NCBI RefSeq assembly: GCF_007990545.2
Contig: NZ_AP019829.2
Location: forward strand, 744,001-808,000
Source: Leptotrichia wadei
GTDB taxonomy: Bacteria; Fusobacteriota; Fusobacteriia; Fusobacteriales; Leptotrichiaceae
Reading direction: 5' to 3'
DNA length: 64,000 bases
Position 1 is the stretch's first letter; every line of letters starts with the position of its first letter. Positions 1-64,000 of the stretch are shown piece after piece. The position numbers were made by a program, and so were the translations under genes. A model generated the notes under the pieces. That model saw only the letters and a program-made list of their open reading frames with translations, was not told where the DNA came from and searched no databases.

Positions 1-822
1 GATGACGAAGTGTTAATTCCAACTCCAGCGTATGTTGGATATGAGCCATTAATTAGAGTTGCAAGAGCAAAAACCATTTTTATGGATTTGGAAGAAAATA
101 ATTTTATTTTGACTGAGAAAATCTTGGAAAAATATATTACACCAAAAACTAAATTAATAATTTTGACTTATCCAAATAATCCTTCAGGAATTACATTGCC
201 GAAAGAAGAAATGATTAAAATTGTAAAATTTTTAAAAGATAAAGAAATTTATTTGTTAAGCGATGAAATTTACGCTTCAATCGCTTTTGAAAAATTTACT
301 TCTTTTGCAAAATATTATAATGAATTAAAAGAGCAGTTAATCGTTGTAAATGGATTTTCAAAATCACATTCAATGACTGGACATAGACTTGGTTATACAC
401 TTGCAAATGAAAAATTACAAGCTCAAATAAAAAAAATAAGTCAATATACTGTGACAAGTGCTTCTACATTATCTCAATATGGAGCAATTGCTGCACTCGA
501 CTATTGTTCAGATACAACTGAATTGTCAGAAATTTACAAAAAAAGAGTTTACTATTTTGTGAAAGAACTTGAAAAATTAGGATTCAAGTGCTTGAAACCC
601 AAAGGGGCATTTTATGTATTTGCGACATACAAAACAATTGATAAGTTTAAAGATGTAGGTTCTTTTGATTTTATTTTGGATTTGTTGGAAAAGACTGAAT
701 TGGCAATAATTCCAGGAATTACATTTCAAGTGGAAGGATATGTGAGATTTTCGATTGTGCATGACTTGCCTGTATTGGAAGAAGCGATTGCGAGATTGAA
801 AAAATATATTGAATCTAAATAA
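1..822 (+). CDS. PLP-dependent class I/II aminotransferase, PatA-like (5' truncated by window)
   Basis: The reading frame is open from base 1, so the N-terminus lies outside the window; about 273 residues are visible. Fold type I aminotransferase marks are TYPNNPSG, the LSDEIYA segment (Asp that contacts the pyridine nitrogen) and NGFSKSHSMTGHRLGY, whose Lys would form the Schiff base. The order and wording of these blocks are closest, from memory, to Bacillus PatA, an N-acetyl-LL-diaminopimelate/aspartate-type aminotransferase of lysine and peptidoglycan precursor synthesis. The exact substrate is inferred. A terminator hairpin follows at 865-909. Confidence 0.85.
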   Translation, partial: DDEVLIPTPAYVGYEPLIRVARAKTIFMDLEENNFILTEKILEKYITPKTKLIILTYPNNPSGITLPKEEMIKIVKFLKDKEIYLLSDEIYASIAFEKFTSFAKYYNELKEQLIVVNGFSKSHSMTGHRLGYTLANEKLQAQIKKISQYTVTSASTLSQYGAIAALDYCSDTTELSEIYKKRVYYFVKELEKLGFKCLKPKGAFYVFATYKTIDKFKDVGSFDFILDLLEKTELAIIPGITFQVEGYVRFSIVHDLPVLEEAIARLKKYIESK

Positions 823-864
823 AAATAAAAATAGAAATTAATTTTTAAAATTGCAGAAAATTTG

Positions 865-909
865 TTTGGTAATCTTGTATAAATGATGGGATTACCAAAT
901 TTGTTTTTA
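865..909 (+). terminator. Rho-independent terminator after aminotransferase
   Basis: A 10-bp perfect stem (TTTGGTAATC at 865-874 with GATTACCAAA at 890-899), a 15-nt loop and a T-rich tail to 909. It separates the aminotransferase from the RNA methyltransferase gene. Confidence 0.8.
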
Positions 910-947
910 ATTAAAGTGAGAAAATTTTATAGGAAAATGGAGATGGA

Positions 948-2381
948 ATGGAAAATAAAGAGAAAAAAATTTTAAAAAAAGGTGATAAAATACAGCTGAA
1001 AATAGCAGGACTTAATACGAAAGGTCGTGCGTACGGTTTTTATGGAGATGATGAAAATAGGATTTTTCCAAATATAAATGCTGCTGAAGGACAAATTGTT
1101 GAAGGTATTTTTGTGAAAAGAAGAAGAAAGTATGAATTGATTCGATGTGAAATTATTGATTTTGCAGGTAGAAAAAATGCGATTTATGACAAAATTGCTA
1201 GACAAAATGGTGGTTGTAATTATCAGTATTATTCATATGATGAGCAACTTGCGATGAAAAATTCTAACATTGAAAAGGAAGTGAAGAAAATTGCAAAATA
1301 TGATTTTACTTTTGAAGAGCCAGTTAGAAGTGTCGAAGTGGAAAAATATCGAAATAAAATGGAATTTAGTTACGGAAATGCTATGAAAGACGGACCTATG
1401 ATTTTGGGACTTCATAAACAAAACAGTTTTCATGATATTGTTGAAGTAGATGGATTGAAATTGATGGATGATAACTTTAATAAAATTTATGTTTTTTGTA
1501 ATGAGTTTTCAAAAACGACAGGGCTGGATTTTTATCATAGATTGGATCATATTGGCTTTTTTAGGAATTTAGTTATTAGAAAAGCGGATTTTACGAAACA
1601 AATTTTAGTAAATATGGTTACTACAACTCAAATTGAAGATGAGAAAAAATTGGAATTTCAAAAAGGTTTAGTTGAAGGATTGTTGGCTTTGAAGCTTGAA
1701 AATGGATTTGAAATAACAGGGATTTTACATACATTTAATGACAATTTTTCTGATTCGGTTGTTTCTGAAAGTGAGGAAATTCTTTTTGGAAAAAGAGATT
1801 TGGAAGAAGAAATTTTAGGATTGAAGTTTAAAATTAGTCCATATAGTTTTTTTCAGACAAATTCAAAAACAGTAGAAAAATTATATGAAAAAGTGCTAGA
1901 TTATTTGGATGAAATAGAAGGGGAAAATATTCACAATTCAATTGTATTTGATTTATTCAGTGGAACAGGGACAATTGGGCAAATTGTTTCAAAAAAGGCA
2001 AAGCAGGTTTATGGGATTGAGCTTGTGGAAGAAGCTGTTGAAAAAGCAAATGAAAATGCAAAATTGAACGGTGTCGAAAACGCTCATTTTATCGCAGGAG
2101 ATGTTTTTGAAAAATTAGATGAGTTTGATAAAAATGGAATCAAGCCAGATATTATAATTTTAGATCCACCCCGTGCAGGCGTTGGTGACAAGACGCTTAA
2201 TAAATTGCTAAAATATGGTGTGAAGGATATAATTTATGTGTCGTGTAATCCAAAAACATTTAATACTGATTTGAAGGTTTTGCATGAAAATGGGTATGAA
2301 TTATTGAAAATGATTACGGTTGATATGTTTCCGGTTACACCTCATATTGAGGTTGTGTCAAGGTTAAAAAAGTCAATTTAG
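948..2381 (+). CDS. 23S rRNA (uracil-5-)-methyltransferase, RlmD/TrmA family
   Basis: 477 residues, the usual length of RumA/RlmD-type enzymes, which move a methyl group from SAM to C5 of a uridine in 23S rRNA. An N-terminal TRAM-like beta domain (about 10-65) precedes a central domain and a Rossmann methyltransferase domain with the SAM loop FDLFSGTGTIGQ, the LDPPRAG motif and YVSCNPKTF, whose Cys is the catalytic nucleophile. The C-terminal MFPVTPHIEVV block is typical. The Cys cluster that holds the 4Fe-4S centre in E. coli RlmD is mostly absent: only one Cys of that stretch remains in QNGGCNYQ. Which uridine is modified (RlmD, RlmC/CD or TrmA type) cannot be told. GGAG at 939-942 supports the start. 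Confidence 0.88.
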   Translation: MENKEKKILKKGDKIQLKIAGLNTKGRAYGFYGDDENRIFPNINAAEGQIVEGIFVKRRRKYELIRCEIIDFAGRKNAIYDKIARQNGGCNYQYYSYDEQLAMKNSNIEKEVKKIAKYDFTFEEPVRSVEVEKYRNKMEFSYGNAMKDGPMILGLHKQNSFHDIVEVDGLKLMDDNFNKIYVFCNEFSKTTGLDFYHRLDHIGFFRNLVIRKADFTKQILVNMVTTTQIEDEKKLEFQKGLVEGLLALKLENGFEITGILHTFNDNFSDSVVSESEEILFGKRDLEEEILGLKFKISPYSFFQTNSKTVEKLYEKVLDYLDEIEGENIHNSIVFDLFSGTGTIGQIVSKKAKQVYGIELVEEAVEKANENAKLNGVENAHFIAGDVFEKLDEFDKNGIKPDIIILDPPRAGVGDKTLNKLLKYGVKDIIYVSCNPKTFNTDLKVLHENGYELLKMITVDMFPVTPHIEVVSRLKKSI

Positions 2382-2444
2382 TAAGAAATTAACTAGGATG
2401 TATTGTTTATAAGGTCAAGTGCAACAAAAAAATAAAAATAATCA

Positions 2445-2473
2445 TTGACAACTTTTGATAAATATAGTATATT
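2445..2473 (+). promoter_or_regulatory. Sigma-70-type promoter of the metal P-type ATPase
   Basis: TTGACA (2445-2450), a 17-nt spacer and TATATT (2468-2473): near-consensus. The likely start point falls inside the palindrome at 2474-2497, a layout expected for a repressed promoter. Confidence 0.8.
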
Positions 2474-2497
2474 ATATATGAATAAGTGTTCATATAT
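2474..2497 (+). promoter_or_regulatory. Palindromic operator, ArsR/SmtB-type
   Basis: Perfect 9-bp arms ATATATGAA and TTCATATAT around TAAGTG. Read as 11-2-11 it matches at 10 of 11 positions and contains TGAATA-N2-TGTTCA, close to the TGAACA-TGTTCA half-sites used by SmtB/CzrA/CadC metal sensors. It directly follows the -10 box of a Zn/Cd-type ATPase gene. No ArsR-family gene lies in the window, so the sensor would act from elsewhere. Confidence 0.65.
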
Positions 2498-2545
2498 TCT
2501 ATTAAAATTAAAATTTATTGTAATAAATAAAAAATGGAGGTTGCC

Positions 2546-4717
2546 ATGAAAAGTAATGAATGTATGTTGTCTGTTGAAGGGCTGGATTGTCCTAATTGTG
2601 CGGCTAAAGTTGAGCGGAAGATAAATACTTTGGAGGGGATTAAGGAGGCTACGGTTGATTTTCTTGGGAAGAAAATAGTTGTTCTTGCTGATGAAATTTC
2701 TGAAAATGAGCTTGTTGAGCTTATTCAGACGGAAGTGGATAAAATTGAGGATGGGGTGAAAGTTTTTGTTCCAAAAGTCCAGGCGGGAGAGAGTTCTTCT
2801 GAAGGGGAAGATACAGGTAAAATTAAGAAAAAATTGCTAATTGGCGGGGTTTTATTTGTATTGGGAATTTTTGTTCCAAAAACTTTATTTATTCCAAAAC
2901 TTGTGATATTTTTGGTAAGTTATCTTGTAATTGGTGGCGATGTTCTGCTTTCTGCATTTAAAAATATATTAAATGGGCAAGTTTTTGATGAGAACTTTTT
3001 GATGGCGATTGCGACTGTTGGGGCATTTGCTATTGGAGAGTATCCTGAAGGTGTGGCTGTTATGTTATTTTACCAGCTTGGTGAGCTATTTCAAGGGATT
3101 GCAGTTAATAATTCCAGAAAATCCATTGTTTCACTTATGGACATACGCCCTGATTATGCCAATATTAAAGTTGGAGAAGGAATAAAAAAAGTTTCGCCTG
3201 AAGAAATAAAAGTTGGAGAAATTATTGTGGTAAAACCAGGGGAAAAAGTTCCTTTGGATGGAAAAATAGTAAAAGGTGCTTCAACTTTTGATACTTCAGC
3301 ATTGACTGGAGAATCATTGCCAAGGGAAGCGAAGGCTGGAGATGATGTTTTAAGTGGATTTATAAATAAAAATGGGCTTATAGAAATTCAAGTTGCAAAA
3401 GTATTTTCTGAATCTACTGTTTCAAAAATACTTTATTTAATGGAAAATGCTGGAAGCAAAAAATCAAAGACAGAAAATTTTATAACAAAATTTGCAAGAT
3501 ATTATACTCCAGTAGTCGTTATTACAGCATTAATTGTGGCAATATTTCCTCCACTATTAATTCAAGGTGCAACTTTTTCAGATTGGATTTACCGTGCTTT
3601 GATATTTCTTGTAGTATCTTGTCCTTGTGCTTTGGTTATTTCTATTCCTTTAGGATTTTTTGGAGGAATAGGTGGAGCTTCAAGACATGGGATTTTGATA
3701 AAAGGAACAAATTATTTGGAGGTTTTGAACAATTTAGAAAGTGTTGTTATGGATAAGACTGGAACTTTGACAAAGGGAATTTTTAAAGTTACAGAAGTAA
3801 ATGCTGAAAACAATATAAAAATTAATGATTTTCAAAATAATAAAACTGAATTGACAAAACCTTTATTATTAAAGTATGCAGCACATATTGAAAAATTTTC
3901 CAATCATCCTATTGCACAGTCAATCGTGTCAGAATATGAAAATTCTGCATCCAAAGTTGATGAAAATGTTGTAAAGGATTTTGAAGAAATTTCAGGATTT
4001 GGAATAAAAGTTAATATAAATAACCATCAGTTTTTGGCTGGAAATTCTAAATTAATGAATTTGGGAAATATTACTTTTGATAAAAAAGAAAATTTAGGAA
4101 CTGCAATTTATTTGGCGGCTGATGGAAAATATATTGGAAATATATTAATTTCAGATGAAGTGAAGGAAGATTCGGCAAGAGCGATTAAAGGCATGAAGGA
4201 AAATGGAGTAAAGGAAATCGTGATGCTTACTGGCGATAATGAAGCCATTGGTAAGAATATAGCTGAGAAACTTGGAATTGATAAGGTATTTACTGAATTG
4301 CTTCCAAATGAGAAAGTTGAAAAACTTGAGGAAATTTATAAAACTAAAAGTGAAAAAGGGAAAGTTGCTTTTGTAGGTGATGGAATAAATGATGCTCCTG
4401 TGCTTGCCAGAGCTGATCTTGGGATTGCAATGGGAGGAGCTGGAAGTGATGCGGCTATTGAGGCTGCTGATGTTGTAATAATGAATGATGAGCCGTCTAA
4501 AATAGTGACAGCCATTAAGATTGCTAAGAAGACGAAGGAAATTGTATGGCAAAATATTACTATTGCATTTGCTGTAAAAATAGTTGTTATGGCTTTAGGG
4601 CTTTTTGGAGATGCAACAATGTGGGAAGCTGTATTTGCTGATGTTGGAGTTGCATTGCTTGCTGTTTTAAATGCTACGAGAGTTTTAAGATACAATCCAG
4701 AATCTTCAAATAAATAA
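2546..4717 (+). CDS. Heavy-metal P-type ATPase (Zn/Cd/Pb exporter, ZntA/CadA-like)
   Basis: P1B-type efflux ATPase that exports soft divalent cations across the inner membrane with ATP. An N-terminal HMA domain carries the metal-binding CPNC pair (residues about 15-18). The membrane CPC motif is SCPCALVISIPL, the phosphorylation motif DKTGTLT, the HP motif SNHPIAQS and the hinge GDGINDAP. The Asp in the last helix (FADVGVALLAVLNATR) and the ISIPL context indicate the Zn/Cd/Pb rather than the Cu subgroup. Start chosen at 2546 because GGAGG at 2536-2540 lies 5 nt upstream; the in-frame ATG at 2534 overlaps that SD. 723 residues. Regulated through the palindrome at 2474-2497. Confidence 0.93.
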   Translation: MKSNECMLSVEGLDCPNCAAKVERKINTLEGIKEATVDFLGKKIVVLADEISENELVELIQTEVDKIEDGVKVFVPKVQAGESSSEGEDTGKIKKKLLIGGVLFVLGIFVPKTLFIPKLVIFLVSYLVIGGDVLLSAFKNILNGQVFDENFLMAIATVGAFAIGEYPEGVAVMLFYQLGELFQGIAVNNSRKSIVSLMDIRPDYANIKVGEGIKKVSPEEIKVGEIIVVKPGEKVPLDGKIVKGASTFDTSALTGESLPREAKAGDDVLSGFINKNGLIEIQVAKVFSESTVSKILYLMENAGSKKSKTENFITKFARYYTPVVVITALIVAIFPPLLIQGATFSDWIYRALIFLVVSCPCALVISIPLGFFGGIGGASRHGILIKGTNYLEVLNNLESVVMDKTGTLTKGIFKVTEVNAENNIKINDFQNNKTELTKPLLLKYAAHIEKFSNHPIAQSIVSEYENSASKVDENVVKDFEEISGFGIKVNINNHQFLAGNSKLMNLGNITFDKKENLGTAIYLAADGKYIGNILISDEVKEDSARAIKGMKENGVKEIVMLTGDNEAIGKNIAEKLGIDKVFTELLPNEKVEKLEEIYKTKSEKGKVAFVGDGINDAPVLARADLGIAMGGAGSDAAIEAADVVIMNDEPSKIVTAIKIAKKTKEIVWQNITIAFAVKIVVMALGLFGDATMWEAVFADVGVALLAVLNATRVLRYNPESSNK

Positions 4718-4724
4718 TATAAAC

Positions 4725-4774
4725 AAAAAAGTTAGAAGAATATATTCTTTTATGAATTGACTTCTAATTTTTTT
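4725..4774 (+). terminator. Terminator between metal ATPase and pyr operon
   Basis: AAAAAAGTTAGAAG (4725-4738) pairs with CTTCTAATTTTTTT (4761-4774) with one G-T pair, giving a long A/T-flanked stem with a 22-nt loop and a T tail. The symmetry of A and T tracts could allow function in both directions. Confidence 0.7.
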
Positions 4775-4826
4775 ATTAACATTAAAGTTTTTAAAATTTT
4801 TATTTTATTCTTACAAAAGAAAAAAT

Positions 4827-4855
4827 TTGCAAATACTTATAAAATCTGTTATCAT
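4827..4855 (+). promoter_or_regulatory. Promoter of the pyr operon
   Basis: TTGCAA (4827-4832), 17-nt spacer, TATCAT (4850-4855), about 40 nt upstream of the pyrB start. I see no PyrR-binding loop or attenuator hairpin between it and pyrB, so the mode of pyrimidine control is not evident from the leader. Confidence 0.6.
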
Positions 4856-4894
4856 AAATTTAAGAAAATATTGAAATTCAATGGAGGCATAGTA

Positions 4895-5824
4895 GTGGAA
4901 AATATTATTTCTATGAATGATATGAAAAAAAATGAAATTCTTGATATTTTAAGATTGGCAAGAAAAATCGAAAATTGTTCGGAAGAGGAAAAATTGAAAT
5001 TTTTACATGGTAAAATTATTTCAACTTTGTTTTTTGAGCCAAGTACACGTACCAAAATGTCGTTTGAATCGGCTGCAATGCGGCTTGGAGCAAATGTTTT
5101 ATCATTACCGCCTGTGGAACAGTCATCTGTAAAAAAAGGAGAATCTTTTACAGATACTATAAAAATGGTTGAAGCATATTCAGATGTGATTGTTGTAAGG
5201 CATCCATTTGATGGTGCAGCACGGCTTGCGGCAGAGACATCAAAAAAACCTGTAATAAATGCAGGAGATGGATCTAATCAGCATCCTAGCCAGACTTTAC
5301 TCGATTTATATACAATTTTGGAAGAAAAGGGAACACTTGAAAATTTAAAAATTGCATTTGTTGGAGATTTAAAGTATGGAAGAACAGTCCATTCGTTGAC
5401 AAAGGCACTTACACATTTTAATCCGACGATTTATTTTGTAGCACCGCAAATTTTACAAATGTCTAATTATTTATTGGAAGATTTGAAAAAAAATGGAATA
5501 AAATATGAAATTTTAGAAGATTTTAGAAATTGCCTTGATAAAATTGACGTTTTCTATATGACTCGAATTCAGAAGGAAAGATTTCCAGATGTGGAAGACT
5601 ATGAGAAAGTTAAGGGAATTTATGTTATAAATCGTGAAAATATCGTAGGAAAATGTAAAGATGACATGATAATTTTGCATCCTTTGCCAAGAGTTGATGA
5701 AATTGATAAAGATTTAGACAATACAAAATATGCTTTGTACTTTAAGCAGGCTAAAAATGGGATTCCTGTAAGACAGGCGATGATGATGGCTGTTTTAGGA
5801 AAGGATAAGGAGTTTTTTCTGTAA
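4895..5824 (+). CDS. pyrB: Aspartate carbamoyltransferase catalytic subunit
   Basis: Catalyses carbamoyl phosphate plus aspartate to N-carbamoyl-aspartate, the committed step of UMP synthesis. The carbamoyl-phosphate site FEPSTRTKMSFE, the HPSQTLLDLYTI block and the late HPLPRVDEI block are all present. The GTG at 4895 is chosen as start: GGAGG at 4883-4887 lies 7 nt upstream and gives 309 residues, the family length; the frame is open further upstream but without an SD and through the promoter. First gene of a pyr operon, followed by its regulatory subunit. Confidence 0.97.
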   Translation: MENIISMNDMKKNEILDILRLARKIENCSEEEKLKFLHGKIISTLFFEPSTRTKMSFESAAMRLGANVLSLPPVEQSSVKKGESFTDTIKMVEAYSDVIVVRHPFDGAARLAAETSKKPVINAGDGSNQHPSQTLLDLYTILEEKGTLENLKIAFVGDLKYGRTVHSLTKALTHFNPTIYFVAPQILQMSNYLLEDLKKNGIKYEILEDFRNCLDKIDVFYMTRIQKERFPDVEDYEKVKGIYVINRENIVGKCKDDMIILHPLPRVDEIDKDLDNTKYALYFKQAKNGIPVRQAMMMAVLGKDKEFFL

Positions 5825-5871
5825 ATTTATTATTTTTAGAATAAAAAATTTATTTTAAGAAAGGAAAGATT

Positions 5872-6354
5872 ATGTCTGAAGGAAGAGAATTGCTGATAAG
5901 AGCAATAAAAAATGGAATTGTAATAGATCACATCCCATCAGAAAAAGTTTTTGCAATTGTAGAAATCTTAAAATTAAAAGAATACAGTGAAAGAATAACA
6001 GTTGCAACTAATATGCCAAGCAGTTCGCTTGGAAGGAAAGGGATTATTAAAATTGAGGAAAAAATATTGGAAGAAAAGGAATTAAATAATATTGCACTGC
6101 TAGCTCCAAATGTGACAATAAATATTATAGAAGATTATAAAGTTATTGAAAAAACCAAATTAGACAGGTTAGACAAAGTTATCGGACTTATGAAATGTGA
6201 CAATCCAAAATGTATTTCAAATCATGAAAATATTGAAACAAAATTTATTCGGATAAAAGAAGGTTCTGAAAAAAATAATTCTGGAGAAAAGGAAAAATAT
6301 AAATGTTTTTATTGTGAAAAGGTAATTTTGGAAGATGAAATACAAATTCAATAA
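5872..6354 (+). CDS. pyrI: Aspartate carbamoyltransferase regulatory subunit
   Basis: Allosteric partner of PyrB that binds nucleotides (CTP, UTP, ATP in the E. coli enzyme). The N-terminal nucleotide domain shows GIVIDHIP and the C-terminal zinc domain has the four Cys as CDNPKC and CFYC. 160 residues is typical. Its presence implies an E. coli-like regulated dodecameric enzyme rather than the unregulated Bacillus trimer. It lies 47 nt after pyrB with an AAGAAAGGAAAG ribosome site. Confidence 0.95.
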   Translation: MSEGRELLIRAIKNGIVIDHIPSEKVFAIVEILKLKEYSERITVATNMPSSSLGRKGIIKIEEKILEEKELNNIALLAPNVTINIIEDYKVIEKTKLDRLDKVIGLMKCDNPKCISNHENIETKFIRIKEGSEKNNSGEKEKYKCFYCEKVILEDEIQIQ

Positions 6355-6410
6355 ATTTATTTGACAGCTTAGTTTCAAATTTATGAATTAATAGAGAGGA
6401 GAGAAATTAA

Positions 6411-6809
6411 ATGCCTAAAATTCTAATAGAATCAAAAATGCTTGAAAATAATAAAAATGGTGTATTAAAATTAAGAATAAATAATGAAAGAGTGGAAGAA
6501 TTAAAAAATGTAAAAAATGAAATTGATCTTGATTATGGTGAGCAGATATTGCAGGTATATAACAATTTTTTTACAAAAACACCAAAAAAAGTTATAAATG
6601 TGGAATCAGCTGATCAAAAATATAAAATTACACTTCACTATAAAGCATGGGGAATCACAGCTTTTTTACACCTTGTAATGATGGTATTGATTGCTATTTT
6701 TAAATCAAATCCACTTTTTACAGTATTCCCGATAGTTACAATAGAATTTTTGTTTTTGATTTTTATAGGAGCATTTGAAATAAGAGAAGTTAAAAGAAAG
6801 GATAGTTAA
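6411..6809 (+). CDS. Hypothetical membrane protein within pyr operon
   Basis: 132 residues, not recognised. The first about 75 residues look like a small soluble beta-rich domain (many alternating charged and hydrophobic positions); two hydrophobic segments follow (about 84-102 and 104-122), and it ends in a short basic tail. A strong GAGAGGAGAG ribosome site precedes the ATG. It ends 3 nt before pyrF, so it is co-translated with the pathway genes. A role in pyrimidine metabolism is not evident; it may simply share the transcript. Confidence 0.75.
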   Translation: MPKILIESKMLENNKNGVLKLRINNERVEELKNVKNEIDLDYGEQILQVYNNFFTKTPKKVINVESADQKYKITLHYKAWGITAFLHLVMMVLIAIFKSNPLFTVFPIVTIEFLFLIFIGAFEIREVKRKDS

Positions 6810-6812
6810 AAA

Positions 6813-7553
6813 ATGGCTAGAATTGATGAAAAAGCAAAAGAAAGAATATTTGTTGCATTGGATTATGATAATATGGAAGATGCAAAAAAACTAGTTGAAG
6901 AGCTGGGAGATAATATCTCGATGTACAAAGTTGGGCTGGAAAGCTATCTTAATACAGATGGAAAATTAGTTGATTATTTGCACGAAAAAGGGAAGAAAGT
7001 ATTTCTGGACTTGAAGTTTCACGACATTACAAATACTGTGAAAATGGCTTGTGCGAATGCTATTAAAAAAAATGTATTTATGTTTAACATTCATTGTTCA
7101 AATGGAAGCAAAACTATGAAGGAAGTTGCTGAATTGGTAAAAGAAAGTAAATCAAAAAGCCTTCTGATAGGAGTAACAGTTTTGACAAATTTGGGTGAAA
7201 ATGATATTTTTGAAATGTTTAAAAGTGAGCTTAAATTGGAGGAAATTGTCTTAAATCTTGCTACACTTACGAGAGAGAGCGGGATGCATGGGATTGTTTG
7301 TTCACCACAGGAGGCAAAGAATGTGAAAGAAAAGTTAGGAAAGGATTTTATAACAGTCTGTCCTGGAGTGCGTCCAAAATTTACATTGAATGCTGATGGG
7401 AAAAGTAATGATGATCAGACACGGATTATGACGCCATCGGATGCTATAAAACAGGGAGTTGATTTTCTTGTGATTGGACGACCAATAACAAAGGCTGCAG
7501 ATCCTGTGGAAAGTGCGAGATTGATTTTAGAAGAGATTTCAGAAGTATTGTAA
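6813..7553 (+). CDS. pyrF: Orotidine 5'-phosphate decarboxylase
   Basis: Converts OMP to UMP, the last step of the pathway. The TIM-barrel catalytic motif DLKFHDI is present (Asp-Lys-His-Asp), preceded by VALDYDN and followed by the phosphate-binding VIGRPITKAADP. 246 residues, normal for the short bacterial type. Starts 3 nt after the preceding stop. Confidence 0.96.
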   Translation: MARIDEKAKERIFVALDYDNMEDAKKLVEELGDNISMYKVGLESYLNTDGKLVDYLHEKGKKVFLDLKFHDITNTVKMACANAIKKNVFMFNIHCSNGSKTMKEVAELVKESKSKSLLIGVTVLTNLGENDIFEMFKSELKLEEIVLNLATLTRESGMHGIVCSPQEAKNVKEKLGKDFITVCPGVRPKFTLNADGKSNDDQTRIMTPSDAIKQGVDFLVIGRPITKAADPVESARLILEEISEVL

Positions 7554-7684
7554 AATTTAGAAATTTTTTGAATGTAAAATAAAAATAATAAAAAATATAA
7601 ATACTGAAATAAAAATAATGAAATTCAAAGGAAAATGTATTAAAATAAGGAGTATTAAATTTATAAACATAGAAGGAGAAAATT

Positions 7685-8083
7685 ATGAGAAAAAAAGTAT
7701 TGCTATTAGTATTGGGAATTTTGGGAGCGTATCAACTTGGGTATAGTGAAAATACAGATACGAAGAATGTAGATACAAAAGTTGAAACAACTCAAGATGT
7801 AGATGTGAAACAAGATCAGGTAAATTCAGATGAAACAGAAAAAGCAGAAACAGAAAAGGAAACAGAATCAAATCAAACAGTAGAAACAGAAGAAAAGCCT
7901 CAGACAACGGCAGCACCAGTTCAAAAAGAAGCACCAAAAGCTAAAAAACTTACGCCTGCACAGGAAAAAAGATTAGAAGCTAAAGCTAAAAGGAATAAAG
8001 AAAAAAATATGTCACTAGATGAAAAATTGGATTTGCAAATTTTGAAAATGGAAAGACTGTTAAAAAGTCTAGAAGGTAGATAA
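7685..8083 (+). CDS. Small exported charged protein within pyr operon
   Basis: 132 residues with a clear signal peptide (basic MRKKV, hydrophobic core to about residue 16, likely cleavage near YS-EN). The mature part is low-complexity, rich in Thr, Glu, Lys and Gln up to about residue 85, then a Lys/Glu-rich, probably helical end. An AGAAGGAGA ribosome site precedes the ATG. No family recognised. Placement between pyrF and pyrC is unexpected for an exported protein; no promoter or terminator clearly separates it. Confidence 0.75.
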   Translation: MRKKVLLLVLGILGAYQLGYSENTDTKNVDTKVETTQDVDVKQDQVNSDETEKAETEKETESNQTVETEEKPQTTAAPVQKEAPKAKKLTPAQEKRLEAKAKRNKEKNMSLDEKLDLQILKMERLLKSLEGR

Positions 8084-8116
8084 AAATTAAATTAATTGAT
8101 GAACTTAGGAGTGAAA

Positions 8117-9388
8117 ATGACAAAAAATAAAATTATCATTCTAAAAAATGGAACGGATGTTCTTGGAAATAAAATTGAAATTTTGATAAATGGAGAAATT
8201 ATTGAAGAAATTTCTGAAAATATTGATGAAAGCAAATTTAAAAATAATGAAAATGTGAGAATTATTGATGTTGAAGATAAATTAGTAATGCCAGGAATTA
8301 TTGATGTGCATACACATATGAGGGAGCCAGGAATTACATACAAAGAAGATTTTACAACAGGTTCACGTGCATGTGCCAAAGCTGGTATTACGACTTTTTA
8401 TGATATGCCAAATACGATTCCTACGACTACGACATTGGAAAATTTGCTGGAAAAGAAAAAATTGGCAGGTGAAAAGTCGATTGTGAACTTTGGATTTCAT
8501 TTTGGTGGAAGTAAAAATGACAATGTTGAGGAAATAAAAAAGGTTTTGAAAAATGGTGATGCAAATACTGTAAAAATTTTTATGAATGTAACAACTGGAG
8601 AAATGCTTATTGAAGATGATGAAGTATTGAAAAAAGTGTTTGGAAATTCTAAGTTGGTACTGGTTCACGCTGAAAATGAGATGATTGACAAGGCGATAGA
8701 ATTAAATAAAAATTATGGAAGAGGGCTTTACGTTTGTCATATTCCTTCAGCAGAAGAATTGAAAAAAGTTATAAATGCCAAGAGAAATAATGAATTGAAT
8801 ACAAAAGAACATCCAGTTTATGCCGAAGTTACTCCTCATCATTTATTTTTAAATACTGAAATTCGTGAAAGTACAGAACGAAATAAAATGCTTCTAAGAA
8901 TGAAGCCTGAATTAAGAGAAAAATCTGATAATGAATTTTTGTGGAAGGCAATAAATCGTGGGGAAGTTGACACAATTGGAACGGATCATGCACCACATTT
9001 GATAAGTGAAAAACTGGAAAAAATTACATTTGGAATGCCAGGAGTGGAAACTTCGCTTGCACTTATGATAAATGCCTCTAACGAAGGGAAAATATCACTT
9101 GAAGCAATACAAAAGTTGATGTGTGAAAATCCTGCGAAAATAATGAAAATTGAAAAAAGAGGGAAGTTGCAGGAAGGTTTTTTTGCTGACATAATAGTTG
9201 TTGATACGCAAAAAGAGTGGATTGTTGGTGTAGATGACACAATTGAGTCAAAGTGTGGCTGGACTCCTTATGAAAATTGGAAATTAAAGGGAAAAAACAC
9301 AATGACAATTGTAAATGGAAAAATTGTTTATGAAAATGGAAAAATTAATGATAGTCATAATGGAAAGGAAATTAATTTTTTGAAGTAA
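8117..9388 (+). CDS. pyrC: Dihydroorotase
   Basis: Zinc amidohydrolase that cyclises N-carbamoyl-aspartate to dihydroorotate. Metal ligands are visible in DVHTHMREPG, VTPHHLFL and TIGTDHAPH; the MREPG form is that of the type I (Bacillus PyrC) enzymes. Start at 8117 chosen because AGGAG (8107-8111) lies 5 nt upstream; the earlier in-frame ATGs near 8096 have no SD. 423 residues, family-typical. Confidence 0.95.
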   Translation: MTKNKIIILKNGTDVLGNKIEILINGEIIEEISENIDESKFKNNENVRIIDVEDKLVMPGIIDVHTHMREPGITYKEDFTTGSRACAKAGITTFYDMPNTIPTTTTLENLLEKKKLAGEKSIVNFGFHFGGSKNDNVEEIKKVLKNGDANTVKIFMNVTTGEMLIEDDEVLKKVFGNSKLVLVHAENEMIDKAIELNKNYGRGLYVCHIPSAEELKKVINAKRNNELNTKEHPVYAEVTPHHLFLNTEIRESTERNKMLLRMKPELREKSDNEFLWKAINRGEVDTIGTDHAPHLISEKLEKITFGMPGVETSLALMINASNEGKISLEAIQKLMCENPAKIMKIEKRGKLQEGFFADIIVVDTQKEWIVGVDDTIESKCGWTPYENWKLKGKNTMTIVNGKIVYENGKINDSHNGKEINFLK

Positions 9389-9474
9389 TTTGTTTACCTC
9401 TATTTAGATAATTATTAAATATTTAGAAATAAAGTAAAAAAATCAAAATTTGAAAGGTGAAAGGAAATAAAAAA

Positions 9475-10104
9475 ATGGTGAATTTAACATTGGAAGAAAA
9501 GGTAGCAAAGGCATTATTTGATGTGAAAGCGGTAAAAATTAATGTGGGAGAGCCGTTTACATTTGCTTCTGGGATAAAAAGCCCCATTTACTGTGATAAC
9601 CGCTATGTCCTAGGTTTTTCAGATGAGAGGGACACAATTGTTGAAGCATTTGTTGAAAGAATTGACAAGAATGTGGATGTGATTGTGGGAGTAGCAACAG
9701 CGGGAATCCCTTGGGCTGCATTTATTGCCGACAGAATGAAAAAACCGCTTGCATATGTGAGAAACAAGCCAAAAGATCATGGTGTAGGAAAACAGATTGA
9801 AGGAGCTGAAGTTAAAGGGAAAAAAGTTGTTGTAATTGAAGATTTGATTACAACAGGAAAAAGCAGCCTTATTGCAGTTGATGTGCTTCAAAAGGAAGAA
9901 GTGAAGGAGCTGGAAGTAAAATCAATCTTTTCTTACGGATTTGACAGTGCGAAGAAAAATTATGCAAAATACAATTGTAAGTTCAGTTCACTTTCAAATT
10001 TTGATGTTTTAATAAAATTATTGGCTCAAACTGATTATTTGACACAAGATGAAGCAAAAATTGCTTTGGAATGGAGTAAAAATCCTGAAAAGTGGGGAAG
10101 ATAA
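9475..10104 (+). CDS. pyrE: Orotate phosphoribosyltransferase
   Basis: Joins orotate and PRPP to give OMP. The PRPP-binding loop reads VVVIEDLITTGKSS and the IYCDNR stretch near the N-terminus is typical. Start placed at ATG 9475 with AAAGGA at 9460-9465; the GTG at 9457 is in frame but less well placed. 209 residues. Last gene of the pyr cluster; carAB and a dihydroorotate dehydrogenase (pyrD) are not in the window, so those steps must be encoded elsewhere. Confidence 0.95.
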   Translation: MVNLTLEEKVAKALFDVKAVKINVGEPFTFASGIKSPIYCDNRYVLGFSDERDTIVEAFVERIDKNVDVIVGVATAGIPWAAFIADRMKKPLAYVRNKPKDHGVGKQIEGAEVKGKKVVVIEDLITTGKSSLIAVDVLQKEEVKELEVKSIFSYGFDSAKKNYAKYNCKFSSLSNFDVLIKLLAQTDYLTQDEAKIALEWSKNPEKWGR

Positions 10105-10107
10105 TAA

Positions 10108-10136
10108 TTGACTTTTTTTGTAAAATAATCTATAAT
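10108..10136 (+). promoter_or_regulatory. Promoter upstream of SIMPL gene
   Basis: TTGACT (10108-10113), 17-nt spacer, TATAAT (10131-10136), starting 3 nt after the pyrE stop codon. It marks the end of the pyr operon as a transcription unit. Confidence 0.75.
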
Positions 10137-10220
10137 TTGATAGAACTTTTGTGTGTGAATCATAATTTTGAAATACTTGAATATTATAATAATTTATAAA
10201 GTTCAGTAAAGGAGTAAAAA

Positions 10221-10985
10221 TTGAAAAAGATACAATTTATAATAATTCCTACAATATTATCCTTTGGGTTAATAATATCTTCAGCATTAATTTCAAATGC
10301 TATGAATAAAGCAAATAAGGATGAAAACAGAATTACAGTAAAGGGAGTGGCAGAACGTAGAATAAAGGCTGATAAGGCACTTATAAACATTGTAATTTCT
10401 GAAAAGAGTGAAAATATTGATGAATTAAAAAGTAGTGTGTCAGAAAAGGAAAAATTGGTTACCGACTTGATTAAAAATTTGAAAATAAATGAAAATGATT
10501 ATAATGTCGGAAACTTACGGATTCAGCCAAATTATATTGAAAATACATCGAATACAAAACAGCAGATAGCTGTAAATTCCACTGCAGTTGTGCCAAATAC
10601 TAAAATTTCAGATTATGATGGAGTTGAAACAATTTCAATTGTTACTAAAAATATTGACAAGGCTGAGGAGTTTTTTGAAAAATTATCTGAATTAAAGCTT
10701 CAAAGCGATAATATTCAGATAAATGAGCCAGAATATTTTATAACAAATATTGAAAGATATAAAAAGGATATGGTTGTAGATGCTTCACGAAATGCTGAAG
10801 TAAGAGCTATTGAAATGTTAAAGGTAAATAATAATGAAATTGGCGGATTAAAAAATATGAGTCAAGGGCAATTTGAAGTGTTGGAAGATACAGAGGATGT
10901 GAGAAAAATAAATGAAAATGAAGCCAATCAGATTTATAAAAAAATGAGAGTAGTAGTGACAGCTACATATTTAATAAAATATTAA
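10221..10985 (+). CDS. SIMPL domain (DUF541) envelope protein
   Basis: 254 residues. An N-terminal hydrophobic segment (about 5-23) acts as signal or anchor, followed by a SIMPL/DUF541 domain opening with RITVKGVAERRIKADKA, the usual family start. SIMPL proteins (for example YggE) are exported, oligomeric and of poorly defined function, sometimes linked to oxidative stress. Translation starts at TTG 10221, with GGAG at 10211-10214 placed 6 nt upstream and no better ATG. Confidence 0.82.
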   Translation: MKKIQFIIIPTILSFGLIISSALISNAMNKANKDENRITVKGVAERRIKADKALINIVISEKSENIDELKSSVSEKEKLVTDLIKNLKINENDYNVGNLRIQPNYIENTSNTKQQIAVNSTAVVPNTKISDYDGVETISIVTKNIDKAEEFFEKLSELKLQSDNIQINEPEYFITNIERYKKDMVVDASRNAEVRAIEMLKVNNNEIGGLKNMSQGQFEVLEDTEDVRKINENEANQIYKKMRVVVTATYLIKY

Positions 10986-11086
10986 ATGCAATAAATTCAT
11001 TTTAAAAATAATTTCTTAAATTGAGAAAAAGAATAGATTAGAAAACAAATTATAAATAAAAAGTAAAATTTAGGAGGAAAAAATTA

Positions 11087-11659
11087 ATGAAACCAGCAGC
11101 AGAATTAAGACAAGGAAGTACGTATAGAAAGGATAACATTCCATATTTAATACTAAAAGCTGAAAGACATCAATCAACATCAGGAAAAAGACAAAGAGCA
11201 GCAGAAGTAAAATTCAAAACAAAAGAATTAATTTCTGGGAAAATTCAAGAAATTACAGTTTTGGCAACAGAACTTATGGATGATATCATTCTTGACAGAA
11301 ACCAAATGCAATTTTTATATGAAATTGATGGGGAATATAACTTTATGGATCAGGAAACTTTTGAACAAATTGCTTTAAGAGCAGAAGATTTAGGAGATGC
11401 AGTAAACTTCTTGGAAGAAGAAATGATTATTCAAGTGTTGATGTATGAAGGAACTCCAGTTGGAGTAGAACTTCCAAACACAGTAATTAGAGAAGTAACT
11501 TATACTGAACCAGGATTAAAAGGGGATACAATTGGAAGAGCAACAAAACCTGCAACAATTGCAAATGGGTATAGCTTGCAAGTGCCTTTATTTGTAGTAA
11601 TCGGAGACAAAATCAAAATTGACACAAGAACTGGTGAATACATCGAAAGAGCAAATTAA
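11087..11659 (+). CDS. efp: Elongation factor P
   Basis: Binds between the P and E sites and relieves stalling at polyproline stretches. 190 residues with the three-domain layout and the diagnostic late segment PGLKGDTIGRATKPATIANG and C-terminal IDTRTGEY. The domain-I loop that reaches the peptidyl-transferase centre reads ERHQSTSGKRQRAAEVKF. By hand alignment it is about two residues longer than the E. coli EF-P loop and lacks the PGKG turn, somewhat like the EfpL/YeiP loop. GGAGG sits 7 nt upstream of the start. Confidence 0.95.
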   Translation: MKPAAELRQGSTYRKDNIPYLILKAERHQSTSGKRQRAAEVKFKTKELISGKIQEITVLATELMDDIILDRNQMQFLYEIDGEYNFMDQETFEQIALRAEDLGDAVNFLEEEMIIQVLMYEGTPVGVELPNTVIREVTYTEPGLKGDTIGRATKPATIANGYSLQVPLFVVIGDKIKIDTRTGEYIERAN

Positions 11660-11693
11660 TAATAAAAATTTAAAATTGTAAATAATAAATTAT

Positions 11694-11721
11694 AGCTATC
11701 GAAGGAACGGTAGCTTTTTTT
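11694..11721 (+). terminator. Terminator after efp
   Basis: AGCTATCG (11694-11701) pairs with CGGTAGCT (11708-11715) through one G-T pair around a 6-nt loop, followed by a run of T to 11721. Confidence 0.85.
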
Positions 11722-11887
11722 GAAGAAATGACATAAAATTAAATATAGATTAATTTTTTGCAATAGAATTTAATAAAATAAATATTATGGAATAAGGGAG
11801 TTTTGAATTTTTGTTAAATAAAAAAATTAAATTATCAGATAGATCTGTTAATTAAATAAAAATAAAAAAATCAAGGGGTTGATTGAG

Positions 11888-12769
11888 ATGAAAAATAAAA
11901 TAATTAGAGGATTATTTTTTGTATTTTTATTTTTTGGAGTATTTTCTTGTTTTAAAAAAGGGAAGATAAATGAGGAAACTGGGATAAATCAAGATGAAAG
12001 TACAGTTTTAGTTGCGTCGTTTAATGCGCTTAGGCTGGGGGAAAAGCAAAAGGATTACAAGGCATTTGCACAGATTTTGGCAAAGTTTGACTTAATTGGG
12101 CTGGAAGAGGTTATGAATGAAAAGGGGGTTAAGAAAACTCAGGCGTATTTGGAAAAGCTGACTAAAGAGAAGTGGGATTACATTATTTCAGAAAATTCTG
12201 TAGGAAGTGAGAATTATCGGGAATATTTTGCATTTATTTATAGAAGAAGTAAATTTTCAGAGGCACGAGGGCTTGGATTTTATAAAGAAAAGGATGAAAA
12301 TGAGTTTATGAGGGAGCCTTACGGGGCTTATTTTAAGGCTGGGAATTTTGATTTTGTTTATATTATAGCACATTCAGTATTTGGAGATAAGGAAAAGCAG
12401 AGATTGCTGGAGGCGGCAAGTTATGTTAATGTTTATGAATATTTTTCCAAATTGACAGATGAAGATGATGTAATTATTGCTGGAGATTTTAATACATCAG
12501 CAGATAATATGGCTTTTAAGAATATGCTTGACAAATATGGTATTTCATATATTTTGAATCCTGAAGAAAATTTAACGACACTTTCAGATAGCAAATTAGT
12601 AAGTTCCTATGATAATTTTTTTATAAATAAACAAAAAACAAAGGAATTTACTGGAAATTTTGGAGTTTATAACTTCATAAAAAATAATAACTATGCTATA
12701 ATAAAGAAATATGTGTCGGATCATCTGTTAATTTTTTCAGAATATTCAACATTAGAGGATTTAGATTAA
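11888..12769 (+). CDS. Lipoprotein with endonuclease/exonuclease/phosphatase fold
   Basis: 293 residues. Lipoprotein signal with lipobox VFSC (Cys about 21). The mature part fits the EEP (DNase I-like) superfamily: VASFNALRLGE, the metal-binding Glu in LIGLEEV, a central YIIAHSVFG, the IIAGDFNTS motif and the terminal SDHLLIF His. Family members cleave phosphodiesters or phosphomonoesters; a surface nuclease is the simplest inference but substrate is unknown. ATG 11888 chosen with AAGGGG at 11873-11878; the TTG at 11879 touches the SD. Confidence 0.82.
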   Translation: MKNKIIRGLFFVFLFFGVFSCFKKGKINEETGINQDESTVLVASFNALRLGEKQKDYKAFAQILAKFDLIGLEEVMNEKGVKKTQAYLEKLTKEKWDYIISENSVGSENYREYFAFIYRRSKFSEARGLGFYKEKDENEFMREPYGAYFKAGNFDFVYIIAHSVFGDKEKQRLLEAASYVNVYEYFSKLTDEDDVIIAGDFNTSADNMAFKNMLDKYGISYILNPEENLTTLSDSKLVSSYDNFFINKQKTKEFTGNFGVYNFIKNNNYAIIKKYVSDHLLIFSEYSTLEDLD

Positions 12770-12800
12770 CATAAAATAGGAAAAAGAAGAAAGGAAGCGA

Positions 12801-14168
12801 ATGAAAGCAGAAATATTGAATAAAAAATTAGTTTATAAAAAAGTAATTAATATTGGATTGCCTGTGGCGATTGAAAATATGATTTATGCACTTATGAATT
12901 TTGTGGATATGTTTATGGTTGGAAATGAAAATGTAGTACTTGGATTAGGAACTATGGCAGTTGCTGGGTTAGGTTTTGCTAATCAAATATTTATGATCTT
13001 TATGACATCGCTTTTTGGGATGAATAGTGGTGGTGGAATTTTAGCAGCACAGTATTTTGGAAATAAGGATTACAAGAATTTGAAAAGATGTCTTGGAATA
13101 ACTGTTATTGTTGGTTTTTTATTCTCATTGCTGTTCCTTTTCGCTGGGTTATTTATTCCAGAAGCTGTAATTTCTGTATTTACGAATGATAGCAAAGTTA
13201 TAAAAATTGGAGCAGATTATTTAAGAATTGTGGCTTGGACTTATCCGCTTGTGGGAGTGGGATTTGCGTTTAATATACAGCTTCGTGCAATTGGAAAAAC
13301 AAAGTATTCATTTTATTCAAGTGTTATTGGACTTTTGATAAATGTAGTCATAAATTATGTGCTGATTTTTGGACATTTTGGATTCCCTGCGATGGGAGTG
13401 CGTGGTGCTGCAGTTGCAACGGTTATTGCAAGAATTATAAGCACTTTTTATATAATTTACATAATTTATAAGTTAAAATTACCAATTGCAGGTAAAATAA
13501 ACGAGTTATTTGATTTGTCAATGGATTTTTTTATAAAAGTTATGAAAATATCACTTCCTGTATTTATTCACGAAATATTATGGGTACTTGGAGCAAGTAT
13601 GTATGTGATGATTTTTGGAAGAATGGGGACAGATTTTGCGGCTGCAGTTCAAGTTGTAAAATCAATTAGCAGTCTTGTATTAACATTGTTATTTGGACTT
13701 TCAAGTGCGACTTCAGCTATAATTGGAAATGAAATTGGAGCAGGAAGAGAAGATAAGGCTTATGATTATTCAATAATATTGTTAAAAGTAGCCATTCTTT
13801 CAGGTGTCATTATTGGAGCAATTGTATTTATTTTCAGTCCATTTATATTGATTCACGTAAATGCAAAAAGTTATCCGTTGGCAAAGGAAATTGTAAAGGC
13901 AGAAGTTTTTGTAATTTTTATAAAGGCAATTAGTTTGCAGTTGCTAGTTGGAATTTTACGCTCTGGAGGAGATACACTTTGGACAATGTTTACTGATTTA
14001 ATACCGCTTTGGTTCATTGCGATTCCAATTACGTATTTTTCAGGACTGTATTCAGGATTGCCAGTTGCGATTGTGTATTTGCTTTCATGCAGTGATGAAG
14101 TTATAAAGATATTTCCTTGTGTGATAAGGTTGAGAAGCAGGAAATGGATAAATAATTTGGTAAATTAG
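12801..14168 (+). CDS. MATE family multidrug/cation antiporter
   Basis: 455 residues with about twelve hydrophobic helices in two homologous halves, the MatE arrangement. The N-terminal LPVAIENMIYALMNFVDM and the pattern GNEIGAGREDKAY before the second half are typical. Such proteins exchange cationic drugs or metabolites for Na+ or H+. It starts 31 nt after the EEP lipoprotein gene with an AAAGGAAG site and is probably co-transcribed with it. Substrate unknown. Confidence 0.9.
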   Translation: MKAEILNKKLVYKKVINIGLPVAIENMIYALMNFVDMFMVGNENVVLGLGTMAVAGLGFANQIFMIFMTSLFGMNSGGGILAAQYFGNKDYKNLKRCLGITVIVGFLFSLLFLFAGLFIPEAVISVFTNDSKVIKIGADYLRIVAWTYPLVGVGFAFNIQLRAIGKTKYSFYSSVIGLLINVVINYVLIFGHFGFPAMGVRGAAVATVIARIISTFYIIYIIYKLKLPIAGKINELFDLSMDFFIKVMKISLPVFIHEILWVLGASMYVMIFGRMGTDFAAAVQVVKSISSLVLTLLFGLSSATSAIIGNEIGAGREDKAYDYSIILLKVAILSGVIIGAIVFIFSPFILIHVNAKSYPLAKEIVKAEVFVIFIKAISLQLLVGILRSGGDTLWTMFTDLIPLWFIAIPITYFSGLYSGLPVAIVYLLSCSDEVIKIFPCVIRLRSRKWINNLVN

Positions 14169-14211
14169 GAAAATAGAAAAAATTTAAGATACTAGAGGAG
14201 AAAATAAGATA

Positions 14212-15882
14212 ATGGATTTAGCAAGAAGAAAAAAGTATTTGCTAGTTGGTATTTTAGCAGTTTTTACAATGTCATGCTCTACAATAAAAACCCCACCGCT
14301 TGGAGTAGATTATGAAAGTCCTTTAAGGGATAGTGATAATGTTGAGTTTCATTATGATTTGACTTATCTTGACAAGGATGGAAATATTCGGTATGATAGG
14401 AAAATTTGGGATGCAACCTATAAGGTTGTAGACGAGGCGAAGGATTATCTGATTGTGGAGATGTTTTTGTTTAATGATATTTATAATAAGGATAAGGAGC
14501 ATTTCCCAGAGTTTGCTAAGGAATATACGAGAAGGCTTATCAAAAAGAAAATGGAAAATCCTAATTTGAAGGTGTATGTGCTTTCAGACGAGAATAATAA
14601 TTTGTATGGGGCATTTGAGCATCCGTTTGTTACAGAAATGAAGAATGCAGGAATTGATGTTATAGTGGTGGATATTTTTAAATTAAAGGATACATTTCCT
14701 TGGTATTCACCGATTTGGAGAACATTGATAGAGCCTCATGGAAATCCTCAGGGAAAAGGCTGGATTGGGGATTTTTATGGCCCAATGTGGCCTAAATTGA
14801 CTTTGAGAAATTTATTTAGAGCTTTAAATGTAAAAGCAGATCATAGAAAAATATTTTTGAATGAGAAAAATGTTGTGATTTCGAGTGCAAATATTCATGA
14901 TCCTAGTTATTTTCATGAAAATGTGGCAATATCAGCCGATGGTGAAATTACGAAGGATGTTTTGAATGGATTGCAGCATGTAGCTGAATTTTCAGGCGGG
15001 AAGATTGATGTTAATGAGAAGCAGGAAAATAAAGTAAATAATAGTCAAATTGGGAATTTGATTAGGAATGAAAATAGTGGAGCAAATAATCTCGCAGCAA
15101 ATAATTTTTTAGAAGATGAAAATGAAAGAAAAGTTAGGGAAATTGAGAAAAAAAGGGAAGATTTTGTAGAAGAGGAAACAAGAAGATTTGCACAAACTGG
15201 AGAGTTTCCTGAAAAAAGCCAGGAATCGGATCATCAAAATAATATGAAGGATGGGGATACGATTACTAGATTTGATGATGAAAATAATAAATATAAGTTG
15301 CAATTTGTAACTGAGGCGAAGATTGGTGAGCATTTAGATAAGGATATTGATAGTACGAGGGCTGGAGATGAGATACTTATGGGAATGTATTTTCTAGCTG
15401 ATAGAGGGGTTATTGATAGATTGATAAAGGCGGCAAATCGTGGAGTAAAAATTAGGATTATTTTTGACAGGAGTAGGGATGCTTTTGGAATGAGTACTAA
15501 TGGACTTCCAAATAAGCCAGTTTCTAAAAAGTTAAAGAAAAAGACAAAAAATAAAATAGAAGTAAAATGGTATTTTACTAATAATGAGCAATATCATACA
15601 AAGATAACACTAATCAAAAAAACAGATGGTAATGTTATAATACAAACTGGTTCAGCTAATTTAATCAAAAAAAATATACGTGGATATATTATGGATGCTA
15701 ATTTTAGAATTTTGACAAATAAAGATTCTAAATTGACAAGGGATATTTACACATATTTTGATAGATTATGGGAAAATAAAGATGGGCTGTTTACCGTTAA
15801 TTTTGATGATGAACCGACTACAAAGGCGAGTACAGATTTTATGTATAAAATATTAGATGCAACACAATTAGGTTCATTTTAA
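14212..15882 (+). CDS. Phospholipase D-like (HKD family) lipoprotein
   Basis: 556 residues, lipobox TMSC near residue 23. Two PLD-type half-domains (about 65-260 and 375-530) are joined by a charged linker (about 268-345) rich in Asn, Glu and Lys. Each half has an HxK: DHRKIFLNE with GSAN-like ISSAN after it, and YHTKITLI followed by QTGSANL. The Asp of HxK(x)4D is replaced by Glu in the first and by Lys in the second. The family includes cardiolipin synthases and phosphodiesterases; as an exported lipoprotein it might act on lipids or nucleic acids. Activity cannot be assumed given the motif changes. Confidence 0.8.
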   Translation: MDLARRKKYLLVGILAVFTMSCSTIKTPPLGVDYESPLRDSDNVEFHYDLTYLDKDGNIRYDRKIWDATYKVVDEAKDYLIVEMFLFNDIYNKDKEHFPEFAKEYTRRLIKKKMENPNLKVYVLSDENNNLYGAFEHPFVTEMKNAGIDVIVVDIFKLKDTFPWYSPIWRTLIEPHGNPQGKGWIGDFYGPMWPKLTLRNLFRALNVKADHRKIFLNEKNVVISSANIHDPSYFHENVAISADGEITKDVLNGLQHVAEFSGGKIDVNEKQENKVNNSQIGNLIRNENSGANNLAANNFLEDENERKVREIEKKREDFVEEETRRFAQTGEFPEKSQESDHQNNMKDGDTITRFDDENNKYKLQFVTEAKIGEHLDKDIDSTRAGDEILMGMYFLADRGVIDRLIKAANRGVKIRIIFDRSRDAFGMSTNGLPNKPVSKKLKKKTKNKIEVKWYFTNNEQYHTKITLIKKTDGNVIIQTGSANLIKKNIRGYIMDANFRILTNKDSKLTRDIYTYFDRLWENKDGLFTVNFDDEPTTKASTDFMYKILDATQLGSF

Positions 15883-15959
15883 TCAATGAAGTTTGATTTG
15901 TGATTTATTTGATCAAAAAAATTAAAAATAAAAGAAATAAGAGAGAGGAATGAACGAAA

Positions 15960-17165
15960 ATGAAAAGAAAAATAATGCTTGTAGTTGTAATTTTAGCAAT
16001 TGGGATGATGTCAGTATCTTGTTTTAAAAAGAAAAAAAATAATAAAAAAAATACTCAAACACAACAGCAACAGCAAACTAAAGATATCAATACAGATATT
16101 TTCAATCTTGGGGGACAAGCACAAGGAAATCCTGATATAAAGAATTTAACTCCTGAAGAACAGCAAAAATTGATTGACAATCAAATTGATCCTGTAAAGG
16201 TTTCAGAAGCGTTGACAAAGGCACAAAATGGAGATAAGGAATCAATTATGTCACTTGCACAGCTTTATTATAATTTAAAGGATATGGACAAAGTAAAACA
16301 AATTTTACAATATGGTGTTGACAGAAATTATCCAGAAGCAATATATAATTTAGCAGTAATTTTGAAGCAGGAAGGTAATACAGCAGAAGCTAATAAGTTG
16401 ATTGCAAAACTTCCAAGAGGTGCAGTAACAAGTACTGGAAATGCTGGAGTAGTTGGTGGACAAAGGGTACGTCAAATAAGAATGCGTCCAGGTGCTGAAG
16501 CATACAATAGAGGAGTGGATTTAATAAAGGCTAAAAGATACAAGGAAGCTAAAGCTGAATTTGAAAAGGCGTATAATGCAGGAATAAAAGAAGCTGATGT
16601 CCGTGTAGCACTTTTAAATAAAGAATTAAAAAATGATTCTGAAGCTTTAAAATGGTTTAAAAAAGCTGCAAATCGTGGTGTAAAGGAAGCAAATTATGAA
16701 ATTGGAGCGATTTTATATGATGGTGGAAAACAATCAGAATCACGTCCATATTTATTAAAGGCTTATAATTCTGGAAATAAAGCTATGGCAATGCCAATTG
16801 CAATGTCGTATCATCAGCAAAATAATATGTCAGAAGCTTTAAAATGGTATAAAATTGCAGCTAAAAATGGTGATAAAAATGCTGCTGCCACAGTAGAAAG
16901 AATTGAAAAAGGTGGAGTTATTAATGAAAAGAAATCAAGTGAAAAAAGGGTAAAAACATTCCTAGGAAATAATAACTCTTCTAGCCTTACAGAAAGCACG
17001 CTTAATGATGTAAAGAGCAAAAATAAAGCTGAAGAATCTATAAAAACTGAAACTAAGCCAGAAGATAAGCAACCAAAATCACAAGTAGCAAAACCTTCTG
17101 AAAAATCTGAAGATGTAAATATAGATGAAATTATGAAGAAAAAAGCAGCCGAATATAATAAGTAA
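15960..17165 (+). CDS. Lipoprotein with TPR/Sel1-like repeats
   Basis: 401 residues, lipobox SVSC (Cys about 22), then a Lys/Asn and Gln-rich linker. Helical repeats follow in two blocks (about 85-150 and 178-320): motifs such as SEALKWFKKAANRGVKEANY and SEALKWYKIAAKNGDKNAA are Sel1-like. A disordered Lys/Glu/Ser tail ends the protein. Such repeats usually bind other proteins; no specific partner can be named. GAGAGAGGAA precedes the ATG. Last gene of the lipoprotein group before the metK leader. Confidence 0.82.
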   Translation: MKRKIMLVVVILAIGMMSVSCFKKKKNNKKNTQTQQQQQTKDINTDIFNLGGQAQGNPDIKNLTPEEQQKLIDNQIDPVKVSEALTKAQNGDKESIMSLAQLYYNLKDMDKVKQILQYGVDRNYPEAIYNLAVILKQEGNTAEANKLIAKLPRGAVTSTGNAGVVGGQRVRQIRMRPGAEAYNRGVDLIKAKRYKEAKAEFEKAYNAGIKEADVRVALLNKELKNDSEALKWFKKAANRGVKEANYEIGAILYDGGKQSESRPYLLKAYNSGNKAMAMPIAMSYHQQNNMSEALKWYKIAAKNGDKNAAATVERIEKGGVINEKKSSEKRVKTFLGNNNSSSLTESTLNDVKSKNKAEESIKTETKPEDKQPKSQVAKPSEKSEDVNIDEIMKKKAAEYNK

Positions 17166-17167
17166 AT

Positions 17168-17220
17168 TTAACAGAAGATAGCAAGAAGTCGTAGACTTTT
17201 TATAAGTCAGAATAGTTCAC
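17168..17220 (+). repeat. Short hairpin repeat, copy A
   Basis: A 53-nt stretch immediately after the Sel1 gene that matches 25403-25455 at 40 of 53 positions without gaps (hand count). It holds the hairpin AAGAAGTC-GTA-GACTTTTT and ends AATAGTTCAC. The hairpin followed by a TTCA end resembles right ends of IS200/IS605-family elements. It could also act as a weak terminator. Confidence 0.55.
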
Positions 17221-17256
17221 TTAGATGAAATTTAATAAAAAATATTTTTTTAAATA

Positions 17257-17285
17257 TTGACATTTTAGTAAAAATATTATATACT
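17257..17285 (+). promoter_or_regulatory. Promoter of the metK leader
   Basis: TTGACA (17257-17262), 17-nt spacer, TATACT (17280-17285): near-consensus. A transcript starting near 17292 would run about 670 nt before metK, through the IS-like structured stretch and then the SAM riboswitch. I see no other good promoter between here and the riboswitch. Confidence 0.7.
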
Positions 17286-17334
17286 AATTTCGTAACAAAA
17301 TTATTTGAAAATCAAACTTAAAATTTTATGAAAT

Positions 17335-17631
17335 AGCGCAAGAACACTCGGAACTTTAGTTGTGAGATGAATTGCACGAAAATTTAGTAGGCATATGGAA
17401 AAATTTTAGTAGATAAAATGCAGAATATTCTTTGATTGAAGACTGCAATGGAGTATTAAATATTCTAAAGAAAAGTAAAGTTGTGGACTTAAATGTTGTC
17501 CTATACAATAGGGGCGGGCTGAACACGCCTAAAAGAATAAGGATAGTTGTTGTGCTATCAAACTTCTTAGAAAATTTTTAAATACTTTTAAAGATTTTAG
17601 AACCCTGCGACTTTAGTCGTGGGAGGTTCAG
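17335..17631 (+). mobile_element. Probable IS200/IS605-like remnant (no tnpB), with omega-RNA-like hairpins
   Basis: About 300 nt with no gene but with IS605-type end hairpins at both edges: CTCGGAAC-TTTA-GTTGTGAG (17347-17366) followed by ATGAATTGCAC, and CCCTGCGAC-TTTA-GTCGTGGG (17603-17623) followed by AGGTTCA. Between them lie further stems: GGAC/GTCC (17485-17501), GGCG/CGCC (17513-17529) and GATAG/CTATC (17542-17559). From memory this resembles the non-coding end of IS605-type elements, where TnpB guide RNA (omega-RNA) ends in such a hairpin. No transposase or TnpB reading frame remains. Alternative: an unrelated structured leader RNA. Confidence 0.45.
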
Positions 17632-17649
17632 AGAACAATTTAATCCAAA

Positions 17650-17744
17650 CTTATCAAGAGAGATACTAGGGAACGGCCCGTTTTGAGTATCCAGCAACCT
17701 GTAAAAACAAGGTGCTAAATCCGGCATAAAAATGCAAAGATAAG
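17650..17744 (+). promoter_or_regulatory. SAM-I (S-box) riboswitch
   Basis: The S-box core is clear: CTTATCAAGAGAGAT, then AGGGAACGGCCCG, CCAGCAACCT, AAGGTGCTAAATCC, and the closing GATAAG that pairs with the first CTTATC to form P1. Binding of S-adenosylmethionine stabilises P1 and favours the terminator at 17761-17788, lowering metK expression when its product is plentiful. Confidence 0.95.
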
Positions 17745-17760
17745 GATAAGAATTTTAATT

Positions 17761-17788
17761 CTCTTCCTTAGTGGAAGAGTTTTTTTTT
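17761..17788 (+). terminator. Riboswitch expression-platform terminator
   Basis: CTCTTCC (17761-17767), loop TTAGT, GGAAGAG (17773-17779), then nine T. It lies 16 nt after the riboswitch P1 stem, the usual transcription-attenuation layout. About 175 nt of AT-rich leader follow before metK. Confidence 0.92.
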
Positions 17789-17963
17789 AGATAATATACT
17801 CGAACTTGTTTAAAATAGAACTGCTAAAAATTATAAAAATCTGGGGTTTGAGTAAATAGTCATAGCTTTTGAGTTCAGTTTTAAGGTAATTTTACTATAA
17901 TAATAAATTGAAAGTTTTATAAAATTAAATAAGAATAAAAAAGGAAAATTAGGAGGAAATAAA

Positions 17964-19115
17964 ATGGCTAAAAAAATTTATTTTACATCAGAATTTGTAT
18001 CACCTGGACATCCAGACAAAATTTGTGATCAAATTTCAGATTCAATATTAGATGCTTGTCTTGCAGATGATGAAACTTCAAGAGTAGCATGCGAAACATT
18101 TGCAACTACTGGACTTGTGGTTGTTGGGGGAGAAATTACAACTAAAACTTATGTAGATGTACAAAAAATTGTGAGGGATAAAATTTATGAAATCGGATAT
18201 AGACCAGGAATGGGATTCGATTCAGATTGTGGCGTTATGAATGTCATTCATTCTCAATCACCTGATATTTCAATGGGAGTTGATACAGGTGGTGCTGGAG
18301 ATCAGGGAATTATGTTTGGTGGAGCAGTTAATGAAACTGAAGAGTTAATGCCGCTGGCTCTTGTATTATCACGTGGAATTATTCAAAAATTGACTAAAAT
18401 TACAAGAGATGGAACACTTGCCTGGGCAAGACCAGATGCAAAAGCTCAAGTTACATTGGCTTACGATGAAAACGGAAAATTATTGAATGTTGATACAGTA
18501 GTTTTATCTGTACAGCACGATGAAAATGTTACAAATGAGCAAATTGAAAAAGACTTGAAAGAACTTGTAATAAAACCTGTATTAGAAAAATATGACTTGA
18601 ATATTGAAAACGTGAGAAAATTCCATATTAATCCAACTGGAAGATTTGTGATTGGAGGGCCTCACGGAGATTCTGGACTTACTGGAAGAAAAATTATAAT
18701 TGATACTTATGGTGGATATTTTAGACATGGTGGAGGAGCATTTTCTGGAAAAGATCCATCCAAAGTTGACAGATCGGCAGCTTATGCAGCAAGATGGATT
18801 GCAAAAAATATTGTTGCGGCAGGCTTTGCTACAAAATGTGAAGTTCAGCTATCTTATGCGATAGGTGTTGTTGAACCTGTATCAATTCGTGTAGAAACAT
18901 TTGGAACTGGGACAGTTGAAGAAACAAGAATTGAAGAGGCTGTTGCAAAATTATTTGACTTAACACCAAATGGAATCCAAAAATCGTTGAATTTGAGAAA
19001 GCCATCATTTAGATATCAAGATTTAGCAGCTTTTGGTCATATTGGAAGAACTGATATTGATTTACCTTGGGAAAAACTGGATAAAGTTGAAGAACTAAAG
19101 AAAGAATTATTATAA
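17964..19115 (+). CDS. metK: S-adenosylmethionine synthetase
   Basis: Makes SAM from methionine and ATP. 383 residues with the N-terminal [14 protein letters not shown], the [10 protein letters not shown] motif and the P-loop-like [22 protein letters not shown] lies 6 nt upstream of the ATG. The upstream SAM-I riboswitch gives direct product feedback. Followed by an unrelated oligopeptide-binding lipoprotein gene. Confidence 0.97.
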
Positions 19116-19231
19116 TTAGTTTTTAAAAATATAAATGAGAGGAGAGAAAAGGATATTTATACTGGATAAATTGATTTCTAAAATGTTGTTAAAAGATATC
19201 TGAAGAATCGAGTATAAGATATTCGGCAGGA

Positions 19232-20818
19232 ATGAAAAAAAATATATTTTTTACGTTGATAATATTTGTATTTTTATTAGCGGGGTGTTCTAAGAACAGC
19301 AAGAATAATAAAGAAACAGTAGTCTTTAATCTTGGAAGTGATTACAATACTTTGGATCCGCATTTATTTACAGAGATGATAGCAGTTCAAGTTGATTCAA
19401 GCATATATGAAGGATTATTGAGATTGGATGAAAAAGGGAATTATACGGGAGGAGTTGCCAAGAGCTTTAAGGAAAGCGGTAATAAATTGATATTCAAATT
19501 GAGAGACAATGCAAAATGGAGCAATGGTCAAAAGATAGTAGCGAATGATTTTGTCTTTGCATTTAAAAGAGTTTTAAATCCTAAGGTTGCAGCTCAATTT
19601 TCTGAGATGCTGTTTCCTATAAAAAATGCGGAAAAGTATTATAACGGAAAAGTTGGGGCAGACGCTTTGGGAGTTAAGGCAATTGATGATGAGACACTGG
19701 AAATAGAACTAGAACATCCTACAGCTTATTTCAAATATATTTTAACTTTGCCAATTTCGGTACCTCTAAATCAAAAGTTTTATGAATCTAGAGAAAATAA
19801 ATATGCAGTAAAGCTGGATGACTTCTTGTTTAATGGACCATATAAAATAACAAAATTACAGGAAGAAGAGATTTTGTTAGAAAAAAATGAGGATTATTGG
19901 AATGCTAAAAATATAAAAATTCCAAAAATAAAATATGTTATTTCAAAAGACTTTAGAGTAGTTGATGATTTAATTAAAAATAAAGAAATTGATATGTCAA
20001 GAGTTGAGCCTTATAGTCTGTCAAAATATAAGAAAAATAAGGTTTTAGATACATATTTTAATGGAAGAGTCTGGTATCTTGATTTTAATTTAAGCAATAA
20101 ATATTTGAAAAATTCTAAATTGAGAAAAGCTATTTCGATAGTCATTGATAGAAAGAAATATGTAAATGAAATTAAGAAAGATGGATCAATTGTTGCAAAA
20201 TCAATTATAAGTAACGAAATTTCAGGATATAGTAAAAAATATAGGGAAAGTTATCCAGATAAAGATTATTTTAAAGATAATGATATTAAAACAGCTAAAA
20301 AATTGTATTTAGAAGCATTAAAAGAACTTGGAGTTAATAGATTAAGATTAAGATTGTTATCAGGAAACTCAGATCCAGAAGTAAAGGAAATACAGTTCAT
20401 TCAAGAGGAATTGAGAACAAAATTAGGACTGGAGACAGATGTTTCAACTGTACCATTTAAAGAAAGATTATCAAAAACTAGATCTGGAGATTATGATACA
20501 GTATTGAATACATGGTCGCCAAAATACGATGATGCCTTATCTTATTTAGATAGATGGAAAAAAGATGATAACTTAAATATGAATGTCTGGTCTAAAGCTA
20601 AATACAATGCATTAGTAACAGAAATCTCAAAAATACCGTCTTCTAAAGAAAGAGATAAAAAAATAAATGAAGCTGAGAGAATACTGATTGATGAGAATGT
20701 AATTTCGCCACTATATTTTTCAGTAGAAAATCATTACAGAAATCCAAAGATAAAAGATGTTGTGAGAAGAAGTGTTACTGGAATTGCAGATTTCACTTAT
20801 GCACATTTTTTAAAATAA
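19232..20818 (+). CDS. Oligopeptide ABC transporter substrate-binding lipoprotein (OppA family)
   Basis: 528 residues. Lipobox LAGC (Cys about 19) and the family 5 solute-binding fold: NLGSDYNTLDPH at the mature start, WSNGQKIVANDFVFAFKR and the later NGPYKITKLQEEEILLEKN. It would capture peptides for an Opp/Dpp-type importer, but no permease or ATPase gene is adjacent, so it is an orphan here. Only a very close AGG precedes the ATG, so translation may be weak or the start may differ. Confidence 0.88.
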   Translation: MKKNIFFTLIIFVFLLAGCSKNSKNNKETVVFNLGSDYNTLDPHLFTEMIAVQVDSSIYEGLLRLDEKGNYTGGVAKSFKESGNKLIFKLRDNAKWSNGQKIVANDFVFAFKRVLNPKVAAQFSEMLFPIKNAEKYYNGKVGADALGVKAIDDETLEIELEHPTAYFKYILTLPISVPLNQKFYESRENKYAVKLDDFLFNGPYKITKLQEEEILLEKNEDYWNAKNIKIPKIKYVISKDFRVVDDLIKNKEIDMSRVEPYSLSKYKKNKVLDTYFNGRVWYLDFNLSNKYLKNSKLRKAISIVIDRKKYVNEIKKDGSIVAKSIISNEISGYSKKYRESYPDKDYFKDNDIKTAKKLYLEALKELGVNRLRLRLLSGNSDPEVKEIQFIQEELRTKLGLETDVSTVPFKERLSKTRSGDYDTVLNTWSPKYDDALSYLDRWKKDDNLNMNVWSKAKYNALVTEISKIPSSKERDKKINEAERILIDENVISPLYFSVENHYRNPKIKDVVRRSVTGIADFTYAHFLK

Positions 20819-20842
20819 TATTTATATATCTTAAGGAAGAAT

Positions 20843-20874
20843 AAAAAAACAGGATGGTAATTTTATCATCCTGT
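20843..20874 (-). terminator. Terminator for the minus-strand GyrI-like operon
   Basis: ACAGGATG (20849-20856) pairs with CATCCTGT (20867-20874). On the minus strand the stem is followed by seven T, so it best serves the leftward operon ending at 20930; the plus-strand gene ending at 20818 may use the same stem less efficiently. Confidence 0.8.
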
Positions 20875-20929
20875 GCTGTAATTATATTTTAAGTTTATGT
20901 AAAATTTTAGACTTTCTTTTAATTTTTCC

Positions 20930-21562
20930 TTATTTTTTAACAGGCTGTCTTATCACTGTCTTCAGTTTATTTATATCTGCCTTTCTTGGATCACTTAAAT
21001 AAATTTCATGATGATGTCTTTTATCTGTTAAATCAATACTGTACCCACTTTCTTGTACAAATTCATTCATTCTTTGAATAGTTTTGGGTTCATCATTGTA
21101 GCTTCCTATATGCATACATTGTACGCAAAGTCCTTCATTATAGCTGAAAAATTCAACTTTTGAAAAATCCTTTTTCTTTTTTTTAGTAGCACATTTTATA
21201 GCCCATTCCACATCTTCCTCTTTAATAAAATCAGGTACTCTAATTAAAGAAATCCAGTTAAATAATTCCTTGTTTAACAGATAATTTTCATTCTCTACAT
21301 TTTCCTGCCACCAAAGCCCTTCTAGTGGCGGAACAACATATTCAAAAAATCCTTCAATTTTGTATTCTGTTTTATAGCTTATCTTAAGAGTGTAGGCAAC
21401 TCCGTATAACATTTCAACAGCTTTTTGATATTCCCCTTCTTTCTCATTGGGATTTCCTTTTCCTCGCACTGCTATAAAATTCATTTTAGGAATTTCTATA
21501 ATTTCAGGTTTTTCTGACGGTCTATAAAATTTTTTAAATTCTTTCTTAAAATCAAATGCCAT
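20930..21562 (-). CDS. GyrI-like small-molecule-binding protein (copy 2)
   Basis: 210 residues. Fits the GyrI-like / SRPBCC-like small-molecule-binding family (COG4832-type): KPEIIEIPKMNFIAVRGKGNP at the N-terminus, YVVPPLEGLWW and a terminal HHEIYLSDPRKAD. Relatives are stand-alone ligand binders or hydrolases, often beside WYL or MerR regulators. Start set at the ATG at 21562 with AGGAG 9 nt upstream. It follows another GyrI-like gene by 19 nt, downstream of a WYL regulator. Confidence 0.8.
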   Translation of the reverse strand: MAFDFKKEFKKFYRPSEKPEIIEIPKMNFIAVRGKGNPNEKEGEYQKAVEMLYGVAYTLKISYKTEYKIEGFFEYVVPPLEGLWWQENVENENYLLNKELFNWISLIRVPDFIKEEDVEWAIKCATKKKKKDFSKVEFFSYNEGLCVQCMHIGSYNDEPKTIQRMNEFVQESGYSIDLTDKRHHHEIYLSDPRKADINKLKTVIRQPVKK

Positions 21563-21581
21563 AATTATCATCTCCTAGTTA

Positions 21582-22055
21582 TTATTTTATGCTGATATAA
21601 ATGTGAATTTCCATATTTTCATAATGATTACCTGCTATATATTCTTCAAAATCATAAGTATAGTTTCTTATATCAGATTTTTCCTTCCCAAATTCTTCCC
21701 AAAATTTATACCAAAATTCTCCAACAGCCTTTACAGGATCACCAAAAATCACAAATTTTGCATATCTTCCTTCGGGAATTTCTAGACTTGTCATATCTTC
21801 AGGAATTTCATCAATTTTATTTTTCACTTCACAGCCTGTAAGACAGTCGTACTCAAAGCCATTTTCATTACTGTAATTATAATAGACTCCAATAGCATTG
21901 TTATTTGTTCTGTCCTTTATATTTTTGGCACCTTTTTCAGAATACAGTTTTTCCCATAAATTTGAAATTTTTTCAGACATTGTTTCATCATCTTTCACTC
22001 TTGTTTTAAATCCAACAAGAGTTTTTTCTTTAATTTCTACTATTTCATATTTCAT
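21582..22055 (-). CDS. GyrI-like effector-binding protein (copy 1)
   Basis: 157 residues from the ATG at 22055, preceded by AAAGGTGG at good spacing. It matches the AraC effector-binding/GyrI-like domain: KYEIVEIKEKTLVGFKTR, the central IGVYYNYSNENGFEYDCLTG, and YAKFVIFGDPVKAVGEFW. The reading frame has no stop upstream and continues into the C-terminal part of the neighbouring VOC gene, so a longer fused product is possible if translation enters from there. Ligand unknown. Confidence 0.75.
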   Translation of the reverse strand: MKYEIVEIKEKTLVGFKTRVKDDETMSEKISNLWEKLYSEKGAKNIKDRTNNNAIGVYYNYSNENGFEYDCLTGCEVKNKIDEIPEDMTSLEIPEGRYAKFVIFGDPVKAVGEFWYKFWEEFGKEKSDIRNYTYDFEEYIAGNHYENMEIHIYISIK

Positions 22056-22477
22056 AATTATACCACCTTTATCAATTTGTTTGTATTGTTTTAAAAATTC
22101 TTCAGTTGGTTTTATAATCTGTATAACATCTATCAGAAGATTATCAGGACCTTCAAAAATAAAATGTCTCTGTCCCCATTCCTCATTTTGTATTTCTAGC
22201 AATATGTTCATATTTTATCTTCTGAAATCCTTTCATATATTTTATCAACATCTTCAACTTCAAAATTTAATATAATTCCTTTAGATTGTTGCCTAAATCT
22301 TTCTGGAATTGTTTCATGGTTTTTATCTATAATTGCTATCTCAAAGTTATTCTCATGTTTCAAACTGATATACCAATCGCTGACAAATGTTTCTTTAAAA
22401 TTAAAATGCTTTTTTATAAAATTTCCTGTTTCCTCTATGTTATTACTTAAAATTACAGGATAAAAACTATTTAACAT
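22056..22477 (-). pseudogene. VOC (glyoxalase-like) protein, split by a frameshift
   Basis: The 89-residue upstream part (22208-22477) is the N-terminal half of a VOC domain (YPVILSNNIEETGNFIKKHF, then KGIILNFEVEDVDKIYERI) and stops right after ISEDKI. The other half, EEWGQRHFIFEGPDN followed by LLIDVIQ, lies in another frame from 22211 on. Insertion of one A in the AAAA run near 22215 would join them. Downstream the frame runs without a stop into the GyrI-like gene. GAGGAGG precedes the ATG at 22477. It may be a real inactivation, a sequencing error, a programmed shift, or a switchable tract. Confidence 0.75.
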
Positions 22478-22523
22478 AAAAATTCCTCCTCTTTAAAATT
22501 TTCTATAGATATTATAATACAAA

Positions 22524-22549
22524 AAATATGACATCAGTATGTCATATTT
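22524..22549. promoter_or_regulatory. Perfect palindrome upstream of the VOC gene (operator or terminator)
   Basis: AAATATGACAT and ATGTCATATTT around CAGT: 11-bp perfect arms. On the minus strand it lies just upstream of a TATAAT box (22511-22516 complement) with no good -35, so it could bind an activator such as the nearby WYL protein. It is also followed on that strand by six T, so it could be the terminator of the hypothetical gene at 22567-23040. Sequence alone does not decide. Confidence 0.5.
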
Positions 22550-22566
22550 ATAATGATATTATTTAT

Positions 22567-23040
22567 TTATTCTTCAGCATAGTTTTCTAATTTTACAATT
22601 TTAGGTTTTTCTGCTGAAATAATGTCAACTACATGATTCCATGAAAGAATTCCATAGTGTGTGTATTTGTCACCAAACATATCATAATAAAAAGTAATAT
22701 TTTCTACCATTTTAAGATATGAAGAATTTTTAATTATTGTGAAATACTCTCCTAAAACGTTACTGTTTTCATCAGGATATGCAAAAGATTCATTTCTAGT
22801 TTGATACATTATATAGCTTTCAAATGTTATCTCATAAATTTCATTATAGTCGATCAAAATAGGATAAGCTTTTTTTAATATTTCATCAAGATCTTTATTT
22901 CCTGCATTACTCGCTTCAGAACCTTTTTCTCCAGAATAAGGGAGAGAAACTATTATTTTTAATACATTATCTACATTGTCATTTATATTTAAAATATATG
23001 GCATATTATTATTTTTATATTTTTTACCAAATTTTATCAT
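22567..23040 (-). CDS. Hypothetical protein
   Basis: 157 residues, no family recognised. No signal peptide or membrane segment; acidic, rich in Asn, Tyr and Ile, with conserved-looking aromatic stretches such as ENITFYYDMFGDKYTHYG. It starts 45 nt after the WYL regulator gene and is probably expressed with it. No strong SD is visible before the ATG at 23040 beyond AGGAG about 8 nt upstream on the minus strand. Confidence 0.65.
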   Translation of the reverse strand: MIKFGKKYKNNNMPYILNINDNVDNVLKIIVSLPYSGEKGSEASNAGNKDLDEILKKAYPILIDYNEIYEITFESYIMYQTRNESFAYPDENSNVLGEYFTIIKNSSYLKMVENITFYYDMFGDKYTHYGILSWNHVVDIISAEKPKIVKLENYAEE

Positions 23041-23085
23041 TTTTTTACTCCTATTAAAAAATTAAGATAAGGATAACTATTATTT

Positions 23086-23982
23086 TTAAACATAATTTTC
23101 CTTCATTTTTGAAATTTTTTCAAACAAAATTTTCTTTATTCTCTCTGGTTCTTTCACTTTCAAATGTTCTCCAAAAGATAGAAGATAGCCGTAAATCCAT
23201 TCATTTTCAGGATATTCCATTATAATTTCAAAATCGCCATTTTCCATTTTGTTTATACTCTCTTCAGAAAATTCATCATAGACACGGTATGCTTGTGATT
23301 TGTCTATTTCGACTATGATTTTTATATTTTCTACCGTATTTTTCTTGTTATTTATTTCAAAGTCTTTGATTGTTTTTTCAAAATATTCGTTTGTTAAAGT
23401 TAGATTTTTAATTCTTGTTATTTTAAATTGACGAATATCATTTTTTTTGTGGCAATAGGCAAATAAGTACCAGGCTTTTTCCTTAAACCATAAAGTCAGG
23501 GGATCTGCAGTTCTTTCAGAATGCTTACCTTTTGTATTGAAGTAGTCAAATTTTACAGTTTGTTTAGTCAATATTGCTTCTTTTAATTTTTCAAATAGGG
23601 TATTGTCGTCATCATTGTTGTACCTTGAGAAATCTATTTTTATCCAGTCGTCTGCTTTTTGATTGAAAATGGCACTTAATTTTGAGAGAGTTTTATCGTT
23701 GTTGAAGTAGTTTGTGGCATTTAGGCTTTGGAGGGCATAAAGTATTTCGTTTTGTTCCTTTTGGGAAAGCAGGGATTTATTCATTATGTAGTTATCCATT
23801 AATTTTATTCCGCCATGTTTTCCTCTTTGAAAATAGATAGGAATACTAGCGGAAGCGAGAATATCAATATCCCTATAAATTGTTCTTATGGACACTTCAA
23901 AATGTGCAGCAAGCTCTTTTGCAGTAATTGTCCTTTTTTCAAGTAATAAATATATAATTTCAAATAATCTGTTAATTTTCAT
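23086..23982 (-). CDS. HTH-WYL transcriptional regulator (YafY/YobV-like)
   Basis: 298 residues. An N-terminal winged HTH (about 1-60: TAKELAAHFEVSIRTIYRDIDIL) and a WYL domain (about 135-220; the WYL-equivalent is WYLFAYCHKKNDIRQFKITRI). WYL proteins sense a ligand or nucleic acid and usually control the neighbouring operon; here that is two GyrI-like proteins and a VOC protein, a common set of partners. The palindrome at 22524-22549 is a candidate binding site. Confidence 0.9.
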   Translation of the reverse strand: MKINRLFEIIYLLLEKRTITAKELAAHFEVSIRTIYRDIDILASASIPIYFQRGKHGGIKLMDNYIMNKSLLSQKEQNEILYALQSLNATNYFNNDKTLSKLSAIFNQKADDWIKIDFSRYNNDDDNTLFEKLKEAILTKQTVKFDYFNTKGKHSERTADPLTLWFKEKAWYLFAYCHKKNDIRQFKITRIKNLTLTNEYFEKTIKDFEINNKKNTVENIKIIVEIDKSQAYRVYDEFSEESINKMENGDFEIIMEYPENEWIYGYLLSFGEHLKVKEPERIKKILFEKISKMKENYV

Positions 23983-24057
23983 AATGCTTTTACTCGCTCC
24001 TTAAATAAATTTTATTTAAAAAATAAGGATTATATTTTATTTCTTTTGATTTTTTAT

Positions 24058-24097
24058 AAAAAAAGGAGTATTATCTCCTCAGTTGAGATAAAACTCC
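24058..24097 (-). terminator. Terminator for the NlpC/P60 gene
   Basis: GGAGTATTATCTC (24065-24077) pairs with GAGATAAAACTCC (24085-24097) with one internal mismatch; on the minus strand seven T follow. It closes the hydrolase gene and separates it from the WYL operon. Confidence 0.88.
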
Positions 24098-24203
24098 TCA
24101 TTCCAAAGTTTTTTTTAAAATCGATTAATGATTTTTTTTTGTTCTTGTGTGTACAAGAATTTATGTAAAGAATATATTTATTTATAAGAAATTAATTCAT
24201 AAA

Positions 24204-24743
24204 TTAACTAAATGGATTAATTGCCCATCTAAATGTCTTGTTGTAAAAATTACTGTCTAAACTAGAAACTGTTACTCTTCTACTTCCAGAAGAAGCGTGA
24301 ATAAACTGTCTATTACCCATATAGATACCTACGTGAGAAATACGACCTTTTCCAGTTGTTTCAAAAAATACCAAATCGCCTTTCGTCATATTCATTGATG
24401 AAATTCTTGGTTTAAATGTTGCTTGTGAACTTGAAACTCTAGGCAAGCTTACATTAGCAGCTTTTTTGAATACGTAACCAACGAAGCCTGAACAATCAAA
24501 TGTATTCGGACCAGTTGCTCCCCAAACATATGGTGAACCTAATTTTGTTTGCGCAAATGAGATAATTTGATCTCTTACAGCTGTTGAAGCAGCTCCACTA
24601 CTTGTCACCTCTTGTCTTGGTTTTGATACAACAGTTAAATCTATAGTTTTGTTACTATAGTGATTTTTGATTGTGCTTTCTAAATCTGCAAATGATACAG
24701 CAGATATAATCAAAGCTCCAGCTAGCATCAATATTTTTTTCAT
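24204..24743 (-). CDS. Exported NlpC/P60 cysteine peptidase (peptidoglycan hydrolase)
   Basis: 179 residues. Signal peptide (MKKILMLAGALIISAVSFA), a short linker, and a C-terminal NlpC/P60 domain (about 70-179). The catalytic Cys is in TFDCSGFVGYVF and the His in RISHVGIYMGN, with a later FIHASS. It would cut peptide stems in peptidoglycan, as a single-domain enzyme without a wall-binding repeat. Start set at ATG 24743, with GGAGG 6 nt upstream; the TTG at 24755 overlaps that SD. Confidence 0.92.
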   Translation of the reverse strand: MKKILMLAGALIISAVSFADLESTIKNHYSNKTIDLTVVSKPRQEVTSSGAASTAVRDQIISFAQTKLGSPYVWGATGPNTFDCSGFVGYVFKKAANVSLPRVSSSQATFKPRISSMNMTKGDLVFFETTGKGRISHVGIYMGNRQFIHASSGSRRVTVSSLDSNFYNKTFRWAINPFS

Positions 24744-24911
24744 TATAACCTCCAATCTACCTTTGAACTTTGGTACATTTATTATAACAATGTTTACTTT
24801 AATTTAGATTTTTTTTAACTTAATTTTTTATTAATTTGAAAAATTAAAGTGAATAAGATTATTAATTTTAAGAAAATCAATGAATTTAAAGAGTAGCTAA
24901 AAATTTTTTTC

Positions 24912-24940
24912 TTGAAGTTTTTGAAGAATATTGATATAAT
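24912..24940 (+). promoter_or_regulatory. Promoter of small exported protein gene
   Basis: TTGAAG (24912-24917), 17-nt spacer, TATAAT (24935-24940), 63 nt before the ATG at 25004. It faces away from the NlpC/P60 gene, making a divergent intergenic region. Confidence 0.7.
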
Positions 24941-25003
24941 ACAAGTAAAGTTAGAATTATTATTAAAATATAATAAAATAAGTAATCATGAAAGGATGAT
25001 GAG

Positions 25004-25342
25004 ATGAAAAAGTTTATTTTAATTGGAGTTGCGGCTATTTCAATATTGGCAGCTGCTGATGTAAATACAAAAAAAATTCTTGAAGAATACAGAAAAGAGG
25101 CTCTTAAAAGAGAGGCAGCACCAAAGCCTGAAAAGATTATAAAAAAAAGAATTAATGTAGATTCTATAACTGGAACTTCTGGAACAGCTGTTGAGGATGA
25201 AAATGTTGCAGTTGAAGTTGTGGAAGAAGGAACACAGGCAACTCCAGATATAATCGAAAAGGTAAATTTTTATTTAAGAAATAATCCTGAAAAACGTCAA
25301 AAACTTGAAAGACGTTATAGAGCTGTTGTTGGTCAAGAATAA
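25004..25342 (+). CDS. Small exported protein of unknown function
   Basis: 112 residues. Signal peptide (MKKFILIGVAAISILAAA), then a Lys/Glu-rich helical stretch with EEYRKEALKREAAPKPEK, an acidic Val-rich middle and a basic C-terminal helix (NPEKRQKLERRYRAVV). AAAGGATGATGAG precedes the start. It resembles in overall design, not clearly in sequence, the exported protein at 50565-50948. A single-gene unit with its own promoter and terminator. Confidence 0.75.
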   Translation: MKKFILIGVAAISILAAADVNTKKILEEYRKEALKREAAPKPEKIIKKRINVDSITGTSGTAVEDENVAVEVVEEGTQATPDIIEKVNFYLRNNPEKRQKLERRYRAVVGQE

Positions 25343-25350
25343 ATTTTTGA

Positions 25351-25380
25351 AAAAGGGTACTTATCTAAGAGTACCTTTTT
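25351..25380 (+). terminator. Terminator after small exported protein gene
   Basis: AAAGGGTACT pairs with AGTACCTTTTT around a short loop (25351-25380), with a T run of five. Confidence 0.85.
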
Positions 25381-25402
25381 GTTATTTTTAGAAAAAATTT
25401 GT

Positions 25403-25455
25403 TTAACAAAAGATAGCAGAAAGTCATAGGATTTCTATAAGTTGAAGTAGTTTAT
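25403..25455 (+). repeat. Short hairpin repeat, copy B
   Basis: Aligns without gaps to 17168-17220 (40 of 53 identities by hand), including TTAACA, AAGATAGCA, AAGTC, TATAAGT and the terminal AGTAGTTTAT. The central hairpin is decayed compared with copy A. It sits in the same place relative to a gene, shortly after a stop codon and terminator. Confidence 0.5.
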
Positions 25456-25880
25456 TTTCTAAAATTATTAGTGAAAGTAATTTTTTAAGACAGTATAATA
25501 CTATTCCTCGTTTAAAAAGCGGATATTTATTTTAATTATTTGAAAATAAATATTAGGTTCAATCTGCAAAAAGATTTATAATATATTTGTTATTCAAATG
25601 GAGTTTAGTATAAAAGTATAAAATAGATATTTTGAGATTTAAGTGGTTTTATCATATAAAAAAATAAATTATAAAAACACTTGATATAATGTATGTTATA
25701 TGATATTATAATAATATCGCTTTAAAGCTGAAATCACATAATTTTTATCATTTTTAAATTTCTATTTCTTAGTAATTTTTTTAAAAATATGTTTTTTACG
25801 GCTTAATTTTAGGGCATTTTTATTGTGAATTGACATTAAATGATGACCTTGAAATAAAAAAATGAGAGGATTAAATAATA
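25456..25880. other. Gene-free AT-rich region before mreC
   Basis: No reading frame or RNA gene recognised. It holds the likely mreC promoter at 25681-25709 and a second TTGACA near 25830 that lacks a good -10. Stretches rich in A and T would melt easily. The mreC leader would be about 165 nt. Confidence 0.5.
25681..25709 (+). promoter_or_regulatory. Promoter of the mreC operon
   Basis: TTGATA (25681-25686), 17-nt spacer, TATTAT (25704-25709). It is the best promoter in the 540-nt gap and could drive the whole mreC to LolD-like run. Confidence 0.65.
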
Positions 25881-26786
25881 ATGGATTTTTCTGAAAAAAA
25901 AGGTACAGGTAGAACAATTTTAATTATAATAATTATAGTAATAATATTATTTGCTTTTAAAAATAGAATTACAAGTTCATTTACGTTTTTAGATGGAGTA
26001 ACTCAGGCAGTAAATTTCAGATTGGTAAAGGTTAAAAGTATGCTTTATACTCAAATTCTGAAATTAAAATCGAGAATTAATGATATTAGTTATATAGAAG
26101 AATATGTTGAAAATAATAAAAACAGGGATTTTGAGTTACAAAAAAATAAAGTTCAAAATATGGAGTTTGCATATTTAAAGGGAGAAAATGAAAAATTACG
26201 ACAAATGTTGGAAATGCGTCAAAAAAATCCATCTGAGTTTATAGCGGCAGATGTGGCACTTGTGGAAAGTGGAAATTCGTCAGAAAAAATGTATATAAAT
26301 AAGGGATCAGCTCAAGGTATAAAAATAAATTTACCAGTAATGTTTAATGGATACCTTATTGGAAAAGTTTCCAAAGTAAGTGATGAATATTCAGAAGTAA
26401 CGTTATTAACAAGTAAAACTTCCAAATTAAGTGTCGTACTAAATGGAACCGATCAGCAAATTTTGCGTGGGAATGGAAATGGAACTTTTTCTATCTTAAA
26501 TTATAATGAAGGAAAAGTTGACAAAAATACAGTATTCGATGTAGAAACTTCAGGAGTAAGTGATATTTTACCAAGAGGATTAAAAATAGGAAGTTTAAAA
26601 GTAACAAATTTAAATGATTTTAACAAAATGAAAGAAATAAGATTTAAGCCAAGCTTTAATGTATTTGATATTCAAAGTGTGCTAGTTTATAAGTGGAGTG
26701 TTAATGATGTAATTAATACTCATATACAAAATCAGGTAAAAGCTGAAGAAGAACAACAAAACAAAGAAAATTCACAAATAAATTAA
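25881..26786 (+). CDS. mreC: Rod shape-determining protein MreC
   Basis: Bitopic inner-membrane protein that links MreB filaments to peptidoglycan synthases during elongation. 301 residues: one transmembrane helix (about 12-28), a coiled coil (about 60-115, ending EKLRQMLEMRQ), then the beta-rich MreC domain with YINKGSAQGIKINLPV, GKVSKVSDEYSEVTLLTS and SGVSDILPRGLKIG. A charged Gln/Glu tail ends it. No mreD follows; an exported LolA-like gene does. Confidence 0.93.
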   Translation: MDFSEKKGTGRTILIIIIIVIILFAFKNRITSSFTFLDGVTQAVNFRLVKVKSMLYTQILKLKSRINDISYIEEYVENNKNRDFELQKNKVQNMEFAYLKGENEKLRQMLEMRQKNPSEFIAADVALVESGNSSEKMYINKGSAQGIKINLPVMFNGYLIGKVSKVSDEYSEVTLLTSKTSKLSVVLNGTDQQILRGNGNGTFSILNYNEGKVDKNTVFDVETSGVSDILPRGLKIGSLKVTNLNDFNKMKEIRFKPSFNVFDIQSVLVYKWSVNDVINTHIQNQVKAEEEQQNKENSQIN

Positions 26787-26863
26787 AGAAAGTTGTATTA
26801 AGATATACAAAATAGTATAAGTGTATAGACTATTTTAAAAATAAAAAAGAGGTGAGTTTAGTT

Positions 26864-27403
26864 ATGTTAAGACAATTAACGGTAGCAAAAAAAGTTATAT
26901 TATTATTTTTATTGGTTTCAGTATTTTCATTTTCTAAGGATTTTTGGGAAAAAAGAAATTTTACGGTAAATGTTACTGAAGATGCGACGATTAACGGAAG
27001 AAAAAGAAGTAAAAGCTATGTAATGGCATATAATTCAGGAACAATGAAGTTGACAATTACAGCACCAAGTGTAAATAAAGGAGAAGTTTATACTTTTAGT
27101 GGAAGTAAAAAAACGATTTACTATCCAAAATTAAAACAGACTGTTACTCAAAGAGTTGAAAAAAGTGAAGCAAGTATATTATCTGTGTTTAACAAATTAA
27201 GAGGTATAACTTCTAAAAAGACGCAAACTAGAAACGGAGATACGTTTACATTCTCAAATAATTGGCTAACTGCAATAAGAAGTAATGGAAATACTGTAAA
27301 CTTTAGTGATTACAAGTCTTCAAATGGATATTATTTTCCAACAAAGATTTCTGTAAAAGATGGAAGTTCACAAATAATTTATAGATTATCAAATTTTAGA
27401 TAA
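26864..27403 (+). CDS. LolA-like outer-membrane lipoprotein carrier
   Basis: 179 residues. Signal peptide ending near SVFSFS, then an antiparallel beta-rich region with the LolA/LppX pattern: SKSYVMAYNSGTMKLTITAP, TFSGSKKTIYYPK and the terminal SSQIIYRLSNF. LolA carries lipoproteins across the periplasm; a LolC/LolD-like pair lies 5 kb downstream in the same run. Divergence is large, so the exact function is inferred. ATG 26864 chosen with AGAGGTGAG upstream; GTG 26852 overlaps the SD. Confidence 0.72.
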   Translation: MLRQLTVAKKVILLFLLVSVFSFSKDFWEKRNFTVNVTEDATINGRKRSKSYVMAYNSGTMKLTITAPSVNKGEVYTFSGSKKTIYYPKLKQTVTQRVEKSEASILSVFNKLRGITSKKTQTRNGDTFTFSNNWLTAIRSNGNTVNFSDYKSSNGYYFPTKISVKDGSSQIIYRLSNFR

Positions 27404-27448
27404 TTAGTACTTTATAAAGTAAAAAATAAGAAATGTGAAACGTAGAAT

Positions 27449-28144
27449 ATGAAAATAATAAAAACAAATTGTATTGTTTTAAAAAAAAAGGAAATGAAAG
27501 AGGCGGATTTATTAGTAACACTTTTTAGTAAATATTATGGGAAGATTATGGCAACAGCTTATGGTATTCGAAAATCTAAAAAAAGAAATATTGTTTCTTT
27601 AAATCCGCTAAATGAAGTTGAAATTACACTTCTTCAAAGAAATAACTACTATGTTGTGAAAGACGTAGAAATTATAAAAAATTTTAAAAATATTTTGAAA
27701 AATATTGAGAAATTGGAAATATCATTGTATATACTGGATAGTATAGATAAAATTTATTATATGACTGAGGAAAATGGAGATTTTTTTGATAAATTAGTAG
27801 AGATATTAAGTTTTATTGATGCTCTTCCATACGTGAAAAAAGGATATAAATATTATGTTACGTTATCATTTTTGAGGAGAATAATGATAGAACATGGAAT
27901 TTATGATATAAATGAAATTAGTATTATGATCGGAAAAAATAAAGAGGAAAATATACAAAAGTATAGGGAACTTTTGAAAATTCAAAGAAATAGTGCGAAT
28001 ATGAATGAAACTCAGGAAAAAATGGAAAATTATATAAGTTTTTTAAAAAAAATGATTGTAATTTTTGAAAATTTTATAAATAGAAATTTGCAGACTGAAT
28101 TAGAAATAAGGAAATTTATTATGGAGGAATTTTATGGAAACTAA
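27449..28144 (+). CDS. recO: DNA repair protein RecO
   Basis: Recombination mediator that, with RecR, loads RecA on SSB-coated DNA. 231 residues: OB-fold N-terminal domain (TNCIVLKKKEMKEADLLVTL, then YGKIMATAYGIRKSKKR and LNPLNEVEITLLQRN) and a helical C-terminal domain without the zinc Cys cluster. Its last 11 nt overlap the next gene, indicating translational coupling. Confidence 0.9.
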   Translation: MKIIKTNCIVLKKKEMKEADLLVTLFSKYYGKIMATAYGIRKSKKRNIVSLNPLNEVEITLLQRNNYYVVKDVEIIKNFKNILKNIEKLEISLYILDSIDKIYYMTEENGDFFDKLVEILSFIDALPYVKKGYKYYVTLSFLRRIMIEHGIYDINEISIMIGKNKEENIQKYRELLKIQRNSANMNETQEKMENYISFLKKMIVIFENFINRNLQTELEIRKFIMEEFYGN

Positions 28145-28604
28145 AAATATTGCTGACTATATCAAAGTGGATACAATAAATCTAAATTTAGAATCAAAAA
28201 ATAAAAGTGCGATAATTAAAGAGTTATATAATAATTTGAAAAAGACAAATTTAATAAAAGATGAAGAATTAGGATTGAATGATATTTTTGCAAGAGAAGA
28301 AATGGGATCAACTGGAATTGGAAGAAAAATTGCATTGCCACATGCTAAGACAAAAGCTGTTGATGAATTGATAGCGACTTTTGGAATTTCGAGAAACGGG
28401 ATAGATTATGAATCACTAGATAATGAAAATGTAAATATCTTTTTCATGTTTTTGTGTCCGGAAGATAAGACACAGGAATATTTGAAAGTATTGGCGAGAA
28501 TATCGAGATTGATAAGGAAAGATAGATTTATAGATAATTTGCTAAAGGCTGGATCAAACAAAGAAATTATTGAAATTATTCGAGATGAAGAAATAAATGG
28601 ATAG
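28134..28604 (+). CDS. PTS EIIA domain protein (EIIA-Ntr/Fru type), copy 1
   Basis: 156 residues of a single EIIA-2 domain. The phosphorylatable His is in KIALPHAKTKAV, and DIFAREEMGSTGIGRK before it is typical. No EIIB or EIIC gene is near, so a regulatory (PtsN-like) role is more likely than sugar uptake. It overlaps recO by 11 nt; the start uses GGAGG inside the recO end. A second stand-alone EIIA lies at 49316-49771. Confidence 0.9.
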   Translation: METKNIADYIKVDTINLNLESKNKSAIIKELYNNLKKTNLIKDEELGLNDIFAREEMGSTGIGRKIALPHAKTKAVDELIATFGISRNGIDYESLDNENVNIFFMFLCPEDKTQEYLKVLARISRLIRKDRFIDNLLKAGSNKEIIEIIRDEEING

Positions 28605-28699
28605 TAAAAATAAAGATTTATAATTTTTTTCAGTTAATAGTAGATGTCGTTAATTAAAATAAGAAAATAAAGAGATTCAGAAAGATAAGGGTAAAAATT

Positions 28700-29158
28700 A
28701 TGAGATGTCCATTTTGTGGTTATGAAAACACGAAGGTTATTGATAGTCGTGCCTATTTTGAAGGAAACTCAATTAAGCGACGACGTGAATGTGAAAAATG
28801 TGGAAAAAGATTTACAACTCATGAAAAAGTTGCTGAATTGTCATTAATTGTAATAAAGAAAAGTGGAATAAAGCAGCCCTATTCACGTGAGAAGGTCTAT
28901 AATGGGATTGTCAGAGCATTTGAAAATCGTAATATTGATATTGAAAAAATTGAAGAAACGATTGACAAGATTGAACGTGAGATATTGACGGAATACTCAG
29001 GAGAGATAAAATCTAGTGAATTGGGAGAAAAAATACTTTCATATCTAATAAATTTAGATGAGATTGCTTATGTAAGATTTGCTTCTGTTTATAAAAAATT
29101 TGATAGTTTGGATAGTTTTATAAAAGAAATTGAAAAAATAAGAAAAGATAAAAAATAA
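28700..29158 (+). CDS. nrdR: Transcriptional repressor NrdR
   Basis: Senses ATP/dATP and represses ribonucleotide reductase genes. 152 residues with an N-terminal zinc ribbon (MRCPFCGYENTKV, then CEKCGKRFTTHE) and an ATP-cone domain (VIKKSGIKQPYSREKV and onward). Length and motif order are standard. No nrd genes and no obvious NrdR boxes lie in the window. Confidence 0.96.
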   Translation: MRCPFCGYENTKVIDSRAYFEGNSIKRRRECEKCGKRFTTHEKVAELSLIVIKKSGIKQPYSREKVYNGIVRAFENRNIDIEKIEETIDKIEREILTEYSGEIKSSELGEKILSYLINLDEIAYVRFASVYKKFDSLDSFIKEIEKIRKDKK

Positions 29159-29206
29159 ACTAAGAATAAAAATGAGAAAAATTAATAAATCAAAATAGGA
29201 GGAATA

Positions 29207-29476
29207 ATGAAAAAACTACAATTTATTGGGAATTTTATATTTTTTAGTTTAGTAGTTTATTTTATGGGACAAAGTGTGAATGTATTTTTGGGGAAAAAGG
29301 CTATGCTGGCTAGTTTAACTACTACAGATAATGAGATAAAAGAACTCCAAAATAGAAAAAATAAATTACTAGCTCAGAAAAAAAATTCAGATGAAGACGA
29401 AAAGAATGAAAAGTATGCAAGAAATAATTTGAATTTAAAAAAAGAAGGAGAAGAAATTTATAAAACTACAGAATAA
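29207..29476 (+). CDS. Septum formation initiator-like protein (FtsB/DivIC family)
   Basis: 89 residues: short cytoplasmic start, one transmembrane helix (about 8-27), a coiled coil (about 40-62) and the terminal NEKYARNNLNLKKEGEEIY, matching the E..AR..L...K.GE end of FtsB/DivIC. Such proteins bridge early and late divisome parts with FtsL and FtsQ/DivIB. AGGAGG sits 5 nt upstream. Confidence 0.8.
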   Translation: MKKLQFIGNFIFFSLVVYFMGQSVNVFLGKKAMLASLTTTDNEIKELQNRKNKLLAQKKNSDEDEKNEKYARNNLNLKKEGEEIYKTTE

Positions 29477-29530
29477 TTTGTTTTAAGTAATTTTTTAAAA
29501 TTATTATACTTTATTTTTATAAATCATGTA

Positions 29531-30037
29531 ATGATGAACAATTTTATGAATATAGAAAATTTAAAAAATAAACTTGATAAATATGAAATAAAAGATGAGA
29601 AAAGTAAGTATATTTTTAGAGCAAACTTTAAATATATGATTTCGTCATCTATTTTTTTTATAATAATTGCTGCTATAGCGATTCATTCACTTTATAAAGG
29701 AATTAGCGGAGCTGAAAGACTTACGTTCATAAAAATTATTTTTATTGTGATTCTTTTGGGATATGTTGTAGTAGCTGTATTTCTTTTGTTTAATTTTAAG
29801 ATTGTAATTGAAAATAATGAAATATTTTTGAGAAAAATACACATTAGTATGGAAAATATTGAAAGTGCAAGTGTAAAAATAATGAGAGTAAATTCAAGTA
29901 AAGTAGATAAATTCTTGGAAATAATAACGAAAGATAAGAAAAAGATACAGATTAGATTGAATATAAATAATGAATTATTATTTTTAAAATTAATACAAAA
30001 TCAAATTGGAGAAAAAATGGATATTCAAAGTATTTGA
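29531..30037 (+). CDS. Membrane protein with PH-like C-terminal domain
   Basis: 168 residues. A soluble N-terminal stretch, two transmembrane helices (about 36-54 and 65-88), and a C-terminal beta-rich domain (about 90-160) that resembles bacterial PH-like membrane proteins (FKIVIENNEIFLRKIHI). Function unknown. No clear SD; the first two codons are both ATG. Its stop overlaps the region just upstream of the protease gene, suggesting one operon. Confidence 0.65.
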   Translation: MMNNFMNIENLKNKLDKYEIKDEKSKYIFRANFKYMISSSIFFIIIAAIAIHSLYKGISGAERLTFIKIIFIVILLGYVVVAVFLLFNFKIVIENNEIFLRKIHISMENIESASVKIMRVNSSKVDKFLEIITKDKKKIQIRLNINNELLFLKLIQNQIGEKMDIQSI

Positions 30038-30051
30038 GAAAGGTTTGGGAT

Positions 30052-31503
30052 ATGGATATAAAAAAAATAGTTTTTATAATAAACTTGCTTTTGTGTGGAT
30101 TTATTTTTGCTGATGATAGTTCAGTAAAAAAGGCACTTGTTAAAGTTTATGCTGCACATCAGATGTTTAATTATGCTTCCCCTTGGCAAAATGGGCAGGA
30201 TTTTAATTCAACAGCGACAGGATTTATTATAGATGGAAATAGAATTATTACAAATGCTCATGCTGTATTAAATGAAAAATTTCTGCAAGTTAGAAAAGAA
30301 GGAGATTCTAGGAAATATAAGGCAAATGTTAAATTTATTTCGGAAGAATATGATTTGGCAATGATTGATGTGGAAGATAAGGCATTTTTTAATGGAACGA
30401 CTACATTGAAATTGGGAGCGCTTCCAAAAATTGAAGATAATCTTACGGTTTACGGATATCCGCTTGGTGGGGATAAACTTAGTACGACTAGAGGGATTGT
30501 TTCGAGAATGGAGCATAATACATATACTTTGACAAATCAAAAATTTTTGATTGGACAGACTGATGCTGCAATTAATAGTGGAAATAGCGGAGGACCAGTT
30601 TTAAGTAATGGAAGAGTTGTGGGAGTTGCTTTTGCTGGACTTACACAAGCTGATAATATTGGATATTTTATTCCTGTTAATATACTTAATAACTTTTTAG
30701 ACGATATAAAAGATGGAAATTACGATGGACCTCCAAAATTGGGAATACAATGGGCAAAATTGGAAAGTACGTCACAACGTAAAATGCTGGGATTGAAAAA
30801 TGACTCAAAGGGTATTATTATAAAAAAGGTTTTTCAAAATTCACCATTTAATGGAGTTTTGAAAAGAGGTGATGTGTTGTTAAAATTAGACGGGAAAGAT
30901 ATTGAATCAGATGGGACAGTAGAATTTCGTAAAAATGAAAAGACAGATTTTAACTTTGTGAATCAAGAAAAGAAATATGGACAAAATTTAAGTTATGAAA
31001 TTATAAGAGATAAAAAAATTGAAAAGGGTCAAGTGACGCTAAAGAAAACAGATATAAAATATAGTGTTGTAAAAAGTACAAAGCTGCAGGAAGCTCCTTC
31101 GTATTATATTTATGGTGGATTGATTTTTGAGCCGCTTACAACAAATTATATCACATCAGTTTCACAAGAGCATCCTACAGATACTTTGCCTGCAATTTAT
31201 GACAGGGAGGAATTATTTAAGGATTATGATGGACTTGTTATATTGGTTAGAGTCCTTCCATTTGATGTAAATTTAGGGTATTCAGATTTGGAAAACAAAA
31301 TTATTACGAAAATTAATGGGGAAAAATATAAGGATTTTAATGACTTTGTAAAAAAAGTTAAAAATACAAATAGTGAATTTGTCATTTTTGAAGATGAGGA
31401 AGGGAATGAAATTGTGCTAGATGTGGCAGAAGTTAAGGCCCAAAAAGAGGCACTTATGGAGAATTATAATATTTCACATGAAATGTCAAGTGATGTAAAA
31501 TAA
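30052..31503 (+). CDS. Exported trypsin-like serine protease with PDZ domain(s), HtrA/Deg-like
   Basis: 483 residues. Signal peptide (to about residue 22, FA-DD). The protease domain has the full triad: His in TNAHAVLN, Asp in EYDLAMIDV and Ser in NSGNSGGPVL. A PDZ domain (about 205-320) has the KGIIIKKVFQNSPF and LKRGDVLLKLDGKDI features, and a second PDZ-like part lies near the C-terminus. It probably handles misfolded envelope proteins. ATG 30052 chosen with GAAAGG at 30037-30042. Confidence 0.88.
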   Translation: MDIKKIVFIINLLLCGFIFADDSSVKKALVKVYAAHQMFNYASPWQNGQDFNSTATGFIIDGNRIITNAHAVLNEKFLQVRKEGDSRKYKANVKFISEEYDLAMIDVEDKAFFNGTTTLKLGALPKIEDNLTVYGYPLGGDKLSTTRGIVSRMEHNTYTLTNQKFLIGQTDAAINSGNSGGPVLSNGRVVGVAFAGLTQADNIGYFIPVNILNNFLDDIKDGNYDGPPKLGIQWAKLESTSQRKMLGLKNDSKGIIIKKVFQNSPFNGVLKRGDVLLKLDGKDIESDGTVEFRKNEKTDFNFVNQEKKYGQNLSYEIIRDKKIEKGQVTLKKTDIKYSVVKSTKLQEAPSYYIYGGLIFEPLTTNYITSVSQEHPTDTLPAIYDREELFKDYDGLVILVRVLPFDVNLGYSDLENKIITKINGEKYKDFNDFVKKVKNTNSEFVIFEDEEGNEIVLDVAEVKAQKEALMENYNISHEMSSDVK

Positions 31504-31648
31504 TAGGATTATTTGAAAGTTATATGGATTAAAAATTCAATAAATAAAAATTATGAAATAAGGAAGTCTTAATTTTATGTTGAAGTGAAAGATATTGGGT
31601 TACTGAATCATAATTTAATAGATGAGAAGGGAGGAACAAAATAAAAAT

Positions 31649-32812
31649 ATGGTAGAATTTTTTATTGCATTTAGACATATTGTTGAAAGAAAATTTCAAA
31701 GTATATTTTCAATACTAGGAGTAGCTATTGCAGTAACAGTTTTTATTGTTTCAATGACTATTTCAAATGGATTGAATAAAAATATGATAAATTCGTTATT
31801 AACAATGAGTCCACATATTTTAATAAAAAATAAAAAAACAACTTTTTTTGAAAATTTTGGTGAAACTGTAGAAAATATAAAAAAAATTAAAGGTGTAAAG
31901 GCTGTTATTCCTCAAATGAATAGCCAGTCAATATTAAAAAACGAAGGTTTGGCAAAAGGTGTATTGGCTGATGGAATTAGCCCAGAAAATGTAAAAAATG
32001 AGCTTAATTTGAGAATAGTGAAGGGAAATAACAATATTTCAGAACTTAATTCAGTTTTGATTGGTGAACAGCTGGCTAACGAAATGGATTTGAAAGTTGG
32101 AAAGGAAATAAGTATTGTATCAGCTGAAAATAAAGAGATAAAACTTATTGTAAGAGGAATTTTTAAAACGGGATTTTTAGATTATGATTCAAATCTTGTG
32201 ATTGTACCTTTGGAAACAATGCAGATTTTGTCAGATCAAGGGAAAGTGGCAACAGAAATTGGAATTAAAATTGAACATCCAGAAAGAGTTGATGAGGTGT
32301 TAAATCAAGTGAGAAATGCTGTAGATCCCAAAGAATACGGTGTGATAAGCTGGAAAACAATAAATCAAAATTTATTAAAGGCGGTACAATTTGAAAAATT
32401 TGTATTAATTGCTATTTTAAGCTTGCTTTTGATTATTGCAAGTTTTGCTGTATCGGTAATTTTGAATATGATTGTGCGGGAAAAAATAAAGGATATTGGA
32501 ATTTTGAAATCAATTGGATATACAAATAAAAATGTACGAAGAATTTTTACAATAGAAGGCTTAATAATTGGAGTTTTTGGAATGATTTTGGCGAGTTGTT
32601 TATCTCCACTTGTGCTGATAGCTTTGAAGGCATTATTTAAAGAATATATGAAAGGTGGGACTTATTATTTAGAAGAATTACCACTGTATATTTCACAAAA
32701 GGAACTTTTGATTATTTATGGTGTAACATTTGTCGTTGTATTTTTATCAACAATTTTTCCAGCAGCAAGAGCAGCAAGATTAAAACCTGTGGAGGCGTTA
32801 AAATATGAATAA
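31649..32812 (+). CDS. ABC transporter permease, LolC/LolE-MacB (FtsX-like) type
   Basis: About 387 residues: N-terminal transmembrane helix, large periplasmic MacB-type domain (about 45-245), then three helices in a FtsX domain ending [17 protein letters not shown]. The IVREKIKDIGILKSIGYT segment is the cytoplasmic coupling helix region. With the ATPase that overlaps its 3' end it would extract lipoproteins (Lol) or act as a mechanotransmitter. Start is uncertain: ATG 31649 gives the usual N-terminus but GGGAGG is 14 nt away; ATG 31622 lacks an SD. Confidence 0.85.
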   Translation: MVEFFIAFRHIVERKFQSIFSILGVAIAVTVFIVSMTISNGLNKNMINSLLTMSPHILIKNKKTTFFENFGETVENIKKIKGVKAVIPQMNSQSILKNEGLAKGVLADGISPENVKNELNLRIVKGNNNISELNSVLIGEQLANEMDLKVGKEISIVSAENKEIKLIVRGIFKTGFLDYDSNLVIVPLETMQILSDQGKVATEIGIKIEHPERVDEVLNQVRNAVDPKEYGVISWKTINQNLLKAVQFEKFVLIAILSLLLIIASFAVSVILNMIVREKIKDIGILKSIGYTNKNVRRIFTIEGLIIGVFGMILASCLSPLVLIALKALFKEYMKGGTYYLEELPLYISQKELLIIYGVTFVVVFLSTIFPAARAARLKPVEALKYE

Positions 32813-33503
32813 AATAATAGAATTAAAAAATGTCAATAAAATTTATAAGACGAAAGTTGAAAATATTCATATCCTGAAAAATATAAATTTGGCCTTTAAT
32901 AAAGGTGATTTTATTTCAATTCAAGGTAAATCAGGAAGCGGAAAAACTTCACTTTTAAATATATTGGGACTTTTGGATGAGCCAACTGATGGAGAAATTT
33001 ACATTGGTGGAGAAAAAATTCATTATAGGGATGAGAAGGCTAAAACAGCCATAAGAAATGAAAAAATAGGATTTGTATTTCAATTTCACTATTTGTTAAA
33101 TGAATTTACAGCACTTGAAAATGTTATGATGCCTGCACTTATTAATAAAAATATGAATAAAAATGGAATTAAAAAAAAAGCAAAGGAGCTGCTGGCACTT
33201 GTAGGACTTGCAAAACGGACAAAACATAAGCCAATGGAACTTTCAGGTGGAGAAAAGCAACGGGTGGCAATAGCAAGGGCGATGATTAATGATCCTGATA
33301 TAATACTGGCTGATGAACCGACTGGAAATTTAGACACAGAAACAAGTAATCTTATAAATGAATTGTTTATGAAAATAAATAAAGAAAGAAATCAGTCAAT
33401 TATAATAGTTACTCATAGTTTAGAACTGGCTAATTTGGCAACTTATAAATATAAAATTGAAAATGGCGAATTTAATATGATTTTACCAACAATACAGTTT
33501 TAG
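32805..33503 (+). CDS. ABC transporter ATPase, LolD/MacB type
   Basis: 232 residues. Walker [11 protein letters not shown]-loop [17 protein letters not shown], signature [15 protein letters not shown], Walker [13 protein letters not shown] and the His switch VTHS. The [16 protein letters not shown] wording is characteristic of the LolD subfamily. It overlaps the permease stop by 8 nt, so both are translationally coupled. One permease gene implies a homodimeric membrane part. Confidence 0.92.
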
Positions 33504-33879
33504 TTATATATAAAATTCAAATAATAAATTTATTATACAAGGGGGGTATAATCTCTTATTTCCAAATAAATAAGTATGGTTTTTATAAGAATTAGTTTAG
33601 TACAAAAAGGTTTAGGAAATAAAAAATAATCAAAAAAGTAATAAAAAAGAAAATAATAATTTGATTTAAAGCAAAAAAAATGGTATTATTTTTATTGCAG
33701 AAGGAAATATTATTCGCTATATTATTTTAACGAATATTGGCAAGAAATATCTGATTTTTACAAGTGGAGCAGTTTTTGCTGTGGTTAACAGGTAATATTA
33801 AAATGAGGCTAAAGTTCTTTGTTAAATGTTCAAATATAGTGAAAAAATTGTAGGATAGTAGGAAAGAGAGGAAAAATTT
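33504..33879. other. Gene-free AT-rich region before TrpX-like genes
   Basis: No gene that I can support. It contains a perfect 16-bp palindrome ATAATAAATTTATTAT (33521-33536), an unusual run of six G (33541-33546 region), and at 33737-33780 a stretch loosely like the hairpin repeats at 17168 and 25403. A 39-codon open stretch around 33687-33800 lacks a start codon. No T-box or trp attenuator was recognised. Confidence 0.4.
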
Positions 33880-34848
33880 ATGAAAAAATTGTTGATTTTG
33901 GCAAGCGCTTTGATGCTTATGGTTTTGAGTTGCGGGAATTCTGGAAGTGAGAGTAAAAGTAGCGGGAATGCTGGGACAGGCTCTAAGAAGTATAGAATTG
34001 GGATTACGCAGATTGTATCACATCCAGCACTTGATAGTGCGAGAGAAGGGTTTAAGGCTGCATTTAAGGAAGCGGGAGTTAATGCTGAATTTGATGAAAA
34101 GAATGCAAATGGAGAAACAACTAATTCAAATCTGATTGCTAATAATTTTGTCAGTTCGAAGGAAGATTTGATATTTGCGATTGCGACAAATGCGGCTCAA
34201 TCGGTTTCACAAGCTACGAATGATATACCTGTGGTGTTTGCGGCAATTACAGATCCACAGTCTGCAGGGATTTTGAAGAATAATGTAACTGGTGTAAGTG
34301 ATAGAATGGATGTAAAGCAGCAGCTAGAATTATTGAAAAAAATAGGTCCAAATATAAAAAATGTTGGTGTAATTTATAATTCTTCAGAACAAAATTCAAA
34401 AATCCAAGTGGAAGATTTGAAAAAGGCCGCAAAGGAACTGGGATTGAATATTGTTGAAAAAAGTGTTGTACAGGCAAATGAGATACCTCAAACAGTGGAT
34501 AATTTAGTGAGAGAGGCAGATGCTATTTATTTGCCGACAGATAATCTTGTGGCTTCAGTTGTGAGTTTGATTACAGATAAGGCAACTGCAGCTAAAAAAA
34601 TAGTATTTGGTGCGGAAGCGGCTCACGTTAAAGGCGGAGCATTGATTACACAAGGTGTAAGTTATTATGAAATTGGAAAAGAAGCTGGTAAAATGGCAAT
34701 TGAGATTTTGAAAAATGGTAAAAAACCAAGCGAAATTAAATTTAAAACAATGCCTCTTAATGAAATTGTAGTAAATGGAAAAACACTTGCAGCACTTGGA
34801 ATTTCATTACCTGAAGATGTGAAGTCTAAAGCTAAAATGGTTCAATAG
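33880..34848 (+). CDS. ABC transporter substrate-binding lipoprotein, TrpX-like (copy 1)
   Basis: 322 residues. Lipobox VLSC (Cys about 18), a Ser/Gly linker and the ABC_sub_bind (DUF534) fold: YRIGITQIVSHPALDSAREGF, EDLIFAIATNAAQSV, VGVIYNSSEQNSKIQVEDL and AIYLPTDNLVASVVSL. Relatives in streptococci bind tryptophan or related aromatic compounds, but specificity is not readable here. Together with the next gene it forms a tandem pair, followed by permease and ATPase genes. Confidence 0.9.
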   Translation: MKKLLILASALMLMVLSCGNSGSESKSSGNAGTGSKKYRIGITQIVSHPALDSAREGFKAAFKEAGVNAEFDEKNANGETTNSNLIANNFVSSKEDLIFAIATNAAQSVSQATNDIPVVFAAITDPQSAGILKNNVTGVSDRMDVKQQLELLKKIGPNIKNVGVIYNSSEQNSKIQVEDLKKAAKELGLNIVEKSVVQANEIPQTVDNLVREADAIYLPTDNLVASVVSLITDKATAAKKIVFGAEAAHVKGGALITQGVSYYEIGKEAGKMAIEILKNGKKPSEIKFKTMPLNEIVVNGKTLAALGISLPEDVKSKAKMVQ

Positions 34849-34910
34849 AATAAAAAATTCGTAATACTAAGTTTAATATATTTGTTCGAATTATATAGCT
34901 TTTAAATTAT

Positions 34911-34937
34911 TATAGCAAGGAGTCACGCCCCTTGTTA
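34911..34937 (+). repeat. Short hairpin related to repeats A and B (copy C)
   Basis: TATAGCAAGGAGTCACGCCC followed by CTTGTTA resembles ATAGCAAGAAGTCGTAGACTT of copy A, and forms CAAGG/CCTTG (34916-34934). It lies between the two tandem binding-protein genes. The match is short (about 27 nt), so common origin is only suggested. It lacks a T tract and is a poor terminator. Confidence 0.35.
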
Positions 34938-35007
34938 AAAAAGATTATTAAACATATTTTATAAAAATATAAACAAAGAAATGTGATTCGGAGAGAAAGG
35001 AAATAGA

Positions 35008-35979
35008 ATGAAAAAGATACTGTTAATGATGATAGGTATATTAATGTTGGCATGTGGAAATAGTAATGATACTGTTAATGGGAAAAAAGATTCAAAGGAC
35101 TCTGGAAATAAACAAGTTTATAAAATCGGAATAACTCAATTTATGGAACATCCATCACTTAATTTGACAAAGGAAGGATTTAAGGCTGCATTTAAAGAAG
35201 CTGGAATAAATGCAGATTTTGATGAAAAAAATGCAAATGGGGAAGTTACAAATGCAAATTTAATTGCTACAAATTATAAGGCGGATAAAAAAGATCTTGT
35301 ATTTGGTATTGCTACACCATCGGCACAAGCACTTGTAAATAATATTTCAGATATCCCTGTATTATTTTCAGCAGTAACTGATCCAGCAAGTGCAAAACTT
35401 TTAAATCCAAATGTTACTGGAACAAGTGATAAATTGGAAAATGTTGCAGCTCAATTTGATTTACTGTTAAAAATAAAACCTGGAACTAAGAAAATTGGAG
35501 TTTTATATAATCCATCAGAACAAAATTCAGCAGTTCAAGTTCAAGAAATTCAAAAAATTGCTAAACAAAAAAATATAGAAGTTGTATTGCAAGGTATAAA
35601 CAACTTTGGTGAATTGGCACAAGCTACTAAAAATCTATTGGGGTCAACTGATGCATTGTATTTGCCGACAGATAATCTTGTAGTGTCTGGAATGAATTTG
35701 ATTGCATCAGAGGCTGTTAATGCTAGAAAACCTGTAGTTGTAAGTGAAAATTCTTCAGTAAAAGAGGGAGCATTGTTTACAATGGGATTAGATTACTATG
35801 CATTGGGAAAACGTACTGGAGAAATGGCAATTGAAATCCTTAAAGGAAAACCTGTTTCTCAAATTCCTTTTGAAACTTCAAAACAAATGAAACTTTATGT
35901 AAATAGCAAAACAGCACAAGCATTGGGATTAGATGTGAAAAATCCTGCATTTAGTGGAGCTGAGTTTGTAGGAAAATAA
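35008..35979 (+). CDS. ABC transporter substrate-binding lipoprotein, TrpX-like (copy 2)
   Basis: 323 residues, clearly a paralogue of the preceding gene: YKIGITQFMEHPSLNLTKEGF, NADFDEKNANGE, IGVLYNPSEQNSAVQVQEI and ALYLPTDNLVVSGMNL align block by block. Lipobox MLAC (Cys about 14). The ligand-facing blocks differ (for example VSENSSVKEGALFTMG against FGAEAAHVKGGALITQG), so the two may bind different ligands for one shared permease. Confidence 0.9.
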   Translation: MKKILLMMIGILMLACGNSNDTVNGKKDSKDSGNKQVYKIGITQFMEHPSLNLTKEGFKAAFKEAGINADFDEKNANGEVTNANLIATNYKADKKDLVFGIATPSAQALVNNISDIPVLFSAVTDPASAKLLNPNVTGTSDKLENVAAQFDLLLKIKPGTKKIGVLYNPSEQNSAVQVQEIQKIAKQKNIEVVLQGINNFGELAQATKNLLGSTDALYLPTDNLVVSGMNLIASEAVNARKPVVVSENSSVKEGALFTMGLDYYALGKRTGEMAIEILKGKPVSQIPFETSKQMKLYVNSKTAQALGLDVKNPAFSGAEFVGK

Positions 35980-36105
35980 GATAAATACTGTTTAGTAAGA
36001 GTTTTTGAAGAGTTTATAATGAAACACTATTTAAATCAGAAAGTAAAAATAAAAAAAGTTACTGAATAGATTTAATAATTTTTAAAGAAAGAGAGAAAAA
36101 GGTAG

Positions 36106-37248
36106 ATGAATGAACTATTAGTATTTTTACAGAGTCTTCCTGAGGCTTTTAAAACAGGATTTATATATTCAATAATGGTAATGGGAGTGTATTTGACTTA
36201 TAAAATATTAGATTTTCCTGATATGTCGGTGGATGGGACATTTCCATTGGGAGGATTTGTATTTGCAGCATTTGCACTTTCTAAAAATGGATTTTTGGGG
36301 ATAACAAGTCCTGTTATGGGATTGGTTTTAGCTGTTATTTGTGGAATGGTTGCAGGATATGTAACTGGAGCATTGCATGTTTATTTAAAAATTAATGGAC
36401 TACTTTCAGGAATTTTGGTAATGACGGGGCTTTATAGTATAAATTCTAGAATTGTTGGAATGCCAAATGTATTTATTACACCAGATAGAAGTATTTATGA
36501 AATAATTTCATATAAAAAGGATTTTATACCTTTTGTAATTATATTTGTGATTTTACTTGTATTAAAGGGGCTTTATGATTATAAAATTAAAGAAAATAAA
36601 TATATGATTAGAACACTTGCTGTTTATATAATTTTTACAATTGCATTAATAATTTATGTGGTAAAAACACAAGATGTAAAACTTATGCTTACAGTATTAA
36701 TTGCATTTATTATAAAAATGATAATTGATTATATTTTAACTTCTAAATTTGGTTTTGCACTAAGGGCATTGGGAAATAATGAGCAGCTCGTGGTAAGTCT
36801 TGGGGTAAATGAAAAAAGATTGAAAATATTTGGACTAATGCTTGCGAATGGAGTTGTGGCATTGTCTGGGGCATTGTTTGCACAAAATATTAAAGTTGCG
36901 GATTTGCAGTCGGGAGTTGGAACGATTGTTATTGGTCTTGCAGCTATAATTCTTGGACTTGGAGTAATGAAAAAATCCCGTGTAATAAATGAAGTTTCAA
37001 TTGTTACAATAGGATCGCTTATGTATTATTTTATAATAAACTTGGCATTAATGTCAAATAGCTGGACAAGAAGTATTTATGAAAGTCTTCACTTTAGTGA
37101 TGATGTTATAAAAATACTTGAAGTTAAACCGACAGATGTAAAAGTGATAACAGCAGTAATTTTGGCGGTAATTTTGTGGAATGAACTTATTAATAAATCT
37201 AAAAAAGGTAAGAAAAAAGTAAAATTAATTGAGAAGGGAGAAGCGTAA
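36106..37248 (+). CDS. ABC transporter permease, TrpY-like (branched-chain type)
   Basis: 380 residues with about ten hydrophobic helices. The start LPEAFKTGFIYSIMVMGVYLTYKILDFPDMSVDGTF is split here as the typical early blocks LDFPDMSVDGTFPLG and GFALRALGNNEQL. It is longer than the approximately 290-residue usual form because of an extra hydrophobic insert (about 140-205). Its stop overlaps the ATG of the ATPase gene. Partner of the two binding proteins upstream. Confidence 0.87.
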   Translation: MNELLVFLQSLPEAFKTGFIYSIMVMGVYLTYKILDFPDMSVDGTFPLGGFVFAAFALSKNGFLGITSPVMGLVLAVICGMVAGYVTGALHVYLKINGLLSGILVMTGLYSINSRIVGMPNVFITPDRSIYEIISYKKDFIPFVIIFVILLVLKGLYDYKIKENKYMIRTLAVYIIFTIALIIYVVKTQDVKLMLTVLIAFIIKMIIDYILTSKFGFALRALGNNEQLVVSLGVNEKRLKIFGLMLANGVVALSGALFAQNIKVADLQSGVGTIVIGLAAIILGLGVMKKSRVINEVSIVTIGSLMYYFIINLALMSNSWTRSIYESLHFSDDVIKILEVKPTDVKVITAVILAVILWNELINKSKKGKKKVKLIEKGEA

Positions 37249-38033
37249 TGATAGAATTAAGAAATTTATATAAAACTTTCTTCTCTGAATTGGGAACAGA
37301 AAAACAAGTATTCAAAGGATTAAACTTTACAATAAATGATGGAGATTTTATAACAATTATTGGAAGTAATGGTGCAGGAAAATCGACACTTTTGAATGTA
37401 TTGAACGGACAAGTTATTCCAGATGGTGGAAATGTGATTTTAAATGGAAAGGACATAACAAATGTCGTTCAGCATAAAAGAGCAAAATGGATTTCACAAG
37501 TTTATCAAAATCCAACAATGGGAACAGCTCCTTCAATGACAGTATTAGAAAATTTATCAATGGCTAAAAACAAAGGAAAAAGATTCAATTTTACATTTGG
37601 GCTAGATGTAAAAAATATAGAATTTTATAAAAAACAATTGGAAAGTTTAGGACTTGGGCTGGAAAATCAGCTATATACACAGGTAGGATTGCTTTCAGGT
37701 GGTCAAAGACAATGCTTGTCATTAATAATGGCAACTTTAAACCGTCCAGATATATTACTGCTAGATGAACATACAGCGGCACTTGATCCGCAAACTTCAG
37801 AAATAATTTTGGAAAAAACAAAGGAAATTATTGAAAAAAATAACATAACAAGCTTGATGATAACACATAATATGCAAGATGCCATAACTTATGGAAATAG
37901 ACTAATTATGCTTCACGCAGGAGAAGTAATTTTTGATATAAAAGGTGAAGAAAAGAAAAAATTAACGGTGGAAAAACTGCTTGAAATGTTTAGAACAAAA
38001 GATGCAAAATTATCTGATAAGGATATATTTTAG
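37248..38033 (+). CDS. ABC transporter ATPase, TrpZ-like
   Basis: 261 residues. Walker A GSNGAGKST, Q-loop VYQNPTMGTAPSMTVLENL, signature LSGGQRQCLSLIMA, Walker B ILLLDEHTAALDP (His in place of the common Pro after Glu, known in this subfamily) and the switch ITHNMQDA. Starts at the last base of the permease stop. Completes the importer encoded by 33880-38033. Confidence 0.92.
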   Translation: MIELRNLYKTFFSELGTEKQVFKGLNFTINDGDFITIIGSNGAGKSTLLNVLNGQVIPDGGNVILNGKDITNVVQHKRAKWISQVYQNPTMGTAPSMTVLENLSMAKNKGKRFNFTFGLDVKNIEFYKKQLESLGLGLENQLYTQVGLLSGGQRQCLSLIMATLNRPDILLLDEHTAALDPQTSEIILEKTKEIIEKNNITSLMITHNMQDAITYGNRLIMLHAGEVIFDIKGEEKKKLTVEKLLEMFRTKDAKLSDKDIF

Positions 38034-38049
38034 AATTGAATAGTATTTA

Positions 38050-38102
38050 AAACATAATCTAGTGAGCTGGATGATTAAAGAGTTCCAGATTATGTTTTTT
38101 TT
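38050..38102 (+). terminator. Terminator after the TrpXYZ-like operon
   Basis: AAACATAATCT (38050-38060) and AGATTATGTTT (38087 onward) form an 11-bp stem around a 26-nt partly structured loop, followed by eight T. Confidence 0.88.
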
Positions 38103-38206
38103 ATTGTAAAAATTATATATTTAATTTTTTCTATTTGAACTGCATTCTTATCTATGATAAAATAATATAAATAGTAACAATAATTAAAAAGGGGAATTGA
38201 GAGGAA

Positions 38207-38382
38207 ATGATTAGAAAGAGAAAAGAAAATAAAGAAAAAGAAAAATTTGTCAGTAGGAATTGATAATTTTGAAACAATGATACAAAAAGACTAACATTAT
38301 TTTTGACAAGGCTGATCTAATCAAAGAAATATTGAAAAATAGGGTTTTGAGAATACTTTTTACAAGATCAGGAAGATTTTGA
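38207..38382 (+). pseudogene. Remnant of an AAA-ATPase-like (DUF1703/PD-DEXK-associated) gene
   Basis: An ATG behind GAGAGGAAA opens a 17-codon frame (KENKEKEKFVSRN). In the next frame VGIDNFETMIQKD follows, and after a further shift IFDKADLIKEILKNR then LRILFTRSGRF. Put together these match the well-known start of the AAA-ATPase-like family (PF09820): GI..F..M......Y.DKT.LI.EIL......LFTRPRRFGK. The GK of the P-loop is gone and nothing remains downstream. These genes are often multicopy in anaerobes. Decayed by at least two shifts plus stops. Confidence 0.7.
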
Positions 38383-38395
38383 AAATTTTCATTAG

Positions 38396-38424
38396 TTGAG
38401 AAATAAAATGAAATATGCTATTAT
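38396..38424 (+). promoter_or_regulatory. Promoter of xseA
   Basis: TTGAGA (38396-38401), 17-nt spacer, TATTAT (38419-38424), 35 nt before the chosen start codon. Confidence 0.7.
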
Positions 38425-38458
38425 TAAATGATAAAAAATGGAAGAAACGGGGAAAGTT

Positions 38459-39799
38459 ATGGAACAGACAGTATTTTCTGTAAGCGAGATAAACAGAGAA
38501 GTGAAGATGTTTTTGGAGGGGACAAGGACATTTAAGAATATTTTTATTGAAGGGGAGCTTTCCAATATTACGTATTATCGGTCTGGGCATTTGTATTTTA
38601 CGTTGAAGGATTCAAGTGCAAGTGTGAAGTGTGCTATTTTTCGGTATAAATATAGAAATGTGCCTGAGGATCTGAAGGAAGGAGATTCGGTAAAAATTCG
38701 GGGAAATGTGACACTTTATGAAGCTAACGGAAGTTATCAGATTGTGGCGGATTTTCTTGAAAAAAGCAATTCTTTGGGATTACTTTATGAAAAAATGGAA
38801 ATACTTAAAAAGTTATATTTTGAAAAGGGATATTTTTCTGATGAAATAAAGAAAAAATTGCCACAATTACCAATAAATGTTGGAGTTGTGACAGCTGATA
38901 CAGGGGCTGCAATTAGAGATATTATAAATACTACACATAAAAGATTTCCAAATGTGAATATTTACCTTTATCCTGCAAAAGTTCAAGGAGAAGGGGCTGC
39001 ACATGAAGTTTCGGCAGGAATTGAGTTTTTTAACAGGATGAATGAAGAAAAGCAGCTTGAAATAGATACGCTTATTGTTGGGCGTGGTGGTGGAAGCATT
39101 GAGGATTTGTGGGCATTTAATGAGGAAGAAGTGATAGAGGCTGTTTATAAATCAGAAATTCCTGTGATTTCAGCAGTGGGGCATGAAATTGATAATTTGC
39201 TTTCTGATCTAGTTGCTGACAAGCGGGCAGCGACACCGACTCAGGCGGCGGAAATCTTGATTCCTGAAAAAGGTAAACTGGCGGATGAGTTGGAAAATAA
39301 AAAAAATCTTTTGAGCAAATCGCTTTTAAATAGGGTTGCAATGATGAAAAAAGAGCTGGAATATAGAAAAAATAACTATTATATAAAAAATTTTGCAAAT
39401 ATTCTGGACAATAAAAAATTTGACTTGATGGAAAAGGAGCAAAAATTATCAAGGGAATTAAAAAGAATTTTGCAAAAGTCAAAGGAGCAGCTGGATTATC
39501 GTAAACAGAGATTTGATAGAATTAATTTGGAAAAAGTAATTTTAAGTGAAAAAGAAAATTTGAGGGGGAAATTGGCTAAACTTAATGAAATAATGCTGGA
39601 ATTTTTTGAGAATCGGAAAAATGAGCTGAAATATAAAAAGGCACAGCTTTCTAAATATTCGGTAAACGATATTTTGAAGCAAGGGTATACCATAACTCGG
39701 AAAAATGGAGAAATTGTTAAGAGAGGAATTGAGCTTAGTAAAGAGGATAAATTGGAAATACAGTTTTTGGATGTTAGGAAAAAAGCAATTGTGAAATAA
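38459..39799 (+). CDS. xseA: Exodeoxyribonuclease VII large subunit
   Basis: 446 residues. N-terminal OB fold (VFSVSEINREVKMFLEG, IEGELSNITYYRSGHLYFTLKD) followed by the catalytic domain with GVVTADTGAAIRDI, the IVGRGGGSIEDLWAFNEE block and SAVGHEIDNLLSDLVADKRAATPTQAAE (split motifs typical of XseA), then a long coiled coil. Degrades single-stranded DNA with the small subunit XseB, which is not adjacent. ATG 38459 chosen with GGGG at 38449-38452; ATG 38438 lies on the other side of that SD. Confidence 0.95.
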   Translation: MEQTVFSVSEINREVKMFLEGTRTFKNIFIEGELSNITYYRSGHLYFTLKDSSASVKCAIFRYKYRNVPEDLKEGDSVKIRGNVTLYEANGSYQIVADFLEKSNSLGLLYEKMEILKKLYFEKGYFSDEIKKKLPQLPINVGVVTADTGAAIRDIINTTHKRFPNVNIYLYPAKVQGEGAAHEVSAGIEFFNRMNEEKQLEIDTLIVGRGGGSIEDLWAFNEEEVIEAVYKSEIPVISAVGHEIDNLLSDLVADKRAATPTQAAEILIPEKGKLADELENKKNLLSKSLLNRVAMMKKELEYRKNNYYIKNFANILDNKKFDLMEKEQKLSRELKRILQKSKEQLDYRKQRFDRINLEKVILSEKENLRGKLAKLNEIMLEFFENRKNELKYKKAQLSKYSVNDILKQGYTITRKNGEIVKRGIELSKEDKLEIQFLDVRKKAIVK

Positions 39800-39829
39800 T
39801 TGGGTATTTTAGAAGGTGAGGTATGAAAA

Positions 39830-40315
39830 ATGTCTAAAAGACAGGATTATTTATCGTGGGATGAATATTTTATGGGAATAGCATTTTTGTCTGGAATGAG
39901 AAGCAAGGATCCATCTACACAGGTTGGAGCCTGCATTATTGATGAGGATAAAAAGATTATTGGAATTGGTTATAATGGGTTTCCGCAAGGGAGTTCGGAT
40001 GACGAGATGCCTTGGGATCGGGAAGGGGATTTTTTGGAAACAAAGTATCCTTATGTTGTTCATGCTGAATTGAATGCAATTTTAAATAGTATAAAATCTC
40101 TTAAAAATTGTATTATTTATGTGACACATTTTCCCTGTAATGAATGTGCGAAGGCAATTGTTCAAGTAGGGATAAAAAAAGTTGTGTATTTTTCTGATAA
40201 GCATAAATCGCTTGATTCTACGAAGGCTTCAAGAAAAATTTTGGAAAATGCACAGGTGGAAATGGTTCATCTGGAAGTTGAAAAGGAAGAAATAAATATA
40301 CGATTTAAAGGTTAA
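39830..40315 (+). CDS. dCMP deaminase (ComEB-like)
   Basis: 161 residues of the cytidine/deoxycytidylate deaminase fold. Zinc ligands in VVHAELNAIL and PCNECAKAIV; the SKDPSTQVGACIID and GYNGFP blocks are typical of dCMP deaminases, which supply dUMP for thymidylate synthesis. AAGGTGAGG precedes the start. Functionally linked to the pyr operon and to cdd at 56785, though unlinked on the map. Confidence 0.9.
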   Translation: MSKRQDYLSWDEYFMGIAFLSGMRSKDPSTQVGACIIDEDKKIIGIGYNGFPQGSSDDEMPWDREGDFLETKYPYVVHAELNAILNSIKSLKNCIIYVTHFPCNECAKAIVQVGIKKVVYFSDKHKSLDSTKASRKILENAQVEMVHLEVEKEEINIRFKG

Positions 40316-40358
40316 ATAAGAAAAGAAATGAGATATGTATAAAAGTTGCTATTTTTAG

Positions 40359-40387
40359 TTGAGAAAAAAGAAATATTAGTATATAAT
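40359..40387 (+). promoter_or_regulatory. Promoter of the ECF transporter operon
   Basis: TTGAGA (40359-40364), 17-nt spacer, TATAAT (40382-40387), 42 nt before the S-component start. No riboswitch was recognised in the short leader, so the vitamin or other ligand is not revealed. Confidence 0.75.
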
Positions 40388-40428
40388 ATTAAAATAACAA
40401 AGTAAAAAATATATAAGAGGTGAGATTG

Positions 40429-40971
40429 ATGGAAGCGACAGCGATTAAAAAAGTAGTGGCAATGGGAATTGGAGCGGCAGTTTATATTGTATTGTCGAGA
40501 TTTGTGGCTATTCCTACACCAATTCCAAATACAACATTACAAGTAACTTTTGCCTTTGTGGCATTAATGGCATTTATATATGGGCCTGCAGTTGGGTTAG
40601 GAATTGGATTTATTGGGCATACGCTTAATGACATTTCAGGATATGGAAATGTTTGGTTTAGCTGGGTAATAGCGTCAGCATTTTTTGGAATGGGAATTGG
40701 ATTTTTAGGAAAAATTATAAAAATTGAAAATTTTAATGGAGCGAAAATTGTAAAATTTATAGTCGGAGAAGTAATTATAAGTTTAATAAGCTGGGTAGTT
40801 CTGGCTCCAATTATTGATATTGCAATATACAAAGAACCACAAGCAAAGGCATTTGCACAAGGAGTTGTAGCAGCACTTGGAAATATGTTAGTTGTAGCTA
40901 TTTTAGGAACAATTTTAATATTTGCATTTTCAAAAACAATAATAAGTAAAGGAAGCTTAAAAGAGGAATAA
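40429..40971 (+). CDS. ECF transporter S component, UPF0397 family
   Basis: 180 residues, about five to six hydrophobic helices. The beginning (AIKKVVAMGIGAAVYIVLSR) and IPTPIPNTTLQVTFAFVAL, GPAVGLGIGFIGHTLND match UPF0397, substrate-binding subunits of ECF importers. Ligand of this family is unsettled. ATG 40429 chosen with AAGAGGTGAG upstream; GTG 40420 overlaps it. Followed by its ATPase and T component. Confidence 0.87.
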   Translation: MEATAIKKVVAMGIGAAVYIVLSRFVAIPTPIPNTTLQVTFAFVALMAFIYGPAVGLGIGFIGHTLNDISGYGNVWFSWVIASAFFGMGIGFLGKIIKIENFNGAKIVKFIVGEVIISLISWVVLAPIIDIAIYKEPQAKAFAQGVVAALGNMLVVAILGTILIFAFSKTIISKGSLKEE

Positions 40972-40979
40972 TTTAAATA

Positions 40980-41042
40980 ACCCGCACTTTTCAGGCAGTT
41001 TTTAAGTATTGGTAACTGTGAGAAGATTAGGCGGGTATTTTT
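40980..41042 (+). terminator. Intra-operon terminator between ECF S component and ATPase
   Basis: ACCCGC (40980-40985) pairs with GCGGGT (41031-41036), followed by ATTTTT. Inside, CTTTTC pairs with GAGAAG and CAGTT (40996-41000) with AACTG (41014-41018), making one long interrupted stem. It should lower transcription of the ATPase and T genes relative to the S component. Confidence 0.75.
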
Positions 41043-41068
41043 AAATAGAAAATAATGGAGGAGAATTA

Positions 41069-42808
41069 TTGGAAGAAAAAGAAAAAAAAGAAGAAAGAAA
41101 AATTGCTATAAATTTTGAAAATTTTACATTTAAATATGAAAGCCAGTCAAAGCCAACATTGCATAATATAAATTTGAAAATTTATGAAGGTGAAAAGATT
41201 GTAATAGTGGGTCCGTCAGGATCGGGGAAAAGTACGATTGGGCATTGTATAAATGGACTTGCTCCGTATTTTTACAAGGGAGAAGTTTCTGGAAAGCTTG
41301 AAATTTATGGGAAAAAATGTAAGGAAATCTTTGAACATTCTAAATATATAGGGACTGTTCTCCAAGATTCAGATGCACAGTTTGTGGGGCTTACTGTTGC
41401 TGAAGATATAGCTTTTGCACTGGAAAATAATGAAGTTGAAACGGCTGTAATGAAAGAAAAGGTAAAGGAAATAGCACAGTTTGTAAGGATTGAAACATTG
41501 CTTGACTTGAAGCCGCATGATTTATCAGGAGGGCAGAAACAGAAAGTATCGCTTGCTGGAATTATGGTTGATAATGCTAAAATAGTGCTTTATGATGAGC
41601 CGCTTGCAAATCTTGATCCGCTTAGCGGAAAATATGCCATTGAATTGATAAGTGAGCTTCATAAAGATAAAAAACTTACAACGATAATTATAGAGCATAG
41701 GCTTGAAGATGTGCTGCATAGGGAAATTGACAGGATTATTGTCGTTGATAAGGGAAGAATTATTGCTGATGATACGCCAGATAATATTTTAAAAGGAAAT
41801 TTGTTAAGTAAAATAAATATAAGAGAACCTTTGTATATTTCTTTGCTTAAATATAGTAATGATAATCTTGAAAGATGTGATAATATTTCTATTTTTGAAA
41901 GAATTGATTTTTCTACAGCGAAAGAAAATATTTTAAATTGGATAAAATATAATTCTTCTCCAAAAAAGGCAGAATCTAATAAAACATTATTAAAGTTGGA
42001 AAATATCTCGTTCTCATACGATGAAAAAAGAAAAATATTAAAAAATATAGATTTAACCATAAAAAAAGGTGAAATGATAAGCATTGTTGGATCGAATGGG
42101 GCTGGAAAGTCGACATTGTCAAAGGTTATTGCAGGATTTGAAAGGCAAGATGAAGGAAAAATTTATTATAAAAATTTGGATATAAGTAATGAAAGTATAG
42201 CAAAAAGAGCTGAAAAAATAGGTTTTGTGCTGCAAAATCCAAATGCAATGATTTCAAAAGTTACAGTTTTTGATGAAGTTGCATTAGGGCTAAAAACTAG
42301 AGGAGTTTTAGAAGATGAAATAGAAAAAAGAGTTATTGAAATTTTAGAAATATGTAAATTAAAGCCGTTTAGGAAATGGCCTATAAAAGCACTTAGCTAC
42401 GGGCAGAAGAAAAGAGTTACGATAGCATCTGTGCTTGTTTTAGAGCCTGAAATAATAATAGTTGATGAGCCGACTGCTGGGCAGGATCTTTTTCATTATA
42501 GGGAAATAATGGAATTTTTGAAGCGGCTGAATGAATATGGAATTACAATTTTATTTATAACCCATGATATGCATCTAATGCTGGAATATACCGACAAGGC
42601 TTATGTTTTTAATGAAGGTAAAATTATAAAATCAGGAAATCCATCACAGATTTTGGCAGACAGAAATGTGTTGAAGCAGGCAAATTTAAGGGAAACTTCA
42701 CTTCATTACGTGGCAGAAAAAATAGAAATAAACTCTGAAGAACTCATAAGTACATTTGTTCATTATGAAAAAAATTGTGAAAAAGAACAGAAAAAGGCGG
42801 GTGGTTAG
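41069..42808 (+). CDS. ECF transporter energy-coupling ATPase, fused double NBD (YkoD-like)
   Basis: 579 residues with two ABC domains in one chain. NBD1: Walker A GPSGSGKST (about 48-56), signature LSGGQKQKVSLAG, Walker B IVLYDEPLANLDP. NBD2: Walker A GSNGAGKST (about 345), signature LSYGQKKRVTIAS, Walker B IIIVDEPTAGQD. Such fusions power ECF importers in place of separate EcfA1/A2. Starts at TTG 41069 with GGAGGAG 5 nt upstream; no ATG fits. Confidence 0.93.
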   Translation: MEEKEKKEERKIAINFENFTFKYESQSKPTLHNINLKIYEGEKIVIVGPSGSGKSTIGHCINGLAPYFYKGEVSGKLEIYGKKCKEIFEHSKYIGTVLQDSDAQFVGLTVAEDIAFALENNEVETAVMKEKVKEIAQFVRIETLLDLKPHDLSGGQKQKVSLAGIMVDNAKIVLYDEPLANLDPLSGKYAIELISELHKDKKLTTIIIEHRLEDVLHREIDRIIVVDKGRIIADDTPDNILKGNLLSKINIREPLYISLLKYSNDNLERCDNISIFERIDFSTAKENILNWIKYNSSPKKAESNKTLLKLENISFSYDEKRKILKNIDLTIKKGEMISIVGSNGAGKSTLSKVIAGFERQDEGKIYYKNLDISNESIAKRAEKIGFVLQNPNAMISKVTVFDEVALGLKTRGVLEDEIEKRVIEILEICKLKPFRKWPIKALSYGQKKRVTIASVLVLEPEIIIVDEPTAGQDLFHYREIMEFLKRLNEYGITILFITHDMHLMLEYTDKAYVFNEGKIIKSGNPSQILADRNVLKQANLRETSLHYVAEKIEINSEELISTFVHYEKNCEKEQKKAGG

Positions 42809-43642
42809 ATGGAAAATACATTTTTATTGGAGTATATTGAAAAAGATTCAGTAATTCATAGATTAAATGGAGCTGCAAAACTGATTTGCTTTATATTGTG
42901 GACTGTGGCTATTATGCTTACCTATGATACAAGATTTCTTGCAGCTTTGACACTTTTGGGATTTGTGCTTTTTAAAATTTCAAAAATAAAATTTAATGAA
43001 ATAAAAATCGTATTTTATCTAATTGCTATTTTTCTTGTATTAAATTTAATTATGATTTTTTTATTTTCTCCATTTGAAGGAACAAAAATATATGGAACAA
43101 GGCATGATATTCTTAAAATTTTTGGAAATTATGTGGTAACTTGGGAACAGTTATTTTATGAATTTAATATATTTGTAAAATATTTTTCAGTTATTCCTGT
43201 TGCCCTGCTTTTCATAATTACAACAAATCCAAGCGAGTTTGCCTCTTCGTTGAATAGAATAGGAGTGCCCTACAAATTTTCCTATGCAGTTTCAATTGCA
43301 CTAAGATACATTCCGACAGTTCAGGAGGATTTTATCATAATTAGCAAGGCACAGCAGGCAAAGGGGATTGATATTTCCAAAAATGTAAAATTAATGACAA
43401 GAATAAAAAATGTATCTTATACTTTAATGCCGTTAATATTTTCAAGCATTGAAAAAATAGATATTATAAGTAATGCTATGATTTTGAGAGGGTTTGGGAA
43501 AAGAAAAAAGAGGACCTGGTATCAGGCTAGGAAAATGAAAGTGGCTGATATCGTGGCGATTATTGTGACTGCAATATTTGTGGGTACTTCGATAGTGCTG
43601 GTGAAGGTAAATGGTGGAAGATTTTATAATCCGTTTGTATAA
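42809..43642 (+). CDS. ECF transporter transmembrane (T) component, CbiQ family
   Basis: 277 residues, about five hydrophobic helices plus cytoplasmic coupling helices. The signature region contains AQQAKGID and AMILRGFGKR, the paired Ala-Arg-Gly-type motifs that dock onto the ATPases. The start codon immediately follows the ATPase stop (TAGATG). Completes an S-A/A-T ECF importer. Confidence 0.92.
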   Translation: MENTFLLEYIEKDSVIHRLNGAAKLICFILWTVAIMLTYDTRFLAALTLLGFVLFKISKIKFNEIKIVFYLIAIFLVLNLIMIFLFSPFEGTKIYGTRHDILKIFGNYVVTWEQLFYEFNIFVKYFSVIPVALLFIITTNPSEFASSLNRIGVPYKFSYAVSIALRYIPTVQEDFIIISKAQQAKGIDISKNVKLMTRIKNVSYTLMPLIFSSIEKIDIISNAMILRGFGKRKKRTWYQARKMKVADIVAIIVTAIFVGTSIVLVKVNGGRFYNPFV

Positions 43643-43746
43643 ATTGATTTAATAGATTATTTATTTTAATATTAAATAATAAATTTGTTTTAGCAAAAGA
43701 TTAAGATTTCTTGTTTTAAAATATTTTAGTGAAAGGAAGAAGAAAA

Positions 43747-44418
43747 ATGGTTAATATTGGAAATGACTGGGATGAAATTTTTAAAAATGAAAAGGAATTT
43801 GAAAAGGATTATTATTTGAACTTGAGAAAATTTTTGATAAGTGAATATAAGACAAAGACAATTTATCCTGATAAATATGAAATTTTTTCTGCGTTTAAGC
43901 TGACAAGCTACAAGGACTGCAAAATTGTAATTTTGGGACAAGATCCGTATCATGGGGAAAATCAGGCACACGGACTGGCATTTTCAGTAAAGCAGGGAGT
44001 TGCATTGCCGCCTTCCTTAAAAAATATTTACAAGGAAATAGAAAATGAATTTGGTTATAAAATGAGCAGAAATGGATTTCTTGAAAGCTGGGCAAAGCAA
44101 GGAGTGCTGCTTTTAAATACGGCGCTTACTGTAGTTGCTGGAAATGCTAATTCACATTCAAAGATAGGATGGGAAATTTTTACAGATAATGTGATAAAAT
44201 ATTTAAATAGACGTGAAGATCCGTTAATTTTCATACTTTGGGGAAATAATGCAAAAAGCAAGAAAGCCTTTATTGATACGGATAGACATTATATTCTGGA
44301 AAGTGTGCATCCTAGTCCGTTGTCGGCAAGCCGTGGATTTTTTGGCTGTGGACATTTTAAAAAGGCTAATGAAATTTTGAAGGAATTGGGAAAAGATGAA
44401 ATAAATTGGCAAATATAA
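43747..44418 (+). CDS. ung: Uracil-DNA glycosylase (family 1)
   Basis: Removes uracil from DNA. 223 residues with the water-activating loop GQDPYHGENQAHGLAFSV, the LLLNTALTV strand and the HPSPLSASRGFFGCGHF minor-groove loop. ATG 43747 chosen behind AAAGGAAGAAG; GTG 43729 is in frame but lies upstream of that SD. Confidence 0.96.
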   Translation: MVNIGNDWDEIFKNEKEFEKDYYLNLRKFLISEYKTKTIYPDKYEIFSAFKLTSYKDCKIVILGQDPYHGENQAHGLAFSVKQGVALPPSLKNIYKEIENEFGYKMSRNGFLESWAKQGVLLLNTALTVVAGNANSHSKIGWEIFTDNVIKYLNRREDPLIFILWGNNAKSKKAFIDTDRHYILESVHPSPLSASRGFFGCGHFKKANEILKELGKDEINWQI

Positions 44419-44449
44419 ATTATTTATGATTGAAGGAGGTAAAAAATTG

Positions 44450-45019
44450 ATGAATTTTAGAAAATCAACTTTTGATGATATTGACATAATTTTGGAAATT
44501 ATTGAGAAGGCGAAAGCTGAATTGAAGAAAATGGGATTGGATCAATGGCAAAAGGGGTATCCAAATAGGGAAGTTATTGAAAGTGATGTAAAAAAAGGGA
44601 TTAGTTATGTTTTGGAAGAAACTGCTGAAAATAATGAGAAGCCTGGAGAAAAAGTTTCTGGAAAAATTGTTGGAACGATTGTATTATCGCCTGAAAAAGA
44701 AGAGCCATATTCTAAGATTGAGGGAAAATGGATAACAGATGATGATTATATGGTAGTTCATAGGCTGGCGGTCGATTCTGATGTGAAAAATAAAGGTCTT
44801 GCTACAAAAATACTAGAATTTTCTGAAGGAGTTTGCATCGAGAATAAGATACTTAGTTTAAAGGCGGATACGCATGAAAATAATGAGCCGATGAAAAGGC
44901 TTCTTGCGAAAAATGGGTTTAGTTTTTGCGGCTTAATTTGTTTGGATAGGGAGCCTGATTTAGGGGCGAAGCGTATTGCTTATGAGAAAATAATAAAAAT
45001 TCCGCATAAATTATTGTAA
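44450..45019 (+). CDS. GNAT family N-acetyltransferase
   Basis: 189 residues. GNAT marks are the N-terminal RKSTFDDIDIILEIIEKAK, the central beta-bulge VVHRLAVDSDVKNKGLATKIL (acetyl-CoA loop), and the late LLAKNGFSFCG. Substrate unknown. ATG 44450 fits AAGGAGGT at 44433-44440; TTG 44447 is possible. Between ung and a Cys/Met metabolism gene, with no functional link evident. Confidence 0.87.
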   Translation: MNFRKSTFDDIDIILEIIEKAKAELKKMGLDQWQKGYPNREVIESDVKKGISYVLEETAENNEKPGEKVSGKIVGTIVLSPEKEEPYSKIEGKWITDDDYMVVHRLAVDSDVKNKGLATKILEFSEGVCIENKILSLKADTHENNEPMKRLLAKNGFSFCGLICLDREPDLGAKRIAYEKIIKIPHKLL

Positions 45020-45069
45020 AATTTTAAATAAAAAAATTGATAAAAATATAGAAAGTGAGCTGATAAATT

Positions 45070-46203
45070 ATGAAATTTGAAACAAAAACAATACATGGAG
45101 TAAGAGAAGGAAAAAAGAAGGAATTATGGGGAACAAATGTTAATTTTGCTTCTACATTTCCTGTTGCAGAATTTGGAGTGACACAGGAATTTGAATATTC
45201 TAGAGTTTCAGCGCCTACGAGAAATGAACTGGAGGAAATTATTGCAGCTCTTGAAAATGGAAAATATGCCTATGCCTTTTCATCTGGAATGGCAACTACG
45301 ACATCTGTATTTACAATGTTTTCGGCTGGAGATCATATCATTTTGGGACAAGATATTTATGGAGGGACTTATAGAGTTTTACACGACATTTACTCAAGAT
45401 TTGGAATAGAATCTACATTTGTTGATACAACTGATTTAGAAAATATAAGAAAAGCGTTAAAACCTAATACTAAAGCAATTTTTATTGAAACACCGTCAAA
45501 TCCATTACTTGATGTAACTGACATAAGAGGAGTTGTAAAACTTGCGAAGGAGCATAATCTTATAACTATTGCAGATAATACGTTTATGACGCCATATTTA
45601 CAAAAACCGCTTGATTTTGGAATTGATATTGTAGTTCACAGTGCAACTAAATTTTTGTCAGGACATCATGATTTGCTAGGCGGGGTTGCAATTACAAATG
45701 ATGAGGAGCTTGCAGAAAAGATTAAATTTTCACAAGTTGCGGCTGGTGCTTTGATATCGCCATTTGACAGCTGGCTTTTGATGAGAAGTTTGAAAACATT
45801 AAAATTAAGGGTGCAAGCGGCACAGGAAAATGCAAAAAAACTTATAGAATTTTTCCAAAAGCACGATGCAGTTGATAAAATTTACTATCCGACTTTAGAT
45901 ACAAATAAAGGTAAAAAAATTCATGAAAGTCAGGCAACAGGCGGAGGTTCAGTATTTTCATTTACTTTAAAAGATGATTCAAAAGTAAAAACATTTTTTG
46001 AAAGTTTAAATGTGGCATTATTTGCAGCAAGCCTTGGTGGAGCTGAAACATTGGTAACTCATCCAAGTACAATAACTCATGCAGAAATGCCTGAAGAAGA
46101 AAAGGAAGCTAGAGGATTTACACATTCATTGATTAGAATTGCAGCTGGATTTGAAAATATTGACGACTTAATTGCAGATTTTAAACAGGCGCTTGAAAAA
46201 TAG
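45070..46203 (+). CDS. Cys/Met metabolism PLP enzyme (cystathionine gamma-synthase/beta-lyase family)
   Basis: 377 residues of PLP fold type I. The start KTIHGVREGKKK, the AFSSGMAT loop, IETPSNPLLDVTDI, the PLP aspartate in IADNTFMTPYLQKP and the Schiff-base Lys in HSATKFLSGHHD are all present, with ETLVTHPSTITHA near the end. Could be cystathionine beta-lyase, gamma-synthase or methionine gamma-lyase; residues visible here do not settle it. Confidence 0.9.
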   Translation: MKFETKTIHGVREGKKKELWGTNVNFASTFPVAEFGVTQEFEYSRVSAPTRNELEEIIAALENGKYAYAFSSGMATTTSVFTMFSAGDHIILGQDIYGGTYRVLHDIYSRFGIESTFVDTTDLENIRKALKPNTKAIFIETPSNPLLDVTDIRGVVKLAKEHNLITIADNTFMTPYLQKPLDFGIDIVVHSATKFLSGHHDLLGGVAITNDEELAEKIKFSQVAAGALISPFDSWLLMRSLKTLKLRVQAAQENAKKLIEFFQKHDAVDKIYYPTLDTNKGKKIHESQATGGGSVFSFTLKDDSKVKTFFESLNVALFAASLGGAETLVTHPSTITHAEMPEEEKEARGFTHSLIRIAAGFENIDDLIADFKQALEK

Positions 46204-46221
46204 TAAAAAAGTAGGAGAAAA

Positions 46222-46896
46222 ATGGCAAAAAAAATTGATGACGGAAAATCTCAGATAGTATTAATTGCTGCAATAATTATAATTGCGGCAGTTATGATTT
46301 CGGGGATGTTTAGTAAAGGCGGAAAGGGTTCTGAAAAAAGTGCTGGAAAAGCCAAGAATGTCAAAATTTCCCAAAATAATGGCAAAAAAATCTCTAAAAC
46401 TAAGAAATCTAAAGAAAAAAAAGAAGTTGAACCTGAAATTTTAGATGGCTATCAAGTGCTGAAGGTTAGCGATGGAGATACGATTAACATTCAGAAGGTT
46501 GAAAATGGAAAATTTGTTGGAGAGATGCTTAGAATTAGGATGTACGGGATGGATGCACCTGAAAAAACACAGGATTATGGATCTGAAAGTAGACAGGCAC
46601 TTGAAAAATTAGTGACTGGGAAAAATTTAAGCGTGGAAGTGAAAAATAAGGATAGATATGGCAGAATAGTTGCGATTATTTATGCGAATGGCAAAAATGT
46701 TAATGAAGAAATGGTAAAAACGGGAAATGCCTGGTGGTATCAGGAATATGCTAAAAAAGACACGCAATTTGAAAAATATCAAGAAAATGCGAAGCAGAAA
46801 AAATTGGGGCTGTTTTCTAGAAAAGGATATACAGAGCCTTGGAATTATAGGAAAGAAAAAAAGGCGGCTGCATCAAGCAGAACTAAAAGTAAATAG
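46222..46896 (+). CDS. Membrane-anchored thermonuclease-like (SNase) nuclease
   Basis: 224 residues. An N-terminal transmembrane helix (about 11-30), a Lys/Ser-rich linker, then a staphylococcal-nuclease domain (about 73-210). Catalytic features: VSDGDTINI, the Arg/Asp of RIRMYGMDAPE, KNKDRYGRIVA and a late GYTEPWNYR. Ca-dependent phosphodiesterase acting outside the cytoplasmic membrane, perhaps for nucleic acid scavenging. Starts 18 nt after the preceding gene. Confidence 0.9.
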   Translation: MAKKIDDGKSQIVLIAAIIIIAAVMISGMFSKGGKGSEKSAGKAKNVKISQNNGKKISKTKKSKEKKEVEPEILDGYQVLKVSDGDTINIQKVENGKFVGEMLRIRMYGMDAPEKTQDYGSESRQALEKLVTGKNLSVEVKNKDRYGRIVAIIYANGKNVNEEMVKTGNAWWYQEYAKKDTQFEKYQENAKQKKLGLFSRKGYTEPWNYRKEKKAAASSRTKSK

Positions 46897-46980
46897 CTTA
46901 CTTTAAGTTAAAGATTTGTTATAAAATTTAATTTTTCAAACAAATAGAAAGAGAAGTATAAAAAAGAAAAGGATGATGAA

Positions 46981-48264
46981 ATGTTTATAGATGAAAGTGT
47001 AATTACAGTAATTTCTGGAAAAGGAGGGGATGGAGCTGCTACGTTTAGGCGTGAGAAATTTGTTCAGTTTGGAGGGCCTGATGGCGGAGATGGCGGAAAA
47101 GGTGGAGATATTGTGTTTATCGCCGATCCAAATATTAATACGCTTGTGGATTTTAAAAGCAGTAAAAAATTTAAGGCACAGGATGGGACAAAAGGTGCTG
47201 CGGCACGTTCTACTGGAAAATCTGGAGAAGATTTGATTATAAAGGTTCCAGTTGGAACAATGGTTAGGGATTTTGAAACGAATAAACTTTTGCTTGATTT
47301 GGATATTCCAAATGAAAAAGTTATATTTTTAAAGGGAGGAGATGGCGGACGTGGAAACATCCATTTTAAGTCATCTGTGAAAAAAGCTCCAAGAATAGCA
47401 GAAAGTGGACGTGAAGGTGCAGAATTAAAAATAAAATTAGAATTAAAGCTGCTTGCTGATGTGGCACTTGTTGGTTATCCAAGCGTTGGAAAATCCAGCT
47501 TTATTAACAAAGTGTCAGCCGCCAGATCAAAAGTTGCAAGTTACCATTTTACAACATTAAAGCCCAAATTGGGAGTTGTTAGAATGGGAGATGAGGAAAG
47601 TTTTGTGGTAGCTGATGTGCCTGGGCTTATTGAAGGGGCTCATGAGGGAGTGGGACTTGGAGATAGATTTTTAAAGCATATTGAAAGATGTAAACTTATC
47701 ATTCATATTGTGGATATTTCAGGACTTGATGGGCGTGATCCTAAGGAAGACTTTTTGAAAATAAATCACGAATTGAAGAATTATAGTGAAAAATTGTCTA
47801 AAAAGCGACAAATTGTAGTGGCAAATAAGATTGATATGCTTTATGAAGATGAAAAATATGATGAATTTGAAAAATTTGTGAAGGAAAATGGAGCAGAATT
47901 TGTCTATCCAGTTTCTGTAATTGCAAATGACGGATTAAAGCCAGTTTTATCAAAGGCTTGGGAATTGATTCAGGAAATACCTAGAGAAGAGCTGGAGGAA
48001 GTTTACTCGGTTGAGGAATTGATTTCTGAAAACAATAAAAAAGAAGACTGGATTATTAGAAAAATTTCAGATAATGCATTTGAAGTTGATGGAAGAATTG
48101 TGGATGATGTGTTAAGAAAATATGTATTTATTGGAGAAGAGGGAATCATAAATTTCCTTCAAAAGATGAGAAGTCTTGGAATGGAAACAGAGCTTGAAAA
48201 AGCTGGTGTTGAGCAAGGGGATATAATAATTATTGCAGGTTATGAATTTGAATATGTAATTTAG
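46981..48264 (+). CDS. obgE: GTPase Obg/CgtA
   Basis: Ribosome-assembly and stress GTPase. 427 residues: glycine-rich Obg fold (1-158, with GKGGDGAATFRREKF), G domain (P-loop GYPSVGKSSF, switch DVPGLIEGA, NKID), and the C-terminal OCT domain of the Gram-positive-type proteins. A short ribosome site AAAGGATGATGA precedes the ATG. Followed by miaA and an EIIA gene. Confidence 0.97.
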   Translation: MFIDESVITVISGKGGDGAATFRREKFVQFGGPDGGDGGKGGDIVFIADPNINTLVDFKSSKKFKAQDGTKGAAARSTGKSGEDLIIKVPVGTMVRDFETNKLLLDLDIPNEKVIFLKGGDGGRGNIHFKSSVKKAPRIAESGREGAELKIKLELKLLADVALVGYPSVGKSSFINKVSAARSKVASYHFTTLKPKLGVVRMGDEESFVVADVPGLIEGAHEGVGLGDRFLKHIERCKLIIHIVDISGLDGRDPKEDFLKINHELKNYSEKLSKKRQIVVANKIDMLYEDEKYDEFEKFVKENGAEFVYPVSVIANDGLKPVLSKAWELIQEIPREELEEVYSVEELISENNKKEDWIIRKISDNAFEVDGRIVDDVLRKYVFIGEEGIINFLQKMRSLGMETELEKAGVEQGDIIIIAGYEFEYVI

Positions 48265-48345
48265 TTTAAATTTTCATATAATTTATAAATTTGATATTGA
48301 AAAAATTTAAAAAATGTGGTCTACTTATAGCAGGAGGTAAATAAA

Positions 48346-49269
48346 ATAGCTAAAGGAATTGTAATTGCAGGTGCTACAGGAGTTGGGAAAACTGATTTGT
48401 CGATAAGGCTTGCGAAAAAGATTAATGCAGAAATTATATCAGCTGATGCATCTCAAATTTATAGAGAATTGAATATTGGAACTGCGAAAATAACTGATGA
48501 AGAAATGCAAGGTATAAAACATTATATGATTGATGTTGTAAATCCTTGCGAAGATTATTCTGTGGGAGATTTTGAAAGAGATGTAAATAATATTTTGAAT
48601 GAAAATTCTCAAAAAAACGGAAAAAGTATTATTATTACAGGTGGAACTGGTCTTTATATAAGGTCAATTACAGATGGATTTGCAAAATTGCCTTCAAAGG
48701 ATGAAAAAATTAGAAAAGAGCTGGAAAGTAAAAGTCTTGATGAATTACAAGAAACTTTGAAAAAATTAGATGAAAAATCCTATGAGGAAATTGACTTGTC
48801 TAATAAATTGCGACTGGTTCGTGCCATTGAAGTGTGCCTTTTAACTGGCGGGAAGTTTAGCGAGTTAAGAACTCAAAATATAAAAGATAATAATTATGAG
48901 TTTTTAAAAGTATTTTTGACACGGGATAGAGAGGAACTTTACGATCGAATTAATAGGCGAGTTGAGATTATGATTGCAAAGGGGCTTGTCGAAGAGGCAA
49001 AAAAAGTATATAATAGGCATACAGAAAAGCTTTATAAAATATCTTCGATTGGATATAAGGAATTGTTCATGTATTTTGATGGGAAAATTTCATTGGATGA
49101 GGCGGTTGCAGAGATAAAAAAAGAAAGTAGAAGATATGCCAAAAGACAAATGACATGGTTTAGAAGGGAAAAAGACTATATTATTTATAATTTGTCAAGA
49201 ATGTCTGAAAACGAAGTATTGGATATGATTTTAAAAAGATGGGAAAATTTTAGGAAAGAAATAAATTAA
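48346..49269 (+). CDS. miaA: tRNA dimethylallyltransferase, apparent ATA start codon
   Basis: Adds a dimethylallyl group to A37 of tRNAs reading UNN codons. 307 residues if started at ATA 48346. The P-loop GATGVGKT lies at residues 9-16, so the start must be upstream of it; between the in-frame TAG at 48328 and the P-loop there is no ATG, GTG or TTG. AGGAGG (48332-48337) sits 8 nt before ATA, exactly where the family begins (M-A-K-G-I-V-I-A-G). Other marks: SADASQIYRELNIGTAK and GGTGLYI. The first standard start (TTG 48397) would delete the P-loop. An AUG-to-AUA change or a sequence error are the two readings. Confidence 0.9.
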   Translation: MAKGIVIAGATGVGKTDLSIRLAKKINAEIISADASQIYRELNIGTAKITDEEMQGIKHYMIDVVNPCEDYSVGDFERDVNNILNENSQKNGKSIIITGGTGLYIRSITDGFAKLPSKDEKIRKELESKSLDELQETLKKLDEKSYEEIDLSNKLRLVRAIEVCLLTGGKFSELRTQNIKDNNYEFLKVFLTRDREELYDRINRRVEIMIAKGLVEEAKKVYNRHTEKLYKISSIGYKELFMYFDGKISLDEAVAEIKKESRRYAKRQMTWFRREKDYIIYNLSRMSENEVLDMILKRWENFRKEIN

Positions 49270-49315
49270 GAAAAAAATTTTGAAAGGAGATTGTGGGATT
49301 ATCCTGCATAAAAAT

Positions 49316-49771
49316 ATGAAAATATTAGAATATTTAGTACCTGAAAGAGTAAATTTAGATTTAAAGGGAACAACAAAAGCAGAAACTATTAAAGAAATGG
49401 CACAATTATTTGTAAAAAGCGGAATTATTGATTCAGAAGATTTTGAAGAATTTGTGAGTGAAATAAATGAAAGGGAAAAATTGACACCAACAGGAATGCA
49501 AGATGGGATCGCAATTCCACATGCAAGAACTCCGCTAGTAAAGTCTCTTTCGCTTGCAATGGGAATTTCTAGCAAAGGTGTTGATTTTGAAAGTATGGAT
49601 GGAGAACCTTCAAAACTAATTTTTATGATTGCCGCTCCAGAAGGAACTAAAAAGGAACATTTAGATTTATTAGCAGAAATTTCAAAATTGTCGTTTGAAG
49701 AAGAATTAGTGGAACAGCTTGAAGAAGTTAAAACAATCGAAGAAATTTTTGAAAAATTAAAAAATATTTAA
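49316..49771 (+). CDS. PTS EIIA domain protein (EIIA-Ntr type), copy 2
   Basis: 151 residues from ATG 49316. Phosphorylatable His in GIAIPHARTPLV, preceded by KLTPTGMQDG. Single domain without EIIB/EIIC, so a regulatory PtsN-like role is likely. The start is doubtful: AAGGAG at 49284-49289 is 26 nt from the ATG, and no ATG/GTG/TTG lies at proper spacing; an ATT at 49298 does. It follows miaA by 46 nt and is a distant paralogue of the EIIA at 28134. Confidence 0.85.
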   Translation: MKILEYLVPERVNLDLKGTTKAETIKEMAQLFVKSGIIDSEDFEEFVSEINEREKLTPTGMQDGIAIPHARTPLVKSLSLAMGISSKGVDFESMDGEPSKLIFMIAAPEGTKKEHLDLLAEISKLSFEEELVEQLEEVKTIEEIFEKLKNI

Positions 49772-49861
49772 ATCCAATAGATTAGAAAATATTTTTTGTA
49801 CTGATTTTAAATACCTCTTTAAAGAAAAATTATAATTTTTGTGTTTTATTTGAAAAATTAA

Positions 49862-49890
49862 TTGTATTTTTTTATATAATTTGGTATAAT
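49862..49890 (+). promoter_or_regulatory. Promoter of the FadA-like operon
   Basis: TTGTAT (49862-49867), 17-nt spacer, TATAAT (49885-49890). Transcription from about 49897 would give a leader near 260 nt before the first gene at 50156. Confidence 0.65.
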
Positions 49891-49924
49891 AAGAACAAGT
49901 GATAGTTAAGTAAGTGATTTGATA

Positions 49925-50121
49925 GTAGTTCCATATTGGTTTGTTAATTTAATCGAAAATTTTATGCATAAGCTATGAGCTTTGATTATCAATTAAAGCT
50001 TATGTGCATGATAATTTTTTTAAATATGCGAACCTTAGGAACTACGGGGATAGACTGGTAAATTCATTACCTGAGAAAGGTAATTATTTCCAGCAATCTC
50101 GTGACTTTGGTGTTACGGGAG
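49925..50121 (+). promoter_or_regulatory. Structured 5' leader RNA of the FadA-like operon (class not recognised)
   Basis: Nested pairings cover almost the whole stretch. GTAGTTCC (49925-49932) pairs with GGAACTAC (50038-50045); inside it GGTTTG (49938-49943) with CGAACC (50029-50034); then an AT-rich rod around 49970-50010. A second module has GGGAT/ATCTC (50047-50051, 50096-50100), CTGG...CCAG and ATTACCT-GAGAA-AGGTAAT (50066-50084). A last hairpin CTCGTGAC...GTTACGGGAG ends at 50121. It does not match S-box, TPP, FMN, lysine, purine, glycine, cobalamin or c-di-GMP motifs as I know them. The last hairpin resembles the IS605-like end at 17603. Confidence 0.55.
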
Positions 50122-50155
50122 TTTTAGGCAAATAAAAAATTAGGAGGAAAATCGA

Positions 50156-50542
50156 ATGAAAAAGACAATATTCTTTTTAGTTGGAATAATGATGGTTTCA
50201 TCAATAGGTTTCTCTGCTGAAAAAAAGAGCTTAGAAAGTAACTTGAATTCAATTGAAAGTCAATTCAATGAGTTAATGAAAAAAGAAGAGGCACAAAAAC
50301 AAAGTTATATTCAACAAAAAGCTCAATTAGAAGCTGAAGTGGAAGACTTAAAAGAAAAACAAACAAGTAGAGAAAAATTGGTAGAAAAATTAAAAGTAGA
50401 TTCAGAAGTAAGATGGCACAGAGATAAATATAAAAAAATACTAAAGAATTCTGAAACTGTTTACAAAAATATAAATAAGAGCATAGCAGAAAAAGAGAAA
50501 AAAATTGCTGAATTGGATGCATTATTATCAGTAATGAATTAA
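50156..50542 (+). CDS. FadA-family adhesin-like protein
   Basis: 128 residues. Signal peptide (MKKTIFFLVGIMMVSSIGFSA) and a wholly helical, coiled-coil mature part with Glu/Lys heptads. Size, signal and the pattern EVRWHRDKYKKILKNSETVYKNI parallel FadA of Fusobacterium, a two-helix hairpin that polymerises on the cell surface and binds host cadherins. Binding specificity cannot be inferred. AGGAGG lies 8 nt before the ATG. First gene of an operon of exported proteins ending with OmpA. Confidence 0.78.
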   Translation: MKKTIFFLVGIMMVSSIGFSAEKKSLESNLNSIESQFNELMKKEEAQKQSYIQQKAQLEAEVEDLKEKQTSREKLVEKLKVDSEVRWHRDKYKKILKNSETVYKNINKSIAEKEKKIAELDALLSVMN

Positions 50543-50564
50543 TGAAAGGAATGGTAATTAAAAT

Positions 50565-50948
50565 ATGAAAGCAAAAAAATTAGTATTGTGCGGAATAGTA
50601 GCTGCATTATCTGTTCCAATGATGGCAGATTCTGCACAGAATGTATTAAAACAAGCTAGAGAAGATTACTATAAAAGTTTAAAAGCGCCAAAAGAGCGTG
50701 AAATGACAACAGAAAAATTAGTAACAATAGATGAAGATGGTGTAGTAGAAGAAAAAGAAAGAGTTAAACCAAAATCATCAATTGAAAAACTTGAATACAA
50801 TGCGGCTAAAGCAGCAACTAGAGTAGATTTTTATGAAAGAGTAGTAAGAAGTGTACAAAGAGAAGAAAAAGAATTAGGAGAATTTGACAGTGTTCTTGGA
50901 AGAGATGGTGTTAAGAATGCTCCTAAAAAAACAAGAAGAGTTAAATAA
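50565..50948 (+). CDS. Exported Lys/Glu-rich protein, FadA-operon
   Basis: 127 residues, no named family. Signal peptide to about residue 21 (MMADS), then charged helical segments separated by a Thr/Val/Glu-rich middle (KLVTIDEDGVVEEKERV). Starts 22 nt after the FadA-like gene. Likely periplasmic or surface-exposed; a partner of the adhesin or OmpA protein is a guess from position only. Confidence 0.72.
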   Translation: MKAKKLVLCGIVAALSVPMMADSAQNVLKQAREDYYKSLKAPKEREMTTEKLVTIDEDGVVEEKERVKPKSSIEKLEYNAAKAATRVDFYERVVRSVQREEKELGEFDSVLGRDGVKNAPKKTRRVK

Positions 50949-51006
50949 GCCAATTCAGTTATTTCAATAAAAATAATATTTAAATGATATTTAGAAAGGA
51001 AAATCA

Positions 51007-51504
51007 ATGAAAAAAATATTAGGATTAGCAGCAGTAATGGTTTTGGCAATGAGTCAATTATCATTCTCAGCTAAAAGTGATACTGATGCCGCAGTGCAAA
51101 GATTAGTTAGAGTGGCTAAACAAAGACAGGCTAAACAAGCTAAAGATGCAGCAAAAGGTGTAGCAGTGGAAGAAGAAGTTGTAGTAGTTCCAGTAGAAGA
51201 AACTGTAACAACATCTGATACAGCAGTTCAAGATGCACGTGAAAGAGCTGAAGCTGCAAGAGCACAAGCACAAGAAAGAGCGGCAAAAGCAAGAGAAGCA
51301 GCTCAACAAAGAAAAACTAAAACAAGAGATATAAGAGCTCAAAGAAGAAATATGTCTGAAAGTAAAATGATGGACGTAGAAATTCAAAGAATTAGAAAAA
51401 GAGTAGATCAAATTAACAGTAACATTGAAAAATTCCATAAAACAAATGAAATGTTAGATCAAATGGAACAAAGATTGGATGCTATTCAAGATAGAATGAA
51501 CTAG
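51007..51504 (+). CDS. Exported coiled-coil protein, FadA-operon
   Basis: 165 residues. Signal peptide (to about SFSA, residue 22), then Ala/Arg/Gln-rich helices (RAEAARAQAQERAAKAREAA), a Val/Glu-rich spacer and a C-terminal coiled coil (RIRKRVDQINSNIEKFHKTN, then MLDQMEQRLDAIQDRM). No family recognised. AGAAAGGAAAA precedes the start. Very basic and Ala-rich compared with its neighbours. Confidence 0.72.
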   Translation: MKKILGLAAVMVLAMSQLSFSAKSDTDAAVQRLVRVAKQRQAKQAKDAAKGVAVEEEVVVVPVEETVTTSDTAVQDARERAEAARAQAQERAAKAREAAQQRKTKTRDIRAQRRNMSESKMMDVEIQRIRKRVDQINSNIEKFHKTNEMLDQMEQRLDAIQDRMN

Positions 51505-51583
51505 AAAGTTATACTGTTAAATACAGTAATTGATTAAAAATTTCAAAAATAAATTTGGATGAATTAGAAAGGAAATTAAAAAT

Positions 51584-51790
51584 ATGAAAAAGTTAGCATT
51601 AATATTATTAGGATTAGGAGCTTTGTCTTGTACAAATGCAAAATTAGTAGATTATAACACAACTAGATTAAATCATATTGAAGATTATTTAGATGAAAAT
51701 AAACCAAATCCAGGTAGCCACAAATATAGATCATTAGAAAGAGAGGCTGAAAAATGGGTAGACGAACAACAACCACAACAACAACAATAA
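51584..51790 (+). CDS. Small lipoprotein overlapping the OmpA gene
   Basis: 68 residues. Signal peptide with a lipobox-like ALSC (Cys 16), then a short polar chain (NHIEDYLDENKPNPGS) ending in a Gln-rich tail. The last 37 nt overlap the start of the OmpA-family gene in another frame; both frames read the CAA-rich tract. It is probably translationally coupled to that gene. AGAAAGGAAA precedes the start. Confidence 0.68.
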   Translation: MKKLALILLGLGALSCTNAKLVDYNTTRLNHIEDYLDENKPNPGSHKYRSLEREAEKWVDEQQPQQQQ

Positions 51791-52287
51791 TTGCATTAGG
51801 GTTGTTAGTTGCTTCACCACTAATGGCAAGAAGGCTGACAACTACTCAAATGAGAGAAAACACAATAAGAATTAATGCTCTTGAGTTAGAAGAGCCAGCT
51901 CCAGAACCAATTCCAGAACCAGCTCCAGAACCTAAGAAAGATGATACATGGGTATTTGATTCTGGTAAATTGAATTTTGACTTCGATAAATCAGTAGTTA
52001 AACCACAATACTTCGAATTATTGAGAAATGTTAAGGATTATGCTGAACAAAATGACTTCAAGTTAACAATTATAGGACATACAGATTCTAAAGGTTCTGA
52101 TGCTTATAATATGGCTTTAGGTATGAGAAGGGCAATAGCAGTTAGAGATAAATTGATAGAATTTGGATTAGATCCTTCAAGAATCTTAGGTGTAGAATCA
52201 AGAGGGGAATCTGAACCAATTGCTACAAATGATACTCCAGAAGGAAGATTTGAAAACAGAAGAATTGAATTCAAAGCTACAAAATAG
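51754..52287 (+). CDS. OmpA-family peptidoglycan-binding protein
   Basis: 177 residues. Signal peptide with an odd Thr run (MGRRTTTTTTT), hydrophobic core IIALGLLVA and a likely cut after LMA. A Pro/Glu-rich linker (about 48-62) leads to an OmpA C-terminal domain (about 70-175) with NFDFDKSVVKP, GHTDSKGSDAYN and ENRRIEF, the residues that bind diaminopimelate of peptidoglycan. There is no beta-barrel, so it anchors by other means. GAGAGG 7 nt before the ATG supports this start inside the upstream gene. Confidence 0.87.
   Translation: MGRRTTTTTTTIIALGLLVASPLMARRLTTTQMRENTIRINALELEEPAPEPIPEPAPEPKKDDTWVFDSGKLNFDFDKSVVKPQYFELLRNVKDYAEQNDFKLTIIGHTDSKGSDAYNMALGMRRAIAVRDKLIEFGLDPSRILGVESRGESEPIATNDTPEGRFENRRIEFKATK
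51766..51787 (+). repeat. CAA-rich tract shared by two overlapping genes
   Basis: A run of CAA units with one CCA interruption. In the lipoprotein frame it encodes Gln-rich residues, in the OmpA frame the Thr run of the signal peptide. Length change by whole triplets would alter both proteins without breaking either frame. Confidence 0.7.
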
Positions 52288-52321
52288 TAATAATCATAGA
52301 TTAAATAAAAATATTTTTGTA

Positions 52322-52368
52322 AATTGTCTAGTTATTTCATCAATTGAAAGAATTAGACAATTTTTTTT
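52322..52368 (+). terminator. Terminator after the OmpA gene
   Basis: AATTGTCTA (52322-52330) pairs with TAGACAATT (52354-52362), followed by T to 52368. It ends the FadA-like/OmpA operon. Confidence 0.88.
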
Positions 52369-52453
52369 AAAAAATTTAGAATTATAATGAAATAAATTGA
52401 ATTTTAGTGTATAATACTTACAAAGATTTTAAGAAAGAAGAGGTAAGGTAAAT

Positions 52454-55129
52454 ATGTGGTTTACTAAATCATCAAAAGATGTTTTAAAAGAGTTGAATGT
52501 CTCGGCTGAAACGGGACTTTCAACGGAAGAAGTAAAAAGGAGGCTGGAGAAATATGGACCTAATAAATTAAAAGGAAAGCCGAAAAAAAGTTTATTGCAG
52601 CTATTTTTGGCACAGCTTCAGGATATGCTTATTTATGTGTTAATTGGTGCAGCTGTTGTTAATATTATTGCGCATGGGAAAGACGGGATAGCTGATGCTT
52701 TGATAATTTTAGCGGTAGTTCTTATAAATGCGGTAGTTGGAGTTGTGCAGGAATCTAAGGCGGAAAAGGCGTTAGAAGCGTTGCAGCAAATGACGACACC
52801 TAAGAGCTTGGTAAGAAGAAATGGCGAAGTTATTGAAGTTAATTCGGAAGAACTGGTGCCGGGAGATATTTTGGTAATTGATGCAGGAAGATATATTCCA
52901 GCAGATGTCAGACTTATTGAAAGTGCTAATTTGCAGATTGAAGAGTCAGCACTTACTGGAGAATCTGTTCCAAGTGAAAAAGATGCTAATTTTATTACAA
53001 CTGACGCAAAAATACCTATTGGAGATAAGGAAAATATGGCATTTATGTCAACTATGGCAACTTATGGAAGAGGAGAAGGAGTTGTAGTTGAAACTGGAAT
53101 GAATACGGAAATTGGAAAAATTGCACAGATTTTAGATGAAGATAACAATACATTGACTCCGCTTCAGATAAAATTAGAAGAACTTGGAAAAATTTTGGGA
53201 TATGGAGCATTGGCAATTTGTGGAATTATTTTTGTCATAGGGTTGATTCAAGGAAGAGAAGCAGTTGAAATGTTTATGACTGCAATAAGTCTAGCTGTGG
53301 CGGCAATTCCTGAAGGACTTGTTGCGATTGTTGCGATTGTACTTTCGCTTGGGGTAAAGACTATGTCAAGGAAAAATGCAATTGTGAGAAAATTACCTGC
53401 GGTTGAAACATTGGGAGCGGTAAATATCGTTTGTTCTGATAAAACCGGGACGCTTACTCAAAATAAGATGACTGTTGTAAAAACATATACTTTGGATAAT
53501 TTGAGAGATATTTCCAGTCAAGATGGACAAAAGGCAAATAATGATGAAACTGAGTTAATCCGTTCGTTTGTGCTTTGCTCAGATGCATCTGTTGAAAATG
53601 GACAAGATATCGGAGATCCGACAGAAGTGGCTCTGATTGTCTTGGGAAATAAATTTGATTTGGAAAAAAACGCATTGAATGCTAAATATAAAAGGGTTTC
53701 TGAAAATCCATTTGATTCGGACAGAAAACTTATGTCGACACTTAATGAAGAAGGTGGGAAATATAGAGTTCACACAAAAGGTGCGATTGACAACATTCTC
53801 ACAAGAGCAAATAAAATTCTTGTAAATGGAGAAATTTTACCATTGACTGAAGAAGAAAAAAATAAAATATTGAAAGTTGCTGAAGAAATGTCAGATGATG
53901 CATTAAGAGTGCTTGGAGTGGCATTTAAAGATGTTGACAGTCAAATTTTACCTGAAGAGATGGAAAAGGATCTGGTTGTAGTTGGAATTGTTGGAATGAT
54001 TGATCCGCCTAGAACTGAAGTGAAAGATTCGATTGTGGAAGCTAAAAAAGCTGGAATTACTCCGATTATGATAACAGGAGATCATAAGAATACGGCGGTT
54101 GCGATTGCAAAAGAGCTTGGAATTGCGACAGATATTAGCCAAAGTTTAACTGGAGCTGAAATTGATGAGATTCCAGATGATAAATTTGCTAAGGAAGTGA
54201 ATAAATATAGAGTGTTTGCAAGAGTTTCGCCTGAGCATAAAGTTAAGATTGTAAAAGCGTTTAAAGAGCAGGGAAATATTGTGTCAATGACTGGAGATGG
54301 AGTAAACGATGCGCCGTCGCTTAAATTTGCCGATATAGGAGTTGCTATGGGAATTACTGGTACAGATGTTTCTAAAGGCGCTAGTGATATGATTTTGACT
54401 GATGATAATTTTACTACGATAATTCATGCGATTGAAGAAGGAAGAAATATTTTTAACAACATCAAAAAGACAATTATATTCTTGCTTTCTTGTAACTTGG
54501 GAGAAGTTTTGTGTGTGTTTATTGCAACATTATTTGGATGGGCAATACCGTTAGTTGCGACTCAGCTTCTATGGGTAAACCTGATAACAGATACATTACC
54601 TGCAATTTCACTTGGAATGGACCCTGGAGATAATGAAGTTATGACTAGAAAACCTAGAGATCCGAAGGAGAGTTTCTTTTCTGAAGGTGCGGGAATGAGA
54701 TCAATTGTTGGTGGAGTACTGATTGGAGTGCTTACACTTGTGGCATTTTACCTAGGAATTATTCATAGCGGGACTGTGCCTATTTCGGTCGTAAAAGACA
54801 GTAATCCCGCAACACGGGAAATTTTAACTTATGGAAGAACAATGGCGTTTATTGTTCTTACATTCTCACAATTGTTTTATTCATTGTCAATGAGAAATAG
54901 TAAAAAGACTATTTTTGAAATTGGATTTTTTGGAAATAAATTTTTGATTGGTTCAATTATTATTGGAATGGTTTTGCAAATTGGCTTGACTTCAATTCCA
55001 AGTATTGCACAAATGTTTAAAGTAACTGCGATTGATTCAAGTCATTGGGGAATGGTAATAGGATTATCATTAGTTCCGTTTATTGTGAATGAAATTATAA
55101 AAGTGATTTCAAGAAGAAACAATGATTAA
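52454..55129 (+). CDS. Cation P-type ATPase, P2 type (calcium-transporting-like)
   Basis: 891 residues. Cation_ATPase_N domain, actuator TGES motif (ALTGESVPSEK), the metal-site helix AAIPEGLVAIVAIVLSLGVK, the phosphorylation motif CSDKTGTLTQNKMTV, the hinge MTGDGVNDAPSLKFADIG and a C-terminal six-helix part (Cation_ATPase_C). The PEGL motif with the later NLITDTLPA fits SERCA/PMCL-type Ca pumps of bacteria such as YloB/LMCA1. Direction would be export. Monocistronic, between terminator and the HU promoter. Confidence 0.92.
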   Translation: MWFTKSSKDVLKELNVSAETGLSTEEVKRRLEKYGPNKLKGKPKKSLLQLFLAQLQDMLIYVLIGAAVVNIIAHGKDGIADALIILAVVLINAVVGVVQESKAEKALEALQQMTTPKSLVRRNGEVIEVNSEELVPGDILVIDAGRYIPADVRLIESANLQIEESALTGESVPSEKDANFITTDAKIPIGDKENMAFMSTMATYGRGEGVVVETGMNTEIGKIAQILDEDNNTLTPLQIKLEELGKILGYGALAICGIIFVIGLIQGREAVEMFMTAISLAVAAIPEGLVAIVAIVLSLGVKTMSRKNAIVRKLPAVETLGAVNIVCSDKTGTLTQNKMTVVKTYTLDNLRDISSQDGQKANNDETELIRSFVLCSDASVENGQDIGDPTEVALIVLGNKFDLEKNALNAKYKRVSENPFDSDRKLMSTLNEEGGKYRVHTKGAIDNILTRANKILVNGEILPLTEEEKNKILKVAEEMSDDALRVLGVAFKDVDSQILPEEMEKDLVVVGIVGMIDPPRTEVKDSIVEAKKAGITPIMITGDHKNTAVAIAKELGIATDISQSLTGAEIDEIPDDKFAKEVNKYRVFARVSPEHKVKIVKAFKEQGNIVSMTGDGVNDAPSLKFADIGVAMGITGTDVSKGASDMILTDDNFTTIIHAIEEGRNIFNNIKKTIIFLLSCNLGEVLCVFIATLFGWAIPLVATQLLWVNLITDTLPAISLGMDPGDNEVMTRKPRDPKESFFSEGAGMRSIVGGVLIGVLTLVAFYLGIIHSGTVPISVVKDSNPATREILTYGRTMAFIVLTFSQLFYSLSMRNSKKTIFEIGFFGNKFLIGSIIIGMVLQIGLTSIPSIAQMFKVTAIDSSHWGMVIGLSLVPFIVNEIIKVISRRNND

Positions 55130-55167
55130 AAAATATAAAAAGATATTTTTTTTATTTCAATAAATTC

Positions 55168-55195
55168 TTGACAAATACTGAAAATGTGGTAACAT
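55168..55195 (+). promoter_or_regulatory. Promoter of the HU gene
   Basis: TTGACA (55168-55173), 16-nt spacer, TAACAT (55190-55195). A TATAAT at 55195-55200 is also present but 21 nt from the -35. Either fits a strongly expressed gene. Confidence 0.7.
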
Positions 55196-55230
55196 ATAAT
55201 AAACATTGAAAAAAGTTTGGAGGAGATAAA

Positions 55231-55512
55231 ATGTCAAAAAAAGAATTTGTAGATGCTTATGCAAAAGCAACTGGAGAAACTAAAAAAAGAGCAGAAGAAT
55301 TAGTAAACGCTTTTTTAGAAACAACAGAAGAATCTTTAGTGAAGGGTGAAAGTATCCAATTTGTTGGTTGGGGAACTTTTGAAGTAAAAGAAAGAGCAGC
55401 TAGAGAAGGAAGAAATCCATCAACTGGAGCTCCAATCAAAATTGATGCTAAAAAAGTAGTTAAATTTAAAGTTGGGAAAAAATTAGCTGATAAAGTTGCA
55501 GAAGCTAAATAA
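55231..55512 (+). CDS. HU family DNA-binding protein
   Basis: 93 residues, nucleoid protein that bends DNA as a dimer. FVGWGTFEVKERAAREGRNP carries the beta-arm start, and RNPSTGAPIKI is the arm tip with the intercalating Pro. KKVVKFKVGKKL closes it. TTTGGAGGAG precedes the ATG. HU rather than IHF because of overall length and lack of IHF-type extensions. Confidence 0.95.
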   Translation: MSKKEFVDAYAKATGETKKRAEELVNAFLETTEESLVKGESIQFVGWGTFEVKERAAREGRNPSTGAPIKIDAKKVVKFKVGKKLADKVAEAK

Positions 55513-55529
55513 TAGGATTTTTTATAAAG

Positions 55530-55567
55530 ACTATCCTGAAGATTTTTCATTTTTAGGGTAGTTTTTT
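55530..55567 (+). terminator. Terminator after HU gene
   Basis: ACTATCCT (55530-55537) pairs with AGGGTAGT (55555 onward) with one G-T pair, then a run of T to 55567. Confidence 0.85.
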
Positions 55568-55653
55568 ATTATTTATAAAATCTTTCAGCTAATATGTCTA
55601 AAAGTTTATGTTTAAGAGTTTAAGAATAAATAAAAAAATAGGGAATTTCAATT

Positions 55654-56745
55654 ATGAAAAAAAAGAAAATTTACTTACATTATGATATGGATGCCTTTTT
55701 TGCTTCAATAGAACAGCGAGATAATAGTGAACTTCGAGGAAAGCCTATTGCAATAGGATATGGAATTGTTACAACAGCCAGTTATGAAGCTAGAAAATAC
55801 GGTGTGAAATCAGCTATGCCTACAATTCAAGCTAAACAGTTATGTCCAAATCTTATTGTTGTAAATCTTAGAAAGGGTGTTTATTTCGAGGAAGGTAGAA
55901 GAATACAGGAATTAATAAAGAAAGTATTGGAAAAATGTGAGTTTACTTCTGTTGATGAAGGATATATTGATATTACAAAGTTTATAAGAAGTGAGAATGT
56001 AAAACTTAATAAAATAGATGAAATTTTAAAAATTAAAAAGTTTATAAAAAGATTTAAAAAGTACATTTTTGACAATTCTCGTTTAACTTGTTCAGTTGGA
56101 ATTGGTTTTAGTAAGATAAGTGCAAAAATTGCAAGTGATATTGATAAACCAAATGGGTATTTTATTTTTAAAGATCGGGATCATTTTTTAGATTATATTT
56201 ATGACAAGGAATTGGGAATAATTCCTGGAATTGGTAAAAAAACCAGAGAAATACTGAAATTATTTAGTATAACAAAAGTTTTCCAATTATATGAAATTGG
56301 GAAAAATGAGCTAATTAGGAGATTTGGAGAAAGTAAGGGAGAATATTTGTATAATTCTATTCGAGGATTGCATATTTCTGAGATAAATACAGGTAGGAAA
56401 AGACAATCTTATGGTCATGAAATTACTTTTCATCGTGAGGAAAATGATATTTTGACATTGCATGCTGAATTAAAAAGGCAATCTAAAAGATTAAGTGATA
56501 AACTTATTGAGAAAAATGAATTTGCAAAAACAGTTACAATAAAAATCAGATATTCTAATTTTATAACTCATACTCGTTCTAAAACTTTGAAAAGTGCAAC
56601 GAATGATGTAAATACAATATATGAAGCAACTCTTGAGAATTTAGAATTTTTTAAAAAAAAGAATGAAGTACGGCTTATTGGAGTTCAGTTAAGTTCAATT
56701 TTGAAAAGTAATGTAGTTCAGCTTTCGTTTGATGATTTAAAATAA
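55654..56745 (+). CDS. dinB: DNA polymerase IV
   Basis: Y-family translesion polymerase, 363 residues. LHYDMDAFFASIEQRDN carries the first catalytic Asp; SVDEGYIDI holds the acidic pair; SVGIGFSKISAKIASDIDKP follows, then a helix-hairpin-helix (IIPGIGKKTREIL) and the little-finger domain. No beta-clamp motif beyond a terminal QLSFDDL, which fits the QL[SD]LF clamp-binding type. Ribosome site is weak (AGGGAATTTC). Confidence 0.95.
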   Translation: MKKKKIYLHYDMDAFFASIEQRDNSELRGKPIAIGYGIVTTASYEARKYGVKSAMPTIQAKQLCPNLIVVNLRKGVYFEEGRRIQELIKKVLEKCEFTSVDEGYIDITKFIRSENVKLNKIDEILKIKKFIKRFKKYIFDNSRLTCSVGIGFSKISAKIASDIDKPNGYFIFKDRDHFLDYIYDKELGIIPGIGKKTREILKLFSITKVFQLYEIGKNELIRRFGESKGEYLYNSIRGLHISEINTGRKRQSYGHEITFHREENDILTLHAELKRQSKRLSDKLIEKNEFAKTVTIKIRYSNFITHTRSKTLKSATNDVNTIYEATLENLEFFKKKNEVRLIGVQLSSILKSNVVQLSFDDLK

Positions 56746-56784
56746 AAGCGTATAAAAAATTTATAAGAATAGGAAGTGATATAA

Positions 56785-57207
56785 ATGGATTTAGTAGATT
56801 TTGATGAAGAGAAAAAAGAAATATTAGGTTATATTGATGAAGTAAATCTTTTATTGGAAAGAGCATACGTGCCTTATTCTAAATTTCCTGTCGCTGCATT
56901 GCTAATTGATAATAACGGAAAAAAGTATAAGGGAGTTAACGTTGAAAATGCTTCCTATGGATTGACACTCTGTGCAGAACGTAATGCAATTACAACAGCA
57001 GTTACAGGAGGTATGAAAAAAATAAAACTGCTTGTTATAACTGGAAATACACCTGAACCAATTAGCCCTTGTGGAGCGTGCAGGCAAGTAATAAGGGAAT
57101 TTTCCGACAAAGATACAGTTATAATTTTGGCAAATAAAGATGGAAAATATGAAAGCACTTCATTGGAAAAGTTATTGCCGTATTCTTTTGGTCCAGAGGA
57201 TTTATAA
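56785..57207 (+). CDS. cdd: Cytidine deaminase
   Basis: 140 residues, homotetrameric type. Zinc site residues in LCAERNAITTAV and SPCGACRQVI; AYVPYSKFPVAALLI at the N-terminus is typical. Turns cytidine and deoxycytidine into uridines for salvage. AGGAAGTGA precedes the ATG; it starts 39 nt after dinB. Confidence 0.95.
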   Translation: MDLVDFDEEKKEILGYIDEVNLLLERAYVPYSKFPVAALLIDNNGKKYKGVNVENASYGLTLCAERNAITTAVTGGMKKIKLLVITGNTPEPISPCGACRQVIREFSDKDTVIILANKDGKYESTSLEKLLPYSFGPEDL

Positions 57208-57394
57208 TTTAAAAGCTATGATGATTTCTTAAATATTAAGTTTATTTAGTTTTTATTAGTTTATTTTTATTGAGTTCAGATAAAAGAATATAGAATATAT
57301 GAGAAAAAGTTAAAATTATAGTTATTTATAAATTTTATATTATATTATTTTTTGAAATTAATTTAAAAAATATTATGTTTTTTACAGTTTTTAT

Positions 57395-57422
57395 TTGCAA
57401 AATCAAAAAAATAGGTTATAAT
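57395..57422 (+). promoter_or_regulatory. Promoter of SH3-domain protein gene
   Basis: TTGCAA (57395-57400), 16-nt spacer, TATAAT (57417-57422), 62 nt before the chosen start. The stretch 57208-57394 is AT-rich with nothing else recognised. Confidence 0.65.
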
Positions 57423-57484
57423 ATTATTGAGAATAACAAATGTTATATATAAACAAAAATTTTGACTTTTTAGGAGTGATTTTT

Positions 57485-57952
57485 ATGAAAAAAATATTTT
57501 TAGTTTCAATTTTATCTGTAATTTTTAGTGCCATCTCAATGGGTGCGACTTTTATAACATCATCAAAAGACAATGCAATTAATATACGGCAAGCTGCAGG
57601 TACTGATTCAAAAGTTATTGAAACTATTAAAAATGGACATATATTAGAGAGTAGTGAAAAATCAGGCGAATGGTATAAAGTAACATATTATGACAGTGAT
57701 ATAAAAAAAACATTTACTGGTTATATTCATAATAGTCAGTTAAAAGAAATAGTTGGAAAACTTGTTATAACTTCAAGTGAAGGTTACAGTAATATAAGAG
57801 AGAAACCAACAACAAAATCTACAATCAAAACTAGATTAAAAACTGGACAAACAGTTTATGCAATAAGCAAAACGGCAGATGACTGGTATTACATAAGATA
57901 TAATGGAAATGAATATGGTTATATTTATAGTAATCAAGTGGCTAAAAAATAG
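57485..57952 (+). CDS. Exported protein with two bacterial SH3 domains
   Basis: 155 residues. Signal peptide (MKKIFLVSILSVIFSAISMGA), then two SH3b repeats: NAINIRQAAGTDSKVIETIK with GEWYKVTYYD, and GYSNIREKPTTKSTIKTRLK with DDWYYIRYNGNEYGYI. Such modules bind cell wall or peptides. No enzymatic domain. AGGAG 7 nt before ATG 57485 decides the start over the upstream ATG 57440. Confidence 0.85.
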   Translation: MKKIFLVSILSVIFSAISMGATFITSSKDNAINIRQAAGTDSKVIETIKNGHILESSEKSGEWYKVTYYDSDIKKTFTGYIHNSQLKEIVGKLVITSSEGYSNIREKPTTKSTIKTRLKTGQTVYAISKTADDWYYIRYNGNEYGYIYSNQVAKK

Positions 57953-57978
57953 ATTTTCAAACAACTAAATAAAAAATG

Positions 57979-58014
57979 GCAGGAAATATTAATAAATATA
58001 ATCCTGCTATTTTT
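57979..58014 (+). terminator. Terminator after SH3 gene
   Basis: GCAGGA (57979-57984) pairs with TCCTGC (58002-58007) with AATATT/AATAT pairing inside, then TATTTTT. Confidence 0.82.
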
Positions 58015-58191
58015 GTAATTAATTGTTTTTTTGAGATTGGAATAATACTAAACTCTGTTTAAGAATAGGAATAACTTTTCATAATAGGGTTGTTTAATAA
58101 CTAATTCATAATCATTCAATTAAATTATTTTTTAGACATCTTGATTAATAAATATTTTTTTATATTACTATGTTTTTTCTTTTTATTTTCA

Positions 58192-58301
58192 TAGGATTGC
58201 TCATTGTTGCAAATCCTACAAGCTATGGCTAGTCTACGACATTTTTCTGTATTGATAAAAAACTCGCTATGCTCAAATAGTTTTGCCAGTACAGAAAAAT
58301 G
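58192..58301. repeat. Double palindrome in a convergent intergenic region
   Basis: First hairpin: TAGGATTGC (58192-58200) with GCAAATCCTA (58209-58218), one bulged base. Second: perfect 12-bp arms CATTTTTCTGTA (58240-58251) and TACAGAAAAATG (58290-58301) around 38 nt that contain AACTCGCTATGCTC. It lies 20 nt from the stop of the minus-strand ABC-F gene. It looks like a dispersed palindromic (MITE/REP-like) unit; no second copy is in the window. The rest of the 370-nt gap is AT-rich and empty. Confidence 0.55.
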
Positions 58302-58320
58302 CTCCGACAGGTTATTTATA

Positions 58321-59943
58321 CTAAAGTCTATACATCTTATTTAGTCTTGTTTCAACAGTTTCGTCATTCAAATAATCATCATATTCCATTTCTTTTTCCA
58401 AAATCCCTTTTGGAGTGATTTCAATGATTTTATTTGCAATTGTCTGGATAAATTCGTGGTCGTGCGTTGTGAATAAAATTGTTCCGTCAAATCTTTCCAG
58501 CGCTTTATTTAACGACGTAATTGATTCAAGATCCAAGTGATCTGTTGGATTATCTAATAATAAGACATTTGCATTAGATAACATCATTTTTGAAAGCATA
58601 CAACGAACTTTTTCTCCTCCAGAAAGCACTTTAGCTTTCTTTCTAGCTTCTTCTCCTGAAAATAACATTCTTCCTAAGAATCCGCGTACATATTCTTCAT
58701 GTTGATCTTCTGAAAATTGTCTTAACCAGTCAATTAGTGATAAATCAACGTTTTCAAAATATTCTGAATTATCTTTTGGAAAATAGCTTTGTGAAGTTGT
58801 AACTCCCCATTCAACTTTTCCAGAATCAGGTTCTAATTCTCCAGCTAAAATTTGAAAAAGAGTAGTTTTAGCTATATCATTTTTTGATAAAATAACAACT
58901 TTATCTCCAGTATTTACTGTAAATGAAATATTATCAAGAATTTTTTCACCATCAATGGTTTTTGTCAGATTTTCAACTTTCAACATATTGTTTCCAGCTT
59001 CTCTTTCAGGCTTAAATTCAATATACGGATATTTTCTGTTGGAAACTTGCATATCTTCAAATTGTAATTTTTCCAATTGCTTTTTACGGCTAGTAGCCTG
59101 CTTTGATTTTGAAGCGTTGGCAGAGAAACGGGCAATAAAGTCTTGCAGTTCCTTCTTCTTCTGCTCCATTTTTTTATTTTGGTTTCTAATTAATTCCTGC
59201 ATTAATTGATTTGATTCATACCAGAAATCATAGTTCCCAACGAACATTTTAATTTTCCCGTAATCAATATCGGCAATATGAGTACAAACTTTATTTAAAA
59301 AGTGTCTGTCGTGGGAAACAACAAGTACAGTTGTGTTTTCCAAATCCATCAGAAAATCTTCAAGCCACTTTACAGCATGCAAGTCAAGTCCATTTGTAGG
59401 CTCATCTAGCAATAAAATGTCAGGATTTCCGAAAATAGCTTGTGCAAGCAGCACTTTTACCTTTTCAGGCTCTGTTAATTCCTTCATTAATTTGTGATGC
59501 ATTTCAGCGGGGATTCCAAGTCCAACTAGAAATTTTTCAGCATTTGTTTCAGCTTCCCAGCCATCTAATTCTGCAAATTCCCCTTCAAGTTCAGCTGCTA
59601 AATTTCCATCTTCTTCTGTAAATTCAGTTTTTGCATATAGTGCATTTTTTTGCATCATAATATCATATAATTTTGCATGTCCCATCATTACTACATTTAG
59701 CACTTCCTCATCTTCGTATGCAAAGTGATCCTGTTTTAAAAATGATAGTCTTTTATTTTTTTCTATAATAACTTCTCCAGAAGTAGAATCAAGCTCTCCA
59801 GTTAAAACCTTTAAAAATGTCGATTTTCCAGCTCCATTCGGTCCAATAATGCCGTAACAGTTCCCTTCTGTAAATTTTATATTTACTTCATCAAAAAGTT
59901 TTCGTCCACCAAACTGGACAGATAAATTACTTGTTGAAATCAA
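58321..59943 (-). CDS. ABC-F family ATPase (YbiT/YkpA-like)
   Basis: 540 residues, two ABC domains without membrane parts; ABC-F proteins act on ribosomes. NBD1: Walker A GPNGAGKST, Walker B ILLLDEPTNGLD, but the signature is LTEPEKVKVLLAQ instead of LSGGE. NBD2: Walker A is degenerate (SKNDIAKTT), the signature LSGGEKVRCMLSK is intact, and Walker B reads LLLDNPTDHLD with Asn in place of the catalytic Glu. Starts at TTG 59943 with AGGAGG 8 nt upstream. Some of these changes are known in the YbiT/YkpA branch. Confidence 0.88.
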   Translation of the reverse strand: MISTSNLSVQFGGRKLFDEVNIKFTEGNCYGIIGPNGAGKSTFLKVLTGELDSTSGEVIIEKNKRLSFLKQDHFAYEDEEVLNVVMMGHAKLYDIMMQKNALYAKTEFTEEDGNLAAELEGEFAELDGWEAETNAEKFLVGLGIPAEMHHKLMKELTEPEKVKVLLAQAIFGNPDILLLDEPTNGLDLHAVKWLEDFLMDLENTTVLVVSHDRHFLNKVCTHIADIDYGKIKMFVGNYDFWYESNQLMQELIRNQNKKMEQKKKELQDFIARFSANASKSKQATSRKKQLEKLQFEDMQVSNRKYPYIEFKPEREAGNNMLKVENLTKTIDGEKILDNISFTVNTGDKVVILSKNDIAKTTLFQILAGELEPDSGKVEWGVTTSQSYFPKDNSEYFENVDLSLIDWLRQFSEDQHEEYVRGFLGRMLFSGEEARKKAKVLSGGEKVRCMLSKMMLSNANVLLLDNPTDHLDLESITSLNKALERFDGTILFTTHDHEFIQTIANKIIEITPKGILEKEMEYDDYLNDETVETRLNKMYRL

Positions 59944-60098
59944 AAAATTTCCTCCTTAAATATTTATATTTTACTTATATTATATCAAAAATTTTCACTA
60001 AAAACAAAATAAATTTATTCAAAACCTTTATTTTTTCCAAAATAATTGGTAAAATATACAAAAGAAAAAAATTTGAAAAGGATAGAATGGGGTAAACT

Positions 60099-60875
60099 AT
60101 GAATAAGACAAATTTTCATACTCACAATTACCGATGTGAACATGCCGCTGGAAATGTAGAAGATTATGTAAAAGTCGCAATCAAGGAAGGCTATACTGAA
60201 CTTGGAATCTCAGATCATGCTCCAATGCCTGAATATTATGAAAATAACCGAATGAAGGAAGAGAATTTGGACGGATATTTAAAGGAAATTGAAGAGGCAC
60301 AGGAAAAATATGGAGATAAAATCAAAATTTACAAATCACTAGAAATCGAATATTTTCCAGAATTTCTTGAAAAATATGATAAATATCGAAAAAAACTAGA
60401 TTATCTCGTTTTAGGCTTACATGCATTTAGAAAACCTGGTGATAACACAAATTATAATGCCTGGAAAATAAAAACAGGCGAAGATGTGTTAAATTATGCA
60501 AAATATATGGCTGAAGCGATAGAAAGCGGAAAATTTGACTACATTGCACATCCAGATTTATATGTAATAAATTATCGGAATTGGGATGAAAGCTGTGAAA
60601 GAGCAGCGCATATTATTTCTGAAGCAGCAGAAAAAATGAATGTACCGCTTGAAGTAAATGCAAATGGAATAAGAAAATCATTTGAAAGACATCCAGATTG
60701 GGATAGATATATGTATCCATATAAGGAATTTTGGGACATTGTGAAACAGTACAATGTTAGGACAATAATTGGTTCAGATGCACATGATTTTAACAGGATG
60801 GAAGATAAAGAGATGGAAATTGCAAGGGAGTTTGCAAAGGAAATTGGGCTGAATGTAATTGAGAGTATTTTTTGA
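60099..60875 (+). CDS. PHP-domain phosphoesterase, histidinol-phosphatase-like (HisK/HisJ type)
   Basis: 258 residues. Metal-binding motifs FHTHNYRCEHA, GISDHAPMPEYY, VLGLHAF, DYIAHPDLY and GSDAHDF are those of PHP histidinol phosphatases. No other his gene is nearby, so substrate may differ. AAAGGATAGAATGGGG precedes the ATG. Monocistronic by appearance; the gap before it contains AT-rich DNA and divergent promoters. Confidence 0.85.
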   Translation: MNKTNFHTHNYRCEHAAGNVEDYVKVAIKEGYTELGISDHAPMPEYYENNRMKEENLDGYLKEIEEAQEKYGDKIKIYKSLEIEYFPEFLEKYDKYRKKLDYLVLGLHAFRKPGDNTNYNAWKIKTGEDVLNYAKYMAEAIESGKFDYIAHPDLYVINYRNWDESCERAAHIISEAAEKMNVPLEVNANGIRKSFERHPDWDRYMYPYKEFWDIVKQYNVRTIIGSDAHDFNRMEDKEMEIAREFAKEIGLNVIESIF

Positions 60876-61052
60876 AATTGTAATATGAAAAAATAATTTT
60901 CAATTTACAAAGAGTAATACGAGATTAGCTGAAAAAATAGCAAAAGAAAATGGCTTTATCTGAATATAAAGATTAAAGCAATAGTCTTGCATAGAAAATG
61001 AAAAATTAAAAGAAAGGAGTGTGTGATATTTGTTATCATACAATAAATAAAA

Positions 61053-61553
61053 ATGGATAATAGTTTTAAATTTTTAAAAGGGGCAAAAATGATACATCCG
61101 ACAACTGGGATAACTTTGGAATATTTGGATAAGTCTAATGCAGTTTGTTTTGTATTGTTTAATGAAACTAAAGAAAAGGCAATTTTGGTAAAACAGTTCC
61201 GTCCAGGTCCGAAGGATTATACTTTGGAGGTTTGCGCTGGGCTGATTGATGGGGATGAAGATCCTAGGACAGCGGCTTTTAGGGAATTGCGAGAAGAAAC
61301 TGGATATTTAGAAAAGGATATTGTGGATGTAGAAGAATTGCCACAAGGGCTTTATGTGTCACCTGGGTATACTACGGAAAATCTGTATTTTTTTAGCGGC
61401 AGATTGAAATCAGATGATATTGAGCCACTTGAGCAGTCGCTGGATAATGGAGAAGATGTGAAGGTTGTCTGGGTTGATGTGAAGGATATTTTAAAACTTT
61501 CAAATGATATGAAAACGATACTTGCGATAATTTATTTTTCGAGAAAAAAGTAG
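61053..61553 (+). CDS. Nudix hydrolase (ADP-ribose pyrophosphatase-like)
   Basis: 166 residues with a complete Nudix box GX5EX7REUXEEXGU, seen as GLIDGDEDP then FRELREETGY. ILVKQFRPGPKDYTLE before it is typical of ADP-sugar hydrolases. Start uncertain: ATG 61053 lacks an SD nearby, while ATG 61089 has AAAAGGGG 5 nt upstream and would give 154 residues. A strong AAAGGAG at 61013-61019 has no start codon at a useful distance. Confidence 0.88.
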   Translation: MDNSFKFLKGAKMIHPTTGITLEYLDKSNAVCFVLFNETKEKAILVKQFRPGPKDYTLEVCAGLIDGDEDPRTAAFRELREETGYLEKDIVDVEELPQGLYVSPGYTTENLYFFSGRLKSDDIEPLEQSLDNGEDVKVVWVDVKDILKLSNDMKTILAIIYFSRKK

Positions 61554-61604
61554 GATATTTAAAAATAAAAAATAAAAATGTAAGATGATAGAAAGGGGGA
61601 ATTA

Positions 61605-63119
61605 ATGGATCAAAATGATAAAATAAATTTAGATAAAGAAAATATTGACATTAATGCTGACATTGATACAAAAAAAATAACTCAAGAGGAAAGTACACAA
61701 CTGAATGTGGAAAAATTAAAAGATGAAATCAGAAACCGTATGTCTGAAGAAGATGTTCAGAATTTTGAAGAGGAAGAGGAAGCATCGCCTGAAGAAATGG
61801 CTGAGGAAATTCAAAAAATTGAAACAGAGAAAGAGCTGGAAGAGTATTTTGAGGATAATCATTCGATTGATATTGCGGAAAGTTTTGAAGAATTAGATGA
61901 TGATGAGCTTTTAAGAGTATTTAAGCTAATGAGTGATGAAAATAAGGCTAGTGTTTTGGAGCAGGCGGATGAAGAATTGCAGACGAGAATTATAGATTTG
62001 CTTTCAGATGAGGAAGATATTGATATTTTGGGATATATGTCGCCAGATGATGTGGTTGATATTTTAGGATATATTGACATTCAAAAAAGCAAGTCGATTC
62101 TTGACAAGATGAAACGTTCACAGGCAAATAAATTCAGGGAGTTGCTTGGTTATGAGGAGGATACGGCTGGGGGAATTATGACAACTCAGTATATTGCATT
62201 TAAGCAAAATTTAGAAATAAAAGATGTGATGGCTAAGCTAAAAATTATTGCTCCAAAGACAGAAGTAATTGAAACTATTTTTGTTACAAATGAAAAAAAG
62301 GAACTTGTGGGAGAAGCTGATTTACGGGATATATTGATTTCTTCTGAAGAAACAAAACTTGAAAATATAATGGATGAAAATATAAAATATGTCTATGTTG
62401 AGGAAGATCAGGAAGAAGTAGCGAGAATAGTATCAAAATATGATTTACATGTAATACCAGTTATCAATCATAAAAAAAATATATTGGGAATTATAACAGT
62501 TGATGATATTATTGATGTAATTCAAGAGGAAAATACGGAGGATATTTTGAAATTAGGGGGAATTTCAGAAGAAGAGGAGATTGATTCGACATTTTTATTT
62601 TCTGTTAAACAAAGATTGCCTTGGCTAGTCATAAATCTGGCAACAGCTTTTCTTGCTTCATTTGTAATTGGACTATTTTCCAATACAGTCGAAAAAGTAG
62701 TTATTTTATCTTCAATAATGACGATAATTAGTGGAATGGGAGGAAATGCTGGAACTCAAGCTTTATCTGTAACAATTCGTGCATTGGCATTAGGAGAAGT
62801 TGATCTAAAGGATACGATTGGAATAATTGGAAAGACACTTTTAGTTGGGGCAATAAATGGAGCAATTTTAGGATTATTGTGTGGAGGAATTTTGTGGGCA
62901 CTTTATGGGAATTTTTATATGGGATTAATTGTATTTTTGGCAATGATTGGAAATCTTGTAATTGCCTGTATGATTGGATTTTTAATTCCAGTAACATTAA
63001 AGGCATTAAAAATTGATCCTGCGATGGCTTCAGCTGTGGTATTAACGACAGCGACAGATTGTTTTGGATTTTTAATATTTTTAAGTTTGGCAACGGTATT
63101 TCTAAATAAATTAACATAA
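61605..63119 (+). CDS. mgtE: Magnesium transporter MgtE
   Basis: 504 residues, slightly longer than usual because of an acidic N-terminal extension (about 1-60). MgtE N-domain (helical superhelix; DDELLRVFKLMSDENKASVL), two CBS domains (about 195-310) and a five-helix channel with SGMGGNAGTQALSV at the pore. Acts as a Mg-gated channel closed by cytoplasmic Mg. AAAGGGGG precedes the ATG. No M-box riboswitch upstream. Confidence 0.94.
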   Translation: MDQNDKINLDKENIDINADIDTKKITQEESTQLNVEKLKDEIRNRMSEEDVQNFEEEEEASPEEMAEEIQKIETEKELEEYFEDNHSIDIAESFEELDDDELLRVFKLMSDENKASVLEQADEELQTRIIDLLSDEEDIDILGYMSPDDVVDILGYIDIQKSKSILDKMKRSQANKFRELLGYEEDTAGGIMTTQYIAFKQNLEIKDVMAKLKIIAPKTEVIETIFVTNEKKELVGEADLRDILISSEETKLENIMDENIKYVYVEEDQEEVARIVSKYDLHVIPVINHKKNILGIITVDDIIDVIQEENTEDILKLGGISEEEEIDSTFLFSVKQRLPWLVINLATAFLASFVIGLFSNTVEKVVILSSIMTIISGMGGNAGTQALSVTIRALALGEVDLKDTIGIIGKTLLVGAINGAILGLLCGGILWALYGNFYMGLIVFLAMIGNLVIACMIGFLIPVTLKALKIDPAMASAVVLTTATDCFGFLIFLSLATVFLNKLT

Positions 63120-63153
63120 TATTTTATAAAGACGAATTTGAAAGGAGGAAATT

Positions 63154-63579
63154 ATGCAAATTAATTTACCCTTACCTACAATAATATTAATTTTATATAT
63201 AATTTATGTGATTTTTTCTATTATTATGAATAAGATTAAGTTTAATGCAGAAAATTTGGAAGAATTGGATGGGGAATTTATATTTACCTTTATACCAAAA
63301 ATAAAAAAACAGCAAATATATTTTAATATTAACGAAGTAAAACTTTGTATTTTAACAAGAATTTTTATTCGTCAGGGAACTTTTAAGACAATAAATTTTA
63401 ATATTCTTTTAAACGATGGATATAGCTTGAGATTAAAGAAAAAGAGAGAATGTCTATTATTTTTAAAAGTATGCCGTGAAAAAAAAACTGAACTGTATCA
63501 AAAAATTTTAAGTATGATACCTGCAGATATGACAGTTATTTCAATTTTGGAAAAAGAATTGGATAATTTTAAGGGTTAA
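63154..63579 (+). CDS. Hypothetical membrane-anchored protein
   Basis: 141 residues, no family recognised. One hydrophobic helix (about 7-25), then a beta-rich part (GEFIFTFIPKIKKQQIYFNI) and a basic helical C-terminus. GAAAGGAGG precedes the ATG. It follows mgtE by 34 nt and probably shares its transcript. Confidence 0.7.
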   Translation: MQINLPLPTIILILYIIYVIFSIIMNKIKFNAENLEELDGEFIFTFIPKIKKQQIYFNINEVKLCILTRIFIRQGTFKTINFNILLNDGYSLRLKKKRECLLFLKVCREKKTELYQKILSMIPADMTVISILEKELDNFKG

Positions 63580-63602
63580 AAAATATAAAAGAGAACATAA
63601 AA

Positions 63603-64000
63603 ATGAATCTATTGAATTTATTTAAGAAAAAGAAAAAAATAAAATCAGGGGTATGCTTTTCAAATCAGAAATCAGTTGAGGAACTTTAAAAGAATTTTTT
63701 GGAAACTTATGCAGATAGAATTGATACTGTTACTGTAGAAAATGGAGAAAAATTAACTGAAAAAACCAAAGATTTTATCTTGAGTTAAAAAATGGAAGTA
63801 AATATATCTGAAAAAAATGTAAAAATACGTAAAAAATGGGATATTATAAGAAGAATTGTGGCAATAGTAATGACACGGCTTGCTGCATAAACTTATCTTG
63901 AAAAAAAGAAAATAGACAAAAGAAATTGTCAACGATCATTGATATTTTTGAAGAAAAATACCAATTTAGACAGGTATTGACTGAACGTGAAAAAAATTAT
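63603..64000 (+). pseudogene. Decayed gene of unknown function, running off the window
   Basis: One reading frame from ATG 63603 stays coding-like to the window end but has stops at 63687, 63786, 63888 and 63978. Readable blocks include NLFKKKKKIKSGV, NFLETYADRIDTVTVENGE and EKNVKIRKKWDIIRRIVAIV. Around 63778 another frame gives YLELKNGSKYI, which better continues the protein, so frameshifts as well as nonsense changes are present. Family not identified. Confidence 0.55.

Follow-up and report, generated by a model that had tools for sequence, protein, structure and literature searches.

The window, by which we mean the whole stretch of 64,000 nucleotides analysed here (positions 744001–808000 of contig 1 of a 2.34 Mb genome), includes a miaA gene flanked by obgE and a gene for a PTS protein:

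46981–48264, plus strand: obgE, encoding the GTPase ObgE (NF008955, 549 bits), the upstream neighbour of miaA.
48346–49269, plus strand: miaA, encoding tRNA (adenosine(37)-N6)-dimethylallyltransferase, 307 aa counted from an ATA codon.
49280–49771, plus strand: a PTS EIIA-type protein (TIGR00848, PF00359), the downstream neighbour of miaA.

The MiaA protein matches the curated family model TIGR00174 over its length with 279 bits (cut-off 148.65), and it also scores 279 bits against PF01715. This is the sole copy of miaA in the genome, which also carries miaB, and its product is predicted to isopentenylate A37 of the tRNAs that read UNN codons. The gap between the end of obgE and the AUA of miaA is 81 nt. 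Around the start of miaA we distinguish the following features:

48328–48330, plus strand: TAG, the last in-frame stop, which closes the miaA frame in the sequence.
48332–48337, plus strand: the Shine–Dalgarno (SD) sequence AGGAGG, 8 nt 5′ of the ATA, with a pairing energy of −11.7 kcal/mol.
48346–48348, plus strand: ATA, the very probable start codon of miaA, judged by the lack of a canonical start before Walker A, its conservation in six species and the pattern of indels around it.
48370–48393, plus strand: the Walker A motif GATGVGKT, 8 codons 3′ of the ATA.
48397–48399, plus strand: TTG, the first canonical in-frame start of miaA in the ORF listing; its use would remove Walker A.

A preliminary description of this DNA had placed the start of miaA at the ATA on the grounds that Walker A precedes every ATG, GTG or TTG in the frame, and the sequence bears out every factual point made there about it. 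After the TAG, the miaA frame runs CAG GAG GTA AAT AAA ATA GCT AAA GGA ATT GTA ATT GCA and then enters Walker A. Neither the sequence nor the ORF listing has an ATG, GTG or TTG in this frame between the TAG at 48328 and Walker A, the first canonical codon being the TTG at 48397, 3′ of the motif, and GATGVGKT can be part of the product only if translation starts at or near the ATA at 48346. The ATA does lie 8 nt from a perfect AGGAGG in a frame closed by the TAG, and it stands where the Met of the family is expected: 8 codons before Walker A, versus 7–9 codons for the start in relatives from the order outside the genus. The AGGAGG is a true SD, because the 3′ end of the organism’s 16S rRNA is GGATCACCTCCTTTCT, and of 616 genes compared in this genome, just 7.6% equal or better its energy. 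Together with the comparisons given below, this arrangement makes it very probable that miaA of this genome starts at the AUA at 48346. A shorter MiaA, started at the ATT at 48358 or the TTG at 48397, has in its favour that AUU is a known weak start and that this TTG is the only nearby canonical codon, but 20 nt separate the ATT from the SD, the TTG would cost the protein the Walker A motif that the family needs, and nearly all relatives retain KG[IL]VI ahead of Walker A; we consider such a start very improbable.

Non-AUG starts that appear in single genomes are frequently errors, and a mistake in sequencing or assembly, or decay to a pseudogene, would be one way to account for the ATA. The genus comparison covers 13 Leptotrichia-like genomes, one per species (L001 is this genome). 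ATA is found 7–8 nt from a strong SD in six of the 13 (L001–L006), the distance being 8 nt in L001–L005, while L006 has GGAGG, 7 nt and ATA. A base error is in practice excluded because the assemblies of five other species share the identical ATA, and the case that the preliminary description had named as refuting the AUA start, ATG in the relatives with this genome alone differing, is absent. The frame is intact over 307 codons, the MiaA score is far above the cut-off, and the gene is the only copy in a genome where miaB is present, all of which leaves error or decay of the gene with hardly any probability. (A scan of named genomes brought up Clostridia, Bacteroidales and others but no close relatives.)

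In four of the six ATA species (L001, L002, L004 and L005), the stretch from the stop to Walker A is free of canonical start codons. The other two each offer one that is nearer to Walker A than the ATA, a GTG in L003 (SD energy −3.4 kcal/mol) and a TTG in L006 (−1.0 kcal/mol), compared with −10.7 to −11.7 kcal/mol at the ATA sites; 95% of the genes of the genome do as well as or better than the GTG of L003, and 99% do as well as or better than the TTG of L006. It had been proposed that conservation of the ATA in relatives would mark it as functional. The conservation is there, in 6 of 13 species, but retention of the codon alone is weak evidence, because among the 25 Ile columns that are invariant across these six miaA genes, 5 are likewise ATA in every species; our case does not depend on it.

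The lengths on either side of the ATA differ in kind. From the ATA to Walker A, the six species have 8, 8, 11, 11, 11 and 13 codons, with length differences in multiples of three only, whereas the distances from SD to ATA are 8, 8, 8, 8, 8 and 7 nt, with a one-base change in L006. A one-base change in length would break the frame if the part between SD and ATA were translated. The whole-codon changes 3′ of the ATA and the single-base change 5′ of it therefore place the boundary of the coding sequence at the ATA. In a tree of 30 MiaA proteins, the ATA species fall into three places (L001–L003, L004–L005, and L006 beside four ATG species), and ATA is found on both sides of the deepest split in a ten-species clade (support 91/91). 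Under parsimony, the ATA of miaA would predate this clade; in the simplest history it was gained once at the base and later gave way, again once, to the widely spaced ATG (79/72).

The remaining species of the genus begin miaA in other ways. In L007–L010 there is an ATG, but GGGAGG stands 15 nt away and no SD pairing is seen at the usual distance, which would make this ATG another weak-looking start as far as SD energies go. In L011, L013 and L014, GTG is apparently the start and its pairing is weak (−3.3 to −6.9). In these three, the GTG sits inside the sole SD-like sequence (GAGGTGG/GGGGTGA), and two of them have an ATC or ATT 8 nt further on. Elsewhere in the family, the other genera start miaA with ATG, and in the sampled genomes from elsewhere in the order, the codon nearest Walker A at the expected place is ATG in 16 of 20, TTG in 3 and GTG in 1. 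On these comparisons, the AUA of miaA is a lineage trait, neither universal nor required throughout the genus. What the genus seems to share is initiation that looks weak, reached in several ways (a strong SD before AUA, a distant SD before AUG, and a weak SD before GUG), where the readings for AUG and GUG are based on SD energies only.

This distribution bears on whether the AUA does anything beyond starting the protein. It is quite possible, if a little short of an even chance, that it has no regulatory role: the ATG would have been lost by drift as the gap between obgE and miaA grew, the strong SD would have sufficed, and IF3 would act on miaA only as on any weak start. The ATG of relatives outside the genus fits such drift, as do the several start solutions within the genus (ATA, ATG at long spacing, GTG) and the frequency with which Ile ATA codons are kept by chance in these genes. 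Drift does not readily explain, however, why none of the six species, which span the clade, has made the single ATA-to-ATG transition that would bring back a strong start, given that published reconstructions find selection toward AUG (PMC5622118), or why the remaining species also look weak, with their ATG 15 nt from the SD or their poorly paired GTG. We hold the opposite reading, a selected regulatory role of the miaA AUA through weak initiation, to be evenly poised between true and false.

The region just upstream of the SD is also conserved, and it can be read in two ways:

48297–48302, plus strand: a candidate −35 box, TTGAAA, 17 nt before TCTACT, a conserved block in the alignment.
48314–48329, plus strand: the conserved block ATGTGGTCTACTTATA, recognised in the alignment and present as a single copy in the genome.
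48314–48340, plus strand: a short ORF, MWSTYSRR-stop (ATG TGG TCT ACT TAT AGC AGG AGG TAA), 9 codons including the stop.

Most of the ten-species clade has kept the block at 48314–48329, ATGTGGTYTACTTATA. We infer that it belongs to a miaA promoter made of TTGAAA, a 17-nt spacer and TCTACT preceded by TGTGG (an extended −10), in which case the RNA would begin at about the SD. A strict consensus scan just upstream of miaA gave no promoter; that scan requires an A as the second base of the −10. Matches resembling TGTGGTATAAT are few within the window, and we rejected the block as a repeated element, there being one exact copy and near matches no commoner than those of a reversed-pattern control. 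A structured leader or riboswitch is unsupported, because an Rfam search of the miaA 5′ region gave no match and its folding is no stronger than that of shuffles (z 0.26 and 0.78).

The stop of the short ORF follows the SD directly, and three of its codons are UNN. If the ORF were translated, miaA could be reached by reinitiation at the AUA or by −1 frameshifting, and the UNN codons (UGG, UCU, UAU) could sense MiaA-dependent tRNA modification. The conservation of the single-copy block and the UAA directly after AGGAGG/GGGAGG in L001–L005 are compatible with this, but the frame and the end of the ORF differ in L007 and L009, L006 is without its ATG, and the distance between SD and ATA shifts by one base in L006, so a frame through the SD is not kept. 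Furthermore, the block resembles an extended −10 with a −35 at 17 nt upstream, and the ORF would then not be transcribed from there. We regard a translated short ORF as improbable, and frameshifting from it was rejected for the lack of conservation of its frame and end. Direct initiation at the AUA behind the strong SD is the reading that we carry forward.

How unusual is such a start in this genome? We screened 864 kb (the window plus 40 stretches), holding 748 coding-like ORFs, for SD-supported ATA, ATT, ATC or CTG codons that are followed by coding content ahead of the next canonical start. Just two ORFs came out, miaA and a cysE-like one that is ambiguous between GTG and AUU. The screen is not exhaustive: it misses infC, whose next in-frame ATG comes 11 codons later. 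The cysE-like ORF, which resembles serine acetyltransferase genes (contig 1:119485–120042, minus strand), begins AAGGAG T GTG ATT ATT ATT TTT AAA TGG. Only about 1 nt separates its GTG from the SD, one of the ATTs may be the real start, and the pattern is kept in at least 9 species of the genus (L202; relatives L203–L211).

The gene for IF3 itself provides the closest parallel. In all 13 species of the genus, infC has AGGAGGTG, then TTTTTT or TTCTTT, then ATA AGA GG, which puts its AUA at 8 nt from the SD in 13/13 species, the codon and the spacing of miaA. (In this genome the sequence of the infC start region lies outside the window, at about 838200 of contig 1, L130.) A motif search of infC across the family found ATA or ATT in 28 of 32 genomes (21 ATA, 7 ATT), and the remaining four have ATA at that place, judged by eye; the AUU starts belong to some of the other genera, and across the family the start codon, AUA or AUU, stands 8 nt behind AGGAGGTG. 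An in-frame GTG of infC, which automatic annotation may choose, overlaps the SD and is unusable together with it. The downstream in-frame ATG is not a conserved start, because it is ATA in L126 and L131. The codon, SD and 8-nt spacing shared with infC make IF3 control of miaA plausible and are the best argument for it, one drawn from resemblance.

In the mechanism that we propose, initiator tRNA (fMet) would begin miaA at the AUA at 48346, recruited by the strong SD 8 nt upstream. The weak pairing of AUA with CAU would lower initiation while the strong SD would keep it workable, and MiaA would be held at a low level. IF3 would discriminate against such a codon, and MiaA output would move inversely with IF3, as with infC. 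The individual steps have precedents. IF3 destabilises 30S complexes on codons other than ATG, GTG and TTG and autoregulates infC (PMC5472188). The AUA starts of S. aureus citZ and ccpN give about 10% of the AUG output in poor medium, and that of ccpN up to 30% in rich medium (PMC13009471); in Listeria rsbW reporters, the order is ATG > ATA > ATT (PMC13068326). By analogy with these cases, MiaA output would be low through weak initiation at its AUA. A physiologically used link between IF3 and miaA is more doubtful.

Non-canonical starts are well known for infC, being AUU in E. coli, AUC in Streptomyces and AUA in S. aureus (PMC5472188, PMC13009471), and miaA resembles them in having an AT-A/T/C start behind a strong SD, with the same AUA and 8-nt spacing as the infC of its own genus. 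Unlike miaA, however, infC encodes the discriminating factor and its loop is autoregulatory, whereas miaA would merely follow; IF3 control has been demonstrated for E. coli infC, and for miaA the case is one of likeness of sequence only. S. aureus has further AUA starts in ccpN and citZ besides infC, and an AUU start in cvfC1 (PMC13009471). The AUA starts of ccpN and citZ, with an extended SD and shown by Ribo-Ret and reporters (PMC13009471), resemble that of miaA in that, outside infC, a conserved AUA stands behind such an SD, but they belong to other genes in another phylum and have experimental proof, while that of miaA is known from its sequence. E. coli pcnB, as PMC13009471 cites it from Binns and Masters 2002, has an AUU start; on that citation it is similar to miaA in that a non-AUG start limits a low-abundance RNA-modifying enzyme, and differs in codon and activity (AUU and polyadenylation, versus AUA and tRNA isopentenylation). 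In Streptomyces, sigR has a GTC start repressed by IF3, the dependence being shown with IF3 mutants (PMC5472188); it shares with the proposed scheme a non-canonical start that keeps the output of a regulatory-level protein low through IF3, although its codon is GTC rather than AUA. Control of MiaA levels is itself a known theme, exerted by other means in E. coli, where promoters, CsrA and RNA decay act on miaA (PMC12249760).

In the literature that we searched, we found no non-canonical start for miaA, and no paper on start codons in Leptotrichia stood out. AUA starts are already known, and as far as that literature goes, miaA is a new gene among them. A tRNA-modification enzyme thereby joins the few bacterial genes with a conserved AUA start. 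There is a practical consequence as well: automatic annotation limited to ATG, GTG and TTG would place the start of miaA after the nucleotide-binding loop or call the gene broken, and the AUA start corrects the annotation of miaA in at least 4 species. A broader and tentative idea, which we think rather unlikely as it stands, is that AUA starts mark a small IF3-sensitive set in these bacteria (infC, miaA and perhaps the cysE-like gene), in which the level of IF3 sets MiaA output, A37 modification and the decoding of UNN codons. If IF3 control of miaA is real, it would link how much of an initiation factor is present to a tRNA modification with effects on decoding and on keeping the reading frame, and such an IF3-sensitive AUA set would couple the fidelity of initiation to the accuracy of elongation.
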